A DNA stretch of 64,000 bases, from positions 1 to 64,000 of the forward strand of contig JADBKE010000015.1 in NCBI GenBank assembly GCA_014896535.1, given 5' to 3'. Source of the DNA: Candidatus Fermentithermobacillaceae bacterium (GTDB lineage Bacteria; Bacillota; Sulfobacillia; Fermentithermobacillales; DUSS01). How positions within the stretch are numbered: position 1 is the stretch's first letter; each line of letters begins with the position of its first letter. This document shows, in pieces, positions 1-64,000 of the stretch. The notes beneath the pieces were generated by a model. The model ran no database searches, was not told the origin of the DNA, and saw nothing but the letters and a program-made list of their open reading frames with translations. The translations under genes and the position numbers were made by a program.

Positions 1-32
1 CGCGTGGCCCGGGAGAGTAGGTCGCCGCCGGG
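1..32 (+). rRNA. rrf: 5S ribosomal RNA, 3' end only
   Basis: The first bases match the conserved 3' end of bacterial 5S rRNA (GAGAGTAGGTCGCCGCC at 13-29). The rest of the gene lies before the window, so this is the tail of an rRNA operon. A strong intrinsic terminator follows 10 bases later, as expected at the end of an rrn operon. The exact mature 3' end is uncertain by a few bases. Confidence 0.85.
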
Positions 33-42
33 AACTAATTTC

Positions 43-73
43 AAGAGCCCTGCAAATGCGCAGGGCTCTTTTC
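43..73 (+). terminator. rRNA operon intrinsic terminator
   Basis: An 11-bp perfect stem (AAGAGCCCTGC at 43-53 with GCAGGGCTCTT at 60-70) encloses a 6-base loop and runs into a T stretch. It directly follows the 5S rRNA. Confidence 0.9.
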
Positions 74-478
74 GTGTCATTCGTCCCCTCGGAGAATCGG
101 CACCATCAATGTGTGTGATCGTACTCGGCTCATTGCCGGGCGGATGCCTTGCCAGTGTCACGATTCAATCTCACGCTGCCTCGCCCTCCCCCCGCAGGGA
201 ACCCGGTTTGTAGGGATTTTTGCCGTGCCCCCGTCTGTGACAACACAACGAAGTTCCAACCCAAGTGGTTGGGCGGCGGAGGGGGCCGGATATATATCAA
301 GCAGGCAGGTTGTTCCCGCGTCAGGAGCCGACGGCGCTGTCAATTGGATGGCCGGCGTCTACAGCCAGCAACTCACTGCCGGCAGCAGGAGGAATTGTTG
401 AGAAACCCGTCGAACATGCCGCGTCGGGACCGGTAAAGATGCCTCATACTCCTTCTCTGAGCGACGAAGGGGACGCAC
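74..478. other. intergenic region before the sugar-operon regulator
   Basis: About 400 bases with no convincing gene; the short frames here are random. Visible items are a small inverted repeat (CCAACC/GGTTGG near 256-271), an A/T-rich TATATATC at 291-298 that could be a -10 box, and the decamer TGACAACACA at 238-247, which recurs in front of the PTS IIC gene. An AGGAGG at about 388 has no properly spaced gene after it. Confidence 0.6.
269..298 (+). promoter_or_regulatory. weak candidate promoter for the SorC-type regulator
   Basis: TTGGGC at 269-274 and TATATC at 293-298 with an 18-base spacer form a poor sigma-A-like pair. It would leave a leader of roughly 175 bases before the regulator gene. 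No better candidate was seen in the region. Confidence 0.25.
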
Positions 479-1432
479 ATGGCTTTGGAAGAGATCTTTG
501 ACGACGAAACGCTGGATCTGGTCATAAGGGTATGTGAGATGTACTACAGGGACGGCATGACGCAGGAGGCTATCGCCAGAGCTGTGGGTGTGTCTCGCCC
601 GATGGTGTCGAGGTTGCTGTCGGCTGCCCGGGCTAAGGGTATAGTAAGTTTTTCCATAAACGATCCCAGAAATTCTATGAGACGGATAGCCGATGAGCTC
701 CGTGACAGATTTCAACTGAGAGCCGTCTACGTGGTCTCAGGTGCGGGAACCGATGACGAGATAAAGAAAAGGATAGGTGTGAGAGCTGCCCAGGTCCTAG
801 AACAGAGTCTGCAGCCTAATCAGGTGCTGGGTATCGGGCGGGGTGCTACTGTATTCTACACTGTATCGGCGCTGAGTGGCTCGAGACGCGTGCCAGGGTT
901 AAGAGTGACTCCGCTGGTGGGCGGCGCCGGGTTGCATGATGCTAAGTTCCAGGTAAACGAAATGGCACGGATGGCATCGGAGAAGCTTGGCGGCTCATGC
1001 GTGTTCTTTCAGGTTCCCTATTACGTGACCAGCCCTAAGATAAAAAAAGCGCTGCTGGAAGACGCGGCAATCGCCCAATGCGTATCCATGTGGAGTAATC
1101 TGGATTGTGCACTGGTAGGCATCGGTAGAATCGCGTCTACCCGTGACTCGCTGTTTTTAGCGAGGATTCGTGCAGCCGAAGAATACTCGAAACGGCGCAT
1201 CGTGGCAGACATTTGCGGCAGATTTCTGGACGAAAACGGAGAGGTCGTGACCGAGGAAACCGATGTGGTAATGGGGATCGATTTGCCTGCATTGCGCCGT
1301 TCCGGTACGGTTCTGGCTGTGGCCGGCGGTATTGATAAAGTTTCGGCTATCAAGGCCGCTCTCAAGGGTCATTGGGTTGACGTTCTGGTAACAGACGTTT
1401 CCGCAGCTGCAGGCATCCTCGAAACGTCATGA
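479..1432 (+). CDS. SorC/DeoR-family sugar-binding transcriptional regulator
   Basis: A 317-residue regulator of the SorC family. An N-terminal helix-turn-helix (about residues 28-47, MTQEAIARAVGVSRPMVSRL) precedes a large sugar-phosphate-sensing domain related to sugar isomerases, containing LGIGRGATV near residue 118. Length is normal for the family. The ATG at 479 follows AAGGGG at a suitable distance. It lies directly upstream of, and in the same direction as, mannose-class PTS genes, so it most likely senses the phosphorylated sugar and controls the operon, as SorC does for L-sorbose. The true effector cannot be read from sequence. Confidence 0.9.
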   Translation: MALEEIFDDETLDLVIRVCEMYYRDGMTQEAIARAVGVSRPMVSRLLSAARAKGIVSFSINDPRNSMRRIADELRDRFQLRAVYVVSGAGTDDEIKKRIGVRAAQVLEQSLQPNQVLGIGRGATVFYTVSALSGSRRVPGLRVTPLVGGAGLHDAKFQVNEMARMASEKLGGSCVFFQVPYYVTSPKIKKALLEDAAIAQCVSMWSNLDCALVGIGRIASTRDSLFLARIRAAEEYSKRRIVADICGRFLDENGEVVTEETDVVMGIDLPALRRSGTVLAVAGGIDKVSAIKAALKGHWVDVLVTDVSAAAGILETS

Positions 1433-1671
1433 GAGCTTGGACCTTTGGTTACCCCATTCGGTAATCTTTTCTGCGTACTCTCACTCAAAGCACTTTCCCC
1501 GTCGTGCGCCCCGACTGCGTTTCCCTTACCATTCACGACAATTACGGTTCGAAAGAAGAGTCGGAAATTAGGAGGATTATTACCGTCACGTGTCGAACTA
1601 GCACAAATGTCAGCACAATCGTTCACGGCGCCGGGTTGGGCTGACAACACAGTGTGTGGGGAGGGACCGAA

Positions 1672-2415
1672 TTGCTGCAGGCTATTCTCGTATCGCTATG
1701 GGCGTTTTGGATAGGTAGTTCGTTGACTTTAAACACGAGGTTTTTTGCGTTCATGAGGCCACTGGTATCCGGGTTCGTAGTAGGCCTGATTTTAGGTGAC
1801 CCGGTCAAGGGCACGATCATCGGGGCTACAATCAACGCCGTATACATTGGTTACATGTCGGTTGGCGGGTCCGCTCCGGCAGACATCCTCATTGCCGGGG
1901 TGCTGGGTCCTGCTATGGGCATCTTGGCCGACATGACTCCTGAGATGGCTCTTGCTTTCGCGGTGCCCGTCGCAATGGTCGGAAACTCCATCAACGTCTT
2001 GAAGATGTCGCTGTTCTCGTTTTTTGCCCACTGGGCGGATCGTTATGCTGAAGAAGGGAACATGCGCGGCATAGTCTGGCTGAATATCATACCTGGCACC
2101 CTTTTCGCTCTGGTGTACCCGGGTCTCGTCACGTTTCTGGCTGTGCAGTATGGAGCTGGTCCCATACAATCCCTTCTCTCTCTCTTACCGGCACCCGTGA
2201 TCTCTGGAATCACGGTGGCGGGTAAACTGCTACCGGCCGTTGGTTACGCGCTGCTGCTCAGATACATGACCACCGACCTTGTGGTATTGCCCGCATTTTT
2301 TGTCGGGTTCGTTCTGGCGGCTTACCTCAAACTCGACATCATGGCGGTGGTGATTCTGGGCGTCTGCTTCGTTATGCTCACCCAGAAGCAAGTTGCGGGA
2401 AAGGAGGCGAGCTAA
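1672..2415 (+). CDS. PTS mannose/fructose/sorbose-family EIIC
   Basis: Membrane permease subunit IIC of a mannose-class phosphotransferase system, 247 residues and almost wholly hydrophobic. It begins LLQAILVSLWAFWIG and contains the conserved GDPVKGTIIGATINAVYIG segment. The TTG at 1672 is chosen because GGGAGGG (1659-1665) lies 6 bases before it; the in-frame GTG at 1654 would sit inside that site. IIC and IID together form the translocation channel. The 240-base gap after the regulator holds no gene, but has a second copy of TGACAACACA at 1642-1651. Confidence 0.93.
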   Translation: MLQAILVSLWAFWIGSSLTLNTRFFAFMRPLVSGFVVGLILGDPVKGTIIGATINAVYIGYMSVGGSAPADILIAGVLGPAMGILADMTPEMALAFAVPVAMVGNSINVLKMSLFSFFAHWADRYAEEGNMRGIVWLNIIPGTLFALVYPGLVTFLAVQYGAGPIQSLLSLLPAPVISGITVAGKLLPAVGYALLLRYMTTDLVVLPAFFVGFVLAAYLKLDIMAVVILGVCFVMLTQKQVAGKEAS

Positions 2416-2416
2416 G

Positions 2417-3241
2417 GTGGCTGCTGGCGAGAAGAAACTGACCAAGCTGGACCTAATTAAGGTATGGGCGATTTGGACGGGCTTTCTTCACGGTCTGTAC
2501 AACTACGAGCGAATGCAGGGAGTCGGATTCGCCCACGCAATGATCCCCGTGATAAAACGGCTCTACCATACCAAGGAAGAAATATCTGCGGCGCTGAAAC
2601 GCCATCTTGTGTTCTTCAATACCAATACGACTACCGGAACGATCGCCGCAGGCATCGTCGCCGCGATGGAAGAACAGAGGGCCAACGGCGCCGACCTGTC
2701 CGACGAGATGATCAATAGCGTGAAGACTTCACTTATGGGACCGCTCGCTGGCATTGGTGACTCCGTTTTTCAGGGCATGATTTTCCCCATCTTGCTTGCG
2801 GTGGGGATTTCCCTCGGTCTCCAGGGCAGCGTATTAGGACCGATTCTTTACACTGTGCTGGTGCTAGGTATCTCGTACCCGCTCCACTACTGGTGGTTTA
2901 TGGCTGCTTACCAGCAGGGCGGGCCTCTCATCGAACGGTTGACCGAGAGCGGTCTTCTTAAGCAGGCAACAAAGGCAGCCAACCTCGTCGGACTCATGGC
3001 GGCGGGTGCGTTGACCGCGCGCTACGTCAACTTCAAGATCATCGGAAAAGTCAGCATATCTGGGCTTCCACCTATCGATATCCAGACCGAGGTGCTCGAC
3101 AAGATACTTCCCAATCTCTTACCATTGGGGCTCGTGCTGGGGATATGGGCGCTTTTGAGACGCGGTGTTAGGGTAAACAGGATCATCGGGCTTGTTTTCC
3201 TGGTGGGATTCATTCTCGGTTATCTCAAATTGCTGGGTTGA
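2417..3241 (+). CDS. PTS mannose/fructose/sorbose-family EIID
   Basis: Membrane subunit IID (274 residues), partner of the preceding IIC. Typical features are the N-terminal LGYNYERMQG-like segment (here LYNYERMQGVGFAHAMIPV), the conserved FNTNTTTGTIAAGI and MGPLAGIGDSVFQG segments, and hydrophobic helices in the C-terminal half. The GTG at 2417 is preferred: AAGGAGG at 2401-2407, inside the end of the IIC gene, is 9 bases upstream. Only one base separates the two genes, so translation is probably coupled. Confidence 0.94.
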   Translation: MAAGEKKLTKLDLIKVWAIWTGFLHGLYNYERMQGVGFAHAMIPVIKRLYHTKEEISAALKRHLVFFNTNTTTGTIAAGIVAAMEEQRANGADLSDEMINSVKTSLMGPLAGIGDSVFQGMIFPILLAVGISLGLQGSVLGPILYTVLVLGISYPLHYWWFMAAYQQGGPLIERLTESGLLKQATKAANLVGLMAAGALTARYVNFKIIGKVSISGLPPIDIQTEVLDKILPNLLPLGLVLGIWALLRRGVRVNRIIGLVFLVGFILGYLKLLG

Positions 3242-3257
3242 TCCGTGAAGTGGTTTA

Positions 3258-3292
3258 GGCGGGGCTCCATACCCAAGAACCGGAGCCCCGCC
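3258..3292 (+). other. strong intercistronic hairpin between EIID and AOR
   Basis: An 11-bp perfect inverted repeat (GGCGGGGCTCC at 3258-3268, GGAGCCCCGCC at 3282-3292) with a 13-base loop. No T run follows, so a normal terminator is unlikely. A role in mRNA processing, in stability, or in damping expression between the PTS membrane genes and the oxidoreductase is inferred. Confidence 0.6.
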
Positions 3293-3310
3293 CGGCTGGA
3301 GGTGGATCGG

Positions 3311-5248
3311 TTGGAGTCAATGCGTGGTTGGGGGCCGGTTTCCAGCAGCCCGGGCGGTGTGCGCCCGGGTTATACAGGGCGACTCCTTCATGTCGATCTT
3401 ACGAACGGGACCTGCGAAGCAAAGGAAATAGAACCACGCCTTCTGGGATTAATAGGTGGAAGCGGTTTTGCGGCTGACATCCTGTACAGGGAAACCGGTC
3501 CCGAGACAGCGCCACTCGGGCCCGAGAATGTCCTGTGTTTTATGACCGGACCCCTTACCGGCACCGCGGTGATGTGTTCCGGCAGACACGAAGTGGCTGC
3601 GAAATCTCCGCTGACGGGAATCTATGGGGAGGCCAGTGCTGGCGGCCACTGGGGCGCGATGCTCAAAAAAGCTGGATTCGATGGGATAGTTGTGCGGGGG
3701 CGGTCGGAATCACCCGTGTATCTGTGGATTGCCGAGGGTAGGGCTGAGCTGCGACCGGCAAATCACCTCTGGGGCCTTGACACGTTTGAGACCGACACGC
3801 GAGTGAAAGCGGAGACCACAGAAAAAGCTGTCGTGACGTGCATAGGTATTGCCGGAGAGCGAATGGTTCCCCTAGCTGCTATTATGAGCGAAGGGAAAGA
3901 AGCACGAGCTGCGGCCCGATGCGGGCTGGGGGCTGTGATGGGCTCAAAGAATCTGAAAGCCATTGCTGTATTTGGAACAGGTGATGTTACTGTTCACAAT
4001 TTGCACGCGGTGCTTGAGATGAATCGCCGCATAGGCCCGGAGACAGTGAGGGCTAACGAAGGCATGAAAAGATACGGTACGGGGGCAAGTCTCGAGTACG
4101 TTGAGAAGATCGGTGATTTGCCGATAAAGAATTGGTCCCAAGGGACCTGGAAGGAACCAGCCTCACGGATAGGCGGCATGCAAATCGTGAAACAGATGCG
4201 TACCAGGACGACAGCGTGCTACCGATGCCCCATTGGGTGCGGCAAGATGATCACCGAGCCGCACGGCCCTTATGGTCCCGTGGACGGGAGGGGTCCCGAG
4301 TACGAGTCGCTGGCGGCTCTGGGTTCCTACGTACTTATGGACGACCTCTATGCCATCGTTTACGCCAACGAATTGTGCAATCGGTTCGGGCTCGATACCA
4401 TATCGACCGGAGCGACCATTGCGTTTGCAATGGAGCTATACGAGAAGGGCATAATTGATGCTCACGACACCGGGGGTCTTCACCTCAGATGGGGAGATCC
4501 GCAGACCGTATTCACCCTTATCGGTCAAATCGCCCACAAAGAAGGGTTCGGAGCCATTCTCGGACTCGGTACCCGGCAGGCCTCTAGGGTGATCGGAAGA
4601 GGTGCGCAAGAGTACGCAATGCAAGTTAAGGGCCTAGAGCTTCCCGCCCACGATCCAAGAACTCGGGCGAGTTTGGCACTGGCGTACGCTACGTCCAACA
4701 GAGGAGCCTGCCACCTTCAGGGACAATCATCTATCTTCGAGTCCAGGGCAACGGATCCGTCTATCGGCATTGACAAGCCTCTGAGCCCTCACACATGGGA
4801 AGGAAAAGCCGATCTGGTTGTGAAAGCCCAAGCCATTGGAAGCATGTACGACTCGCTGTGCATGTGTCGCTACTTCAGACCCGGTGTGGACCAGGTTTCG
4901 AAATACTTCAGCTATGTCACCGGGGTAGACATGACCCCGGCCGAATTCCTGAGAACCGGGACCAGGATATTCACCCTGAAGCGACTATACAATTTGCGAT
5001 GCGGTATCACCAGAAAGGACGACACCATTCCTCCCCGAATTGCGACGCTTGCATTCCCAGAGGGGGGCTCTGCCGGGCACGTTCCGCATCTTGGCAAGAT
5101 GCTCGGTGAGTACTACCGGATCCAAGGGTGGAGCGAAGACGGGATCCCTACTCTGGAGACCATCAGAAAGCTCGGCTTGGAGGAATACGCCGGTTCAATC
5201 CCAGGTTATCTCATCAGACATAAGAACGCAGAAACTGGAGGCATCTAA
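3311..5248 (+). CDS. aldehyde:ferredoxin oxidoreductase family protein (tungsten/molybdopterin type)
   Basis: A 645-residue member of the AOR family, which oxidises aldehydes to acids and reduces ferredoxin using a tungstopterin and a [4Fe-4S] cluster. The N-terminal GYTGRLLHVDLT and GPLTGTAVMCSGRHEVAAKSP segments, and GLGAVMGSKNLKAIAV, are family hallmarks. Cluster cysteines are visible as C303-x2-C306-x3-C310 (CYRCPIGC) and a late C517/C519 (LCMCRYF). The TTG at 3311 is chosen because GGAGG at 3298-3302 lies 8 bases before it; an upstream GTG at 3245 would translate the 3258-3292 hairpin. Lying between PTS IID and an aldolase, it probably oxidises an aldehyde released in sugar breakdown. 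The substrate is inferred, not shown. Confidence 0.9.
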   Translation: MESMRGWGPVSSSPGGVRPGYTGRLLHVDLTNGTCEAKEIEPRLLGLIGGSGFAADILYRETGPETAPLGPENVLCFMTGPLTGTAVMCSGRHEVAAKSPLTGIYGEASAGGHWGAMLKKAGFDGIVVRGRSESPVYLWIAEGRAELRPANHLWGLDTFETDTRVKAETTEKAVVTCIGIAGERMVPLAAIMSEGKEARAAARCGLGAVMGSKNLKAIAVFGTGDVTVHNLHAVLEMNRRIGPETVRANEGMKRYGTGASLEYVEKIGDLPIKNWSQGTWKEPASRIGGMQIVKQMRTRTTACYRCPIGCGKMITEPHGPYGPVDGRGPEYESLAALGSYVLMDDLYAIVYANELCNRFGLDTISTGATIAFAMELYEKGIIDAHDTGGLHLRWGDPQTVFTLIGQIAHKEGFGAILGLGTRQASRVIGRGAQEYAMQVKGLELPAHDPRTRASLALAYATSNRGACHLQGQSSIFESRATDPSIGIDKPLSPHTWEGKADLVVKAQAIGSMYDSLCMCRYFRPGVDQVSKYFSYVTGVDMTPAEFLRTGTRIFTLKRLYNLRCGITRKDDTIPPRIATLAFPEGGSAGHVPHLGKMLGEYYRIQGWSEDGIPTLETIRKLGLEEYAGSIPGYLIRHKNAETGGI

Positions 5249-5251
5249 GGA

Positions 5252-6100
5252 ATGCTGGTCAGCACAAAAGAAATCCTGATTGACGCCAGGCGTAGGGGCT
5301 ACGCGGTGCCTGCTTTCAACATTACGGACCTACAGAGCATCATGGTAATCATGGAAACATGCGAAGAAGAAAGCGCCCCTTGTTTGATCGAAGCGGCAGA
5401 GCCCACCATTAAGGCTTACGGCGCGGATGCGTTGTTTGCCATGACTGAGGTGTTGGCAAAAAGGCACCGAATTCCTGTGGCGCTTCACCTCGATCATGGC
5501 TATTCCTTCGACGTGATCATGCAAGGGGTCAGAGCAGGTTTTAGCTCGGTCATGTTCGACGGCTCGAGACTTCCGTTCGATGAAAATGTCGCTGCCACGA
5601 AAAAGATTGTGGAGATATGCCACGCCTGCGGGGTATCAGTTGAGGCAGAAATCGGTCACGTGGGCGTAGCGGATCATGCTCCCTCGGAGGAGGAACGGGC
5701 GCAATACCTTACGAGGCCGGAAGACGCACGCCGGTTTGCAGAACTCACCGGGGTCGACTTTCTTGCAGTAGCTATCGGTACAGCCCACGGGACGTATAAG
5801 TTCACGCCTACGCTTGATCTCGAACGGCTTTCGAAGATCGCGGAGCAGGTGGATTTACCGCTAGTAATTCACGGTGGGTCGAGTACCCCGGGGATCGAAA
5901 AGACCCCTGCGCTAGGGGTATCCAAGGTCAACGTCTTCACCGATCTCCAAGTAGCCATCAGGGAGAAGGCCAAAGAGATCCTGGAAACAGAGCCTCTTGA
6001 AAAGTTGACAGCCGTCAAAATATGGTTAACCGCTAACAAAGCGGCTGCGCCCGTCGCCCGCGACTGGCTACGAAAGCTTGGGGCATCCGGCAAAGCATGA
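5252..6100 (+). CDS. class II fructose/tagatose-bisphosphate-type ketose aldolase
   Basis: A 282-residue zinc-dependent class II aldolase of the FbaA/GatY/KbaY group. Metal and substrate motifs are present: ALHLDHG, VEAEIGHVG, AVAIGTAHGTYK and VIHGGSS. The ATG at 5252 follows TAAGGA, three bases after the AOR stop, so the two genes are surely cotranscribed. It would split a ketose (bis)phosphate imported and phosphorylated by the PTS into dihydroxyacetone phosphate plus an aldehyde. Whether the substrate is a 1,6-bisphosphate or a ketose 1-phosphate cannot be decided here. That choice determines whether a free aldehyde is made for the neighbouring AOR. Confidence 0.9.
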   Translation: MLVSTKEILIDARRRGYAVPAFNITDLQSIMVIMETCEEESAPCLIEAAEPTIKAYGADALFAMTEVLAKRHRIPVALHLDHGYSFDVIMQGVRAGFSSVMFDGSRLPFDENVAATKKIVEICHACGVSVEAEIGHVGVADHAPSEEERAQYLTRPEDARRFAELTGVDFLAVAIGTAHGTYKFTPTLDLERLSKIAEQVDLPLVIHGGSSTPGIEKTPALGVSKVNVFTDLQVAIREKAKEILETEPLEKLTAVKIWLTANKAAAPVARDWLRKLGASGKA

Positions 6101-6307
6101 AGTCCGGGTGGGAATGGCAGCGTGGTATCGGCTGGTGGTTCAGATGGCGGGATGCTATGCGCCGGTATAACGCAGTCGGACGCCGGGCGTCTTACAGGAT
6201 GAAGCGTTCTTGGCGTGGCGCAGGTGACAGGAGAGGCGCGCCGACGGTTATCTGAAAAGCGCGCCGATGCTGCAGTCTCTTGGATAGTACTGACGGGAGG
6301 CACACAG

Positions 6308-7354
6308 ATGAACACGTACAAAGTAGCTAGAATTTCTGGACCAGGGAAAGTCGAAATCGAGGAATGGGAGATACCGGTTCTCCGCGATGACGAAGTCCTC
6401 GTAAAGGTGCTAGCGTGCGCCATATGTACGTCGGACCAGGGCGTGTTCCGCGGCGAGCGCGAGTCCTCATACCCAGTGTACGCCGGTCACGAAATCTCCG
6501 CAGTGGTTCAGGAGGTCGGGCCGGCAGTTGTTTCAGGGGTAAAACCAGGCGATCACGTAGCGGTGTCCCGGATCAACAGGTGCGAGCAGTGCACCAACTG
6601 TCGCAAATACACCGACAATCGCTGCTTGAACTCAAGGAAACTTCATCGTCCAGGCAGACCGGCAGGACCAGGGGGCTTTGCCGAATTGATGGCCGTTCCC
6701 GGGTACCAGGTCTTTAAATTCCCTCAGGAGATCGACCGTATTACCGCCTCACTCACGGAGCCGGTTGCGTGTTGCATCAGCAGTGTCGATAAAGCTAACG
6801 TGCAGCCCGGGGATGACGTTTTAGTGGTCGGTGCTGGTGTGATGGGGTTGATTCATGTCAACCTGTTGAGTCTCAAAGGTGCTCGTGTGCTCGTTTCCGA
6901 GGTTGCATCTGAAAGGCGCCGGCTAGCCAAAGACTTTGGGGCCGACGTCGTGCTGGACCCTGCAGGCGGTCCCCTGGCAGAGCAAGTCGGCCAGGTAACG
7001 GGCGGCAAGGGCGTAGAAGCCATATTTGTAACCGGAGGTCCTCCTGACCTGGTTTCGGATTTAATGGGTACATGTGCTACCGGGGCAACGATGGTTATTT
7101 ACACATCTTATCACGGTGAAAAGGGATCAAAGGCCGAAGTGGACCTCAATCGTATCCACTATAATGAGATAAAACTGGTCGGGACCATTAGCCCGCGGAA
7201 GTATGATTTCCAGCGGGCAGTCGCTCTGGTTGCCAACGGGAAGATACGGGTATCCCAGCTCGTAGAGAGAGTGTTCCCGTTCAGCCGGATTCAAGAAGCT
7301 TTTGAGTACGCGATCCGCCCGGGTTCGTATAGAGTGGTCGTACACATGGAGTAA
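6308..7354 (+). CDS. zinc-dependent medium-chain alcohol/polyol dehydrogenase
   Basis: A 348-residue medium-chain dehydrogenase. The catalytic zinc site is CAICTSD (C40) with GHE (H61). The structural zinc cysteines are C92, C95, C98 and C106 (CEQCTNCRKYTDNRC). A Rossmann VGAGVMGLIHV follows for NAD(P). The ATG at 6308 has GGGAGG about 7 bases upstream; the longer frame back to 6215 lacks a site. It is comparable to sorbitol or L-sorbose-1-phosphate dehydrogenases that accompany mannose-class PTS genes in sorbose operons, but the substrate is unknown. The 207-base gap before it holds no gene or clear promoter. Confidence 0.88.
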   Translation: MNTYKVARISGPGKVEIEEWEIPVLRDDEVLVKVLACAICTSDQGVFRGERESSYPVYAGHEISAVVQEVGPAVVSGVKPGDHVAVSRINRCEQCTNCRKYTDNRCLNSRKLHRPGRPAGPGGFAELMAVPGYQVFKFPQEIDRITASLTEPVACCISSVDKANVQPGDDVLVVGAGVMGLIHVNLLSLKGARVLVSEVASERRRLAKDFGADVVLDPAGGPLAEQVGQVTGGKGVEAIFVTGGPPDLVSDLMGTCATGATMVIYTSYHGEKGSKAEVDLNRIHYNEIKLVGTISPRKYDFQRAVALVANGKIRVSQLVERVFPFSRIQEAFEYAIRPGSYRVVVHME

Positions 7355-7484
7355 GATTTCCGACAAGGCTCCGGGTAGGTTGGCCCGCAGTTCGTGGTTC
7401 CGAAGCGAGGAAACCGTCAAGACCACGCTGGCGAGATCGGGGATCACCGGTAGGTGCTGAGGACGCTCAAAGGAGGGAGTTTCA

Positions 7485-7892
7485 TTGGTAATAGGTATCC
7501 TGGGCCATGGAGACTTGCCCGATGGATTGCTTAGCGCTATGACCCTCATTTGCGGGGAGCAGGAAAAGGTCTTTGCCGTCGGGTTGAGACCGGAGGAATC
7601 GCCCGAGGCTTACGTGGAACGTGTCACCCAGGCACTGCGGTCCTGTGGTGAGGAGGAAGAGGTTCTTTTCCTCGTGGACGTGAAGGGCGGTACCCCATGT
7701 AATGTCGTCGCGAGACTAATCAGTCCCAAGCGCCGCTGTATAGCTGGGGTGAACCTGCCAGTGCTCCTTCAAGCCGTCATGAGTCGCGGTGAGGCTCGAT
7801 CAGTTAAGGAGCTGGCAGCCAAGGTGGTCGATGACGGGCAAGGGTCCATCGTCGACTTTTCTGCGGAGCTTGAGGCCATGATGGGGAATTAA
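7485..7892 (+). CDS. PTS mannose-class EIIA
   Basis: Cytoplasmic phosphocarrier subunit IIA, 135 residues, a normal size for a free-standing IIA domain. The phosphorylated histidine is most likely H8 in ILGHGDLPDGLL. The LFLVDVKGGTPCNV segment is conserved in the family. The TTG at 7485 is preceded by AAAGGAGGG (7469-7477), an excellent site. It accepts phosphate from HPr and passes it to IIB. EI and HPr are not in this window. Confidence 0.92.
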   Translation: MVIGILGHGDLPDGLLSAMTLICGEQEKVFAVGLRPEESPEAYVERVTQALRSCGEEEEVLFLVDVKGGTPCNVVARLISPKRRCIAGVNLPVLLQAVMSRGEARSVKELAAKVVDDGQGSIVDFSAELEAMMGN

Positions 7893-7972
7893 AGAACAGA
7901 GCCGGAACACGCGGTACCGATGGGCTTGACATTGCCCGGCACAAGACGTGCAACCAGGAGGCGACTGCCGAG

Positions 7973-8437
7973 ATGCGACCTGTTTTAGTCCGGATAGACG
8001 ACAGGTTAATTCACGGTCAGGTGATGACAGGTTGGCTTAAGGTTACAGGGGCCAAGAAGATCATCATCGCCGACGACTTCGTGGCCAAAGATAAATTCTC
8101 GCTTCAGGTGCTCAAAATGGCGGCGCCGAGCGGGATCACCGTGGAGGCCTTGACCGTAGATGATGCAGCAAAGGCCCTTACGGAGAACAGCAGCGGAGAT
8201 GAAAAAGTAATAGTGTTGTGCAAAACCCCGAGGGAACCCAAGAGGCTTCTAGACCTGGGCGTTCAGTTCGACAAGCTGAACGTCGGAGGTGTGGGATCCA
8301 AGCCCGGACGCAAGCCGTTTTACAGGAATATCTCCCTATCGGAAGAGGAGATATCGATTTTGAAGGAAATAGCAACCAGGGGAGTAAAAGTAGAGTTCAG
8401 AATAGTTCCCGACGACAAGCCGTTTTTCCTCGAATAG
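7973..8437 (+). CDS. PTS mannose/fructose/sorbose-family EIIB
   Basis: Subunit IIB, 154 residues, which transfers phosphate to the incoming sugar. The active-site histidine is H14 in RIDDRLIHGQVMTGW, the family signature. The ATG at 7973 has AGGAGG 10 bases upstream. With IIA, IIC and IID this completes a full four-part mannose-class transporter, split into IIC-IID at the front of the operon and IIA-IIB at its end, with the catabolic enzymes between. Confidence 0.94.
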   Translation: MRPVLVRIDDRLIHGQVMTGWLKVTGAKKIIIADDFVAKDKFSLQVLKMAAPSGITVEALTVDDAAKALTENSSGDEKVIVLCKTPREPKRLLDLGVQFDKLNVGGVGSKPGRKPFYRNISLSEEEISILKEIATRGVKVEFRIVPDDKPFFLE

Positions 8438-8488
8438 ACTTCTGGTAGCGGCGTGGCGAATGCAGCCAGAAAGCAACCGAGCAATATC

Positions 8489-8520
8489 AGCGGGGACGGG
8501 GAAAACCGCCCCCGCTCTGT
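8489..8520 (+). terminator. possible terminator after the PTS operon
   Basis: AGCGGGG (8489-8495) pairs with CCCCGCT (8510-8516), with a further inner CGG/CCG stem and a GAAAA loop. The following bases, CTGTTGTG, form only a poor T tract, so termination efficiency is doubtful. Confidence 0.4.
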
Positions 8521-8561
8521 TGTGCCCTGCGTGCTTCGATTTTTGTAGCTTGGCGCCGGTC

Positions 8562-8591
8562 TTGCGTGTTCATCACACTAACTGGTATCAT
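8562..8591 (+). promoter_or_regulatory. candidate promoter for the EF-G paralogue
   Basis: TTGCGT at 8562-8567 and TATCAT at 8586-8591 with an 18-base spacer. The -10 box is a good match, the -35 box moderate. It sits after the hairpin that may end the PTS operon. Confidence 0.4.
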
Positions 8592-8668
8592 GCCGGAGGA
8601 AACTCGACCGGGCCTTCTGAACCGCGAGATTCGGTTGGCGGGGCGCTATCCTGAGGAGGGAGCAGTTA

Positions 8669-10759
8669 GTGAAGGAATATGCCATAGAAAACCTGCGTAA
8701 TGTTGCTCTGATAGCTCATAGCGGCGCCGGGAAGACGTCCCTCGGTGATGCCATGCTCTTCATATCCGGCGGCAACACGCGCCTTGGCAAGGTTGACGAG
8801 GGCACGTCAATGCTGGATTTCGATTCCGAAGAAATCCGTCGCAAGACCACCATATCCACTTCGGTGGCACCGGTTGAATGGAAAGGCACCAAGATAAATT
8901 TGCTCGATACCCCCGGGTATTTCGACTTCGTGGGTGACGTGCTGTCAGCTCTTCGCGTGGTGGAAGGAGCGATAGTGGTCGTCGATGCGACGGGAGGCGT
9001 GCAGGTAGGGACAGAGATCGTATGGGACTATGCACGGCAACGGAATCTCTCCTGCATCATAGCGATAAACAAGCTTGACAGAGAGAATACCGACTTCTGG
9101 AAGACGCTTGACGAGGTCAACCGCGCCTTTGGCGGCTCTGTCGTTCCGCTCTACATCCCTCTGGGCAAGGAAGCAAATTTCCACGGCGTTGTCGACGTCA
9201 TCGGAGGCAAAGCTCTGCTTACGCAAGGGGAAGGCAAGATAACAGAACAGGATGTTCCCCAAGACCTGAAAGATGCTGTGGACTCCGCCAGGGAGAAACT
9301 GGTCGAGACTGCTTGCGATGGGGACGACGAGCTTATGGAGAAATACATCGAGGGGCAGGAGCTGACCAAGGAAGAGATAACCAGAGGCCTTAAACTCGCC
9401 GTCCTCAAGAGAAAGGCTTTTCCGGCCATTCCGGCTTCGGTGGCCAAAACCATCGGGGTGCATGCCATAATGGATTCCATCGTTGCATACATGCCTTCGC
9501 CTGCTGACGTGAAGGCCCCGGTGGGCAAGGCCCTGGGTTCGGAGGAGGAAAAGTCGTTTGAGGCGACGCCGGCGGCCCCGTTCTCGGCCCTGGTGTGGAA
9601 GACCACGGCTGACCCCTTCGTCGGGAGACTATCTTTGTTCCGGGTGTATTCGGGTAAGTTTGTTTCCAACACCACGTGCTTTAACGCCACGAAAGGCAGG
9701 ACCGAACGGATAGGCCAGCTCTACTCTATCAAAGGCAAGAGCCAGGAACCGGTACCTGAAGTGTCCGCCGGCGATATAGGTGCCGTGGCCAAGCTCCAGG
9801 AGACGACCACAGGAGATACCCTATGTTCGGAGTCGGCACCCATCGTTTATGAACCCATAGCTTTCCCCAATCCCGTCTACTCGGTAGCTGTTCGGCCGAA
9901 GACCAAAGGAGACGAGGACAAGATATCTGCGGGTCTTCAGCGACTGGTTGAAGAAGACCCCACGATTCGAGTGGAGCGAAACACCGAAACCGGGGAGACC
10001 ATACTGTCGGGCCTGGGAGAGGTGCATGTAGACGTCACCACCACCAAGCTAAGGGATAAGTTCCACGTCGATGTGGAGCTTTCCCTTCCCAAGGTGCCCT
10101 ACCGGGAGACCATAAAGGGGACCGCGAAGGCCGAGGGTAAGCACAAGAAACAAACGGGCGGTAGAGGCCAGTACGGTCACGTTTTCATAGAGTTCGAACC
10201 CGCCCCTGATAAGGAGTTCGAGTTTGTGGACAAGATCTTCGGCGGCGCGGTTCCTCGGCAGTACATTCCTGCGGTTGAGAAGGGTTTGCGGGAAGCCCTC
10301 AACGAAGGCGTGCTCGCGGGATACCCTGTGACGAACATAAGGGCTATCCTCTATGACGGCTCGTACCACCCAGTGGACTCTTCGGAACTGGCGTTCAAGA
10401 TCGCTGCGTCGCTTGCCTTTAAGAAGGGGTGCGCCGAAGCTAATCCCGTGCTCCTGGAGCCCATCATGCGGGTAGAGGTCATGGTGCCCGAGCAATTCAT
10501 GGGCGATATCATGGGTGATTTCAACAAGAGACGAGGACGGATTCTGGGTGTGGAGGCCAAAGGTCCCTTCCAGATCATCAGAGCCATGGTCCCCATGGCG
10601 GAGATGTTGAAATACGCCATAGACCTCCGGTCGATGACTCAGGGAAGGGGAATCTTCAAGATGGAGTTTGACCGGTACGAGGAAGTCCCGCCTCAGGTAG
10701 CCGAGGGCATCATTGAGGCCGCCAGGAAAGAGAAAGAAAAGGAAAAAGAAAACAAGTAG
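8669..10759 (+). CDS. elongation factor G paralogue (EF-G-like GTPase)
   Basis: A 696-residue translational GTPase with all five EF-G domains but a divergent P-loop, AHSGAGKTSLGDAM, where the canonical fusA product (at 58073) has [22 protein letters not shown] (G3) and NKLD (G4) are intact, so it should bind and hydrolyse GTP. GTG 8669 follows GAGGAGGG. Paralogues of this type are common in Bacillota and Thermotogota beside a standard EF-G. Their role (translocation under special conditions, or ribosome recycling) is not settled. It has its own candidate promoter and probably does not belong to the sugar operon. Confidence 0.88.
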   Translation: MKEYAIENLRNVALIAHSGAGKTSLGDAMLFISGGNTRLGKVDEGTSMLDFDSEEIRRKTTISTSVAPVEWKGTKINLLDTPGYFDFVGDVLSALRVVEGAIVVVDATGGVQVGTEIVWDYARQRNLSCIIAINKLDRENTDFWKTLDEVNRAFGGSVVPLYIPLGKEANFHGVVDVIGGKALLTQGEGKITEQDVPQDLKDAVDSAREKLVETACDGDDELMEKYIEGQELTKEEITRGLKLAVLKRKAFPAIPASVAKTIGVHAIMDSIVAYMPSPADVKAPVGKALGSEEEKSFEATPAAPFSALVWKTTADPFVGRLSLFRVYSGKFVSNTTCFNATKGRTERIGQLYSIKGKSQEPVPEVSAGDIGAVAKLQETTTGDTLCSESAPIVYEPIAFPNPVYSVAVRPKTKGDEDKISAGLQRLVEEDPTIRVERNTETGETILSGLGEVHVDVTTTKLRDKFHVDVELSLPKVPYRETIKGTAKAEGKHKKQTGGRGQYGHVFIEFEPAPDKEFEFVDKIFGGAVPRQYIPAVEKGLREALNEGVLAGYPVTNIRAILYDGSYHPVDSSELAFKIAASLAFKKGCAEANPVLLEPIMRVEVMVPEQFMGDIMGDFNKRRGRILGVEAKGPFQIIRAMVPMAEMLKYAIDLRSMTQGRGIFKMEFDRYEEVPPQVAEGIIEAARKEKEKEKENK

Positions 10760-10873
10760 CGACGGCGGTGGCAGAGGGGCGGGCACCAGGCAGCAGATAA
10801 TGAGCGGCAGGAGCAATAGGTGCGGGTCCAGCCCAGATGCTTTTCAACTGGGCGAGACGTCCGAGGAGAAGTC

Positions 10874-10925
10874 CCCGCGAAGCTCGGGAGTCAAAGGTAT
10901 ATCCGAGCTCGCGGGAACTTGTTTG
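10874..10925. terminator. hairpin between convergent EF-G paralogue and spoIID
   Basis: CCCGCGAAGCTCGG (10874-10887) pairs with CCGAGCTCGCGGG (10903-10915), a 13-bp stem with one bulged A. AACTTGTTTG follows. The position between two convergent genes suggests a terminator, although the T tract is interrupted. Confidence 0.5.
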
Positions 10926-10968
10926 TGAGTGGGGCTTGCAGGATCCGGTTCCGCGACCGCTCGTTTCC

Positions 10969-11916
10969 TCATTGCCACATGGTTTCTATCTTGACTCCCC
11001 GGTAATAGTACCTGACGATGTCCTGGGCCTTTTTTCCCCTGAGAGCCATCACCCATGCACCCCACTGAGACATGCCCACTCCGTGGCCGTACCCGCGTCC
11101 CCTCATGTAGACGGTGTCGCCCTCAAGCCGCACATCGTCCAGGAGTGTGGATTTCATCCTTTCGCCTCCTAGAGCCAGCCTCAAGGCCGGGGCTGAAACG
11201 GTCTTTCCATTGATGACGATCGTCTCGGCCCTCCCCGACGGACCTTTCTTGCCGATCCGAATCGAAGAAACCGAGTCGCCCACCGGTACGCCGACTGTTC
11301 TCGCCGCCCTGGCGACCTCGGACGCGGAGAACCTCCGGCTCCAAGTCTGCGGCGAACTGGCCGGCATGTCTAGCACCACCGTCACGTAGGGGAGCGTGCC
11401 CATCTTTTGACCCAGTCCCTCTTCGGGGGTGGCCGTCTTGCCTCCGGAGCTCGCATGAAACCACGCCTGGATGGGTTTACCGGCGTACGTGATGACCTGA
11501 CCTCTGGTTGACCGCACGGCTTCTCTTACCCTGTCGTTAACCTTGCTAGCGTCGTAGGCCTGGAACTCCTTGGGGTCGGTGCTGGCGTCCGTTCCCCTTG
11601 CCGGTACGCCCCCGCGCTGGATTTTCTCAAGGGTAAAAGTCCGAGCCACGATAGCCTGGGCTTTGAGAGCTTCTATGGGCCAGTTGGGGTCCATTTCCGC
11701 GGCTACGACCCCTTCGAGGTATGTTTCCAGGGGCATTCGCCGTACAGCGTTCTCCTCGTGAAAATAGACGGAGAGCACAGGCTCGGTTCCGGATTTTTCC
11801 GGGACGCGGCCCACCTGCATCCTGGATATGACGATGACGACAAGGGCTACGAGGATCCCGGAAACCACCCCCCAGACCAGCCTGGGTCTCCTCACCGTGT
11901 CCTGGTCGGCCCCCAA
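10969..11916 (-). CDS. spoIID: stage II sporulation protein D (SpoIID/LytB domain)
   Basis: A 315-residue membrane-anchored peptidoglycan lytic enzyme needed for engulfment of the forespore in spore formers. A short cytoplasmic N-terminus is followed by one transmembrane helix (about residues 13-31) and the SpoIID domain. Landmarks are LEGVVAAEM, whose glutamate (E74) corresponds to the catalytic one, the conserved WFHASSGGKT segment, and the C-terminal RGYGHGVGMSQWGA. The start is TTG, supported by a near-perfect AGGAGGTGATC site just upstream. Its usual partners (SpoIIM, SpoIIP, SpoIIQ) are not in the window. Confidence 0.92.
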   Translation of the reverse strand: MGADQDTVRRPRLVWGVVSGILVALVVIVISRMQVGRVPEKSGTEPVLSVYFHEENAVRRMPLETYLEGVVAAEMDPNWPIEALKAQAIVARTFTLEKIQRGGVPARGTDASTDPKEFQAYDASKVNDRVREAVRSTRGQVITYAGKPIQAWFHASSGGKTATPEEGLGQKMGTLPYVTVVLDMPASSPQTWSRRFSASEVARAARTVGVPVGDSVSSIRIGKKGPSGRAETIVINGKTVSAPALRLALGGERMKSTLLDDVRLEGDTVYMRGRGYGHGVGMSQWGAWVMALRGKKAQDIVRYYYRGVKIETMWQ

Positions 11917-11988
11917 ACGAGATCACCTCCTCCCGTAGGTTTCTCCAACTTGGTGCCCGTCAAAACTCGTTGGAGGCACTGACCGACG

Positions 11989-12017
11989 TTGAGTCCGGAT
12001 GCGTTTGGATGTAGCAT
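11989..12017 (+). promoter_or_regulatory. candidate promoter for trxB and the rRNA methyltransferase
   Basis: TTGAGT (11989-11994) and TAGCAT (12012-12017) with a 17-base spacer, about 34 bases before the trxB start. It fits the divergent arrangement with spoIID. Confidence 0.45.
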
Positions 12018-12050
12018 CGTTGTAAACGGGAGACCGAGAGGTGATTTCAG

Positions 12051-12974
12051 GTGGCGTACGATGTGGTCGTGGTCGGAGGAGGGCCAGCTGGCTTGACGGC
12101 CGCCCTGTACACAGCTCGTTCCGGGTGGAAAGTGATAGTCCTCGACCCCATGGGCGGAGGCGGTCAAGCTGCTACGACGGACATGATCCATAATTATCCA
12201 GGCTTTCCTCAGGGGATAAAGGGTCCGGATCTCATGGAACTCATGGCCCAACACGCCCGTGAGTTCGGTGCCGTCATCGAAATGGACGAGGTTAAAAAGA
12301 TTACTCTTACGGACGACGCGGTTTTTTCGGTGTCGGGGTCAGCTTCTACTTATGAAAGCACCGCAGTGATCTATTGCGCCGGCACCACTCCGAGGCGCCT
12401 TAACGTCCCGGGTGAAGACCGGTTGATTGGAAAGGGTGTGAGCTTTTGCGCCACGTGCGACGGTCCCCTGTTTTCTGGCCAGAGGGTAGCCGTGGTAGGA
12501 GGGGGTGATTCTGCCCTCACCGAGGCGCAGTTTCTCGCCAGACTTGCGTCGCAGGTGATTTTGATACACCGAAGGGATGAGTTCAGAGCCGGGCTTTATA
12601 ACCAGAGGATGGTCAGGGAAAACCCCAAGATCGTCTTGCGCATGAACTCCGTGGTCGACGAGATTCACGGTGATACGCACGTCGAAGCCATAACCGTGAG
12701 AAACGTGAAGACCGGAGAAGTTGAGGAAGAACCCGTTTCAGCGGTCTTCGTGTACGTGGGGTCCTCGCCTAACACGGCGCCCGTCGCGGACCTGGTTGAC
12801 ACGGACGACAGCGGCTATATCGTGACCGAGCCGGACATGTCGACGAAAACCCCCGGTCTTTACGCTGCCGGTGATGTTCGACGGAAATCCTTGCGGCAGG
12901 TGACGACGGCAGTTGGGGACGGGGCAACTGCGGCGTTTGCAGCCGAGACTTACCTGATGAGGCGGATAACATGA
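12051..12974 (+). CDS. trxB: thioredoxin-disulfide reductase
   Basis: A 307-residue FAD/NADPH-dependent thioredoxin reductase of the low-molecular-weight bacterial type. It has an N-terminal FAD site VVVGGGPAGLTAAL, the redox-active CATC pair (C133/C136), the NADPH-binding VAVVGGGDSALTEA, and the C-terminal FAD motif AAGDVRRKSLRQV. It reduces thioredoxin in the cytoplasm; no thioredoxin gene is adjacent. GTG 12051 follows GAGGTGAT. Its stop overlaps the start of the next gene by 4 bases (ATGA), so the two are translationally coupled. A flavoprotein with ferredoxin rather than NADPH as donor cannot be excluded, since such relatives exist in anaerobes. Confidence 0.9.
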   Translation: MAYDVVVVGGGPAGLTAALYTARSGWKVIVLDPMGGGGQAATTDMIHNYPGFPQGIKGPDLMELMAQHAREFGAVIEMDEVKKITLTDDAVFSVSGSASTYESTAVIYCAGTTPRRLNVPGEDRLIGKGVSFCATCDGPLFSGQRVAVVGGGDSALTEAQFLARLASQVILIHRRDEFRAGLYNQRMVRENPKIVLRMNSVVDEIHGDTHVEAITVRNVKTGEVEEEPVSAVFVYVGSSPNTAPVADLVDTDDSGYIVTEPDMSTKTPGLYAAGDVRRKSLRQVTTAVGDGATAAFAAETYLMRRIT

Positions 12975-14167
12975 GGGCTAGAGTAGAGCTTAAGCCGGGT
13001 CAAAAGCACCGGGCGATAACGGGTCATCCATGGGTGTTTCAGACCGAGGTTTGTTCGGTCGAAGGTTCGTTTCAACCCGGAGATATAGTGGACGTGGTGG
13101 ATTCTAAAGGCAGATTTATAGGCAGGGGATACATAAACCCGGCTTCCCAGATTCTGGTGCGCATCCTCACCCGGGAGGACGAGGATATCAACGAAGAGTT
13201 CATAATGCGACGGTTTGAGGCGGCGGTTCTTTTTCGAAAGCAGATCTACGAGGACAACTGGCCTCCCGAACGCAGCGGTATCGGCACAAGGCTCGTATTT
13301 TCCGAAGCCGACTTCTTACCCGGGCTCATAGTGGACGACTTCGGTGGCTACGTTGTATTTCAGACACTCACCCTCGGCATGGACAGGTGGAAGGATGTGG
13401 TGATCCGGGCCATCGCGGATCTTTTAGCGCCTAAGGGCATATATGAGAGAAACGACGCGCCCGTCCGCTCCCTTGAGGGTCTTCCGCAAGTCGCCGGCTT
13501 TGTCGGACGTCCTTTCGACCCCCTGGTGGAGATCGACGAAAACGGAGTCAGGCATCTGGTGGACGTGGCCAAGGGGCAAAAGACAGGCTACTTCCTGGAC
13601 CAGAAGGAGAATAGACTGGCCGTCAGGTGGCTCGCCAAGGATAAGAAAGTCCTGGACGCATTTTCGTATTCAGGGGGATTCAGTCTGTCCCTTGCCAAAG
13701 GCGGAGCTGTCCACGTGACTGCGATCGACGTGTCCGAGGCGGCTTTGGACTTGTTTCAAGCATCGGCGAAGCTGAACCGGCTGGACACCGAGTTCCAGCT
13801 TCGCGCGGCCAATGCTTTCGATGAGCTGCGCGATTACGACCGGAGGGGCGAATTCTTCGATGTGGTTGTCCTGGACCCCCCGGCGTTTGCGAGAAGCCGC
13901 CGGGCGGTGCCAAGGGCGCTGGCCGGATATAAAGAGATCAACCTGAGGGCCATCAAGGTAGTGCGACCCGGAGGCTTTCTCATCACGTCATCCTGCTCCC
14001 AACACCTTTTCCCCACCGAGTTCGAAAGCGTGATCGAAGATGCCGCACATGACGCGGGCCGGGTCCTGCGCTTGCTGGAAAGGCGCGGGCAGGCCAGGGA
14101 TCACCCGGTGCTGGTAGGAGTGCCCGAAACCGAATACCTCAAGTGTCGCATTTACCAGGTGCTCTAG
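12971..14167 (+). CDS. class I SAM-dependent rRNA methyltransferase (RlmI-like)
   Basis: A 398-residue protein with an N-terminal PUA RNA-binding domain (about residues 1-80), a central linker domain, and a C-terminal Rossmann methyltransferase (LDAFSYSGGFSL, AIDVSEAAL, VVLDPPAFARS). This matches the RlmI family, which makes 5-methylcytidine in 23S rRNA. TSSCSQH carries the expected catalytic cysteine region. It overlaps trxB by 4 bases. The exact target nucleotide is inferred from the family. Confidence 0.88.
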   Translation: MRARVELKPGQKHRAITGHPWVFQTEVCSVEGSFQPGDIVDVVDSKGRFIGRGYINPASQILVRILTREDEDINEEFIMRRFEAAVLFRKQIYEDNWPPERSGIGTRLVFSEADFLPGLIVDDFGGYVVFQTLTLGMDRWKDVVIRAIADLLAPKGIYERNDAPVRSLEGLPQVAGFVGRPFDPLVEIDENGVRHLVDVAKGQKTGYFLDQKENRLAVRWLAKDKKVLDAFSYSGGFSLSLAKGGAVHVTAIDVSEAALDLFQASAKLNRLDTEFQLRAANAFDELRDYDRRGEFFDVVVLDPPAFARSRRAVPRALAGYKEINLRAIKVVRPGGFLITSSCSQHLFPTEFESVIEDAAHDAGRVLRLLERRGQARDHPVLVGVPETEYLKCRIYQVL

Positions 14168-14276
14168 TGCGGTGGGTCATCGCATGTTCCATCCGGCCGG
14201 GCAGAGTGTGCCCGTACTATGTGCCTTCCTTCGAAGGTCCCAAATCGCGGTCGACGAACGGAGTACCTAGACGCTA

Positions 14277-14304
14277 TTGCGTTTTCCCACCGAAGGTGTA
14301 TACT
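14277..14304 (+). promoter_or_regulatory. sigma-A-type promoter of the ctsR operon
   Basis: TTGCGT (14277-14282) and TATACT (14299-14304), with a 16-base spacer. The predicted start of transcription is near 14311, directly over the CtsR operator. Confidence 0.7.
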
Positions 14305-14313
14305 GATGCCGAA

Positions 14314-14330
14314 GGTCAAAGATAGTTAAA
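14314..14330 (+). promoter_or_regulatory. CtsR operator
   Basis: GGTCAAA-GAT-AGTTAAA matches the known CtsR heptad direct repeat (A/GGTCAAA, 3 bases, A/GGTCAAA), with one change in the second heptad. It overlaps the predicted transcription start, as expected for repression of the operon by its own first product. Confidence 0.85.
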
Positions 14331-14389
14331 GTAAAAAGAGACGGATCGATTGGAATGAAATCAGGCGAAACCGGCCAGGGGGTGAGAGA

Positions 14390-14869
14390 TTGTCCTGTCT
14401 TGCTGACGTAATCGAGGAGTATATACGGATGCTCGTAGAACAGGGAAAAGGCATTGCGCAGATTCAGAGGGTCTCCATCGCCGAAAGGTTCGGTTGCACG
14501 CCCTCTCAAGTGACGTACGTGATAACGTCAAGATTCCGACCGGAAAGAGGGTATGTTACCGAGTCCAGAAGAGGCGGGGGAGGCTTTATCCGTGTCAGAC
14601 GAATATCGCTTGGACCGAACCTGCTCGAAGACGTATTTGAGATGGTGGGCGACAGCACGAATCAGGCCGAAGCCCACCACCTGATAAGCCGCCTGGAGGA
14701 GGAGGGGTACGTCGACGAAAAGTCGGCTCGAGTGATGAAAGCGGCTGTTTCCAGGGATACTCTGGTGGTAGATCCTCCCTTGAGGGATATTCTGAGAGCT
14801 AACATTCTCAAAGCTATGTTGTGTGCGTATTTTGTGGGCGGGCAGGTCGACCGTAGCGGCGACTTGTGA
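14390..14869 (+). CDS. ctsR: transcriptional repressor CtsR
   Basis: A 159-residue class III heat-shock repressor. The winged helix-turn-helix contains the glycine-rich wing SRRGGGGFIRVRRI, which contacts the operator and senses temperature. The C-terminal half is the four-helix dimer/McsB-binding domain. TTG 14390 follows GGGGGTGAG. First gene of the ctsR-mcsA-mcsB-clpC operon, and very probably autoregulated through the operator at 14314-14330. Confidence 0.95.
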   Translation: MSCLADVIEEYIRMLVEQGKGIAQIQRVSIAERFGCTPSQVTYVITSRFRPERGYVTESRRGGGGFIRVRRISLGPNLLEDVFEMVGDSTNQAEAHHLISRLEEEGYVDEKSARVMKAAVSRDTLVVDPPLRDILRANILKAMLCAYFVGGQVDRSGDL

Positions 14870-14887
14870 TGAAGGGAGTGAGTCGAA

Positions 14888-15412
14888 ATGTTGTGTGAGG
14901 AGTGCGGAAAGCGAACCGCCACGGTACATGTTGAGCAGACGATAAACGGGAAGAAGACCGTGATGAATTTGTGCGAGGAGTGCGCCCGGGAGAAGGGTGT
15001 ACTGAACGTCTTCTTCCAGGAAGCGTTTTCCATTGATAATCTCCTGTCTGCGCTCTTGGGTTCGATTCAGTCCGAGGTTCCCGCTCTCGGACCCGGGGAG
15101 ACCGAAACAAGATGCCCGGTGTGTGGAATGAGCTACAGAGATTTTGCCCGTTACGGGCGGCTGGGATGTTCCAGGTGTTACGAAACGTTCGACGACCGCC
15201 TTACGCCACTGCTGCGAAGGATACACGGGTCCGACCGTCACGTGGGCAAGGTAGCTTCGCGAGCGAAAGGTGCTTCCAAACTGGAACGGGAGATCGAGTC
15301 CCTGAAGCGCCAGCTGTCCCAGGCGGTGGCCAGGGAGGCTTATGAAGAAGCCGCCGTTCTGCGGGACAAGATCCGGGACCTCGAAAAGAAACTCGGGGGT
15401 GGTGCGCGTTGA
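14888..15412 (+). CDS. mcsA: McsA, zinc-binding activator of protein-arginine kinase
   Basis: 174 residues with four CxxC zinc motifs (CEEC near residues 3-6, CEEC near 29-32, CPVC, CSRC), followed by a C-terminal UVR domain (REAYEEAAVLRDKIRDLEKKL). McsA stimulates McsB and helps it control CtsR and feed ClpC. ATG 14888 has GGGAGTGAG upstream. It overlaps mcsB by 4 bases. Confidence 0.93.
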   Translation: MLCEECGKRTATVHVEQTINGKKTVMNLCEECAREKGVLNVFFQEAFSIDNLLSALLGSIQSEVPALGPGETETRCPVCGMSYRDFARYGRLGCSRCYETFDDRLTPLLRRIHGSDRHVGKVASRAKGASKLEREIESLKRQLSQAVAREAYEEAAVLRDKIRDLEKKLGGGAR

Positions 15413-16491
15413 CGGACAGGGAAGTTCTCGACACCATTCTGACCAGGGCCGCGTCTCCCTGGATGGACGGGAGCGGACGCCTCAGCGATGTCGTTCTGTC
15501 ATCCAGAGTCAGACTGGCGAGGAACCTCAAAGACGTGCCGTTTCCCCATCTCCTCCGGGGAGATGACGCTAAGGAAGTCATGTTCCGAATCAGGAAAGCC
15601 ATCGACTCGGTGAACGGGAAGGGGGCCTGGGGCCTCCTTCACTTCGTGGATCTCGAGGACCTGACGCACCTGGACAGGATGGTCCTGGTCGAAAAGCATC
15701 TCATCAGTCCGCAACACGCCCAGCCCGGGGCCGGCAAGGGCCTTGCGTTCAGGGAAGACGAAGTCCTGGACATCATGATTAACGAAGAGGACCACATTCG
15801 TCTTCAATGCCTGTATTCCGGACTCGAGCTGGAAGAGGCATGGGTAGCTGCATCGGGTATGGACGATCTTCTCGAGGAGGTGCTCCCCTTCGCCTACTCG
15901 GACCGGCTGGGATACCTTACGGCTTGCCCGACCAATGCCGGCACAGGTCTCAGGGCTTCGGTCATGGTTCACCTTGCGGGTCTCAGCATGGCGGGGCAGG
16001 TTGGCAGGGTCCTTACGGCCGTTAACAAGGTAGGACTTGTAGTCCGGGGGCTATACGGAGAGGGGACGGAGGGTCAGGGTAACGTCTTCCAGATTTCAAA
16101 TCAAATCACACTGGGCCAGACGGAAAAAGAGATAATCGACAACCTGTCTACCGTGGCTCAGCAAGTGGTTTCCGAAGAAAAGAGGATGCGGGAAACCCTC
16201 CTTCGCTCAAACCGTCAAGAGGTTGAGGACAGGGTTTGGCGGTCCATGGGGATACTGACCAACGCAAGAGCGCTGACTTCGAAAGAAGCGATGAAACTGT
16301 GGTCTGACGTGCGGATGGGTGTGGACATGGGCATCATTCCTAACTTAACCGTTAAGCAGATCAACGAAGTGATGGTGATGTCCCGACCTCACTTTGTCCA
16401 AAAGGTGTCAGGCCGCGAAATGCCTCCGTCCGAAAGGGATACTAAACGCGCCGAGCTCATCAGGCATCATCTCTCTACGAAGAGCCGGTGA
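15409..16491 (+). CDS. mcsB: protein-arginine kinase McsB
   Basis: A 360-residue phosphagen-kinase fold enzyme that phosphorylates arginines and marks proteins for ClpCP. VVLSSRVRLARNL (ATP-phosphate contacts) and TACPTNAGTGLRASVMVHL (active-site region with the conserved cysteine) are visible. The start is a TTG sharing bases with the mcsA stop codon. The C-terminal region that binds ClpC and CtsR is full length. Confidence 0.94.
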   Translation: MTDREVLDTILTRAASPWMDGSGRLSDVVLSSRVRLARNLKDVPFPHLLRGDDAKEVMFRIRKAIDSVNGKGAWGLLHFVDLEDLTHLDRMVLVEKHLISPQHAQPGAGKGLAFREDEVLDIMINEEDHIRLQCLYSGLELEEAWVAASGMDDLLEEVLPFAYSDRLGYLTACPTNAGTGLRASVMVHLAGLSMAGQVGRVLTAVNKVGLVVRGLYGEGTEGQGNVFQISNQITLGQTEKEIIDNLSTVAQQVVSEEKRMRETLLRSNRQEVEDRVWRSMGILTNARALTSKEAMKLWSDVRMGVDMGIIPNLTVKQINEVMVMSRPHFVQKVSGREMPPSERDTKRAELIRHHLSTKSR

Positions 16492-16518
16492 GTCGCGGTA
16501 AGTCGGCGAACGGGGGCG

Positions 16519-16549
16519 GTGTTTGAACACGGGGGTGGTGTTCGAACAC
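16519..16549. repeat. twin 12-bp palindromes upstream of clpC
   Basis: GTGTTTGAACAC (16519-16530) and GTGTTCGAACAC (16538-16549), the second a perfect palindrome, lie 19 bases apart in the 162-base gap between mcsB and clpC. The arrangement resembles a double operator. The pair can also fold as one hairpin through GAACAC/GTGTTC. No known regulator is assigned. Confidence 0.6.
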
Positions 16550-16653
16550 GGTGCATTGTCAAGCAAGCGTCTTGAGACTCAAGGCCAGGCTGAGGAAGCC
16601 CGGTCTGTCCGGGCGTTCAGAAAGATTGAAAGCGAGTCGAAGGGGGATCTGAA

Positions 16654-19113
16654 ATGAACGGTAGAGAGAGATATACCGAAAGGGCCATGAGGGTCCTCAA
16701 CTGGGCCCAGGAAGAAGCCAGACGTTACGGCTCCGAGGCCATGGATACGGAACACATTCTTTTGGGCCTCCTGCGGGAAACCGGAAGCGTAGGGGTACAA
16801 GTCCTGGAGGCGATGGGGATTTCGCCTCAAATGGTAAGAGAAGAGCTCATGAAGATCATGGAGCCCAGACCCCGCGTGGACTCGGTAGAGGCCCTAACGC
16901 CGCTGGCCAAGAGAGTGCTCCAAGTGATTCCCGAGGAGGCTTCTAACCTCGGTCACAACTACGTCGGCACCGAGCACATTCTTCTGGCCCTGCTCCGCGT
17001 GGAAGAGGGCAAAGCGGCGATGGTCCTGACCAAGCTCGGCGCCGACCTCGACAAAGCCAGGGAAGAAGTGGTGAGGCGCGTCGGAGGGGAAATCAAGACT
17101 CCGGGACCCGCGGTCGGACCTCGACGCGACAGCCGCAAACGAACCCCCACCCTTGACGCCTTTGGCAGGGACCTCACCGCGCTGGCACAGGAGGGCAAGC
17201 TCGACCCCGTCATCGGGAGGCAAAAGGAGATCGAGAGGGTCATCCAGATCCTTGCCAGACGCACGAAAAATAATCCCGTGCTGATAGGCGAGCCAGGTGT
17301 AGGCAAGACGGCAATTGTCGAAGGGCTGGCCCAAGCCATCGTGCAGGGCAACGTCCCGGAGATCCTCAAAGGCCGCCGGGTGGTGGCTTTGGACCTGCCC
17401 GCGCTCGTTGCGGGAACCAAGTATCGCGGCGAGTTCGAGGAAAGGTTGAAGAGGGTGCTCGATGAAATACGCCGCGCTGGGGACATCATCGTCTTCATCG
17501 ACGAAATGCACAACATCATTGGTGCGGGTGCCGCCGAAGGGGCCATAGATGCTTCGAGTATATTGAAGCCCATGCTGGCTCGGGGAGAGCTTCAGTGCGT
17601 CGGGGCTACTACCATCGACGAGTACAGAAAGCACGTAGAAAAGGATGCTGCTCTCGAGCGGCGTTTCCAGCCCGTTATGGTGGAGGAGCCTACGGTAGAA
17701 GAGACCATCGAAATTCTGAAAGGGTTGCGCGACCGTTACGAGGCGCACCATAAGGTTCGTTATACCGACGAAGCGCTGGAAGCTGCCGCCAAGTTGTCGG
17801 ACAGATACGTGAAAGATAGATTCCTTCCCGATAAGGCCATCGACCTCATCGACGAAGCCGGTTCCAGGGTGAGGTTGAGGGCGTTTGAAACCCCAGACGA
17901 CCTCCGCGAGCTGGAGGAGAAAATCGCTGCTCTTGCCAAAGAAAAGGAAGCTGCTGTGAGCGCCCAGGAGTTTGAGAAGGCGGCCCAACTCAGGGACCAG
18001 GAACAGCAGCTGAGAAAGGAACTTGCTCAGCGGAAGGAGGCCTGGCAAAAGAAAGACGTTCCTGAGAAGTCGACCGTGACGGCGGATGACATAGCCAAGA
18101 TCGTATCGTCGTGGACGGGAATTCCGGTGGAAAAACTCACCGTCACCGATGCCGAGAGACTGCTTCACCTCGAAGAAGAGCTCCATCGCAGGGTTGTCGG
18201 ACAGGACGAAGCGGTGACCAAAGTAGCTAAAGCCATCCGCCGGGCTAGAGCCGGCCTCAAGGATCCGCGAAGACCCATCGGTTCGTTCATATTCCTGGGG
18301 CCGACGGGCGTGGGCAAAACCGAGTTAGCCAAAGCCCTCGCGGAAGTGCTTTTCGGCGATGAGGACGCCATGATAAGGCTGGATATGTCGGAGTACCAGG
18401 AGCGGCACACGGTGTCCCGGTTGGTCGGCGCGCCTCCCGGATACGTGGGATACGAAGAAGGAGGTCAGCTGACCGAAGCGGTCAGGCGGAAGCCGTACTC
18501 GGTCGTGCTTCTGGATGAAATAGAGAAAGCTCACCCTGATGTCTTCAATGTGCTGCTGCAAGTCCTTGAGGACGGACGGTTGACGGAAGCTCGGGGAAGG
18601 ACCGTTGACTTCAGGAACACGGTGATAATAATGACGTCCAATGCCGGTGCCGAGGTCATACACGGCAAGGCAATCCTCGGGTTTGTCGCTGAAACCGAGC
18701 AGAAGAAAGCCCACGAGGAGATGCGGAACAGGGTGATGGACGCAGTCAAACGAATCTTCCGCCCCGAGTTTTTGAACCGTGTCGATGAGATCATTGTCTT
18801 CCACGCCCTAACTGAGGAGCACTTGAAGAAGATCGTGGACATCCAGCTCAAGGAAGTTGAAAAGAGGCTGGTCGACTCCCTCAAGGTGCATCTGGAGGTT
18901 ACGGAAGCGGCCAAGCAAAAGCTAATCAAGGAAGGAACCGACCCGGATTACGGCGCAAGGCCTCTCCGGCGCACCATTCAGCGACTGGTCGAAGATCCGC
19001 TGTCCGACGCCGTGCTTCGGGGCGAATTCAAGGAAGGAGATAAAATCCTCGTGGACCTGGACGACCAGGGGAAAATCGTATTCAAGAACGTGGGGGCGGC
19101 TGCCGCGACGTAG
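16654..19113 (+). CDS. clpC: ATP-dependent Clp protease ATP-binding subunit ClpC
   Basis: 819-residue Hsp100 unfoldase. Two N-terminal Clp repeats are followed by AAA+ module 1 (Walker A GEPGVGKT at 212-219), a middle region with a UVR-like coiled coil (from about residue 436), and AAA+ module 2 (Walker A GPTGVGKT at 549-556). Last gene of the CtsR operon; feeds unfolded or arginine-phosphorylated proteins to ClpP. ATG 16654 follows AAGGGGG. A strong terminator lies about 55 bases after the stop. Confidence 0.96.
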
Positions 19114-19166
19114 GTCGACTGCGAGGACTCGACCCGTGTGAGCATAGCTCCCGGGGTCGAGCAGTG

Positions 19167-19229
19167 ACGCCGCCCCTCGGCCCGCCCGACGGTTTGACCG
19201 CCGGGTAGGCGAGGGGCGGCGCCCTTTTG
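19167..19229 (+). terminator. intrinsic terminator of the ctsR-clpC operon
   Basis: GCCGCCCCTCG (19169-19179) pairs perfectly with CGAGGGGCGGC (19210-19220), with an inner GGCGG/CCGCC-type stem, followed by CCCTTTTGT. Confidence 0.88.
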
Positions 19230-19476
19230 TAGCGTTCCGAGGAACGTCGCGGTTGGCGTAGCCTATCGACCCCGAAGGCGGAGGAGCCTAAGGCGGACGT
19301 CCGGGTCGAAAAGAGGAACATTGCAGCTCACAATCGAAGCGTTCTCTCAAGACTTCGGGCAAAAGGTGCCGAGCACATCGGTGCTAGGGTACCGGAAAAC
19401 CGCATGCGAAACCGGGAGCCCTTGGTGGAGCCCTGAAGATGCCGCGGAGACCCAGCAGGAAAGTGGGTGAATTGCC
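19230..19476 (+). other. possible structured leader of radA, no gene
   Basis: About 250 bases between the clpC terminator and radA without a credible gene. It holds several stem-loops: CGTTCC-GA-GGAACG at 19233-19246, CGACCC...GGGTCG around 19265-19310, and a long stem formed by GGTGCC and AGCAC (19365-19376) with GTGCT and GGTACC (19381-19393). No riboswitch class that I know matches. No good promoter was found. Confidence 0.4.
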
Positions 19477-20829
19477 GTGAAGCGGGCTGGTTCTGTCTTC
19501 GTCTGCTCATCCTGTGGTTTTCAGTCGCCAAGGTGGTACGGGAAGTGCCCGGAATGTGGCGAGTGGAACACGATGATCCAAGAAGACACGGGAAAGCGCG
19601 AAGAAAGTCGTCGACGCAAAGAGGTTGACCCTATCCCATTCATCGAGCTTCCCGAGTCAGTCCTGAGCCGTTTCAGCTCGGGATTCGAAGAGTTTGACAG
19701 GGTACTGGGAGGCGGATTCGTTCCCGGGTCTGTGGTGCTTCTCGGCGGGGAGCCGGGCGTCGGCAAGTCAACGCTTCTTTTGAAGTCGGCCGACTTGGTG
19801 TCCGCATCTGGCAAGAGAGTTCTGTACACGTCGGGGGAAGAGTCCCAGTCCCAAGTGGCGCTGAGGTCAAAGAGATTGGGGGTGAAAAACCCCAACCTGT
19901 TTTTCCTCGGCAGCCAAAATGTAAACGATATCATAGATGCCGCTCTGAAAATAAAACCTTGCCTCGTAATCGTCGATTCCATTCAAACCGCGGAAGATGA
20001 GTCTCTCCCCTCTCTGCCTGGCACCCCAGCGCAAATCAGGGCCTGCGCTACCAAGCTTCTCGAGTTCGCCAAGGAAAACGACGTAACCGTGGTACTCGTG
20101 GGTCATACCGTGAAGACGGGAGACATCGCTGGTCCCAGGCTACTGGAACACCTTGTGGACACGGTGCTGTATTTCGAGGGTGAAAAGACCAATCTTCACA
20201 GAATCATAAGAGCGCAAAAGAATCGCTTCGGCCCCACTTACGAAGTATGCGTCTTTCGCATGGAAGACGAGGGGCTGCAAGAGGTCAAGAACCCATCTCA
20301 GGAGTTTCTGTCGGAACGAAACCCCGAGAACCCCGGTTCGTGTGTATCCGTTTGCCTTAGCGGAACTCAGCCGATCTGTATTGAGGTGGAAGCCCTCGTC
20401 GCTCCGTCGGTGTACGGAGCTCCCAGGCGCATATGCACGGAGCTTGACCAGAACAGAGTGAGCCTGGTCCTGGCGGTCCTGGCGAGGAACGTCGCGGCAG
20501 GACTGGAAACCAAGGATGCGTTTTTGAAAATACCCGGGGGTTTCAAGGTCAGCGAACCCGCGGTGGACCTGGCGTGTGCCGTTGCCCTGGTTTCCAGTTA
20601 CCGGCAAATTCCCGTCGCCGACGACCTCGTGGTTATCGGGGAACTCGGTCTTTCAGGGGAAGTGCGAATGGCTCCTCGACTGGAGGATAGAGTAAAGGAA
20701 GCTTTCAGGATGGGGTTCTCGCGAGCGCTTGTCCCCGAACGATTCGCGAGGGGAGAATCCCGGAAAAACCTCGTGGGCGTACGCACAGTCGAGGAAGCGG
20801 TGCGACACGCCCTGAGCAACCGGGATTAG
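19477..20829 (+). CDS. radA: DNA repair protein RadA (Sms)
   Basis: A 450-residue RecA-like helicase/branch-migration factor. It has a zinc finger with C10, C13, C24 and C27, Walker A GEPGVGKST (from residue 91), the RadA-specific KNRFG motif (from residue 248) and a C-terminal Lon-protease-like domain. GTG 19477; GGGTGA 6 bases upstream is the likely ribosome site. It follows clpC as in other Bacillota but, unlike there, disA does not come next. Its stop overlaps the stop of a convergent gene by 4 bases. Confidence 0.95.
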   Translation: MKRAGSVFVCSSCGFQSPRWYGKCPECGEWNTMIQEDTGKREESRRRKEVDPIPFIELPESVLSRFSSGFEEFDRVLGGGFVPGSVVLLGGEPGVGKSTLLLKSADLVSASGKRVLYTSGEESQSQVALRSKRLGVKNPNLFFLGSQNVNDIIDAALKIKPCLVIVDSIQTAEDESLPSLPGTPAQIRACATKLLEFAKENDVTVVLVGHTVKTGDIAGPRLLEHLVDTVLYFEGEKTNLHRIIRAQKNRFGPTYEVCVFRMEDEGLQEVKNPSQEFLSERNPENPGSCVSVCLSGTQPICIEVEALVAPSVYGAPRRICTELDQNRVSLVLAVLARNVAAGLETKDAFLKIPGGFKVSEPAVDLACAVALVSSYRQIPVADDLVVIGELGLSGEVRMAPRLEDRVKEAFRMGFSRALVPERFARGESRKNLVGVRTVEEAVRHALSNRD

Positions 20830-21224
20830 GAGAAATTGAACATACCGAGGCAGGACAGCCTTTCCTGTTCTTTTAAGAGCACGTCGTACAGATTGAGGTC
20901 GAATGTGTTACATAAAGCCGCAAGGTAGAAGAGGGTTCGTCCGATTTCTTCCTCGAGAACTTCCCTGCAGTGATTGCACAGCTCTCCTTCCACGTGAGTG
21001 GACATATGGTCTCGAAGGCCTTCGAGGGTTTCAACTCCCGGAGGGATCCGCTGCCGTCCGGCGTGTACTTGGATGCAACCGCAATTAGTGACCGCTTTGG
21101 CGACTGCCCGGTTTACCCGACTCGATGACTCTTGAAGCTTTGACATGATATCGACGATGCTTTTGTGCCTGATCAGGTAGTGCCGCACGCAATCCTGGAA
21201 TCCATCGCACAAAAGGTCCTTCAC
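20826..21224 (-). CDS. conserved cysteine-containing MazG-like protein, function unknown
   Basis: 132 residues from a GTG with GAGGTGA 7 bases upstream; the longer open frame runs back into the tRNA and is not real. The protein is helical. Its C-terminal part (EEEIGRTLFYLAALCNTFDL) resembles the MazG nucleotide-pyrophosphohydrolase helix, but the usual metal-binding Asp of the EExxD pattern is absent. A CGC and a CNHC cysteine pair are visible in the middle. I infer a degenerate or repurposed MazG fold with no assigned activity. It is transcribed from the tRNA-Ala promoter side and converges on radA. Confidence 0.6.
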   Translation of the reverse strand: MKDLLCDGFQDCVRHYLIRHKSIVDIMSKLQESSSRVNRAVAKAVTNCGCIQVHAGRQRIPPGVETLEGLRDHMSTHVEGELCNHCREVLEEEIGRTLFYLAALCNTFDLNLYDVLLKEQERLSCLGMFNFS

Positions 21225-21256
21225 ATTTGTCACCTCGCGGAAGATTCTGATTAGAA

Positions 21257-21331
21257 TGGTGGACGTGGCGGGATTCGAACCCGCGACCTCCCGGATGCGA
21301 ACCGGACGCTCTCCCACTGAGCCACACGCCC
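21257..21331 (-). tRNA. tRNA-Ala (anticodon CGC)
   Basis: A full cloverleaf on the reverse strand: acceptor GGGCGTG/CACGTCC, D-stem GCTC/GAGC, anticodon loop TTCGCAT, T-arm GCGGG-TTCGAAT-CCCGC, encoded CCA. The G3-U70 pair, the main alanine identity element, is present. Confidence 0.95.
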
Positions 21332-21355
21332 ACCAGCGTCACCGTATGCGCACTC

Positions 21356-21385
21356 ATTCTACTTTAAGCCGCAAAGGGGAGTCAA
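21356..21385 (-). promoter_or_regulatory. promoter of tRNA-Ala
   Basis: On the reverse strand, TTGACT (21385-21380) and TAGAAT (21361-21356) with an 18-base spacer. Both boxes match in five of six bases. It lies about 25 bases before the tRNA and may also serve the MazG-like gene. Confidence 0.75.
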
Positions 21386-21411
21386 GATGGCCTGTTCCTA
21401 AGAAGATCCTT

Positions 21412-21888
21412 CTACGCGAGGATTTGCTGGAGAACTGTCTCTGCTTCTTCCCGTTTCCATCCTTTCACCAATGTGAGTTCGGAAATGAGTATCTCTTTGG
21501 CGGAGTCTAGCATTTTCCGCTCTCCGGTGGACAGACCCTTTTCCTTGTCCCTCATGGTGAGGTTTCGTACGACGTCAGCGACCTCGTAGATGCTGCCGCT
21601 CTTTATCTTTTCCAGGTTGGAACGGTACCTGCGGTTCCAGTTGGGGGACATGGCAGTGCACTCGGCCTTGAGAACTTCGAGGACGGCGTTCACCTCCGCG
21701 TCAGAAATGACCTTCCTCAGGCCGACTTCGTCCGCGCTGTCAACGGGGACCATGACCTTCATATCGCCGAAGGAAAGGCGCAAGACGTAATACTTATGGA
21801 CCTGTCCCAAAACCTCCCGCTCCTCGATGGATTCGACCACGCCGGCGCCGTGCATCGGATATACAACGCGGTCGCCTACTTTAAACAT
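21412..21888 (-). CDS. carD: CarD-family transcriptional regulator
   Basis: A 158-residue CarD/CdnL-type factor. The N-terminal Tudor-like RNA-polymerase-interacting domain (MFKVGDRVVYPMHGAGVVE) binds the RpoB subunit, and the C-terminal helical domain contacts DNA next to the -10 region. The start is chosen at ATG 21888 with GGGAGG upstream; the 21 residues before it in the open frame lack a site. Known members stabilise open complexes, notably at rRNA promoters. It is divergent from the PIN/TRAM gene. Confidence 0.92.
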   Translation of the reverse strand: MFKVGDRVVYPMHGAGVVESIEEREVLGQVHKYYVLRLSFGDMKVMVPVDSADEVGLRKVISDAEVNAVLEVLKAECTAMSPNWNRRYRSNLEKIKSGSIYEVADVVRNLTMRDKEKGLSTGERKMLDSAKEILISELTLVKGWKREEAETVLQQILA

Positions 21889-21918
21889 CCTACTTCCTCC
21901 CGTAAAATACCTGCAAAC

Positions 21919-21947
21919 ATCATACCATATCCTGGGGACTGGGTCAA
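21919..21947 (-). promoter_or_regulatory. promoter of carD
   Basis: Reverse strand TTGACC (21947-21942) and TATGAT (21924-21919) with a 17-base spacer, about 30 bases before the carD start. Confidence 0.75.
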
Positions 21948-21982
21948 ACAAATGTGGAAACGGCGGCTGGTGTGCCTCTTGC

Positions 21983-22011
21983 TTGGAGGTGTATGGTGCA
22001 TGTCATATAAT
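21983..22011 (+). promoter_or_regulatory. promoter of the PIN/TRAM-ispDF-cysS genes
   Basis: A perfect TATAAT at 22006-22011 with TTGGAG at 21983-21988, 17-base spacer. Divergent from the carD promoter. Confidence 0.7.
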
Positions 22012-22063
22012 AGGGACGCACGTGCCAGCCAGCGCGTAGTTGCCGAAAAAGGGAGGTGCGCAT

Positions 22064-23164
22064 GTGGGGTCATCGGCTAGAAAGTATTTCGCCTTTGCCG
22101 GACTCTTGACGGGGATTGGCCTCTCCCTCTACTTACTTGGGCCGCTAGCAAGCCTCGTAGAGAAGAAACCCAATCTTTACGAGTCTGCCGGTTTCGTCGC
22201 TCTGGGGTCCTTGGCGGTGACTATTATCTTTGCCTTCGGCGGGCCGCCCATCGCAAGGACGATAGTCCTGGGCCTCACGTGGGCAAAAGAACGGCTCGTC
22301 AGACTTCCCATCTCTGACATCCTGGTAGGGGTTGGCGGTCTCATTGTCGGCCTCATAATAGCTAATCTATTGGCGCCGGCCCTATCCCGGATTCCGGTGG
22401 CCGGGAGTTTTCTCCCCACAGTCGGAGTGGTGGTGCTGGGGTATATTGGCATTGCCGTGGCCGTAAGCAAGAAAGAGGATCTCGCGGTATTGATACCTCC
22501 TCGTCTCCGTCAACCCGTTGGGAAGCGGGCTCAGACGGCGTTCTCAGGTTCCGGTCCCAAGCCCAAAATCCTCGATACGAGTACGATCATAGATGGACGC
22601 TTCTGCGATGTTTGCAAGACCGGGTTCGTTGATGGCCCCATAATAGTTCCATCGTTTGTCCTGGATGAGCTCAGGCACATCGCCGATTCGGCCGATGCTG
22701 TCAAACGCAATAAGGGAAGACGCGGGTTGGAGGTGCTCAATATCCTTCAAAAGGAGCTTCCGCTGGAGGTCGCGATAAAGGATTGGCCGGACCACCAGGA
22801 CCTCGATGTCGATTCGCGCCTCGTGAAAATGGCCAAGGAACTCGGGGCCAGCATAGTTACGACCGACTACAACCTGGCGAAAATAGCGGAGCTGCAGGAA
22901 GTGAGCGTGCTCAACATCAACGAGTTGGCCAATGCGTTGAAGCCCATAGTTACACCGGGGGAAGAGATCTATGTGAACATAATCAAAGAGGGTAAGGAAC
23001 CGGGGCAAGGTGTGGGCTATCTCGAGGACGGTACCATGGTTGTGGTTGATGGGGGAAAGCGCCATATCGGCGACACGATTTTGGTGGTCGTAACCAACTG
23101 CCATACGACCCCGGCTGGCAGGATGATTTTCGCCAGACCGAAGCCCCAGGGGCAGGAGGGTTGA
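22064..23164 (+). CDS. YacL-type membrane protein with PIN and TRAM domains
   Basis: 366 residues. About four N-terminal membrane helices (near residues 9-29, 42-61, 84-105 and 113-133) are followed by a PIN nuclease-like domain (starting ILDTSTIIDGR, with acidic residues in VTTDYNLAKIAE) and a C-terminal TRAM domain. GTG 22064 is used because GGGAGG at 22051-22056 has ideal spacing. The family (YacL) is conserved beside ispD in Bacillota. RNase activity is suggested by the PIN acidic residues, but its role is not firmly known. Confidence 0.9.
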   Translation: MGSSARKYFAFAGLLTGIGLSLYLLGPLASLVEKKPNLYESAGFVALGSLAVTIIFAFGGPPIARTIVLGLTWAKERLVRLPISDILVGVGGLIVGLIIANLLAPALSRIPVAGSFLPTVGVVVLGYIGIAVAVSKKEDLAVLIPPRLRQPVGKRAQTAFSGSGPKPKILDTSTIIDGRFCDVCKTGFVDGPIIVPSFVLDELRHIADSADAVKRNKGRRGLEVLNILQKELPLEVAIKDWPDHQDLDVDSRLVKMAKELGASIVTTDYNLAKIAELQEVSVLNINELANALKPIVTPGEEIYVNIIKEGKEPGQGVGYLEDGTMVVVDGGKRHIGDTILVVVTNCHTTPAGRMIFARPKPQGQEG

Positions 23165-23165
23165 A

Positions 23166-24413
23166 TTGAACGGTACGCTTTGGGCGATAATCGCCGCGGG
23201 TGGCGTCGGGGCGCGAATGGGGAGCTCCATCCCCAAACAGTTTATCCACGTGGGCGGTAAGCCCGTTCTGGGTCTGACTCTGGAAAGGCTCATGAGCTCA
23301 CCGCTTGTTTCAGGGGCGGTTGTCGTTCTGCCGCTGGAGTGGTTCGACAGAGGCGAAGAAGCGATCCGCAGGTACTCCAGAGGGAAGCCCGTACGCGCGG
23401 TGCAGGGTGGTTCCACCAGACAGGAATCAGTGAGAGCTGGACTTGCTTGTGTACCCCAGGAAGCATCATGGGTTTTAGTCCATGACGCTTCGCGTCCCAA
23501 CGTTTCTGTCGAGCTGGTGCGGGAGGTGGCCGAGAAGGCTTTCCAGACCGGTGCAGCCATTTCCTGCGTTCCCATCTACGATGCGCTGAAATCCCTGGGC
23601 AATGATAGGGTGGCCAAGGTGACCCCGCGGAGAGAAGAGCTTCTGGCGGTTCAAACTCCGCAGGTGTTTGCGCGAGATCTTCTGACCCGAGCTCACCTGG
23701 CGGCTCTGAGGGATAATTACACCGGGCAAGACGATTCCGAACTCGTAGAACGTTTGGGGCATCCGGTAGCCCTTGTGAGGGGATCAAGACTGAATTTCAA
23801 GATTACCACTCCCGAGGACCTGGTAATGCAAGAGGCGCTCGAGCGCTACAGGCGCGTTACGGCAGGTGAATACGGCCCGTTCCGGCCGGTCAGGCGTTAC
23901 GGAAGGCCCGTTCGGCGAGAGGGCCTCGTTTCGCAACCGGCGAGAACAGGTATCGGTTTTGACGTTCACAGATTTGCCGGTGACAGGCCCTGTATTCTCG
24001 GGGGTGTGACGGTGCCCGGTCACCCGGGTCTCGAAGGCCATTCAGATGGAGATGTGCTGTGCCACGCGGTGATGGATGCCTTGCTTGGGGCAGCTGGCGA
24101 AAAGGACATAGGACACTGGTTTCCTCCCGGGGACCCCAGATATGAAGGAGCTTTCAGCCTCGGCCTTTTGAGTGAGCTGTGGAAGGTACTATCTCGCCGG
24201 TGGCAGGCTATCAACGTTGATGCGACGGTGATAGCCGAAGTGCCGAGGATATCACCGTACTGCGACCTGATGCGGGAGAACATCGCGCATGCGCTGGAAC
24301 TCGACCGGAGCAGCGTTTCGGTGAAGGCTACGACTCCGGAAAAGATGGGCGCTCTCGGACAGAAGGAAGGAATCGCTTGCGTAGCCGTGGCATGCCTGAC
24401 ACGCCGGTGTTGA
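23166..24413 (+). CDS. ispDF: bifunctional IspD/IspF (MEP isoprenoid pathway) fusion
   Basis: 415 residues. Residues 1 to about 225 are IspD, 2-C-methyl-D-erythritol 4-phosphate cytidylyltransferase (AAGGVGARMG near residue 10, VLVHDASRP, and QTPQVF). Residues from about 258 to 412 are IspF, the 2,4-cyclodiphosphate synthase (metal ligands D266 and H268 in GFDVHRF, GHSDGDVLCHAVMDALLGA). The Arg-rich linker is about 30 residues. The TTG at 23166 has AGGAGGG five bases upstream, one base after the previous stop. Bifunctional enzymes are best known from alpha- and epsilon-Proteobacteria; most Bacillota have separate adjacent genes. Confidence 0.93.
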   Translation: MNGTLWAIIAAGGVGARMGSSIPKQFIHVGGKPVLGLTLERLMSSPLVSGAVVVLPLEWFDRGEEAIRRYSRGKPVRAVQGGSTRQESVRAGLACVPQEASWVLVHDASRPNVSVELVREVAEKAFQTGAAISCVPIYDALKSLGNDRVAKVTPRREELLAVQTPQVFARDLLTRAHLAALRDNYTGQDDSELVERLGHPVALVRGSRLNFKITTPEDLVMQEALERYRRVTAGEYGPFRPVRRYGRPVRREGLVSQPARTGIGFDVHRFAGDRPCILGGVTVPGHPGLEGHSDGDVLCHAVMDALLGAAGEKDIGHWFPPGDPRYEGAFSLGLLSELWKVLSRRWQAINVDATVIAEVPRISPYCDLMRENIAHALELDRSSVSVKATTPEKMGALGQKEGIACVAVACLTRRC

Positions 24414-24473
24414 CATGGCGGGCTGCGAAGGATCTTTGTCGTCATCGCGCCAGAGGAGTGTGAGGTGAGCCCG

Positions 24474-25931
24474 ATGGGTGTACGAGTGTACAATACTCTC
24501 ACGCGCCGAAAGGAGGATTTCGTGCCGCTAAATCCTCCCCGGGTGTTGATTTACGTGTGCGGCATCACTCCTTATGCCAAAAGCCACGTGGGGCATGCTC
24601 GGCCCAGCGTGTTCTGGGACGTTGTCCGAAGGTATCTTACTTACATCGGGTATTCGGTTACGTTGGTTCAAAACTTTACGGACATTGATGACAAGATCGT
24701 TAAGAAAAGCAAGGAAACCGGCCTTCCTCCAGAGCAGATAGCAGAGACCAACTCCAGGCAGTACCTGGAGTCTATGCGGCGCCTCAACGTGATCCCCGCA
24801 GATGCTTATCCGAGAGCGACGCAGTACATCGACGAGATTATCCGGATGACCGAGGCACTTTTGGCCAAAGGCCATGCCTACGTGAGCGGTGGGGATGTGT
24901 ATTTCCGCGCCGCGAGTTTTCCGGAATATGGGAAGCTTTCCGGCAAGAATGTTGACCAGCTTCTTCCCGGAGCGAGGGTAGAGGTCTCGGAGGCGAAAGA
25001 ATCGCCGCTGGATTGGGCCCTGTGGAAGGCGGTTCCCGACGGCGAACCGGGCTGGAACAGCCCCTGGGGCAGGGGGAGGCCTGGGTGGCACATTGAATGC
25101 TCGGCTATGGTTACGAGCATCCTGGGACCGTCCATCGATATGCACGGGGGCGGGACGGAACTGGTGTTTCCCCATCATGAAAACGAAATAGCTCAGTCGG
25201 AAGCGTTCACCGGAGTTAAGCCCTATGTCCGGTATTGGCTCCATAACGAAATGCTCAATCTCGAAGGGGAAAAGATGTCGAAATCCTTGGGCAACGTGGT
25301 AGCCCTCGACGAACTCCTCGCTCAGTATCCTCCGGAAGGGCTTCGCATCTACCTTCTGTCAGCTCATCGCAGGAAGATCCTGGAGTTTTCCATCGAGCTG
25401 CTGGAGTCCGCGGTGCGGGGCTGGGAGAGGCTGCGTTCCACGATGGAGCGGTGCTACGACTTTCTGCGAATTCCTGCGGATACCGGGGTTTCCAATCCGG
25501 ATCGCCTGGAGAGCGCAAGGCAAAAGATACGCCAGACATTCTTCGCTGCGATGGATGACGATTTCAACACCGCTCTGGCCTTGTCAGCTGTGTTCGACCT
25601 CGTCTCGGCGCTGAATTCCGCGCTTACCGAAGACAAGGGGCGCGCGGCGGGGCCGGAGGCGAGGCGCATGTTCGCCGAGGCCTACCTGGACCTCCTGGAA
25701 TTCTCCGGAATCCTGGGTGTCCTGCCAGACGTGTGGGGCGCTCAACGAGAAGCTTCGGCTCGAGTTCGCGGCGAGGGCTTCAAAGATCTCGTCGAGCTAC
25801 TGGTGAGGATCAGGGAGGAGGCTAGAAGCAGAAAGGATTGGGGTTTGGCCGACGAGATACGGCGCAAGCTCCAGGAAAACGGGGTCGTAATTCAGGACGA
25901 GCCCAGTGGCACTCGTTGGAGCATTAGATAG
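24474..25931 (+). CDS. cysS: cysteinyl-tRNA synthetase
   Basis: 485-residue class I synthetase that charges tRNA-Cys. The HIGH motif appears as HVGHAR after the zinc cysteine in YVCGITPYAKS; HIECSAM and HHENE supply further zinc ligands; KMSKSLGN is the KMSKS loop. The ATG at 24474 (GAGGTGA 5 bases before) gives the usual N-terminus MGVRVYNTLTRRKE; GTG 24465 is an equally placed alternative. The position after ispF follows the Bacillota order, but the mini-RNase III gene often found next is absent. Confidence 0.95.
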   Translation: MGVRVYNTLTRRKEDFVPLNPPRVLIYVCGITPYAKSHVGHARPSVFWDVVRRYLTYIGYSVTLVQNFTDIDDKIVKKSKETGLPPEQIAETNSRQYLESMRRLNVIPADAYPRATQYIDEIIRMTEALLAKGHAYVSGGDVYFRAASFPEYGKLSGKNVDQLLPGARVEVSEAKESPLDWALWKAVPDGEPGWNSPWGRGRPGWHIECSAMVTSILGPSIDMHGGGTELVFPHHENEIAQSEAFTGVKPYVRYWLHNEMLNLEGEKMSKSLGNVVALDELLAQYPPEGLRIYLLSAHRRKILEFSIELLESAVRGWERLRSTMERCYDFLRIPADTGVSNPDRLESARQKIRQTFFAAMDDDFNTALALSAVFDLVSALNSALTEDKGRAAGPEARRMFAEAYLDLLEFSGILGVLPDVWGAQREASARVRGEGFKDLVELLVRIREEARSRKDWGLADEIRRKLQENGVVIQDEPSGTRWSIR

Positions 25932-25988
25932 GCGGCGATTGCGGCCTCTGGAGGCTTAGAACGACGGCGAAGGAAAGGTGATTATAGC

Positions 25989-26948
25989 ATGGCCGGCCCA
26001 TACCAGGGCAAGCAGGACCCATCCGACGAGAAGATTCACTCGTCACCTGACCACTCTTCCGAACGGTCTTCTGCCGATAAGACCTCAGGCGAGCATCCTA
26101 GAGAGGTCGAACTGCAGGTAAAGATCCTGTATTACCCTTTTATGGGTACAAACGTTGACACGGAGCGGCTACTGCTCTTGCCCAAAATCTGCTACGCTCC
26201 GCTGGATATCGGCGAACTCGAGCGTATGCTGTTCGGGGACAAGCCTTCCAAAGAAGAGGTCGGGCGATTCATCAGAAGTTTAATCAATTCGGGTCATCTG
26301 GGAGCTCTGGAACACTGGTACACCACCTTTGCCGTGCAAGGCTATTCCAGAATATCGAGCCAGCAAAACGACAGGCACCGTCTTATGAAGGTGTTTAAAG
26401 ACGCCGGTGTTGTCTACTACAACGAACCGGTTCAGGCTTCGCCAGACGTATCCCAGCTTCAGCAGTCTCAGCGATACGTGAGGGAGGAAAACTTTGGCTA
26501 CGTTGTTCCGCCGTCGTTCCGGGCTCACCCCGACTTCCTGGAACGATTTCGCAAGCTTCAGGAAGAAGTAAGGCAGATCCAGCGAGAGGGCCATGCCCGC
26601 GGTATTCCCGCCGAGGATGTGCGGTTCGCGCTGACCAACGCAACGGAGACGCGTTTCGTGATCACGGTAAACGCCAGACAGCTACGACATATGTTCAACC
26701 TTCGATGCTGCCAGAGGGCCCAATGGGAAATTCGGGAACTCTTTACGAAACTACTTTATGAATACAAGAAGATAGCTCCCAATATCTTTTACCGTGCAGG
26801 GGCGTCATGCGAGGATTTCGGTTACTGTCCCGAGGGGAAAATGTCCTGTGGCAGGGCGCCCACCATCGACGCCCTGCGTGAAGCCTACGAAGAAAAGCAC
26901 CGTTTGTCCCGGCGGAATGAGCCGGGAGGCGGGGAGGATGTTCGTTGA
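25989..26948 (+). CDS. thyX: FAD-dependent thymidylate synthase ThyX with split signature motif
   Basis: 319 residues. It makes dTMP from dUMP with FAD and methylene-tetrahydrofolate. The family pattern is clear: GALEHWYTTFAVQG, RHR at 129-131, QQSQRYVREENFGYVVPPS, NARQLRHMFNLRCCQRAQWEIRE, and a C-terminal CPEGKMSCGR cysteine cluster. In ordinary relatives about 7 residues separate RHR from SQRY; here 28 do (132-159), an insertion of about 21 within the substrate-binding signature. A polar N-terminal extension of about 40 residues precedes the domain. ATG 25989, AAGGTGA upstream. The enzyme is presumably active because no thyA is seen, but that is inference. Confidence 0.88.
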   Translation: MAGPYQGKQDPSDEKIHSSPDHSSERSSADKTSGEHPREVELQVKILYYPFMGTNVDTERLLLLPKICYAPLDIGELERMLFGDKPSKEEVGRFIRSLINSGHLGALEHWYTTFAVQGYSRISSQQNDRHRLMKVFKDAGVVYYNEPVQASPDVSQLQQSQRYVREENFGYVVPPSFRAHPDFLERFRKLQEEVRQIQREGHARGIPAEDVRFALTNATETRFVITVNARQLRHMFNLRCCQRAQWEIRELFTKLLYEYKKIAPNIFYRAGASCEDFGYCPEGKMSCGRAPTIDALREAYEEKHRLSRRNEPGGGEDVR

Positions 26949-27724
26949 ACATCGGCCGCTCGAGGGAGACTTGTGTAATATCGGGAAGACAGGCGGTGGC
27001 GGAAGCTCTCAGGAGCAGGTGGCCTGTCCGTGAAGTTCTCATTTCTAGGAAATCCGCCAAGCGTTTCGACGAGATCTTGCGATACGCGGAGCAAGCCGGG
27101 GTTTCCGTTGTCGTGCTCGATGATGACCTATTCCGGGCGAAATGTTCCGGAGCATTCCAGGGTATCTCGGCCGTTATCGAAGAAGTGCCTGCTGTCGAAG
27201 TCCAGGACCTTCTGGAACGGGCGGGGCAGCGGGGAGAGGACGCATTTCTTCTGGCGGTGGACGGCGTCGAAGACCCGCAGAATTTAGGAGCCATGGCACG
27301 GACCGCCCTTTCCATGGGTGTCCACGGTCTTGTGGTTCCGAGGCGCCGGGTGGCGAAACTGGGACAGGGTGCCGCGAGAGCGTCCGCGGGTGCCGTGTTC
27401 CACCTCCCCGTTGCTGAAGTGCCTAACATGCATTGGTTCATCAGATGGGCAAAGGAAAACGGCCTGTGGGTTTATGGTCTGGACGCGGCTGGCTCGGTTG
27501 AACTGTGGAGCCAGGACTTCGCAGGCCCGGTGGCTATCGTGGTAGGGGGAGAAGGACGGGGTCTTTCCCGGCTCGTACGGGAGAGTTGCGATGTCCTTGT
27601 GAAAATTCCCATGTACGGGCCGATAAACAGTTTGAACGCCAGCGTGGCGGCAGCTTTGGCCCTGTATGAAGTGCGCAGACAACGCGTTCTGAAGCCTTTT
27701 TCTCGCTCTGAAGCCTCCTATTGA
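26945..27724 (+). CDS. rlmB: 23S rRNA (guanosine-2'-O)-methyltransferase RlmB (TrmH/SpoU family)
   Basis: 259-residue SPOUT-class methyltransferase. The N-terminal substrate-binding domain (RQAVAEALRS) is followed by the trefoil-knot domain with motifs DGVEDPQNLGAMARTA, VVGGEGRGLSRL and IPMYGPINSLNASVAAAL, all typical of RlmB, which methylates G2251 (E. coli numbering) of 23S rRNA. The TTG start overlaps the thyX stop by 4 bases. The sigH promoter lies at its 3' end. Confidence 0.93.
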   Translation: MNIGRSRETCVISGRQAVAEALRSRWPVREVLISRKSAKRFDEILRYAEQAGVSVVVLDDDLFRAKCSGAFQGISAVIEEVPAVEVQDLLERAGQRGEDAFLLAVDGVEDPQNLGAMARTALSMGVHGLVVPRRRVAKLGQGAARASAGAVFHLPVAEVPNMHWFIRWAKENGLWVYGLDAAGSVELWSQDFAGPVAIVVGGEGRGLSRLVRESCDVLVKIPMYGPINSLNASVAAALALYEVRRQRVLKPFSRSEASY

Positions 27725-27750
27725 TTGAAGCCGCAACAAGCGGTTATAAT
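27721..27750 (+). promoter_or_regulatory. promoter of sigH
   Basis: TTGATT (27721-27726) and TATAAT (27745-27750), 18-base spacer, overlapping the stop codon of rlmB. This agrees with the known sigma-A control of sigH (spo0H) in Bacillus. Confidence 0.7.
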
Positions 27751-27802
27751 GGGGTTGTTCGCGGGGACAGGCCATACCGGAGGGCACGGGAGGGGATGCC
27801 TG

Positions 27803-28471
27803 TTGGCAATGGGCCCTGAAACTGACCCTTACCTCGGCTTCTCAAACAAGACCGATGAAGAAGTAGTTGATCTGGCACGAGCGGGTTCGGTTTTGGCACA
27901 GGAGTATTTAATCAACAAGTACAGGAGTTTTGTAAGGGCAAAGGCGCGATCCTATTTCCTCATAGGCGCCGACCGCGAAGACATCATCCAGGAAGGCATG
28001 ATCGGGCTTTATAAGGCGATAAGAGATTTTCGCGGTGACAAGCTTGCTTCGTTCAAGGCTTTTGCCGAACTATGCATTCAGAGACAGATCATTACCGCGA
28101 TCAAGACGGCTACAAGGCAGAAGCATATTCCTTTGAACTCGTACATTTCATTGAACAGGCCCATTTACGACGAGGACTCTGACCGTACGCTCATTGACGT
28201 GATGCCCGGCGCGGACGTCGCCGACCCCGAGGAAATCGTGATTAACGGCGAAGAAGCGAGTTACATCGAATCCAGAATGACCGAGCTCTTGAGCGACCTC
28301 GAACGACAGGTACTCGCATACTACCTCGACGGAAAGTCCTACATGGAAATCGCCGCAGACCTGAACCGGCACGTTAAATCCATCGATAACGCTCTCCAGC
28401 GCGTCAAGCGGAAACTCGAGAAATTCGTGTATCCGCGGAATTCAAGGCAATCGGACGTCATGGCCCGTTAG
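27803..28471 (+). CDS. sigH: RNA polymerase sporulation sigma factor SigH
   Basis: A 222-residue sigma-70-family factor of the SigH (Spo0H) group, needed for the switch to sporulation. Region 2 (REDIIQEGMIGLYKAIRDF, then FAELCIQRQIITAIKTATR) and region 4 (LERQVLAYYLDGKSYMEIAADL with a C-terminal helix-turn-helix) are clear. The TTG at 27803 follows GGGAGGGG by 7 bases. In Bacillus the gene is followed by rpmG-secE-nusG; here about 5 kb of accessory genes and tuf intervene. Confidence 0.95.
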   Translation: MAMGPETDPYLGFSNKTDEEVVDLARAGSVLAQEYLINKYRSFVRAKARSYFLIGADREDIIQEGMIGLYKAIRDFRGDKLASFKAFAELCIQRQIITAIKTATRQKHIPLNSYISLNRPIYDEDSDRTLIDVMPGADVADPEEIVINGEEASYIESRMTELLSDLERQVLAYYLDGKSYMEIAADLNRHVKSIDNALQRVKRKLEKFVYPRNSRQSDVMAR

Positions 28472-28735
28472 AACAGCAACCTACCGACCAAGTTTTGGGG
28501 GCCGAGCTTCCGTAACGAGTGGGGAAGCGTCGGGATCCCGTATCCCCTGGGAACGTGCCTCGGCGTGACGGTACTCAGGTTTGAAGGTGGTTACCTCGCC
28601 GAGTTGTCTTTTTTAGACGGTCGTCTTTCCGTAACGGCGGTTGAGGTTGCAGACCGGACGGACAATTACAGACAAGGGGCTCGCGGCCATTCGTCTGCGC
28701 AGAACTAAGGAGCGGCTTGCGGAGGTGGGGAAAAG
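28472..28735 (+). other. intergenic region before the nucleoside hydrolase
   Basis: 264 bases, no gene seen. It contains a run of six T at about 28609-28614, followed by the short inverted repeat AGACG-GT-CGTCT near 28615-28626, and TTCCGTAACG occurring twice. An operator is possible but unassigned. No sigma-A promoter of quality was recognised. Confidence 0.4.
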
Positions 28736-29668
28736 TTGAAGTGGATCATAGATACGGATCCCGGAATTGACGATGCGGCTGCGATTATCACGTTCCTGGC
28801 TTATCGCGGAGAAGACGTCTTAGGTATTACGACCGTGCACGGAAACGTCGGAATCGAGCACACGACCAAAAACGCTTTGAGACTGGTAGAGCTCATGGGA
28901 ATGGACATTCCCGTTTACAAGGGCCTCACCCAGCCCCTCTTGCAACCCCCAGCTACTGCGACCGCCTTCCACGGCAGCGATGGTTTCGGCGATGCACATT
29001 TGCCCGACCCGACCCGAACAGTAGCTTGTGGGCACGCAGTGGACTTTATCATCGATCAGGTACACAGGCATGCGGGGGATATTTGCCTACTCACCTTGGG
29101 GCCTCTTTCCAATATCGCTGTGGCCCTTGCAAAGGATCGGAGCATCACCCGGGAAATAAGGGAAATTTACATGATGGCCGGTACCTGCCGGGGGAGGGGA
29201 AACACCACCGCAGCTTCGGAATTTAACGTCTACACCGACCCCGAGGCGGCTGCCATCGTGTTTGCGTCGGGTGTTCCGATTACGGTCGTTCCGTGGGAGA
29301 CGTGCGTCGACACAATGTTTGGCCCGGACGTAGTCGAGGAGATTCGAAAGATTGAAACGACAGTCGGAAGAACCTTCGCCAAAGCGATGGAATTCGCGGT
29401 CAAAAAGACCCTTGCCTCCACCGGACGCGAAGGCGTGGTTCTCTGCGACCTCCTGGCGGCTTGTGCCGCCATCGATCCCAGCGTGGTTCTCGAGTCCGAG
29501 AAGGTGCTAATGCGGGTTGAAACCGGTGGAGTGTATTCGAGAGGCTTCACGATGGTTGATGGACGCCCCAATCGGGGCGTACAACCCAATGCGGTGCTCT
29601 GTACAGGGTGCGATCGGTCCAAGATAGCCTCCATGTTCCTTGCCGCTTTGGGACACAAAACCAATTGA
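28736..29668 (+). CDS. inosine-uridine-preferring nucleoside hydrolase family protein
   Basis: 310-residue enzyme that cleaves ribonucleosides to base and ribose. The N-terminal calcium-binding aspartate cluster DTDPGIDDA (residues 6-14) is the family signature. GPLSNIAVAL and the C-terminal catalytic region are present, and the length is typical. TTG 28736 follows GGAGGTGGGG. It stands alone between sigH and a reverse-strand gene, with no nucleoside transporter nearby. Base preference cannot be told. Confidence 0.92.
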   Translation: MKWIIDTDPGIDDAAAIITFLAYRGEDVLGITTVHGNVGIEHTTKNALRLVELMGMDIPVYKGLTQPLLQPPATATAFHGSDGFGDAHLPDPTRTVACGHAVDFIIDQVHRHAGDICLLTLGPLSNIAVALAKDRSITREIREIYMMAGTCRGRGNTTAASEFNVYTDPEAAAIVFASGVPITVVPWETCVDTMFGPDVVEEIRKIETTVGRTFAKAMEFAVKKTLASTGREGVVLCDLLAACAAIDPSVVLESEKVLMRVETGGVYSRGFTMVDGRPNRGVQPNAVLCTGCDRSKIASMFLAALGHKTN

Positions 29669-29692
29669 GGCCCTTTCAAGAGTTGCGGCGCG

Positions 29693-30292
29693 TTACGCGC
29701 CGAGCCGCTGGTCCTCAGAGGCAGCTTGGGCGGTCCGGGGACGGTGGTGCGCCCGTGAGGCGATAGTGGCAGGTGGTGCTAAGAAATTGTTAGGACGTAC
29801 AGGTGGACCGGCGTGCCTTTGCCGTTGAATATCTTCACGTTGGGTACGGAATCCAGATGGACCTGCCCGAGACAGACGTAGAGACGCCTGCAGGAGAGAC
29901 TCGAGTCGGTGCGCCTGCTCCGAATGCCAATCTACTGACAGACCGCTCACCCATGAGATGGGATCCAATATCGGTCTGCGTCTAGTTTCCGCTTCAAGTT
30001 GTTTGGGAAGTCTCATGAATTCATCGAGCAATTCGTGAAATGTTTCATCGGAAATCTGGATCAAGTCACGCATTCTAAAACAAAGGTATAGCCTGCACGC
30101 GGCAGGTCGTGAAAAAACATCGAGGCGGCAGCCGTCGTTCCGATGCAAGAAACAGCGTCCCGCACTACCAGGTAAGAGCTCAAAATACCCCCTACCGGGG
30201 CGGAAATTGGGCAGCGAAAACCATTCAAATAGCATATCGCGTTGCCCATGTTCGAGCATCCACAGGACATCGTCGGGTCTAAAGCGAGGCAC
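29693..30292 (-). CDS. hypothetical protein with a YkgJ-like cysteine segment
   Basis: A 199-residue frame filling the gap between nucleoside hydrolase and tRNA-Thr. A stretch with GRCFLHRNDGC, then RPAACRLYLC, resembles the later half of the Fe-S/zinc-binding YkgJ (CxxCxxxCC-type) family, but the expected N-terminal CxxCC is missing. The last 80 residues are Arg/Pro-rich and low in quality. No ribosome site precedes the GTG at 30292. It may be a decayed or partial gene, or the true frame may be shorter. It could be read through from the tRNA promoter. Confidence 0.4.
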   Translation of the reverse strand: MPRFRPDDVLWMLEHGQRDMLFEWFSLPNFRPGRGYFELLPGSAGRCFLHRNDGCRLDVFSRPAACRLYLCFRMRDLIQISDETFHELLDEFMRLPKQLEAETRRRPILDPISWVSGLSVDWHSEQAHRLESLLQASLRLSRAGPSGFRTQREDIQRQRHAGPPVRPNNFLAPPATIASRAHHRPRTAQAASEDQRLGA

Positions 30293-30337
30293 ATGGGTAC
30301 AGCATGCTTGTGGTAACTCGGAGGCGGGCCTTTACGC

Positions 30338-30412
30338 TGGAGCCGGCGATGGGATTCGAACCCATAACCTACTGATTACAAATCAGTTGCTCTGCCGTTG
30401 AGCTACGCCGGC
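30338..30412 (-). tRNA. tRNA-Thr (anticodon TGT)
   Basis: Cloverleaf on the reverse strand: acceptor GCCGGCG/CGCCGGC, D-stem GCTC/GAGC, anticodon stem ACTGA/TCAGT with loop TTTGTAA, T-arm ATGGG-TTCGAAT-CCCAT, and encoded CCA. Confidence 0.95.
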
Positions 30413-30425
30413 CCGCGCCGAGTGT

Positions 30426-30453
30426 ATTATACCAGAACTCCGGCCGCCGCGAA
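30426..30453 (-). promoter_or_regulatory. promoter of tRNA-Thr (TGT)
   Basis: Reverse strand: a perfect TATAAT (30431-30426) preceded by TGG, an extended -10, and TTCGCG (30453-30448) at a 16-base spacer. It lies about 14 bases before the tRNA. Confidence 0.65.
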
Positions 30454-30644
30454 TGCCCACGGGTAACCGCGGCGCGTTCTTCCAGTGCTGTCCTTACCCA
30501 TCGCTGCCCGGGAGTCCCCGGTTCCAAGTCCGCCCTTCGGTCTGGGAGCCCACCAAGGAAACGGGGACAAGCACCGCGAACCTGTATGCAACGGGCCCGA
30601 TGGAGGTTGCTTACCCAGCCCTGAAACGAGAGGAGGAATCCGCA

Positions 30645-31436
30645 GTGGGCGGCCATCCGGCGAATCCCGAAATACGCGAAGTAAGCCCCGAGGGAATTGA
30701 CTCGGTAAACATCATGTGCACGATGCCCGACTCCGACCCGCGAGCGGTAATGGAAGAGAGTGCCCGCGTGCACCGGCATGTTGCGTCTATTGGCGTGAGG
30801 ACGCTGGCTGTCTTTGACGAGGGAAAGCCGGTGGGTCGGCTGGAGATTATGCCGATCGAAGCCGCCCCTCTTGCCCTTTCCGGCGATGGGCTCTGGGTGA
30901 TCAGGTGCCTGTGGGTACTGGAGAAGTCCCAAGGCCGCGGTATGGGGAGGGCTCTAATGGAACGTGCCATAGAGATCGCTTCTGGTTCGAAAGGCATCGC
31001 GGTGGTCACGTACAATAACTGGATGCCCGTTCCGTTCTTTGAGAAGTTCGGGTTCGAACTGGTGGACAGAAAGGGCAGTGCCTCCCTGCTACTGCTCAAA
31101 ATGAGCCCCCACGCCACGGCGTCGTTCGTACCGCCCCGCAACGCGGTTCCGATATCTCCGGACCGTTCGAAAGGGGATCTCGTTGCCGTCGAAGCGGTAT
31201 TTACGGGCAGATGTCCCTGGCTCATGCAGAGCTGGAGGCGATGGCTGAGGGCGGCGCGAGATATGTCCGACCGAGTCGTAACTTCCGAACGGTTTATCTT
31301 CACGAGGGATGATGCGATGCACTACGGGGACGAGAACATCTACATCGACGGTATTCCTCTTGACGACTCGCCCCTCAATTTAGAGGCGTTCCGCAAAGCC
31401 GTCGCCGCCAGGCTTCTGGAAAAAGGCCTTGGCTAA
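30645..31436 (+). CDS. GNAT-family N-acetyltransferase with C-terminal extension
   Basis: 263 residues. An N-terminal Gcn5-type acetyltransferase domain holds the acetyl-CoA loop EKSQGRGMGRALMERA and the trailing NNWMPVPFFEKFGFELVDR. A C-terminal part of about 110 residues, without a recognised domain, continues to IYIDGIPLDDSPLNLEAFRKA. GTG 30645 with AGGAGG 8 bases upstream is preferred over the longer frame to 30453. Such two-part proteins occur in anaerobic Bacillota; the substrate is unknown. The 3' end overlaps the convergent alkyltransferase gene by 4 bases. Confidence 0.82.
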   Translation: MGGHPANPEIREVSPEGIDSVNIMCTMPDSDPRAVMEESARVHRHVASIGVRTLAVFDEGKPVGRLEIMPIEAAPLALSGDGLWVIRCLWVLEKSQGRGMGRALMERAIEIASGSKGIAVVTYNNWMPVPFFEKFGFELVDRKGSASLLLLKMSPHATASFVPPRNAVPISPDRSKGDLVAVEAVFTGRCPWLMQSWRRWLRAARDMSDRVVTSERFIFTRDDAMHYGDENIYIDGIPLDDSPLNLEAFRKAVAARLLEKGLG

Positions 31437-32011
31437 CCCGTGACAAGACCGAGGGGTACTTGACGCGCTGCCCTCGCCTCGTGCCGCAGCAGCCATTCCT
31501 TGCGAGCCAGGCCGCCCCCATACCCGCCCAACCCCGCCGACCCAACGACGCGGTGACACGGTACGATGATGGCAATCGGGTTAGCAGCGCAGGCGTTCCC
31601 GACGGCGCGATAGGCTCGCGGTGCGCCAACCAGAGAAGCTACTTGTCCATACGTCCTTGTCTCACCGAACGGGATGTCCATCAGAGCACGCCACACTCTC
31701 ACGAAAAACGCGGGACCCGCAAGCTTCAAAGGGACAGAAAAACGTTTCAGCCTGCCCTCAAAGTAGAGGTCGATCTCACGGCGCACCTTTTCGAACGCGT
31801 CATCGAGGGTAACGATGTCAAGACCCGGACTCCGAACAGCCCCGGAGTCAGAACCCGCACGCAGGTCGTCGGAAAACGACTGAGCCTGGCTGGCAGCAAG
31901 CTTGCGGTCACTGAAAGAAAGCTCGATAAGGTAACTGCCGTCAAATATAAGGGATACAGTGCCGATGGGGGTATTCAGCAAGTACCGACGCCCAATTTCG
32001 TAGCTACCCAA
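31433..32011 (-). CDS. ogt: methylated-DNA-[protein]-cysteine S-methyltransferase
   Basis: A 192-residue suicide repair protein that removes alkyl groups from O6-methylguanine. The acceptor motif PCHRV lies in ANPIAIIVPCHRVVGS, followed by GLGGYGGGLARKEWLLRHE, the conserved C-terminus. PFGETRTYGQVA supplies the DNA-binding helix. The start is TTG, with GGAGG 10 bases upstream. It converges on the acetyltransferase. Confidence 0.92.
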   Translation of the reverse strand: MGSYEIGRRYLLNTPIGTVSLIFDGSYLIELSFSDRKLAASQAQSFSDDLRAGSDSGAVRSPGLDIVTLDDAFEKVRREIDLYFEGRLKRFSVPLKLAGPAFFVRVWRALMDIPFGETRTYGQVASLVGAPRAYRAVGNACAANPIAIIVPCHRVVGSAGLGGYGGGLARKEWLLRHEARAARQVPLGLVTG

Positions 32012-32063
32012 GGATATTGAGCCTCCGAACCAATGTTGTGGCTTCCTTGCCTTGGCATGACAC

Positions 32064-32092
32064 GACTTGCTGGGCCGTTAAGCTACGCCAGC
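32064..32092 (-). pseudogene. tRNA remnant (5' acceptor strand and D-arm)
   Basis: Read on the reverse strand from 32092, GCTGGCGTAGCTTAACGGC and the following bases line up without gaps with the start of tRNA-Thr(TGT) at 30412. About 23 of the first 30 bases are identical. The anticodon arm and 3' half are not recognisable, so this is a fragment, not a working tRNA. Confidence 0.55.
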
Positions 32093-32135
32093 CCCCGAAA
32101 ATACTATGCCGGAAAGGAGCGTGAGTCCTGGCGGC

Positions 32136-33182
32136 CTACACGTTGAATCTGATCAGGAGTATGTCACCGTCTTTTACCACGTAATCCCTACCTTCGGACC
32201 GGTACAAGCCGCGTTCCTTTACAGCTTTCACCGAGCCGAGACGATATAAGTCGTCGAAAGCCATGACTTCAGCGCGGATAAATCCCTTCTCCATATCGCT
32301 GTGGATCTTCCCCGCTGCCTTGACGGCGGTCGTTCCTTGGGGTACCGTCCAAGCTTTAACCTCTCGTGGGCCCATGGTAAAGAACGATATAAGGTTGAGC
32401 TCGGCTCGGGCGACTCTCGCCAGCCGCCAAGCGCCGGGTTCGTCCAGGCCGTACTCTCTGAGGAACTCCTGACGGTCCTCAGCAGGAAGGCGGGAGATCT
32501 CTTCTTCCACCGGTCCCGAGAAAATCTCCACGGGAATCTTGGCCTTTCGCGCGATCTCTTCGATCTGTTGTCTGCCGGGAAATACCGGGCTCCTCAGCGA
32601 GTCTTCGGCAACGTTTACCGCGAAAATGAACGGTTTGAGCGTCAAGAAGTCGAAATTCTCCAGAAGTGCGTCGTATGCCGGGTCGAAATTCACATTGCGC
32701 AACGGAATTTCGCTTTCAAGAGCTTCTTTGCACTGCCGGAGGAATGCGGGTTCCATTTGGTTTATGGGCCTAGCCTTGTTCAGCCTGAGCCGCTCCAGCC
32801 TGTTCTCCACCGCTTCCAGATCCTTGACGAGAAACGAGAGGTGAACGTGCTCAAAGTGGGATGTGATGGCGTTCGCGGCCCCCTGCTCCTCAAAACCGGC
32901 GATCAAGAAGGCTGGAATCACCTCGATGAGCACGTCCGATGACCGAACGGCCTTGAAAAACGACTGTTCATCTCCTTCATCGAGGACGACCACATCCATG
33001 CGGGCGAAGCTCGTTTTTTCGGGTTTACAGAGGTCGCTGAGATACTGAACTCGCCAATCCGGGATCTCGGCGACTCCAACCTCGGTTCTGTCTCTCTGGC
33101 CCGCGGCACGTTCGGAACCAGTGAGGACCCGGAAAACGGTGCTCTTGCCGGACTGAGGTTGTCCGATGATAGCCGCCTTCAT
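32136..33182 (-). CDS. ychF: YchF/OBG-type GTPase (ATPase) with TGS domain
   Basis: A 348-residue P-loop protein of the OBG/YchF branch. Walker A is GQPQSGKST near the N-terminus. The usual NKxD base-recognition motif is replaced by NVAE, as in YchF proteins, which prefer ATP. A coiled-coil insertion (KDLEAVENRLERLRLNK) and a C-terminal TGS-like domain (WTVPQGTTAVKAAGKIHSD ... LIRFNV) follow. The start is ATG 33182 with GGAGGG upstream; the longer frame is not supported. The role in translation or stress is known only in outline. Confidence 0.88.
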   Translation of the reverse strand: MKAAIIGQPQSGKSTVFRVLTGSERAAGQRDRTEVGVAEIPDWRVQYLSDLCKPEKTSFARMDVVVLDEGDEQSFFKAVRSSDVLIEVIPAFLIAGFEEQGAANAITSHFEHVHLSFLVKDLEAVENRLERLRLNKARPINQMEPAFLRQCKEALESEIPLRNVNFDPAYDALLENFDFLTLKPFIFAVNVAEDSLRSPVFPGRQQIEEIARKAKIPVEIFSGPVEEEISRLPAEDRQEFLREYGLDEPGAWRLARVARAELNLISFFTMGPREVKAWTVPQGTTAVKAAGKIHSDMEKGFIRAEVMAFDDLYRLGSVKAVKERGLYRSEGRDYVVKDGDILLIRFNV

Positions 33183-33218
33183 GCTATACCCTCCAACCGG
33201 GCCTAGAGCCCCAGAACC

Positions 33219-33248
33219 ATTGTACACCCATCGGCGAATTGTTGCGAA
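33219..33248 (-). promoter_or_regulatory. candidate promoter of ychF
   Basis: Reverse strand: TTCGCA (33248-33243) and TACAAT (33224-33219), 18-base spacer. The -10 matches in five of six positions. Confidence 0.4.
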
Positions 33249-33396
33249 CGGCGTCAGCACCGAGGTGGATCAAGCGCCCTCGGAGCCTTGCCGATTCCGC
33301 TTTCTCAACCAACGGAGCGGGCGGGTAGAATCTGTGCGCGCTCGCAGGAGCAAAAACCCACGCAGGCCACTTGCGCAGTTACTCGATGCGTAGTAA

Positions 33397-33402
33397 TATA
33401 CT
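33397..33402 (+). promoter_or_regulatory. possible -10 box before the tRNA-tuf cluster
   Basis: TATACT lies 8 bases before tRNA-Tyr. A TTGCGC at 33371-33376 would give an over-long 20-base spacer, so only the -10 hexamer is offered, with low confidence. Confidence 0.35.
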
Positions 33403-33410
33403 CTCTGCGT

Positions 33411-33496
33411 GGAGAGGTACCCAAGTGGCCAAAGGGGGCAGACTGTAAATCTGTTGGCCGACGCCTTCGCTGGTTCGAATCCAGCCCTCTCCACCA
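33411..33496 (+). tRNA. tRNA-Tyr (anticodon GTA)
   Basis: A class II tRNA with a long variable arm. Acceptor GGAGAGG/CCTCTCC, anticodon stem CAGAC/ATCTG with the GTA anticodon, T-arm CTGG-TTCGAAT-CCAG, encoded CCA. First of a three-tRNA cluster before tuf. Confidence 0.95.
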
Positions 33497-33504
33497 TAGA
33501 TTGT

Positions 33505-33581
<77 letters not shown>

Positions 33582-33611
33582 AATCCGAATATAACCTCAT
33601 GGTTCAGTGGC

Positions 33612-33687
<76 letters not shown>

Positions 33688-33705
33688 CTTTTTTTGAATT
33701 CAAGG

Positions 33706-33719
33706 GCGCCTCGAGGCGC
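33706..33719. repeat. 14-bp palindrome between tRNA-Thr and tuf
   Basis: GCGCCTCGAGGCGC is a perfect palindrome. It follows CTTTTTTT after the tRNA, so the T run is on the wrong side for forward termination. It may be a processing signal between tRNA and tuf mRNA. Confidence 0.45.
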
Positions 33720-33816
33720 TCGCCCTCGTCGCTATTGCAGGAATTCTCGTCCAATGATACAAAGATAACTGACGCCTTAGGGCCATAATATCAGGAGACG
33801 GCAAAGGAGGATATTC

Positions 33817-35019
<1,203 letters not shown>

Positions 35020-35026
35020 GCCTGTC

Positions 35027-35125
35027 CGGCGCGCCGGGAGGGGCGGTATCAGGGTAGTGCTCTGCAGGAGCGGCGCCAACACCGGCAGGACGAGTTCTGC
35101 GCTCCGGGCGCGCCGCGAATTTTAT
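35027..35125 (+). terminator. possible long-loop terminator after tuf copy 1
   Basis: CGGCGCGCCGGGAG (35027-35040) pairs with CTCCGGGCGCGCCG (35102-35115), one mismatch, enclosing about 60 bases that fold further. CGAATTTTAT follows. The rpmG promoter begins right after it. Confidence 0.5.
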
Positions 35126-35127
35126 CG

Positions 35128-35157
35128 TTGACAGTACAAAAAGCGCTGTGCTAGACT
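35128..35157 (+). promoter_or_regulatory. promoter of rpmG-tRNA-Trp-secE-nusG
   Basis: A perfect TTGACA (35128-35133) and TAGACT (35152-35157) with an 18-base spacer, about 35 bases before rpmG. Confidence 0.75.
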
Positions 35158-35191
35158 GTTCTGGCAGTTGGCTGGGGTGGGGGTAGGTTTC

Positions 35192-35353
35192 ATGGCGAAA
35201 GCTGACACGCAGATTATCACGCTCCAATGCGAGCAGTGCAAGAACCGGAATTACACGACGACGAAGAACCGCAAGGCCCATTCCGGTCGGCTGGAACTCA
35301 GAAAGTACTGCAAGTTCTGCCGAACTCATACCGTGCACCGAGAAGTTAGGTAG
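35192..35353 (+). CDS. rpmG: 50S ribosomal protein L33
   Basis: 53 residues with two CxxC pairs (CEQC, CKFC), the zinc-containing form. ATG 35192 gives the standard [13 protein letters not shown] start, with GGGGGTAGG upstream. Start of the rpmG-secE-nusG group typical of Bacillota. Confidence 0.93.
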
Positions 35354-35372
35354 AACGGGTAGCATTGGTCGC

Positions 35373-35449
35373 AGGCCCGTAGCTCCAACAGGTAGAGCGG
35401 CGGACTCCAAATCCGATGGTTGGGGGTTCGAATCCCCCCGGGCCTGCCA
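35373..35449 (+). tRNA. tRNA-Trp (anticodon CCA)
   Basis: 77 bases. Acceptor AGGCCCG/CGGGCCT, anticodon loop CTCCAAA, T-arm GGGGG-TTCGAAT-CCCCC, CCA encoded. It sits between rpmG and secE, a position seen in many Clostridia. Confidence 0.95.
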
Positions 35450-35506
35450 TGTTGTTTTAGTCAGTTTCTGCGTTCTAGCGGACACGCGAGCGGGCGGGGG
35501 AGACGG

Positions 35507-35719
35507 ATGAAGTTCCTAGCAGCGATCAGAAACAGCGGCAAAAAGATAGGGCAGTTCGTTGCAGATATCAGGGCTGAATTGAAAAAAGTGATCTGGCCGT
35601 CCTGGAGGAACACGTGGATTTTAGCGGGGGTTGTGGTGGTAAGCATTGTAATGGTGGGTGTGGTCCTGTGGGGAACGGACGCCCTTCTGACTCTTGTGCT
35701 GCAGTTCGTGATGAAATGA
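35507..35719 (+). CDS. secE: preprotein translocase subunit SecE
   Basis: 70 residues with the amphipathic helix and conserved LKKVIWPSWRNT followed by a single membrane helix (ILAGVVVVSIVMVGVVLWG). The ATG at 35507 with GGGGGAG upstream is right for the family; the longer frame runs into the tRNA. Part of the SecYEG channel. Confidence 0.94.
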   Translation: MKFLAAIRNSGKKIGQFVADIRAELKKVIWPSWRNTWILAGVVVVSIVMVGVVLWGTDALLTLVLQFVMK

Positions 35720-35773
35720 ATGGGGAAGCGGGGGAAACCGGGACCTCGGGTATGAACGGGAGGTCCTAATTGC

Positions 35774-36316
35774 ATGGCCGAAAAGCAGTGGTACGTAATC
35801 CATACTTACTCTGGTTACGAAAACAAGGTCAAGGCTAACCTCGAAAAGCGCATTAAGACCATGGGAATGGAAGGTAAAATCTTCCGCGTGGTTGTGCCTG
35901 AGGAGGAAGAGGTCGAATACAAAGAAGGCAAGAAGAGGATAGTCCGTCGTCGCATATTCCCCGGCTACATTTTGGTTGAAATGATAATGGACGATGATTC
36001 TTATTCCGTCGTGAGGCACACACCGGGCGTCACGGGGTTTGTGGGGCCATCTTCCTCAAAGCCCACGGCTCAGACATCCCTCACCCAGTCCGAAGTGGAA
36101 GCGATTTTGCGGAGGATGTCGGGGGAGACCGGTCCTAAAGTGCGGGTGCGGTTTCAACCGGGTCAATCTCTCAGGGTGAAAACCGGTCCCTTCCAGGGCA
36201 TGATGGGTGTGGTCCAGGACGTGATGCTCGATAAAGGAAAGCTAAGGATGCTCCTCTCGGTGTTCGGTCGCGAGACCCCCGTTGAGCTCGATTTTAACCA
36301 GGTCGAGGAGGCGTGA
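35774..36316 (+). CDS. nusG: transcription termination/antitermination protein NusG
   Basis: 180 residues: N-terminal NGN domain ([20 protein letters not shown] ... [11 protein letters not shown]) and C-terminal KOW domain ([13 protein letters not shown]). It binds RNA polymerase and affects elongation. GGGAGG lies 10 bases before ATG 35774. Four bases separate it from rplK. Confidence 0.96.
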
Positions 36317-36320
36317 GAGA

Positions 36321-36743
36321 ATGGCCAAGAAGGTGAAAGCTGTTGTTAAACTGCAACTGCCGGGTGGTCGCGCCACTCCTGCCCCTCCCGTAGGACCCGC
36401 GCTGGCGCCGCACCAAATCAACCTGCAGCAGTTCATAACGCAGTTTAATGAGAAAACCCGTGGTCAGATGGATACCATCGTTCCCGTGGTTGTGACGATT
36501 TACGAGGATAGAACCTTTACCTTTGAGATCAAGACTCCCCCCGCTGCCGTCCTCCTCAAGAAGGCGGCAGGTATAGAAACCGGCTCGGGAGAGCCCAACC
36601 GCAAGAAGGTCGGTAAGGTGAGCAGGGAGAAAGTCAGGGAGATCGCTGAATTGAAAATGCGGGATTTGAATGCGTCCAGCATCGAAGCGGCGATGCGAAT
36701 GATCGAAGGCACGGCGCGGAGTATGGGGATAGAAATCGTGTAA
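36321..36743 (+). CDS. rplK: 50S ribosomal protein L11
   Basis: 140 residues. [20 protein letters not shown] at the start and the rRNA-binding C-terminal domain are standard. ATG 36321 is preceded by GAGGAGGCGTGA inside the end of nusG; the longer open frame is spurious. Part of the GTPase-associated centre. Confidence 0.96.
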
Positions 36744-36787
36744 CCGTGGGCGCGCTCGGGAGAAATTGCGGATTTGAGTACGTGGGA

Positions 36788-36807
36788 GGACGACGAAAAC
36801 GTCGTCC
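36788..36807 (+). other. hairpin in the rplK-rplA gap
   Basis: GGACGACG-AAAA-CGTCGTCC, a perfect 8-bp stem with a tetraloop, 26 bases before rplA. It could be part of an L1-binding autoregulatory site or a processing site; this is inference. Confidence 0.45.
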
Positions 36808-36833
36808 GACTGAACCACAGGAGGTAGGTTTGA

Positions 36834-37541
36834 ATGCCGGTTCACGGAAAACGGTACATTGAAGCCAAAAAACAGGTGGAACCCGGGAAGCTTTACGAAC
36901 CCCGGGAAGCCGTGGAGCTCCTGAAAAAGGTAAAGAGGACAAAGTTCGATGAAACCGTGGAGGTTGCCGTTAGGTTAGGAGTTGACCCGAAGCACGCCGA
37001 TCAGATGGTGCGCGGCGCGGTGGTGCTTCCTCACGGAACTGGCAAAGTTACCCGGGTTCTCGTCTTCGCCCGGGGAGACAAAGCCAAAGAAGCTCAGGCT
37101 GCAGGGGCTGACTACGTAGGTGCTGAGGACCTCATCGAAAAGATTCAGGGTGGGTGGCTTGAGTTTGACACCGCCATCGCCACTCCCGACATGATGGGTC
37201 TCGTTGGACGGCTCGGGCGTATTCTCGGCCCGAGAGGGCTCATGCCGAACCCAAAGACGGGAACGGTGACCATGGATGTAGCGTCTGCAGTGCGGGAGGC
37301 CAAGCAAGGAAAGGTTGAGTTTCGAACGGAGAAAGCGGGGATCGTCCACGGAAAGATCGGGAAGCTCTCGTTTGAAACCGACAAAATCCTGGAGAATTTC
37401 TATACATTCATGGGGGCTCTGCTTCGGGCGAAGCCCGCTGCGGCAAAAGGACAGTATATAAAGAGCGTTACGATTACTTCCACGATGGGCCCGGGAATTC
37501 CGATAAACCCTGCCAGGATAGCTAAGGAGGAGATTGCCTAA
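36834..37541 (+). CDS. rplA: 50S ribosomal protein L1
   Basis: 235 residues; two-domain L1 with [17 protein letters not shown], the family signature. AGGAGG lies upstream of ATG 36834. Binds 23S rRNA at the L1 stalk and, in other bacteria, its own mRNA. Confidence 0.96.
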
Positions 37542-37593
37542 ACTTACGCAAGCGGCATGAGCCGCAAACCTGGCGGGTGGGATAACGCCGTAA

Positions 37594-37735
37594 TCCGGAC
37601 AAGGGGATGGTCAATAGCCGAGAAATTCTTCCAGCACCCGGATATTAAGCAGCAGAAAAAAAGACGACCGAAGACAGCTGGTGTCGCTCGACTTAAAACC
37701 CCAGTGGAGTTGCCAGCCGAGGTCGGGTTCGCGAA
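37594..37735 (+). ncRNA. L10 leader (ribosomal protein L10/L12 autoregulatory RNA)
   Basis: The conserved core CCGAAGACAGCTGG (about 37668-37682) and AGCCGAGGT (about 37715-37723) of the L10 leader stand in the right place before rplJ, with a terminator-like hairpin after them. L10-L12 binding there controls expression of rplJ-rplL. Outer limits are approximate. Confidence 0.75.
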
Positions 37736-37797
37736 GTGAGACGGGATCGAATAGCGATTTGCCGTCAAACGGTCTGACATCATGAAGCCGTCATCAC

Positions 37798-37832
37798 GGG
37801 CCCCTGCCTCGATGGCAGGGGCCCTTTAACTT
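37798..37832 (+). terminator. attenuator hairpin before rplJ
   Basis: GGGCCCCTGCC (37798-37808) and GGCAGGGGCCC (37814-37824), an 11-bp perfect stem with a 5-base loop, then TTTAACTT. Placed between the L10 leader and rplJ, it is likely the regulated terminator. Confidence 0.8.
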
Positions 37833-37902
37833 AGAGCTCAGAGCCGAACACAAATCCGGTCTAGTTGTCCACCCGCGGCTCAAACGGAAAGGAGGTCGAA
37901 AC

Positions 37903-38463
37903 GTGAGAGAAGAGCGGAAGGTCAGGCCCGAGAAACAGAGGCAGCTTGAGCAGATTAAGAATCTGTTCTCCGGTGCCAAGGGGATCGTCTTCGTGGACTT
38001 CAGGGGCCTCAAGGTCGCCGATGACACCAAACTGCGCAAGCTTTGCAGAGAGTCGCAAGTAAGCTACAAAGTCATCAAGAACACGCTGGCTCTGCGGGCT
38101 GTTCGTGAGATGGGGATGAATGGTCTTGAGAGCGTGTTCCAGGGGCCTACTGCCGTAGCAGTCAGCAAGGACGATCCCGTGGTGCCGGCCAAAACCATCC
38201 ACGCCTTCGCCAGCGAACATCCTGCCATCAAGGTGAAGGGAGGCATAGTGGAGGGTCTGGTTGTATCCCCCGACAGGGTGCTGTACCTCGCGACCCTGCC
38301 CGGAAGGAAGGAACTTCTCGCGAAAGTGGCCGGTGCTCTCAGAAGTCCCATTTCGCGCCTGGTCACGGTGGTCAATGCGCCGCTTGCGGGAGTTGCTCGT
38401 GCTCTAGAGGGGTTAAGACAAAAGCGACTTGAACAGGGAGGTATGACTAATGTCCAAGGTTGA
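37903..38463 (+). CDS. rplJ: 50S ribosomal protein L10
   Basis: 186 residues, with the RNA-binding N-terminal domain ([21 protein letters not shown]) and C-terminal helix for L7/L12 dimers. GTG 37903 follows AAAGGAGG. The end overlaps rplL by 14 bases, coupling translation of the two stalk proteins. Confidence 0.95.
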
Positions 38464-38830
38464 ACAGGTACTTGAGCTGGTTAAGGGTATGACGGTTTTG
38501 GAACTGGCGGAGCTGGTCAAGAAGTTTGAGGAGGAATTTGGTGTGTCGGCGGCTGCGCCCGTGGTCCAAGCTGTTGCTGCAGCTCCGGCGCAAGCAGCTA
38601 AGCCCGCCGAAGAAGAGAAGACCGAGTTCGACGTCATCCTGACTTCGCCGGGCGCCAACCGGGTAGCTGTCATCAAGGTGGTTCGCGAACTCACCGGTCT
38701 GGGCTTGAAAGAGGCCAAAGAGCTGGTGGAGTCCGCGCCGAAACCCGTGAAGGAGAAAGTAAGCAAGGAAGAGGCGGAAAAAGCCAAGAAAGCCCTCACC
38801 GACGCGGGTGCGACTGTAGAAGTCAAGTAA
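38450..38830 (+). CDS. rplL: 50S ribosomal protein L7/L12
   Basis: 126 residues: dimerisation domain, Ala-rich hinge, and C-terminal factor-binding domain ([19 protein letters not shown]). ATG 38450 with GGGAGG upstream. In most bacteria rpoB follows; here about 6.6 kb of other genes intervene. Confidence 0.96.
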
Positions 38831-38858
38831 GAGAACCCGCCGGTGAGAGGTGCGTGGG

Positions 38859-38885
38859 GGCCGGCCCGTGCGGGCCGGCCTTCGT
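38859..38885 (+). terminator. hairpin after rplL
   Basis: GGCCGGCCC (38859-38867) and GGGCCGGCC (38872-38880) with a GTGC loop. The downstream TTCGTGCGTCTT is only partly T-rich. It probably ends or weakens the rplJL transcript. Confidence 0.55.
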
Positions 38886-39318
38886 GCGTCTTGCAGCAAG
38901 TCTTTACAAAGTCGGTGCTCACCTGCAAGCGGACGGGATAACTCCGATAAATGCCGGTAACCAAGGCCCAGCCCGTTATAGATGCCCCGTTATAGATGCC
39001 GAGAACCTCAGACTAGCTCTTCTTCAGCGACAGGTTTCCTACAGGGATGGTCCGGCTCCTCGGAAAACCTGGAACGCGTAGCCGGCGGACAGCTACATAT
39101 ATATTAGGCAGGGGGCACGAAGAACGACTGGCCGCAGAGGAGGAAAACCGCGGTTGACCTGGCGCACCGCTTCCGCTGGCAGGGCAGCTGCGCCTCGAGA
39201 AGGAAATTTCCCTCCGGCGTCACCTTCGTGGAAAAGCGCAGCTCCAGAGCGCGCTTCCTCAGTTGCCGCAGAGAGTTCTTCCTCGGTGATCCTCGTGAAG
39301 AAAGGAGACGACCCCGGG
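38886..39318 (+). other. long gap between rplL and asd, no gene recognised
   Basis: About 430 bases. It contains a perfect tandem duplication of CCCGTTATAGATGC (38972-38985 and 38986-38999), an A/T island TATATATATT near 39098-39105 that could hold a -10 box, and the asd ribosome site. I looked for a lysine riboswitch and a T-box and found neither convincingly. The upstream part of the open frame from 39154 lacks AsdB-like sequence and is not counted as coding. Confidence 0.5.
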
Positions 39319-40338
39319 ATGAAAGTGGCCGTCGTCGGAGCAGGCGGTCTTGTCGGAAGGCGTATCCTGTCCGCTCTGGAAGAATCGAAGTTGCCTGTGT
39401 CTGCTCTTGTCCTCACGGGACATTCCAGATCGGTGGGAAAGAAAATGTGGTTTAGAGGCGAGGAGCACCCCGTCATCAAGACGGATGTCGAGCTGCTGAG
39501 GCGGGTTGACGCGGTACTATTGGCGACACCCGCCGAGGTTTCCCGGCAACTCGTTCCTCCGCTCGGGGGAGGCCCCCTGGTCGTGGACACATCCAGCGCG
39601 TTCCGTCTGGACGAGGCGGTTCCTCTCGTGGTCCCGGAGGTCAACGGTCCCGCGGTCCGGCGCCATCGTGGGGTTATCGCAGGGCCCAATTGCTCTACCA
39701 TCCAGATGGTGATGGTGCTTCATCCTCTGCACCATAAGTACGGTCTCAGGAGAGTGGTGGTAACGACGTATCAGTCGGTGTCGGGGGCAGGGTACGCTGC
39801 CATGAAACAGCTGGAAAGTGAGGTTCGCGTATGGCTTGCATCGGGAAAGCCCGTGCTTGTGCCTCGCGGGGACGCGTTCCCGTATCCCATAGCTTTCAAC
39901 CTCATACCCCACATCGACGCCTTTACCGCGGACGGTTACACGAAAGAGGAAATGAAGCTGGTCCTGGAAACTAGGAAGATCCTCGGGTTGCCGGACCTCC
40001 CCATCACCGCTACGGCGGTCCGAGTTCCGGTATTCGTCGGGCATTCCGAATCCATCCTGGTGGAAACCGATCTCGCTCCTGATGTCGACGAAGCCAGGAA
40101 AGTATTGGCATCTTCTCCAGGGATAGTAGTCTGGGATGATCCCCCAAGCAAGACATATCCTTTACCCGTCATGGTGGAAGGGAAAAGCCAGGTGTTCGTG
40201 GGTCGCGTGCGGAGGGACTTGAGCTCGCCGCGAGGACTTCTGCTCTGGGTAGTTGCGGATAATCTGCTACGGGGTGCGGCGGTCAACGCCGTCGGAATCC
40301 TCGAAACCGCCTATAATATGGGACTCGTGCAGGGGTGA
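39319..40338 (+). CDS. asd: aspartate-semialdehyde dehydrogenase
   Basis: 339 residues. Makes aspartate semialdehyde from aspartyl phosphate, feeding lysine, diaminopimelate, threonine and methionine. The NADP-binding MKVAVVGAGGLVGRRIL start and active-site C125 in GPNCSTIQ are clear. ATG 39319 with GAAAGGAG upstream. Followed at once by aspartokinase, so the first steps of the pathway are together, as in the asd-dapG-dapA operon of Bacillus. Confidence 0.95.
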   Translation: MKVAVVGAGGLVGRRILSALEESKLPVSALVLTGHSRSVGKKMWFRGEEHPVIKTDVELLRRVDAVLLATPAEVSRQLVPPLGGGPLVVDTSSAFRLDEAVPLVVPEVNGPAVRRHRGVIAGPNCSTIQMVMVLHPLHHKYGLRRVVVTTYQSVSGAGYAAMKQLESEVRVWLASGKPVLVPRGDAFPYPIAFNLIPHIDAFTADGYTKEEMKLVLETRKILGLPDLPITATAVRVPVFVGHSESILVETDLAPDVDEARKVLASSPGIVVWDDPPSKTYPLPVMVEGKSQVFVGRVRRDLSSPRGLLLWVVADNLLRGAAVNAVGILETAYNMGLVQG

Positions 40339-40343
40339 GCAGA

Positions 40344-41558
40344 GTGAAGATACTGGTCCAGAAATTCGGAGGAACGTGCCTGGATACGCCGGATAAACGG
40401 TCCCTCGCCGTCGAGCGAATAAGGGAAGCCGTGAACAACGACTACCGAGTGGTCGCCGTGGTTTCCGCAATGGGAAGGCGAGGAGAACCGTACGCGACCG
40501 ATACCCTCATCGGGCTGGCCAGAGAAGTATCGCCGGAACTCGCTCCCAGAGAGCTCGACCTCCTTATGTCGTGCGGGGAGATAATCTCCGCGGTTCTCAT
40601 GGTCTCCGAACTCAAGGCGAGGGGTCTCAAAGCTCTAGCCCTCTCAGGGGGGCAGTCGGGCATCATCACCGATACCACGTTCGGAGATGCGAGGATTTTG
40701 AGGGTGGAACCCGCACACGTGCTTAAACACCTTGAAGAAGGATACGTAGTTGTAGTGGCGGGCTTTCAGGGGAGGACGGAGTCGGGGGATATAACGACCC
40801 TGGGACGAGGCGGTAGCGATACCAGCGCGACAGCGCTCGCGGCTGCCCTTGAAGCAGAAGCGGTGGAGATATACACCGACGTGGACGGCATAATGACAGC
40901 GGACCCCCGGATTGTGCCCGAAGCGAGGACCATCCCCGTTGTGACTTACGAAGAAACGGTTCAGCTCGCCAGGGAAGGCGCTAGGGTGATCCATCCTCGG
41001 GCCGTCGAGATCGCCGCCAGGGCAGGGATTCCAGTTCGGGTGCGTACTATGGCAGCCGATGGAAGAAAAACTCTTGTGACCAGTGCCGATAAGGCTGCGG
41101 CCAGCCCCTGGTCGGACTGGCAAAACGGCAGACCGGTCACCGGCATAACATACCGGGAATCGCTGGTTCAAATAGTAGTTCCCGGCATGTTTCAAGGCAC
41201 CCCCATCCGTCCCGAGAGGGTGTTTGAAGCCGTCCGGTGCGTCTCCGTGGACCTCATAAACGTTTTTCCCGAAATCATATCGTTTGTGGTCTCTGACCAG
41301 GACGCAACGGAAGCTCTCGTGTCCCTGGAAAACGCAGGAGTCCCAGCGGAGGCGTTCTCCCGCCGGGCCAAGGTTACCGTCGTTGGGTTCGGCATGCACG
41401 GGAGACCGGGGGTCATGTACACTCTAGCGAAAGCCCTGGCCGACGCAGACGTCAGGATCCACGCCACGGCGGACTCCCACATGACCATTTCGTGCCTGGT
41501 AGACGGCGAACTGCTGTCCAGGGCGGTCAATGCCCTTCACAGGGCGTTCCAGCTCTGA
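40344..41558 (+). CDS. lysC: aspartate kinase
   Basis: 404 residues. The N-terminal kinase domain (KILVQKFGGTCLDTP, GRGGSDTSATALAAAL) is followed by two ACT-type regulatory domains (VTVVGFGMHGRPGVMYTLAKAL). Feedback control by lysine or another end product is likely from the ACT domains. The GTG at 40344 with GGGGTGA 5 bases upstream is preferred over GTG 40335, which overlaps the asd stop. Corresponds to dapG/lysC-type enzymes; which end product inhibits it cannot be said. Confidence 0.94.
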   Translation: MKILVQKFGGTCLDTPDKRSLAVERIREAVNNDYRVVAVVSAMGRRGEPYATDTLIGLAREVSPELAPRELDLLMSCGEIISAVLMVSELKARGLKALALSGGQSGIITDTTFGDARILRVEPAHVLKHLEEGYVVVVAGFQGRTESGDITTLGRGGSDTSATALAAALEAEAVEIYTDVDGIMTADPRIVPEARTIPVVTYEETVQLAREGARVIHPRAVEIAARAGIPVRVRTMAADGRKTLVTSADKAAASPWSDWQNGRPVTGITYRESLVQIVVPGMFQGTPIRPERVFEAVRCVSVDLINVFPEIISFVVSDQDATEALVSLENAGVPAEAFSRRAKVTVVGFGMHGRPGVMYTLAKALADADVRIHATADSHMTISCLVDGELLSRAVNALHRAFQL

Positions 41559-41641
41559 GGAAAAGAAAACGGGATTGCGAGGACGTATGTACTACCGACG
41601 AGATCGGATGCTTCGAAAACCAGATAAGGAGGCGCTAGGAA

Positions 41642-42535
41642 ATGGCTCAAAAAGGATTTGGGGAGCTCATAGCCGCGATGGTCACGCCCTTTCGTGAAGA
41701 CGGGACTGTGGATTTCGAGCTTGCCTGGAAGCTTGCTTTGAAACTCGTGGAGGAAGGCTGCGATGGAGTAGTCGTGGCCGGAACCACTGGAGAGTCTCCC
41801 ACGCTCACGAGGGAGGAAAAGCTCCGTCTCATCGCGGAGGTCCGCGAAGCTCTGCCGGAAACCATCATGGTTTGGGCGGGGACCGGAAGTTACAACACCC
41901 AAGACAGCGTGGAAATGACTCGCCTTGCCGAAGCAACCGGTGCCGATGGGGTGCTCGCCGTGACCCCTTACTACAACAAACCCTCGCAGGAGGGTCTTTA
42001 CCGGCACTTCAAAGCCGTGGCCGAGTCGACGGGCCTTCCCATCATGCTTTACAACGTTCCGGGTAGGACGGGCGTGAATCTTGCGCCCGAAACCGTAGCC
42101 CGGCTTTCCGAGATATCCAACATCGTCGCCCTGAAAGAAGCTTCCGGAAACCTGGATCAGGTGTCCCATCTCTTACGACTGAAACCTGAATTTCTGGTGT
42201 ACTCCGGGGACGATAGCCTGACCCTTCCGATGCTTTCCATCGGAGCGCAGGGCGTGGTCTCCGTCGCGTGTCACCTTGTAGGTCGCGAGATGAAAGAGAT
42301 GATACGGGCGTACAAAGAGGGGAACGTCGCCAAAGCCAGGGAAATCCACGCGCGCCTGTGGCCCCTTTTCAAGGTGCTGTTCATAACCTCAAATCCCGTA
42401 CCGGTGAAGGCAGCCTTGCGTTGCGTGGGCTTTCCCGCCGGTCCTCTGAGGCCTCCTCTGTGCGACCCCTCTGAGAGAGAGCTGCAGGAGATAAAGAAGG
42501 TGCTTGGAGAGCTCGGCTTGCTGTGCAAAGAATGA
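41642..42535 (+). CDS. dapA: 4-hydroxy-tetrahydrodipicolinate synthase
   Basis: 297 residues. Condenses pyruvate with aspartate semialdehyde. The Schiff-base lysine is K165 (ALKEASGN), with catalytic Y137 (LYNVPGRTG) and GTTGESPTL in the pyruvate site. ATG 41642 with AAGGAGG. In spore formers the product also leads to dipicolinate. Third gene of the asd-aspartokinase-dapA run. Confidence 0.95.
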
Positions 42536-42830
42536 TCGTGCTCGCACCCGGCATCGCCGTAGTACACTGCGCCCCGGGCTCTCACGGCGAACGGAACCGG
42601 GGCGCAGGGGACTGTTGGGCCTGAATCAGCAGTGCTTAAGCCGGCTTGAGGTACTTAGGGCGGTGGTATCTCATAGCGGGCTGGAACCGGAGGCGGCTGG
42701 CCCGGGCGTTCGCCGGTTTGAGGAAAGCGGCAGGAAACAGCATGCAGGCGAAGAAATGAAACTGCCAAGATGGAACCCGCCTCAAACCGGCCGGTTCCGC
42801 AGGTGCGTATCCTTCAGGGAGGTGCAAACG
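42536..42830 (+). other. gap after dapA with a long stem-loop
   Basis: 295 bases without a supported gene. CTGCGCCCCGG (42567-42577) pairs perfectly with CCGGGGCGCAG (42597-42607) over a 19-base loop, without a T tract. It may separate the dapA transcript from the exported-protein genes. The open frame upstream of 42831 lacks conserved sequence. Confidence 0.5.
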
Positions 42831-43754
42831 GTGCTGAGAAGATGTCTCGTTCTCTGCCTGGTGGTTCTCTTTGTCTTGGTGCCGGGCAGTCAGGCCCTGG
42901 CCAAGGGTTCGAATGCGGAGCGGATCAGAGCTGAACTGGCAGGATTACATAAGCAGTTGATGGAGGTGAAAAGCGCCGCAGAAGCTCAGCTGCTCCAGGC
43001 TAGGATGGCCGTGCTCATTCAGGAGCTGGAACGAGATCCGGAAGTTCAGAGGAACCTCGCTGAGCTCAAGGCAAGACTCGACGCCAAGGTGAAGGCGAAG
43101 ATAGCCCACGACCTCGCGAATAACGATAGGCTCCCCTGGTCAACCAAGACCGTCGGAAAACCGGGTCCGGCGACGGGTGGTGCTGGAAGTGCCGTGGGCA
43201 CCGCGCTGTTGCCCGAGGGGGAGAGCGTGGTCGTGGCGAGCACCGTCAGGTGGGATCTCCTCCGCCGCGGCGATATCATGCACGTGAACAACAAGAAATT
43301 CTTCAACCTGTACGCCCTCTACTATTCCCATTCCGGCATTTACGACGGGGCTAACTTGGTCTACGACTCCAACGTCGACGGCGTGAGGCTCCGACCGCTC
43401 AGCGACTGGCAACAAGGGCAGCCGGTGGCGCTTGGTTATAACAACAGGCGGACGTACTCTGAACGCGTGGCCGCTTTGGACTGGGCCAAAGCTCGTTACG
43501 GGACGGACGGGAGTACGCCGTACAACTGGAACTTCCTCGACAAGCAGACGGACAGCGCTCTCTACTGCTCTCAACTGGTGTGGAAGACCAATCTCCATCT
43601 GGGTGACGACCTCGACAGCAACGACCCCGATTACGCCTGGTTCCTGTTCATTCGCTACGGACTTGTCGGCCTCGCCTTCGCGTACTACGCGGTGGCTCCC
43701 GATGAGATTTACCTCTCGCCTCTGGTTACCTATTATTCGGTAGGAACCGGTTAG
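42831..43754 (+). CDS. exported YiiX-like permuted NlpC/P60 (papain-fold) hydrolase
   Basis: 307 residues. A signal peptide (LRRCLVLCLVVLFVLVPGSQALA, likely cut near residue 24) is followed by a Lys/Glu-rich coiled-coil segment (about 30-100), then a papain-like domain in which histidine comes before cysteine: H167 in YSHSGIYDG and C246 in ALYCSQLVW. That order is typical of the YiiX/permuted NlpC-P60 group. GTG 42831 has AGGGAGG 8 bases upstream. Possible roles are cell-wall peptide or lipid-amide hydrolysis outside the membrane. Next gene is another exported protein. Confidence 0.8.
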   Translation: MLRRCLVLCLVVLFVLVPGSQALAKGSNAERIRAELAGLHKQLMEVKSAAEAQLLQARMAVLIQELERDPEVQRNLAELKARLDAKVKAKIAHDLANNDRLPWSTKTVGKPGPATGGAGSAVGTALLPEGESVVVASTVRWDLLRRGDIMHVNNKKFFNLYALYYSHSGIYDGANLVYDSNVDGVRLRPLSDWQQGQPVALGYNNRRTYSERVAALDWAKARYGTDGSTPYNWNFLDKQTDSALYCSQLVWKTNLHLGDDLDSNDPDYAWFLFIRYGLVGLAFAYYAVAPDEIYLSPLVTYYSVGTG

Positions 43755-43778
43755 TCGATGGTTGATGAAATGGAGGCT

Positions 43779-43813
43779 TCCATTCCTCATTGCCACGGGC
43801 AATGAGGAATGGA
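43779..43813 (+). repeat. perfect 16-bp inverted repeat between two exported-protein genes
   Basis: CCATTCCTCATTGCC (43780-43794) and GGCAATGAGGAATGG (43798-43812), plus one outer T-A pair, with a 3-base loop. No T run follows. It is a very strong hairpin directly before the next gene's ribosome site. Confidence 0.75.
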
Positions 43814-43835
43814 GCTGCCCGAGATAGGGGAAAAC

Positions 43836-45080
43836 ATGCTAGCCCGGCGTATCGTTGACTTTTTCAGAAGCGCGACCAAGAGCGTAACCAGGAGCACCAA
43901 AGGTGGTCACCGCCTGCTCGCTCTTACCGCGCTGACCTGCGTTATTGTGGCCGCCACGGGAGGCTGCTGTCCTCCGCCCGTTGGGCCGGTTGAGCGTCCC
44001 GTTTTCGTGGTTTCAGGCGAAAACGTGTTCGAGCGTTCTTCCCGTTCTGCTGTTCACATCGTGGATTTGTCCAGTCTCAAAACTTCCCGATCGGTCAAAC
44101 TCCCGCGTTCGTGGGTTCGGAGCCCGGCTGTGGACCCGATGGGCAGGCTCTGGGTAGGGCTATCAGGGGACCAGGACAGGGCAGGGAAAGAGGTCTGGGT
44201 AATCGAGCAGTCCGGGCGGGTAAGAGCTAAGATTGAAGTGGGCGAGGCGCCTGAGGCCGGCATCAGTTTCAATGGTGGTCGCGCGTACGTATGTTGCCGC
44301 GGCACCGGGTTTTCCGGCCAGGTGTGGGTCGTAGACCTCGAATCGTTGAAAGTCGAGAAGGTAATCGACCTCGGCGCGGGACCATACGAGTACTCATTTC
44401 TCACTGCATCTGCGGCGGGGGAGAGATATTTAGTGGTCGCCGCCAACCACTCTCCTCCGCCGGGAAAAGAAGGCGAGGGAGCTTTTGACCTACCGTACGG
44501 CGAAGTCTTTGTGATCGATTGCCGTTCCAATGAGATAGTCAGCAGGGTGGACCTGGGTCCTGGCGTAGCTGTATGGGATATTATGCCGGCCGATGGTGAG
44601 GCATTTTACCTGATAAACAATGCGGCGTTTCAATGGAAAATGGCCTTCGGAGACCAAGGCGAGGGGCCTGGCGATATCATCCTGTTTGACCCGGCCAAAG
44701 GAGTCGTGAAAAGAAACTACGAGGTAGGTGGGTTTCCCTTTAAGGCGGAGTTTTTGCGTGAGGGCGTTCTCCTCATTTACTGTCGCATTTGGTCCTCGAA
44801 GTACGTGGATCAACGAAGAGCGCTTGTGGAGCTGGACATACCTTCGGGTCGATACCGCCGGGCCGATTTGCCAGCTGGTTTCTGCGGGACCGACATGTTG
44901 ACGATAGACGGGAAAATTTACTTCGTAGGGTCCGTGCCAGAGGGTAATTCCATACTGCCGAAAGAAAGTGCAGATGGGCTTTATACCATAGAGGCTGGCG
45001 AAGCGGGTTCGATCGTTCCTGTGCGGGTTGTTGCCATACGCGATGCATCGGCCATCGCAGCCGCGCCAAGGATGAGGTAG
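43836..45080 (+). CDS. putative exported lipoprotein with beta-propeller repeats, function unknown
   Basis: 414 residues. A basic N-terminus and hydrophobic stretch end in AATGGCC (C44), a weak lipobox. The rest shows WD/YVTN-like repeats (HIVDLSSLKT, VWVIEQSGRVRAKIEVG, VWVVDLESLKVEKVIDLG, VFVIDCRSNEIVSRVDLG), suggesting a beta-propeller. The ATG at 43836 with AGGGGAA 6 bases upstream is preferred to the ATG at 43809, which lies in the hairpin. Likely anchored outside the membrane as a binding or scaffolding protein; no enzyme activity is assigned. Probably expressed with the YiiX-like gene. Confidence 0.65.
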   Translation: MLARRIVDFFRSATKSVTRSTKGGHRLLALTALTCVIVAATGGCCPPPVGPVERPVFVVSGENVFERSSRSAVHIVDLSSLKTSRSVKLPRSWVRSPAVDPMGRLWVGLSGDQDRAGKEVWVIEQSGRVRAKIEVGEAPEAGISFNGGRAYVCCRGTGFSGQVWVVDLESLKVEKVIDLGAGPYEYSFLTASAAGERYLVVAANHSPPPGKEGEGAFDLPYGEVFVIDCRSNEIVSRVDLGPGVAVWDIMPADGEAFYLINNAAFQWKMAFGDQGEGPGDIILFDPAKGVVKRNYEVGGFPFKAEFLREGVLLIYCRIWSSKYVDQRRALVELDIPSGRYRRADLPAGFCGTDMLTIDGKIYFVGSVPEGNSILPKESADGLYTIEAGEAGSIVPVRVVAIRDASAIAAAPRMR

Positions 45081-45159
45081 CTCAGAACGCAGGGCCCGGG
45101 GTACATAAATTGCCAGCGGACTTCTCCATCGTTCACGAACCATTTGCTTTTTCGCCATC

Positions 45160-45202
45160 GTGACACTTTCTCTGGCCGCTTTTAGGGTGACAATATCACT
45201 GG
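45160..45202 (+). repeat. repeated 43-bp element, copy A, upstream of the rpoB promoter
   Basis: Two 16-bp direct repeats, GTGACACTTTCTCTGG (45160-45175) and GTGACAATATCACTGG (45187-45202), start 27 bases apart and are joined by CCGCTTTTAGG. A near-identical copy lies at 56617-56659. Weaker similarity extends about 15 bases upstream and down to the -35 box. Confidence 0.85.
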
Positions 45203-45229
45203 CCGATAACACAATTCCGCGGGGGTTGC

Positions 45230-45258
45230 TTGACTCCCATAGAGGAGCGTGTTACGAT
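45230..45258 (+). promoter_or_regulatory. promoter of rpoBC
   Basis: TTGACT (45230-45235) and TACGAT (45253-45258) with a 17-base spacer, 27 bases after the repeated element. Confidence 0.65.
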
Positions 45259-45408
45259 AAATACTTGCTTTCGCGACATACCCGCATGGTGAGAAATCGG
45301 TTGACGGAATTCCGGTTATACTATCCTTATGCTATCGAGGTGGTCCCAACAGCTCCACCTTAAGTCTAACTCAACCGACTCTACCCCTGATAATAAGGAG
45401 TGAAATGA

Positions 45409-48400
45409 ATGGCTTATCCCATCCAGGTCCAGGCGGGCAAGCGCATCCGGCAAAGTTACGGTCGCATTCAGGAAGTATTGGACATCCCGGGGCTCATAGA
45501 GGTCCAGAAAAACTCTTTCGAGTGGTTCGTCAAAGAGGGTCTTAAAGAAGTATTTCGAGACGTTTCCCCGATAAAGGATTTCACCGAGAACCTGATGCTG
45601 GAATTCGGCGACTATACTTTCGGTCCCCCGAAGTACACGGTCGAAGAGTGCAAAGAACGCGACGTGACATATTCAAGGCCTCTTAAGGTCAAAGTGAGCC
45701 TCATAAACAAGCAGACGGGGGAGATCAAAGAACAGGAAGTATTCATGGGCGACTTCCCGTGGATGACACCATCCGGCACGTTTATCATAAACGGAGCCGA
45801 GAGAGTTATAGTTAGCCAGCTCGTGAGGTCCCCGGGTGCATACTTTGCCAACGATTACGACCAGAACGGCAAAATGCTGCTTCTGGCGACCATCATTCCA
45901 AACCGCGGTGCGTGGCTGGAGATGGAAACCGATTCCGCGGACGTGGCGTGGGTGCGGATAGACAGAACGAGAAAATTGCCCTTGACGGTCCTGCTGCGGG
46001 CGATAGGGTACAAGACGGATGCGGAGATTTTGGAGCTCCTGGGCGATAACGAGATCGTGCGCAACACCCTGGAGCGTGACACGACCAAGTCGAGGGATGA
46101 AGCTCTGGTCGAAATTTACAAACGTATGCGACCGGGGGAGCCGCCCACTATCGAAACGGCGCGAAGTTCGTTTCAAGCTCTCTTTTTCGATCCGAAACGG
46201 TACGACTTGGCGACGGTTGGACGGTACCGGCTCAACAAGAAGCTTTCTCTCCGGAAACGGATCGTTGGAATGATTGCCGCGCATGACGTCTTGCATCCGG
46301 AAACCAAGGCTTTGCTGGTGAGGGCCGGCGCCCAAATCGACAGGGAGACGGCGCAAAAGCTCGAAGACGCGGGCGTGACCTCGATGGACGTGATAACCCA
46401 CGAGGGTCACGTCGTTCACGTGGTGGCCACTCGGGGGATACCAGAGGATAAGAAAGTCCTCACCCCGGAAGACATAGCTGCGGCAGTCAACTATTTCATC
46501 GGACTTTCCAAGGGTGTCGGGAGTTTCGACGATATAGACCACCTGGGCAACAGGAGGGTCCGCTGCGTCGGTGAACTCCTTCAAAACCAGTTCAGAATCG
46601 GTCTGGCCAGGATGGAGCGAGTGGTCAGAGAGCGGATGACTATTCAGGACATCGAGAGCGTCACCCCCCAGAACCTGATAAACGTTCGCCCCGTTGCCGG
46701 CGCAATCAAGGAGTTCTTCGGGTCGAGCCAGCTTTCCCAGTTCATGGAGCAAACCAATCCGCTGACCGAGTTGACCGCGAAAAGACGTCTGACCGCGTTG
46801 GGACCGGGGGGCCTGTCCCGGGAGCGCGCGGGATTCGAAGTCCGGGACGTTCACCACTCCCACTACGGCAGGATGTGCCCGATTGAAACTCCCGAAGGGC
46901 CGAACATCGGCCTGACCGGGTCGCTTACCTGTTACGCGCGGGTGAATCAGCTCGGGTTCATCGAGACTCCGTACCGGAAGGTAGATAAGGAGAAAGGGCG
47001 GGTTACTGACGAAATCGTGTATCTCACCGCCGACGAAGAGGATGAATACCTGGTGGCCCAAGCCAATGCTGCGTTGGACGAAAACGGCTACTTCAAGGAC
47101 GAGAGGGTGCTGTGCAGATATCGTCAAGAAGTGCTCGAGGCGAGCCCTCACGAAATAGATTATATGGACGTATCGCCCAAGCAGGTATTTTCTGTGGCTG
47201 CTTCGTTGATACCCTTCCTCGAGCACGACGACGCGAGCCGAGCCCTTATGGGTTCGAACATGCAGAGGCAGGCTGTGCCTCTCTTGGTTACCGAGCCTCC
47301 TCTTGTTGGGACGGGTCTGGAGCACAAGGCAGCTCGCGACTCCGGGGTACTGGTGCTCGCACGCAGAGCCGGGCGGGTCGTTCGAGTATCCGCCTCCGAA
47401 ATCGTCGTTAAGACCCATGACGGGCAGGAAGATGTCTATAAACTCATCAAATTCGCCCGCTCTAACCAGGGGACCTGTATCAACCAGAAGCCTATTGTAA
47501 GGGTGGGTCAACTGGTTGAGGAGGGTGAGGTTCTGGCCGACGGCCCGGCGACCAGCGGTGGCGAGCTTGCCCTGGGGAGAAACGTTCTCGTGGCGTACAT
47601 GCCCTGGGAAGGGTATAACTACGAAGACGCCATACTCATATCCCGCGAGCTTGTGGAAGACGATGTTTTCACCTCCATCCATATCGAAGAGTACGAGTGC
47701 GAGGCGAGAGACACCAAGCTCGGTCCTGAGGAGATCACCAGAGATATTCCCAACGTCGGCGAGGATCAGCTCAGAGACCTCGATGAGCGAGGCATAGTGA
47801 GGATCGGTGCCGAGGTGAGATCCGGCGACATCCTCGTAGGCAAGGTTACTCCCAAAGGCGAAACGGAGCTCACTGCCGAGGAGAGACTGCTGAGAGCGAT
47901 ATTCGGAGAGAAAGCCAGGGAGGTCAGGGATAATTCCCTCCGGATGCCTCACGGGGAGAGCGGGATTGTCGTGGACGTGAAGATGTTCTCCCGAGACGCC
48001 CAGGACGAACTGCCTCCCGGCGTGAACCAGCTGGTCAGGGTTTATGTAGCTCAAAAGCGGAAGATATCCGAAGGCGACAAAATGGCGGGTCGCCACGGGA
48101 ACAAAGGTGTGGTTGCCAAGATACTCCCCAAAGAGGATATGCCCTTCTTGCCCGACGGAACACCTGTCCAGATAGTCTTGAGCCCGCTCGGGGTTCCCTC
48201 CAGGATGAATCTCGGGCAGATTCTCGAATGTCACCTGGGCTGGGCCGCGCGGGCACTGGGCATCTGGGTGGCGAGCCCCATTTTCGACGGTGTGACGGAG
48301 GAAGAGATCAGGGACCTGCTGCGTAAGGCCGGGCTTCCAGAGGACGGCAAGACCATTCTCTATGACGGCAGGACCGGAGAACCTTTCGACAACCCCGTTA

Positions 48401-49338
48401 CGGTGGGCTGGGTGTACATGATGAAACTGTTGCACCTTGTCGACGACAAAGTCCACGCGAGGTCGACCGGGCCCTACTCCCTCGTCACCCAACAGCCTCT
48501 GGGTGGTAAGGCGCAGATGGGCGGCCAGCGGTTCGGGGAGATGGAGGTCTGGGCTCTCGAGGCATACGGTGCCGCCTACACTCTTCAGGAAATGCTGACG
48601 GTCAAATCCGACGACGTGACGGGCCGGGTGAGGACTTATGAGGCCATCGTTAAGGGAGAGAACATACCCGAACCCGGTGTGCCGGAATCCTTCAAGGTGC
48701 TGATGAAGGAGCTGCAAAGCTTGGCCCTGGACGTGAAAGTCCTCGACGAACAGGGTAACGAGATCGAAATCAAGGAACTTGAAGAAGACGTGACTGAAAC
48801 AAGCCGCGAGCTTGACCTCGCCATCGAAGGCGAACCTACCCGCTTCACGGAACGAAGGAGAAAGCGGGAGATTGAAGCGCGTCCCGAAGAATACGAAGCG
48901 GAAGAGGAAGAGGAGGAAGAAGAGGAACAAGAGGAAGAAGAGGTTGCTATGGTTGACCTTGGCACAGAGGAGGAAGAGGAGGAAGAGATACCCGCTGAAC
49001 CTGAGGTACCCTTAGAGGAGGAGATTCCCGCGGGCGAGGTCGAGGCTACTGAGAAAGAGATAGGCCAAGGATCGGAGGAGACGTTGGAGGAGATGGACAC
49101 GTCGGAGCTCTTCAAGAAAATCGAAATCGAGCCGGGCGTCACCATCGCCGACGAAGAATTGGACGAGGACCTGGAAGAGGAAGAAGGTGGCAAGAAACGT
49201 AAGAAGAAAGCTCGGGCCAAGGCAGCAAAGGCGCCCAAGAAGAGAATGCGGCGAGAAATTGCCGACGATGACCTGGAGCTGTACGGGAAAGTTCGGTCTA
49301 TCAAGGACCTGGATTTTGACGACACGTCCGAAGAGTAA
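45409..49338 (+). CDS. rpoB: DNA-directed RNA polymerase beta subunit, with long acidic C-terminal tail
   Basis: 1309 residues, where relatives have about 1150-1250. Conserved blocks include the rifampicin region ([16 protein letters not shown], then [21 protein letters not shown]) and [14 protein letters not shown]. Within the rifampicin cluster, E. coli positions 516, 526 and 531 are E447, A457 and T462 here. The conserved core ends near residue 1124. About 185 further residues are dominated by Glu runs, then a Lys/Arg-rich patch ([21 protein letters not shown]) and a final acidic end. ATG 45409 with TAAGGAG upstream. A strong promoter and repeated element precede the gene; rpoC follows 42 bases later. 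Confidence 0.97.
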
Positions 49339-49380
49339 AGCAGGCCATCTTCGGGATTCCAAGAAAGGGGATCTGACCGA

Positions 49381-52300
49381 ATGGACGTTAACAGCTTTGC
49401 GGCTATAAAGATTTCTCTGGCTTCGCCGGAGAAAATCCGCGAGTGGTCCCACGGTGAGGTGAAGAAGCCCGAGACGTTAAATTATCGGACCCTTAAACCC
49501 GAACGAGACGGCTTGTTCTGCGAAAGGATCTTCGGCCCGACAAAGGACTGGGAGTGCTATTGCGGCAAATACAAAAGGATAAGGTACAAGGGCGTCATTT
49601 GCGACAAATGCGGTGTTGAAGTTACCAGGGCAAAGGTCCGCCGCGAGAGGATGGGTCATATCGAACTGGCTAGCCCTGTTTCCCATATCTGGTACTTCAA
49701 AGCTGTTCCGTCGCGGATGTCTCTTCTCCTGGACATGTCTCCAAGACTCCTGGAGAGAGTGCTGTACTATGCCGCTTATGTGGTGCTCGATCCCGGCGAT
49801 TGCGAGGGGCTTTCCTATAAACAGGTTCTCACCGAGGCCGAATACAGGGAAGCACTGAACAAGTATGGAAACCGGTTCCGGGCCGGCATGGGAGCCGAAG
49901 CCGTAAAAGAGCTACTCGCCTCAATAGACCTGGATAAGCTCTCCGCGGAACTGCGCAAGGAAGCTACGGAAGCGACGGGCCAGCGAAAGGTCAGGGCGAT
50001 GAGGCGTCTGGAGGTCGTCGAGGCATTTCGCCAGTCGGGAAACAGGCCCGAGTGGATGATCCTCGATGTAATTCCGGTGATCCCTCCCGAACTGCGACCG
50101 ATGGTGCAATTGGACGGAGGTCGCTTCGCCACGTCCGACCTGAACGACCTTTACCGCCGCGTAATCAACAGAAACAACAGGTTGAAGAGGCTCCTCGACC
50201 TGGGAGCACCAGACATCATAGTCAGGAACGAAAAACGGATGCTGCAGGAAGCTGTAGATGCTCTGATAGACAACGGGCGGCGGGGTCGCCCTGTGACCGG
50301 GCCGGGCGGGAGACCTCTGAAGTCCCTCTCCGATATGCTTAAGGGCAAACAAGGTCGTTTTCGCCAGAACCTCCTGGGCAAGAGGGTGGACTACTCCGGA
50401 CGCTCCGTCATTGTCGTGGGGCCTACGTTGAAATTCAACCAGTGCGGGCTGCCCAAGGAGATGGCTCTGGAACTCTTCAAGCCCTTCGTAATGAAGAAAC
50501 TGGTAGAAAAAGGCCTGGCTCATAATATAAAGAACGCCAGAAAGATAGTGGAAAGAGCCAGGCCGGAAGTCTGGGACATCCTTGAAGAAGTTATCCAGGA
50601 CCATCCGGTTCTCTTGAATCGCGCACCCACTCTTCACAGACTGAGCATTCAGGCTTTCCAGCCCGTGTTGGTGGAAGGCAGGGCCATCCAGATCCATCCA
50701 TTGGTTTGCCCGCCTTACAACGCGGACTTCGACGGCGACCAGATGCCCGTCCACGTTCCGCTTTCCGCGGAGGCTCAGGCGGAAGCCAGGATTCTGATGA
50801 TGTCTGTGCACAACCTGTTGTGGCCCAAAGACGGAACCCCGGTGGTCACTCCTTCCAAAGACATCGTTCTGGGTTGCTACTATCTCACCCTGATGGACGA
50901 GAAATCTTCTGAAGACGGGCGGGTAAAGTCGTTCGCCAGTCCCGACGAAGCAATCATGGCTTACGAGCACAAGGCGATTAAGCTTCACCAAAAGATCAGG
51001 GTGAGGCTGGAAAGCGGCGAAATAGTGGAAACTACAGTCGGCCGGGTGCTATTTAACGAGGCGCTTCCCAAAGGGTTCCCCTTCCAAAACGAAACCATCG
51101 ATCGAAAACGCCTCGCTGAAATCACGGCGCAATGCGTAAAGAGGTACGGCATGGAGCAGACCGCCGACGTACTAGACCGGATAAAGGACCTGGGATTCCA
51201 CTTTGCTACGATAGGCGGCTGCACCATCGCCATCACCGACGTGGTCGTGCCCAAGGAAAAGGCGGAGATTCTCAGGGAAGCCGACCGCAAAGTTCAGGCC
51301 ATCCGGGAGCAGTATAGAAGCGGGTTTCTCACCGAAGAGGAAAGGTATGAACGCACGATTGCGGTGTGGCGTGAAGCCACCGACGCCGTGACGGAGGCCT
51401 TGAAGCGTTCGATGGACCCGTGGAACCCCGTGTTCATGATGGCCATTTCGGGAGCGAGGGGAAACATTCAGCAAATCGCCCAACTCGGCGGTATGAGAGG
51501 CATTATGGTGGACCCCACAGGTCGCCAGGTGGAGCAACCGGTGCGCTCGAACTTCCGGGAGGGGCTATCGGTTCTCGAGTACTTCACTTCCACTCACGGC
51601 CAGCGAAAAGGATTGGTTGACACCGCGTTGAGAACCGCGGACTCGGGATACCTCACCCGGAGGCTCGTGGATGTTGCCCAGGACGTCATCGTGCGCGAAG
51701 AAGACTGCGGAACAACTGCGGGGATCACCGTGAAAAAGATCGAGATCGAAGGAGAACTGGTCGAGAGTTTGTACGACCGAATCCTCGGCCGGGTTGCGCT
51801 GGTGACCATATATCATCCCCAGACGGGCGAGGTCATCGTGGAAGAAGGCCAGGAAATCGACGAAGATAGGGCTAAAGCCATCGTCGACGCCGGGATAGAG
51901 GAAGTGCAGGTCCGTTCGGTCCTTACCTGCGAAACCAGACATGGTGTTTGCGTCAAGTGCTACGGAAGGAACCTGGCCACGGGCAGCATGGTTGAGGTGG
52001 GTGAAGCCGTCGGTATCATGGCGGCTCAGTCCATCGGCGAGCCGGGGACGCAGCTGACTCTCAGGACGTTCCACCTGGGTGGCGTGGCCGGCGAAGACAT
52101 CACGCAGGGTCTGCCCAGAGTCGAAGAGCTCTTCGAGGCGCGAAAGCCAAAGGGGCAGGCGGCCATCGCTGAGATCGCGGGAACGGTGGAGATCGTCGAG
52201 GGCGACAAGAAGCGGGAAATCAGGATATTGGGGGATAACGGGGAAACCACGGTTATCGCCGTGCCTTACGGGGCGTTTATCACGGTATCCAGCGGGCAGA

Positions 52301-52866
52301 GGGTGGAACCGGGTGACGTCCTGACGGAGGGACCGGTGAATCCTCATGACCTCCTGAGGATCAAGGGAGTTCGTGCGGTGGAGCAGTATCTGCTCCAGGA
52401 AATCCAGCGAGTTTATCGCCTGCACGGAATCGAAATCCACGACAAACATATAGAGATCATCATAAGGCAAATGCTGAGGAAGCTGCGGGTCGAGGACCCC
52501 GGGGACACGAAACTGCTTCCGGGCGGTCTCGTGGACATTCACGAATTTGCCGAGGCCAATGCGGAGATGTTTGAGCAGGGTAAGGAGCCGGCTACGGCGA
52601 AGCCCGTGTTGATGGGCATAACCAAAGCTTCGCTGGCGACGGACTCGTTCCTGTCCGCAGCTTCCTTCCAGGAGACGACGAGGGTTCTCACCGAGGCGGC
52701 TACTAAGAGCAAGGTGGACCGGCTCCTCGGTTTGAAGGAAAACGTTATCATTGGAAAGCTCATACCCGCCGGCACCGGTATGGCTCGTTACAGGCAGTGC
52801 AAGGTCGTGACAAGGGAGGAACTGGCCAGCGAAGAGGTGGCGGGGAGCGCGGGAACTCAGGATTGA
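49381..52866 (+). CDS. rpoC: DNA-directed RNA polymerase beta' subunit
   Basis: 1161 residues. The N-terminal zinc site ([20 protein letters not shown]), the catalytic NADFDGDQM (from residue 447), and the second zinc site (CGTT ... [13 protein letters not shown]) are intact. ATG 49381, AAAGGGGATC upstream. Normal length for Bacillota, without a large insertion. Confidence 0.98.
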
Positions 52867-52878
52867 GGGGGAGAGACC

Positions 52879-53559
52879 GTGCAAAGCCTGAAGTGGTTTG
52901 GACATTCAACGTTCTTGATAACCTCCGACCAGGGGCTCCGGATTTTGACGGATCCCTTTGGGAAGGACGTCCCCTATCCCGGGATCGACGTTACTGTCGA
53001 TGTGGTCACCGTTTCCCACCAGCACTTCGACCATAATGCCGCCGACCTGGCAAAAGGAAACCCGGTTGTGCTGGAGGGCGTGGCGCGGAAAGGTTCTGAT
53101 TTCGTAAAGGTAGACCGGACCATCAAAGACACGCACTTCCGGACGGTCAAAACCTTTCACGACCCCGAGCGAGGAACCAAGCGAGGTCTTAATGCGGTGT
53201 TCGTCATGGCCGATGCCAGCACCACCGTTTGCCACCTGGGAGACCTCGGTCACGTCGTGGATGAAGAGACCGCCAGGGAGATAGGGCCCGTCGACATACT
53301 CCTCATCCCCGTAGGCGGCTATTACACCATAGGGGCCTCGGAAGGATGGGAAGTGGTAGACCGCCTTAAACCCCGGGTGGTCATCCCAATGCATTACAAG
53401 ACCCCAGCGGTAGCGACCTGGCCAATAGCCTCGGTTGAGGAGTTCTTGAAAGGCAAAGACAGGGTCAGAAGGGTGGGCAGTTCCGAGCTTTGCCTGGGTG
53501 AGGGGAATCTTCCGGAAAGCACGGAAGTGTTCGTCCTCGAGCCTCCGGCGAGAAGCTAA
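52879..53559 (+). CDS. metal-dependent hydrolase, metallo-beta-lactamase fold (UlaG/UPF0173-like)
   Basis: 226 residues. Metal motif HQHFDH (H47, H49, D51, H52), then CHLGDLGHV and VVIPMHYKTP, which match small UPF0173-like hydrolases. The GTG at 52879 follows GGGGGAGAG, 12 bases after rpoC, so it is probably cotranscribed with rpoBC. The substrate is unknown. Confidence 0.85.
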   Translation: MQSLKWFGHSTFLITSDQGLRILTDPFGKDVPYPGIDVTVDVVTVSHQHFDHNAADLAKGNPVVLEGVARKGSDFVKVDRTIKDTHFRTVKTFHDPERGTKRGLNAVFVMADASTTVCHLGDLGHVVDEETAREIGPVDILLIPVGGYYTIGASEGWEVVDRLKPRVVIPMHYKTPAVATWPIASVEEFLKGKDRVRRVGSSELCLGEGNLPESTEVFVLEPPARS

Positions 53560-53727
53560 ACCAGCAGGCGCACCTGGGTAACGGGGTGGTTCGGGGAGGC
53601 TCAGATCCTTTTCGCCGAACAGCGGGAATCCCGACGGCTACCGACAGAGAGTTACCCGTGGAGCCGGTACGTCCCGTCTGAGCTGGTACGTTACTTTTCA
53701 TAGCTGAGGTTTTCAGGACGCGGGGGA

Positions 53728-54678
53728 ATGGCGTTGATCGAAGTCCTGTCACTTTCCAAGAACTTCGGCGAAAAAACGGTTTTGCGAGACATCACCTTTT
53801 CCGTAGCCCCTTCCACGATGACCTTTCTCCTTGGCCCGAACGGAGCTGGCAAGACCACCTTGATCAGGTTGCTCTGCGGTCTGCTCGAACCCACTTCTGG
53901 GTCGTTTAAGATCGCCGGCATTGATTCGAGTCGCATTGCCGATATCAAGCGGGTCGTGGGGGTGGTCCTCCCGGGAGAGCGGAACCTGTACTGGAAGCTG
54001 ACTGGGGAGGAAAACCTCGAGTTCTTCGGTTCCCTGTATGGGCTGTGGGGTCGCAAACTTGCAGTACGCATTGCCGAAATCGTCGAGCTTACCGGAATTG
54101 AAGAATTCTACAGGACGCCGGTCGAGCGGTACTCCACGGGCATGCGTCAGAGGCTGTCGCTGGCCAGGGCATTGCTACACGAGCCGAAAGTGCTGCTGAT
54201 GGATGAGCCCACCTCTGGGATGGACCCGATAGCCAAAAACCAGATGGAGAAGCTGTTGAGTAAACTCGCCAGGAACGGGGTTACGTTGCTTGTTTCTACC
54301 CATGACATGCCCCAGGTGGAGCGTCTGGCGGACCAGGTTTTGATCATTGACGCCGGGCGGATTGTGGCCCAGGGCTCACCGGCGCAACTGATCGCGGAGA
54401 TGGGCCAGAAAGCCCTCATCCGGTTCGTGCTCGACGGACCTCCCGATGAGGTCGTCGACGTGATTTCCCGGCAGCAACTGGGCCCCGTGGACGTTCTGGA
54501 AGGGGAGGTAAGGCTGTGGAGCTCCTCCCCCGACGAGACCATCGGGGATCTCTTCGCGATTCTTCGTCAGACCTCCACGCGGCTCCTACGGATAGAAGTG
54601 ACCAAGCCCGGCCTCGATGGAGTGTTCTGGAGGGCGACGGGAAGATATTGGGAGTTTGATAGGGGTGGTCAGGAATAG
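53728..54678 (+). CDS. ABC transporter ATP-binding protein (DrrA/ABC-2 type)
   Basis: 316 residues. Walker A GPNGAGKTT, signature YSTGMRQRLSLARAL, Walker B VLLMDEPTSGMDP, and H-loop STHDMPQVERLA, followed by a C-terminal extension of about 80 residues typical of ABC-2 exporters. ATG 53728; TTG 53734 is possible, as GGGGGA sits too close to the ATG. With the two following membrane proteins it forms an exporter of unknown substrate. Confidence 0.9.
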   Translation: MALIEVLSLSKNFGEKTVLRDITFSVAPSTMTFLLGPNGAGKTTLIRLLCGLLEPTSGSFKIAGIDSSRIADIKRVVGVVLPGERNLYWKLTGEENLEFFGSLYGLWGRKLAVRIAEIVELTGIEEFYRTPVERYSTGMRQRLSLARALLHEPKVLLMDEPTSGMDPIAKNQMEKLLSKLARNGVTLLVSTHDMPQVERLADQVLIIDAGRIVAQGSPAQLIAEMGQKALIRFVLDGPPDEVVDVISRQQLGPVDVLEGEVRLWSSSPDETIGDLFAILRQTSTRLLRIEVTKPGLDGVFWRATGRYWEFDRGGQE

Positions 54679-54741
54679 TCCGATGTTGGTGTGACTCCCA
54701 AGAGATATCGCGGGGAGTCGAGGGAAGGGGAATTCGAAATC

Positions 54742-55554
54742 GTGTGGACCGCTGTTCTCGGTGTCTTTCTTAAAGAATGGCGACAGGTGAACAAGTATCA
54801 ATCGTGGGTCATTTCCACGGTAGAGGATATTGTGAGTTTTACCCTCCCCCTGATTTTGGCCTCCTATGCGCTGCGTTCCACTGTAGGTACCGATGAGTTC
54901 CAGGCGTTGACCCGGACGGCGTCGCCGGAGGCTTACCTCGCTGCCGGTGCTTCCGTCTGGTTGTGGCTCATTTCGGCGCTGTGGAGCACGGGATCGGTGT
55001 TGCGAACGGAAATGAGGCAGGGAACATTGGAGGTGCTTCTGACCAGCCCCGTTTCCATACTTGTGTGGGCTTTTTCGGTCTCCGTCTTCCGGTTGGCTCT
55101 CTCGGCGCCGTCGGTCATGTTTCACGTATTGATCATCGCCGTAGCTTCGGGCATCAATCTGTTGAAAGTTAACTGGCTTCTCGTACTCGTCACCGCAGTG
55201 ATAGGCTCCCTGGCCCTCGGAGGGCTCGGCCTGGCCTACGGGGGAGTGATCATCCGGTACAAAGATACCGGCGCCTTCGGCAACCTTCTCAGAGCTCTTT
55301 TCTGGGTGTTAAGCGGCTCTACCTATTCGCTGAGCGTATTCCCCCGCTACTTGCAGGTGGTAGCAGCTCTTCTGCCGACCACTTATGTCATCGATCTCAC
55401 GCGGTGCGCTTTCTTGAATGCCGGGGCATTTGGCACCGCCAGGGGGATCGTGGTCCTGATCATCGAGGCGGGGGTACTTTCGTCTTTCGGGTTGTGGGTC
55501 TTGCGCAGGCTGCTGAGGGAAGCCAGAACCGAAGGTACCCTTTCTACTTTCTAG
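54742..55554 (+). CDS. ABC-2 type transporter permease, first subunit
   Basis: 270 residues, about six membrane helices. LKEWRQVNKYQSWV at the start, MRQGTLEVLLTSPVS in the conserved loop, and a C-terminal helix after LPTTYVIDLTRCAFL fit the ABC-2 family. GTG 54742 with AAGGGGAA upstream is preferred to the unsupported GTG 54691. Pairs with the next permease. Confidence 0.85.
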   Translation: MWTAVLGVFLKEWRQVNKYQSWVISTVEDIVSFTLPLILASYALRSTVGTDEFQALTRTASPEAYLAAGASVWLWLISALWSTGSVLRTEMRQGTLEVLLTSPVSILVWAFSVSVFRLALSAPSVMFHVLIIAVASGINLLKVNWLLVLVTAVIGSLALGGLGLAYGGVIIRYKDTGAFGNLLRALFWVLSGSTYSLSVFPRYLQVVAALLPTTYVIDLTRCAFLNAGAFGTARGIVVLIIEAGVLSSFGLWVLRRLLREARTEGTLSTF

Positions 55555-55651
55555 TCGGCGGTCTTCCCGTGACGCGGGATGCGGAGTCCGGTATCGAAGT
55601 GCGCGAGTTAAGTCGCCGGGGGTCATCTCATCTTTTGGGGGTGCTGAACCC

Positions 55652-56464
55652 GTGTTGCGCGTTCATCGCCTTTATCACTCGTTCCTGAAGGAGTGGCGGC
55701 AGGAACGGCGGAGGAAGTTAAGCCTGATTTCGGAGATCGTACTCCCGTTGCTCTTTGCCCTCCCTCTGGTCTTGATGGGCCTCACCTTCGTCGGAGGGAC
55801 CAAGAGTGGGTTTATCCAGGTCGTTGGGACGCCTTACCTGCTTACCTATTATGCCATCGGGGCCATTCTGCTGGACGTTTCCGATACGTTGTATTTCGGG
55901 GCCGATGGCTTTGTCGAAGACGAGAGCATGCAGGGAACTCTTGAGATTCAGCTGGCGGCGCCCTCCTCGTTCGTGGAAATTCTCATGGGATATCTGTTAT
56001 ATAGCATGGTCAAAAGAATCCTGGCTGTTTTCATCTCTCTCGGCACCGTTTTCCTCATCGAGCGTCCCGCTCTCAGTCTTGATTTAGCGAAGCTCGCGGG
56101 CAGTCTAAGTTTGTATGTCATCTACCTGGCTGCCCTGGGTACTTTGATGGCAGGGTTTCGCCTCCTGTCCAAGGGCAAGACCTTTCCGATTACTATATAT
56201 GGCCTCGTGCTGACGTTGTCGGGTTACACCTACCCGGTGTCGGTGTTGCCCCAACCCATAAGAGCGATTTCCCTGGTCATACCCCAGACCCACTTCGTCG
56301 ACCTGATCCGCAGTTCGGTGCTGGGGATACCTACCGTATGGTCCCCGGTGCTTCAGTTTCTGTATGTTGGCGTCGCAACCGCCATCGTCATCCTCCTGAG
56401 CGCCGCAGGGTTCGTTCTCTTATATAGACAGGCGAAAAGAGAAGGCACTTTACCCTGGTACTGA
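55652..56464 (+). CDS. ABC-2 type transporter permease, second subunit
   Basis: 270 residues, about six membrane helices, the same topology as the preceding gene: LKEWRQERRRKLSLIS near the N-terminus, MQGTLEIQLAAPSS in the loop, IPQTHFVDLIRSSVLG later. The two permeases look like an ancient duplication forming a heterodimer. The GTG at 55652 has only a distant GGGGGTG, so the start is less certain. Confidence 0.84.
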   Translation: MLRVHRLYHSFLKEWRQERRRKLSLISEIVLPLLFALPLVLMGLTFVGGTKSGFIQVVGTPYLLTYYAIGAILLDVSDTLYFGADGFVEDESMQGTLEIQLAAPSSFVEILMGYLLYSMVKRILAVFISLGTVFLIERPALSLDLAKLAGSLSLYVIYLAALGTLMAGFRLLSKGKTFPITIYGLVLTLSGYTYPVSVLPQPIRAISLVIPQTHFVDLIRSSVLGIPTVWSPVLQFLYVGVATAIVILLSAAGFVLLYRQAKREGTLPWY

Positions 56465-56616
56465 CAAGCTCCGGCCCTCCTCAGAAGAAACATTCTGCGA
56501 AGTATCGAATCGCATTGCCTGGCAGGCCGTCACGAAGCCCGTTTTGCCGTGGCCGGCCCTGCCGGGGTCCGGGTGGGCTTGGCGGTTCCAGACTCTTTCG
56601 GGCTCCTTTCGAAATG

Positions 56617-56659
56617 GTGACATTTTCTCTGGCCGCCTTTAGGGTGACGATATCATTGG
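56617..56659 (+). repeat. repeated 43-bp element, copy B, upstream of the L7Ae-str promoter
   Basis: GTGACATTTTCTCTGG (56617-56632) and GTGACGATATCATTGG (56644-56659), same 27-base period and same linker (CCGCCTTTAGG) as copy A at 45160. About 37 of 43 bases are identical. It stands 26 bases before the -35 box. Confidence 0.85.
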
Positions 56660-56685
56660 TCGACACCAAACTCGCTGCGTTTTCG

Positions 56686-56714
56686 TTGACACGTTTATGA
56701 GCGGGTGCTAAACT
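56686..56714 (+). promoter_or_regulatory. promoter of the L7Ae-rpsL-rpsG-fusA-tuf operon
   Basis: A perfect TTGACA (56686-56691) and TAAACT (56709-56714), 17-base spacer, about 40 bases before the L7Ae-like gene. Confidence 0.72.
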
Positions 56715-56753
56715 CATAAACGTGCCTTTTTTCTTGCTTCCGGGAGGAGCCCT

Positions 56754-57002
56754 ATGTTCGAGCGAGGCAAGATGGTTTGCGGCACAAGACAGTCGGAAAG
56801 AGCTCTCCTTTCCGGGGCCGCGCTCAGGCTATACGTCGCTAGGGACGCAGACCCGAAAGTGGTGGGACGAGTGCTGGACCTCGCGAAAGAAAAGGGAGTC
56901 GAGGTCGTTTTCGTGGATACCATGGCGGAACTGGGAAAAGCTTGCAAGTTGCGGGTTGGTTGCGCTGCGGCCTGTCTTTTGAAGGAGAGCAGCGGTCAGT
57001 AG
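56754..57002 (+). CDS. L7Ae/L30e/Gadd45-family ribosomal protein (YbxF-like)
   Basis: 82 residues of the L7Ae RNA-binding fold that binds kink-turns. GAALRLYVARDADPKVVGRV and a final VGCAAACLL match YbxF-type proteins that precede rpsL in Bacillota. GGGAGGA upstream of ATG 56754. First gene after the promoter. Confidence 0.9.
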   Translation: MFERGKMVCGTRQSERALLSGAALRLYVARDADPKVVGRVLDLAKEKGVEVVFVDTMAELGKACKLRVGCAAACLLKESSGQ

Positions 57003-57081
57003 ACAGTTGGCCGGTCTCGCATGCGTCGGGGAGATCGGTTTAACCTGCGCGGGGTGAATTCGGACAGAAGGAGGGGAGATC

Positions 57082-57456
57082 GTGCCCACCATAAACCAGC
57101 TGGTGCGGAAAGAAAGGCAGAGGCCAAAAGCCAAGTCCAAGGCACCTGCCTTGAGAGGTAACCCCTTCAAGAGAGGTGTGTGCACCGTCGTAAGGACGAC
57201 CAGCCCCAAGAAGCCGAACTCGGCGTTGAGAAAGATCGCCAGGGTAAGGCTGACCAATGGAATTGAGGTAACGGCCTACATCCCCGGGATCGGGCATAAC
57301 CTGCAGGAACACTCGGTCGTCCTGGTAAGAGGCGGGAGAGTTCGGGATCTGCCCGGAGTGCGTTACCACATAGTTAGAGGGGCGCTGGACGCCGCCGGGG
57401 TTGCCGACAGGGCGCAGGGTCGTTCCAAGTACGGTGCCAAGCGACCTAAGAAGTGA
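57082..57456 (+). CDS. rpsL: 30S ribosomal protein S12
   Basis: 124 residues. PTINQLVRK start, [15 protein letters not shown] in the decoding-site loop (the residues altered in streptomycin resistance are wild type) and [15 protein letters not shown] 57082 with AGGAGGGG upstream. Confidence 0.97.
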
Positions 57457-57559
57457 GAGCTTGAGTTATCGTTGAGCCGGTACCGCTTGTGCTGGCCTTT
57501 TTCGGTGGTTAATCGGTGTGCAACTTGCCCGCACCTGCGTAATGGAGGAGGTGAAGTCG

Positions 57560-58030
57560 GTGCCGCGGAGGAAGAGAGCGACTGCCAGGACGTGGGAGCC
57601 GGATCCCGTTTACGGGTCGGTTCTCGTGACCAGGTTGATCAACAAAGTCATGTGGGATGGGAAAAAGCACCTGGCTAGAAAGATCGTAATGAATGCCCTG
57701 AAAATTGTGGAGGAAAAGACCGGTAAGAAGGGCAGCGAGGTGCTGGAGGAAGCCATCAAGAATGCCATGCCCGTCCTGGAAGTACGTCCCAGGAGAGTCG
57801 GTGGTGCTACTTATCAGGTGCCTATGGAAGTGAGGCCGGAACGCAGGTATTCCCTGGCTCTCCGGTGGCTTGTGGAGGTCGCCAGGGAAAGGCCGGAGAG
57901 AACGATGATCTCGCGCCTTGCCGCCGAGATCATGGACGCGGCCAACAACACCGGCAACACCATCAAGCGGAAGGAAGATATGCACCGGATGGCCGAGGCT
58001 AACCGCGCGTTTGCCCATTACCGGTGGTAA
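57560..58030 (+). CDS. rpsG: 30S ribosomal protein S7
   Basis: 156 residues, exactly the family length with the GTG at 57560 ([19 protein letters not shown]) and GGAGGAGGTG upstream. The open frame extends further upstream but the extra residues are not conserved. Confidence 0.96.
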
Positions 58031-58072
58031 CTTGGAGAGTAACGCCACAATTTACGGAAAGGGGGGATTTCG

Positions 58073-60157
58073 ATGCCGAGGGATTTTCCTTTGGAGCGCG
58101 TCAGAAACATAGGCATCATGGCCCACATCGATGCGGGTAAGACTACCACCACCGAACGGATCCTTTTCTACACGGGACGGGTTCACAAGATGGGCGAGGT
58201 CGACGAAGGTTCGGCGACAATGGACTGGATGGTTCAAGAGCAGGAACGCGGAATAACTATTACGTCGGCGGCGACCACGTGCTACTGGAAGGATCACAGG
58301 ATAAACATTATAGACACGCCAGGGCACGTTGACTTTACCGCCGAGGTAGAGCGGTGTCTGCGCGTACTCGATGGAGCGGTGGCCGTGTTTTGCGCCAAAG
58401 GCGGCGTCGAACCCCAATCCGAAACAGTGTGGCGTCAAGCTGACAAGTACGGTGTGCCGAGAATCGCCTACGTTAACAAGATGGACGCGGTAGGTGCGGA
58501 CTTTTTCCGGGCAGTCAGAATGATGGTAGACAGGCTCGGGGCACGGCCGGTCATCCTCACTCTGCCGGTGGGAATCGAAGAGTCGTTCTCAGGCGTCGTC
58601 GATCTCATCAAGATGAGGGCGTTCTATTGGGTGGACGAATTGGGCACCCAAATCCGCGAAGACGTCATCCCCGAGGACTTGAGAGAAGCGGCGGCTACCT
58701 ACAGAGATAAGCTAGTGGAAACTGCAGCTGACTTCTCCGAGGAGGTGCTGGAAGCTTACCTTACCGGCACCGATGTGTCTGAGAAGGCTCTTCTTACAGC
58801 TCTGAGGAAGGGCACCATAGCGATGAAAATCGTGCCGGTGCTGTGCGGCTCGTCCCTTCGAAACAAGGGCGTTCAGAAGCTTCTCGACGCCATAGTTGAC
58901 TTCCTGCCATCTCCGCTGGACGTACCACCTGTGGCCGGTGAGGTTCCCGGTACGGGAGAGGTTGTCCTGCGAAAGCCATCGGACGACGAACCCTTCACGG
59001 CGCTGGTCTTCAAGGTGGCGGTCGACCCGTACGTCGGAAGGCTCTCTTACTTCCGAGTTTATTCGGGGTCTCTTACCAACAGGTCCTACGTTTACAACGC
59101 CACTCGGGGAAAGGGCGAAAGGATATCGCGGCTTTTGCGGATGCACGCAAATCACCGCGAGGACATCGACGAGGTGAGGACCGGAGACATCGCCGCGACA
59201 GTGGCGTTGAAATACACGTTTACCGGGGACACCCTTTGTCCCGAGGATCATCCCATCGTCCTCGAGCCCATCAGATTCCCGGAACCCGTCATATCGGTGG
59301 CCATAGAGCCCCAGTCCGTTCAGGATCAGGATAAGCTCGTCCTCGCGCTACAGAAACTCGCCGAGGAAGACCCCACCTTCTCGGTGCGTACCGATGAGGA
59401 GACTGGTCAGACCATCATCTCGGGAATGGGCGAGCTTCACTTGGAAATCATCGTCGACCGGCTTACGCGAGAATTTGGGGTCAAGGTGTTGGTGGGACGT
59501 CCCCAGGTGTCATACAGAGAGACCATAACTAAGACGGTGGAAGCGGAAGGCAAGTTCATTAAGCAAACCGGAGGCCGCGGGCAATACGGGCACGTGATCA
59601 TCCGAATGGAACCGCTTCCGAGGTCCTCAGGGGTCGAATTCCGGTCGGAGATAAAGGGCGGTGTGATACCCCAAGAGTTCATTCCGGCTGTGGAAGCGGG
59701 AGTGCGGGAAGCTCTTGAGTCGGGGGTGCTGATGGGACATCCCGTAACCGATGTCCGGGTCACGCTGCTCGATGGCTCCTATCACGAGGTAGACTCCTCG
59801 GAGATCTCGTTTAAAGTTGCCGGTTCTCTGGCGGTTAAACAGGCACTGGAAAAGGCCGGTCCCATACTCCTTGAACCGATGATGTCGGTGGAAGTGGTGG
59901 TGCCTTCCGCGTTCCTGGGGGACGTGCTTGCCGACCTCAGTCAGAGGCGAGCCGAGATTACGGGCGTGGAAACGAGAAACGACCTGGAGACAATATCGGC
60001 GACGGTGCCTCTTTCCAGTATGTTCGGGTACGCGACGGACCTTCGCTCAAAGAGTCAGGGAAGGGGTACCTATACGATGCAGTTTTCACACTACGGCGAA
60101 GTACCGCCCGAAGAGGCACAAAAACTCATCGACAGATATCTCGGGCGGCTTCCATAA
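58073..60157 (+). CDS. fusA: elongation factor G (canonical)
   Basis: 694 residues with standard motifs [24 protein letters not shown] and NKMD. Drives translocation. ATG 58073, AAAGGGGGG upstream. It is the housekeeping copy; the divergent paralogue is at 8669. Confidence 0.97.
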
Positions 60158-60227
60158 AAGCTGACAAACTCGAACAGCGACCGACTACGGTCAAAGAGAA
60201 AACTCGTTCCAGAGAGGGAGGATATTC

Positions 60228-61430
<1,203 letters not shown>

Positions 61431-61437
61431 TGTGCCA

Positions 61438-61749
61438 GTGGCGAAGCAGAAGATACGCGTTCGCCTTAGAGCGTTTGACCATAGGGTGCTGGACGCCTCG
61501 GCGGCTAGGATCGTTGAGACTGCCAGGCGCACCGGCGCGCTTGTGGCGGGTCCGATTCCCCTTCCAACCGAGAGGAGCGTTTACACGATTCTCGTGGCGC
61601 CCAACGGGGAGAAGGATATCAGGGAACAGTTTGAGATGAGGGTGCACAAAAGGCTCATTGATATCATGGAGCCGACCACCAAGACTATGGACGCCCTCAC
61701 CAGGCTCGATCTCCCTGCAGGAGTGGACGTGGAGATCAAGACGCTCTAG
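61438..61749 (+). CDS. rpsJ: 30S ribosomal protein S10
   Basis: 103 residues with [18 protein letters not shown] at the start and [12 protein letters not shown]. The GTG at 61438 suits the GAGGAG in the end of tuf; GTG 61432 would be too close. First gene of the S10 operon; 7 bases separate it from tuf. Confidence 0.96.
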
Positions 61750-61779
61750 GCTTTCGAGCGGGTGAGGAGGTAGGTATCG

Positions 61780-62427
61780 GTGTCCAAGGCCATTTTGGGA
61801 AAGAAACTCGGGATGACCCAGGTTTTCGACGAGGCCGGGGTTCTCGTTCCCGTTACCGTGATACAGGCGGGGCCGTGCACCGTTGTGGATGTACGAACCC
61901 AGGAGAAACACGGGTACGACGCGATACAGGTGGGGTTCGAACCGGTCAGCGAGACGAAGGTGAGCTTGCCTGTGAGGGGTTACTACAAGAAAAAAGGAGT
62001 GGGTCCGTTCCGGTATCTCAGGGAATTTAGGTTAAACGGCGGGCCCAGACCCGAACCGGGCACGATTCTCACCGTAGACATGTTCCGGCCCGGGGAAAGG
62101 GTGGACGTGACGGGAACGAGCATAGGAAAGGGATTTGCCGGGGGCATCAAGAGGTGGAACTTCCGAAGAGGTCCGATGGCCCACGGCTCCAAGTATCATC
62201 GCGGCCCCGGTTCGCTTCAATCGAGGGATGCTGCTCGAGTGTTCCCTGGTAGAAAAATGCCGGGGCATCTCGGGAATGAAAGGGTTACCATCCGAAACTT
62301 GAGAGTGGTCAAGGTTGATCCCGAAAAGCACCTCTTGCTCGTGGAAGGTTCGGTGCCCGGAACGAGAGGTTCGCTTCTTGCCATTAAGGAGACGAAGGTG
62401 AGGAAAGGAGGGAACACCCGTGCCTGA
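61780..62427 (+). CDS. rplC: 50S ribosomal protein L3
   Basis: 215 residues. KAILGKKLGMTQVFDE start and the family segment FRRGPMAHGSKYHRGPGS near residue 125. GTG 61780 with GAGGAGG upstream. Overlaps rplD by 8 bases. Confidence 0.96.
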   Translation: MSKAILGKKLGMTQVFDEAGVLVPVTVIQAGPCTVVDVRTQEKHGYDAIQVGFEPVSETKVSLPVRGYYKKKGVGPFRYLREFRLNGGPRPEPGTILTVDMFRPGERVDVTGTSIGKGFAGGIKRWNFRRGPMAHGSKYHRGPGSLQSRDAARVFPGRKMPGHLGNERVTIRNLRVVKVDPEKHLLLVEGSVPGTRGSLLAIKETKVRKGGNTRA

Positions 62428-63043
62428 AGCTACCGTGTTCGATGTACAAGGCAGGGAGCAGGGGAAAGTAGAGCTTCCCGCATCTATCTGGGGCCAGGAG
62501 GTGAATACCTCGCTTCTCCGGGCTTCTGTTCTGTCACATCTGGCTAAGCTGCGGCGCGGGACTGCCTCCACCAAGACCAGAGCGGAAGTATCAGGCGGCG
62601 GTAGGAAACCCTGGCGCCAGAAAGGCACGGGTCGTGCGAGACAAGGGTCGATTCGTTCCCCTCTGTGGCGTCACGGGGGCATCGTGTTCGGGCCTCATCC
62701 CAGGGACTACGGCTGGGACCTTCCCAAAGCTATGCGCAGGAGGGCTTTGATTTCCGCTCTGTCTTCTAAGGCCAAGGACGGCAGGGTGGTGGTAGTTGAT
62801 AACATAACCCTGGAAAGGCCGCGGACGCGCGAACTCCGGATTCTCCTGGACAACCTGGGCGTCCGGCAGTCCGCCCTTCTGGTTACAGCTCAGCCCGACC
62901 GTAACATCGTGCTCTCGGCTCGAAATCTTCCAGGTGTTTCGGTGGTAACGGCTCAGGACATCGGGGTGTACGATGTTATGACCCACAGGCACCTCGTCGT
63001 AACGAAGGACGCTCTGTCCAAGCTCGAGGAGGTGCTGGCATGA
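62420..63043 (+). CDS. rplD: 50S ribosomal protein L4
   Basis: 207 residues. GGGRKPWRQKGTGRARQGS is the central loop that reaches the exit tunnel. GTG 62420 with AAAGGAGGG upstream; overlaps both neighbours by a few bases, which couples the operon's translation. Confidence 0.95.
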   Translation: MPEATVFDVQGREQGKVELPASIWGQEVNTSLLRASVLSHLAKLRRGTASTKTRAEVSGGGRKPWRQKGTGRARQGSIRSPLWRHGGIVFGPHPRDYGWDLPKAMRRRALISALSSKAKDGRVVVVDNITLERPRTRELRILLDNLGVRQSALLVTAQPDRNIVLSARNLPGVSVVTAQDIGVYDVMTHRHLVVTKDALSKLEEVLA

Positions 63044-63330
63044 ACCTTACGGTCTACGACATCATCATAAGACCGCTCGTCACCGAGAAAACCAGCGCGG
63101 ATATGGAAAAAGGGACGTACACCTTCGAGGTTCACCCGCTGGCCAACAAAGCGCAGATAAAGGAAGCTGTGGAGACGATATTCAAGGTCTCGGTCGACGA
63201 GGTCCGTACTTTAAACCTGCCTGGCAAGCCCAGGAGGATGGGGTACTTCGCGGGGCGGACGCCGCGTCGGAAGAAGGCCATCGTAAAGCTCGCGCCTGGT
63301 CAACGGATAAAAGGGTTCGAAGGCGTGTAG
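63040..63330 (+). CDS. rplW: 50S ribosomal protein L23
   Basis: 96 residues. IIRPLVTEKT start and YTFEVHPLANKAQIKEAVE follow the family. The ATGA overlap joins it with rplD. Sits at the tunnel exit and docks SecYEG and trigger factor. Confidence 0.95.
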   Translation: MNLTVYDIIIRPLVTEKTSADMEKGTYTFEVHPLANKAQIKEAVETIFKVSVDEVRTLNLPGKPRRMGYFAGRTPRRKKAIVKLAPGQRIKGFEGV

Positions 63331-63354
63331 ACCCGGTGAAGGGAGGGAGAACAG

Positions 63355-64000
63355 GTGCCTATAAGAAGCTTTAAACCCACCTCGCCTGGGCTGAGAGCGC
63401 TCGAGCTTCCTACCTACGAGGAAATAACTAAGGAAGAACCGGAGAAATCGCTGACGGTCTCAGTGAAAAGGCATGCAGGCCGCAACAACCAGGGTCGGAT
63501 TACCACGCGCCACAGGGGTGGCGGCGCGAGAAAGATCGTCCGCATCATCGATTTCCGGAGGGACAAGGACGGCATCCCGGCGAAGGTGCAGGCTATTGAG
63601 TATGATCCAGGGCGTTCGGCGCGGATAGCTCTGCTGGCATATGCCGACGGAGAGAAGAGATATATCCTGGCACCGGTAGGGCTGTCGGTGGGCGACACGG
63701 TTATGTCCGGTCCCAATGCCGACATCAAGCCCGGAAACGCATTGCCCCTGGAGAACATTCCTACCGGAACCTTCGTTCACAACATCGAACTTCAACCCGG
63801 CAAAGGCGGTCAGATTGCTCGCAGCGCAGGTACCGCGGCTCAGGTGATGGCCAAGGAAGGTGGCTATGCCCTTCTGAGGCTTCCCTCAGGGGAGCAGAGG
63901 CTCGTATCTCTGCGGTGCAAAGCGACGATAGGACAAGTTGGAAACGTGGAGCACGAAAACGTATCCCTGGGCAAGGCCGGTCGTTCCCGGCACATGGGCT
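63355..64000 (+). CDS. rplB: 50S ribosomal protein L2, 5' part
   Basis: Starts at GTG 63355 after GGGAGGGAG and continues past the window end (about 215 of some 275 residues seen). [29 protein letters not shown] and [21 protein letters not shown] are typical. The catalytic-centre histidine region lies beyond the edge. Confidence 0.95.

Follow-up and report, generated by a model that had tools for sequence, protein, structure and literature searches.

An operon joining a mannose-class PTS to an aldehyde oxidoreductase

The window, a stretch of 64,000 nucleotides from an uncultured, thermophilic and fermentative Candidatus Fermentithermobacillaceae bacterium, carries at positions 479-8437 a set of eight intact genes, all on the + strand, that encode a SorC regulator, IIC, IID, an aldehyde oxidoreductase (AOR), a class II aldolase, a zinc dehydrogenase, IIA and IIB. 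All eight products have Pfam matches well over cut-off, which bears out the gene order, single direction and SorC control described in the initial annotation. The features are as follows:

479..1432, + strand: SorC/DeoR-family regulator with a sugar-phosphate-binding domain (PF04198, Sugar-bind, 198.7 bits; 86% in the sister species)
1672..2415 (alternative ORF start 1654), + strand: mannose-class PTS EIIC (PF03609, EII-Sor, 221.7 bits)
2393..3241, + strand: mannose-class PTS EIID (PF03613, EIID-AGA, 293.2 bits)
3258..3292, + strand: 11-bp GC-rich hairpin separating IID and AOR, shared with the sister species
3359..5248 (probable start; longest ORF from 3245), + strand: AOR/WorL, 629 aa (PF02730 + PF01314, AFOR_N + AFOR_C)
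5252..6100, + strand: class II DHAP-type aldolase without the D-x-R C6-phosphate motif (PF01116, F_bP_aldolase, 291.9 bits)
6305..7354 (probable start; ORF from 6215), + strand: zinc medium-chain dehydrogenase, IolM/Tdh/GatD-like (PF08240 + PF00107, ADH_N + ADH_zinc_N)
7485..7892, + strand: mannose-class PTS EIIA (PF03610, EIIA-man, 79.6 bits)
7973..8437, + strand: mannose-class PTS EIIB (PF03830, PTSIIB_sorb, 166.6 bits)

The PTS is complete, as had been claimed: IIA, IIB, IIC and IID are all in the operon, and the gene for Enzyme I lies outside it, on contig C13 of the same genome. Genes for MoaA (pterin cofactor) and RnfC are also found elsewhere in the genome. No sugar kinase is recognisable in the window operon or in any related operon. 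The NCBIfam equivalog models of PTS proteins and dehydrogenases all score far below their cut-offs and so do not point to a particular substrate. Upstream of IIC, the search for a SorC operator gave only a weak match resembling GAACAAA.GT between two or three species, and no operator is claimed.

Two gene starts have probably to be moved downstream: that of the dehydrogenase from 6215 to an ATG at 6305, and that of the AOR from 3245 to a GTG at 3359. The first 38 codons of the ORF from 3245 are probably non-coding because they contain the hairpin, because their first codon positions have changed about as often as their third ones (10/2/9 differences from the sister species at positions 1/2/3, against 44/29/212 in the AOR body), and because the sister species has an ATG at codon 39. 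Compared with shuffled sequences, the hairpin has a z of -0.44 in the window, which is not beyond the shuffles, and of -3.1 in the sister species. It could allow separate expression of the PTS and enzyme genes.

The aldehyde oxidoreductase

The AOR matches its family domains over its full length (AFOR_N 247 bits, AFOR_C 437 bits), and its best PDB matches are themselves AORs, with 1aor scoring 427 bits over residues 42-648. It retains four cysteines (C287, C290, C294 and C503) that are taken, by comparison with PfAOR, to be the cluster ligands, and the motifs GPEYES and CHLQG, which presumably supply the active-site Glu and His. The protein is described as a putative tungsten enzyme on the basis of its family membership and the presence of MoaA in the genome. 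No gene for a WorS electron-transfer subunit lies beside it.

The window AOR has the AFOR_N + AFOR_C architecture and the cofactor and cluster residues in common with PfAOR, GAPOR and CbGOR of the WOR family (PMC13328260), and ferredoxin use would be expected of it as a single-subunit WOR. GAPOR and CbGOR belong to glycolysis and oxidise glyceraldehyde 3-phosphate, whereas the window AOR is found within a PTS operon and reaches only 38 bits with the GAPOR model (NF040818; cut-off 1300). A GAPOR identity was rejected on this score.

The window genome encodes only three AORs, and both of its mannose-class IIC loci have one. The third shows that AORs have other jobs in this organism too.

The aldolase lacks its C6-phosphate site

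The class II metal-binding and catalytic motifs HLDH, VEAE, GTAHG and HGG align and are intact in the window aldolase, and its AlphaFold model (pLDDT 89.6) matches class II aldolases, with a Foldseek TM of ~0.89 to KbaY. In the class II FBP aldolase of Giardia, R259 and R280 bind FBP and D278 coordinates both (PMC6692403); Arg280, which comes from the partner subunit, sits at C6 in class II FBP aldolase (PMC4973958). The corresponding D-x-R motif (Giardia D278-P-R280) is absent in all nine operon aldolases examined, with the window protein reading T-A-V, and the R259 position is occupied by Gln in the window aldolase, so that both Arg positions that contact the C6 phosphate are replaced. D-P-R is present in KbaY and in the FBAs of Taq and B. 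methanolicus, and the second class II aldolases of the window genome and two congeners read D-A-R. SqiA (8q57, 8q58) also lacks D-x-R, and its product, sulfolactaldehyde, is an aldehyde without phosphate.

The loss of D-x-R and R259, together with the lack of a recognisable kinase in the related operons, favours a predicted reaction in which a ketose 1-phosphate yields DHAP and an aldehyde that bears no phosphate, and the replaced residues disfavour a bisphosphate aldolase. The loss of the C6-phosphate site would not by itself identify the substrate.

In a classical tagatose- or fructose-bisphosphate route, the PTS and the dehydrogenase would instead produce a ketose 6-phosphate, an external PFK would phosphorylate it again, and the aldolase would split the product to DHAP and GAP, with the AOR acting on GAP or on something else. 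The general composition of the operon is compatible with such a route, as gat-type pathways also combine a PTS with a zinc dehydrogenase and a class II aldolase, and KbaY and FBA are the closest solved structures to the aldolase. However, there is no kinase in any related operon, the D-x-R motif and the R259 equivalent are replaced, and the AOR does not approach the GAPOR model. The bisphosphate route is improbable for these reasons, and ketose 1-phosphate cleavage is the preferred reaction.

Conservation and recurrence of the linkage

The initial annotation had made its case depend on a conserved linkage between AOR and PTS genes in relatives. The linkage is kept, and it comes in three architectures: that of the window (type A) and two other arrangements of AOR, aldolase, zinc dehydrogenase and mannose-class PTS (types B and C).

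The whole type A operon is found in a second species of the genus (G002), and in the MAG Tomsk_2_57_33 the whole operon is present at 85-94% (AOR 88%). A genome from another class of the same phylum (G425) has AOR, aldolase, dehydrogenase and IIA in the same order, with identities of 62, 65, 50 and 49%. The contig of this locus (L203) is 3.8 kb long and cut at both ends, with IIA represented by its first 94 residues; searches of this genome gave neither IID nor MoaA. Among the 398 sampled genomes of the phylum, the window genome and G425 alone have a full-length aldolase match with 50% identity or more, and in both the AOR is directly upstream of it.

Type B is found in the window's own genome, on contig C17, and in G001 and G002 (L160-162). 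A divergent SorC gene is followed by IIB, a fused IIC-IID, a class I (DeoC/LacD) aldolase, AOR and dehydrogenase; no IIA was recognised, and the G001 contig stops short of SorC. The IIB of type B has 297 aa, the N-terminal ~120 residues of which have no Pfam match (L160, G000:C17 44000-60000). Type C (L167/L168), with the order IIA-IIB-IIC-IID-dehydrogenase-class II aldolase-AOR, is found in Ca. Fermentithermobacillus carboniphilus Bu02 (G007) and in G016, where the copy is cut by the contig end. The window genome also contains an orphan IID gene fragment (L246, G000:C7:245003-245161; ~53% over 52 residues), perhaps the remains of a decayed third mannose PTS.

Across 154 genomes of the class, an AOR is present at 7 of the 40 EII-Sor loci; the other 33 have none within the stretch examined, and several of these are on short contigs. 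Two genomes of the same class, G006 (aldolase 70%) and G050 (55%), have orthologous aldolase, dehydrogenase and PTS genes with no AOR in the operon, and G001 has a related operon without AOR. The AOR is thus an accessory rather than a core component. The linkage is conserved but narrow, since PTS neighbours are absent from the 79 other best AOR loci of the named genomes (L005-L083).

In an AOR tree, the type A proteins form one clade with 100% support, type B falls elsewhere, and type C is the sister of the genus' non-PTS AOR on contig C10. A single clade of all A, B and C AORs is rejected (p-AU 8.8e-5), which means that AOR has been recruited into such operons, or replaced in them, more than once; grouping A and B alone is not rejected (p 0.19).

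Might the AOR be a passenger gene that landed between IID and aldolase by accident and takes no part in the pathway? The existence of the G006 operon without it and the scatter of the operon AORs over different clades would fit such an origin. On the other hand, the same order is found in another class at ~62% identity, and the association is repeated in three architectures, with an AOR in both PTS operons of the window genome. Random placement of three AORs at both PTS loci has p ~1.5e-4, a rough figure for a comparison chosen after the fact. The arrangement is more than chance, with its order kept in another species and another class and both IIC loci having an AOR, and a mere passenger is very improbable. 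A working part in the metabolism of the PTS substrate is the preferred role for the AOR.

An operon in which the oxidoreductase is replaced

Of the operons without AOR, that of G006 is the closest to the window operon (IIC 68%, IID 67%, aldolase 70%, dehydrogenase 64%), and this genome has neither AOR nor MoaA. Dehydrogenase and aldolase genes are paired twice in its cluster, and the second pair precedes a gene for a BdhA/YqhD-type iron alcohol dehydrogenase. The related aldolase of type C (57% and 51% identity) is followed by the AOR. An enzyme of an aldehyde-reducing type thus appears to occupy in G006 the place that the aldehyde-oxidising AOR has elsewhere, and this replacement suggests that the aldehyde product is handled stoichiometrically. 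The same alternation is known from sulfoglycolysis, where the aldehyde is either oxidised or reduced, depending on the organism, and where class I and class II aldolases are interchangeable (PMC9594981). Taken as a whole, the G006 locus (L164, G006:C1 5000-20000) combines the two dehydrogenase-aldolase pairs and the iron alcohol dehydrogenase with one IIC and two IID genes, possibly reflecting two substrates that use one common IIA/IIB.

Two other roles for the AOR are less likely. One is detoxification, in which it would clear methylglyoxal (from DHAP) or leaked aldehyde and not carry the main oxidative step. Several characterised bacterial WORs are broad in aldehyde specificity and have been proposed to detoxify (PMC9424855, PMC13328260), and some orthologous operons do without an AOR. 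Against this, the AOR is no stand-alone gene but lies inside the operon, with IID before it and the aldolase after it, and the iron alcohol dehydrogenase in its place suggests stoichiometric use of the aldehyde, which makes detoxification an unlikely main function.

The other is the reverse direction, with the AOR using reduced ferredoxin to turn an acid into the aldehyde and the dehydrogenase forming the alcohol, which would serve as an electron sink like that of acetogens that form ethanol. AORs can reduce acids (PMC9295118, PMC12727526), and in many relatives an AOR adjoins an iron alcohol dehydrogenase. However, the dehydrogenase-aldolase pair occurs without AOR in several PTS operons and so is part of the sugar path, and a PTS operon would be an odd place for acid reduction. 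This direction is highly unlikely, and oxidation of an aldehyde made by the aldolase is the reading pursued below.

A proposed ketose 1-phosphate pathway

The preferred reading as a whole, which we put at roughly 0.62, is that of a catabolic operon whose substrate would be a sugar alcohol or, less likely, a sugar. The mannose-class PTS would import the substrate and phosphorylate a primary hydroxyl. Oxidation of a secondary hydroxyl next to it by the zinc dehydrogenase would then produce NAD(P)H and a ketose 1-phosphate. From the latter the class II aldolase would release DHAP, for use in glycolysis, and a short (C1-C3) hydroxyaldehyde without phosphate. The AOR, as a tungsten-type enzyme, would oxidise the aldehyde to the acid and reduce ferredoxin, to be re-oxidised by Rnf and/or a hydrogenase, while SorC would sense the phosphorylated sugar. 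A hydrogenase has been described for Bu02 (PMC10215811). The scheme is built on gene content and order, conservation, recurrence, residue loss and the EI, MoaA and RnfC genes, from which we infer the reactions, the substrate and the electron route.

The release of DHAP plus a free aldehyde had been put forward in the initial annotation. As chemistry read from sequence, it is favoured by the lost C6-phosphate arginines, the absent kinase and the iron alcohol dehydrogenase in the AOR's place; the glyceraldehyde suggested there becomes one of several candidates, along with glycolaldehyde, lactaldehyde and formaldehyde.

A more general proposal, for which the odds appear about even, is that of a kinase-free PTS route via ketose 1-phosphate in which the free aldehyde feeds a tungsten AOR and ferredoxin-linked energy conservation. 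Such a route would have been recruited repeatedly, with the iron alcohol dehydrogenase taking over, reductively, in genomes that lack the cofactor pathway.

Relation to known systems

In the gat, sor and aga operons (galactitol, L-sorbose and N-acetylgalactosamine), too, one regulator governs a PTS permease, a zinc dehydrogenase and a class II aldolase. They differ in passing hexulose 6-phosphates through a kinase to the 1,6-bisphosphate and are not known to include an AOR, and KbaY keeps the D-P-R that is lost from the window aldolase. The ydj cluster of E. coli includes zinc dehydrogenases, as the window operon does; it has a kinase and, unlike the window operon, is not known to include a PTS or an AOR. 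Its class II aldolase, YdjI, has the KbaY fold and joins DHAP to a non-phosphorylated aldehyde (PMC11194214). There is a likeness in chemistry to sulfo-EMP and sulfo-EMP2, where YihT or SqiA splits a ketose 1-phosphate so that DHAP and a phosphate-free aldehyde result (PMC9594981), as proposed here. In those pathways, however, the sulfosugar is phosphorylated by a kinase and not by a PTS, and the aldehyde goes to NAD-type enzymes instead of an AOR. The window operon contains no sulfoquinovosidase, isomerase or other sulfoglycolysis gene.

The protein families are all known, and their combination had been described as not textbook. In the literature searched, which left most subscription papers out of reach, nothing relevant was found on AOR with PTS or aldolase, and the combination of AOR, aldolase and PTS appears to be new to that extent. 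The words "PTS", "aldolase" and "sugar" are absent from the main text of a 2026 classification of WORs into 92 clades with 4,064 neighbourhoods (PMC13328260).

The arrangement points to a hitherto undescribed route by which low-potential electrons may be drawn from sugars or sugar alcohols. It would show a fermenter taking such electrons from the half of the sugar that never enters lower glycolysis, and one AOR lineage gains a pathway context open to testing, in which its neighbours are defined, the class of aldehyde is predicted and a natural replacement by an alcohol dehydrogenase is there for comparison. The mannose-type PTS of Ca. Fermentithermobacillus, mentioned for Bu02 only in connection with N-acetylglucosamine (PMC10215811), may also have polyols or ketoses among its substrates.

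Other features of the window

A second EF-G-type GTPase is encoded directly after the operon (8669-10759), in addition to a fusA-like gene at 58073-60157. There are also two EF-Tu genes (33817-35019 and 60228-61430) with almost the same protein sequence. The gene at 23166-24413 reads, by eye from its translation, as an IspD-IspF fusion.
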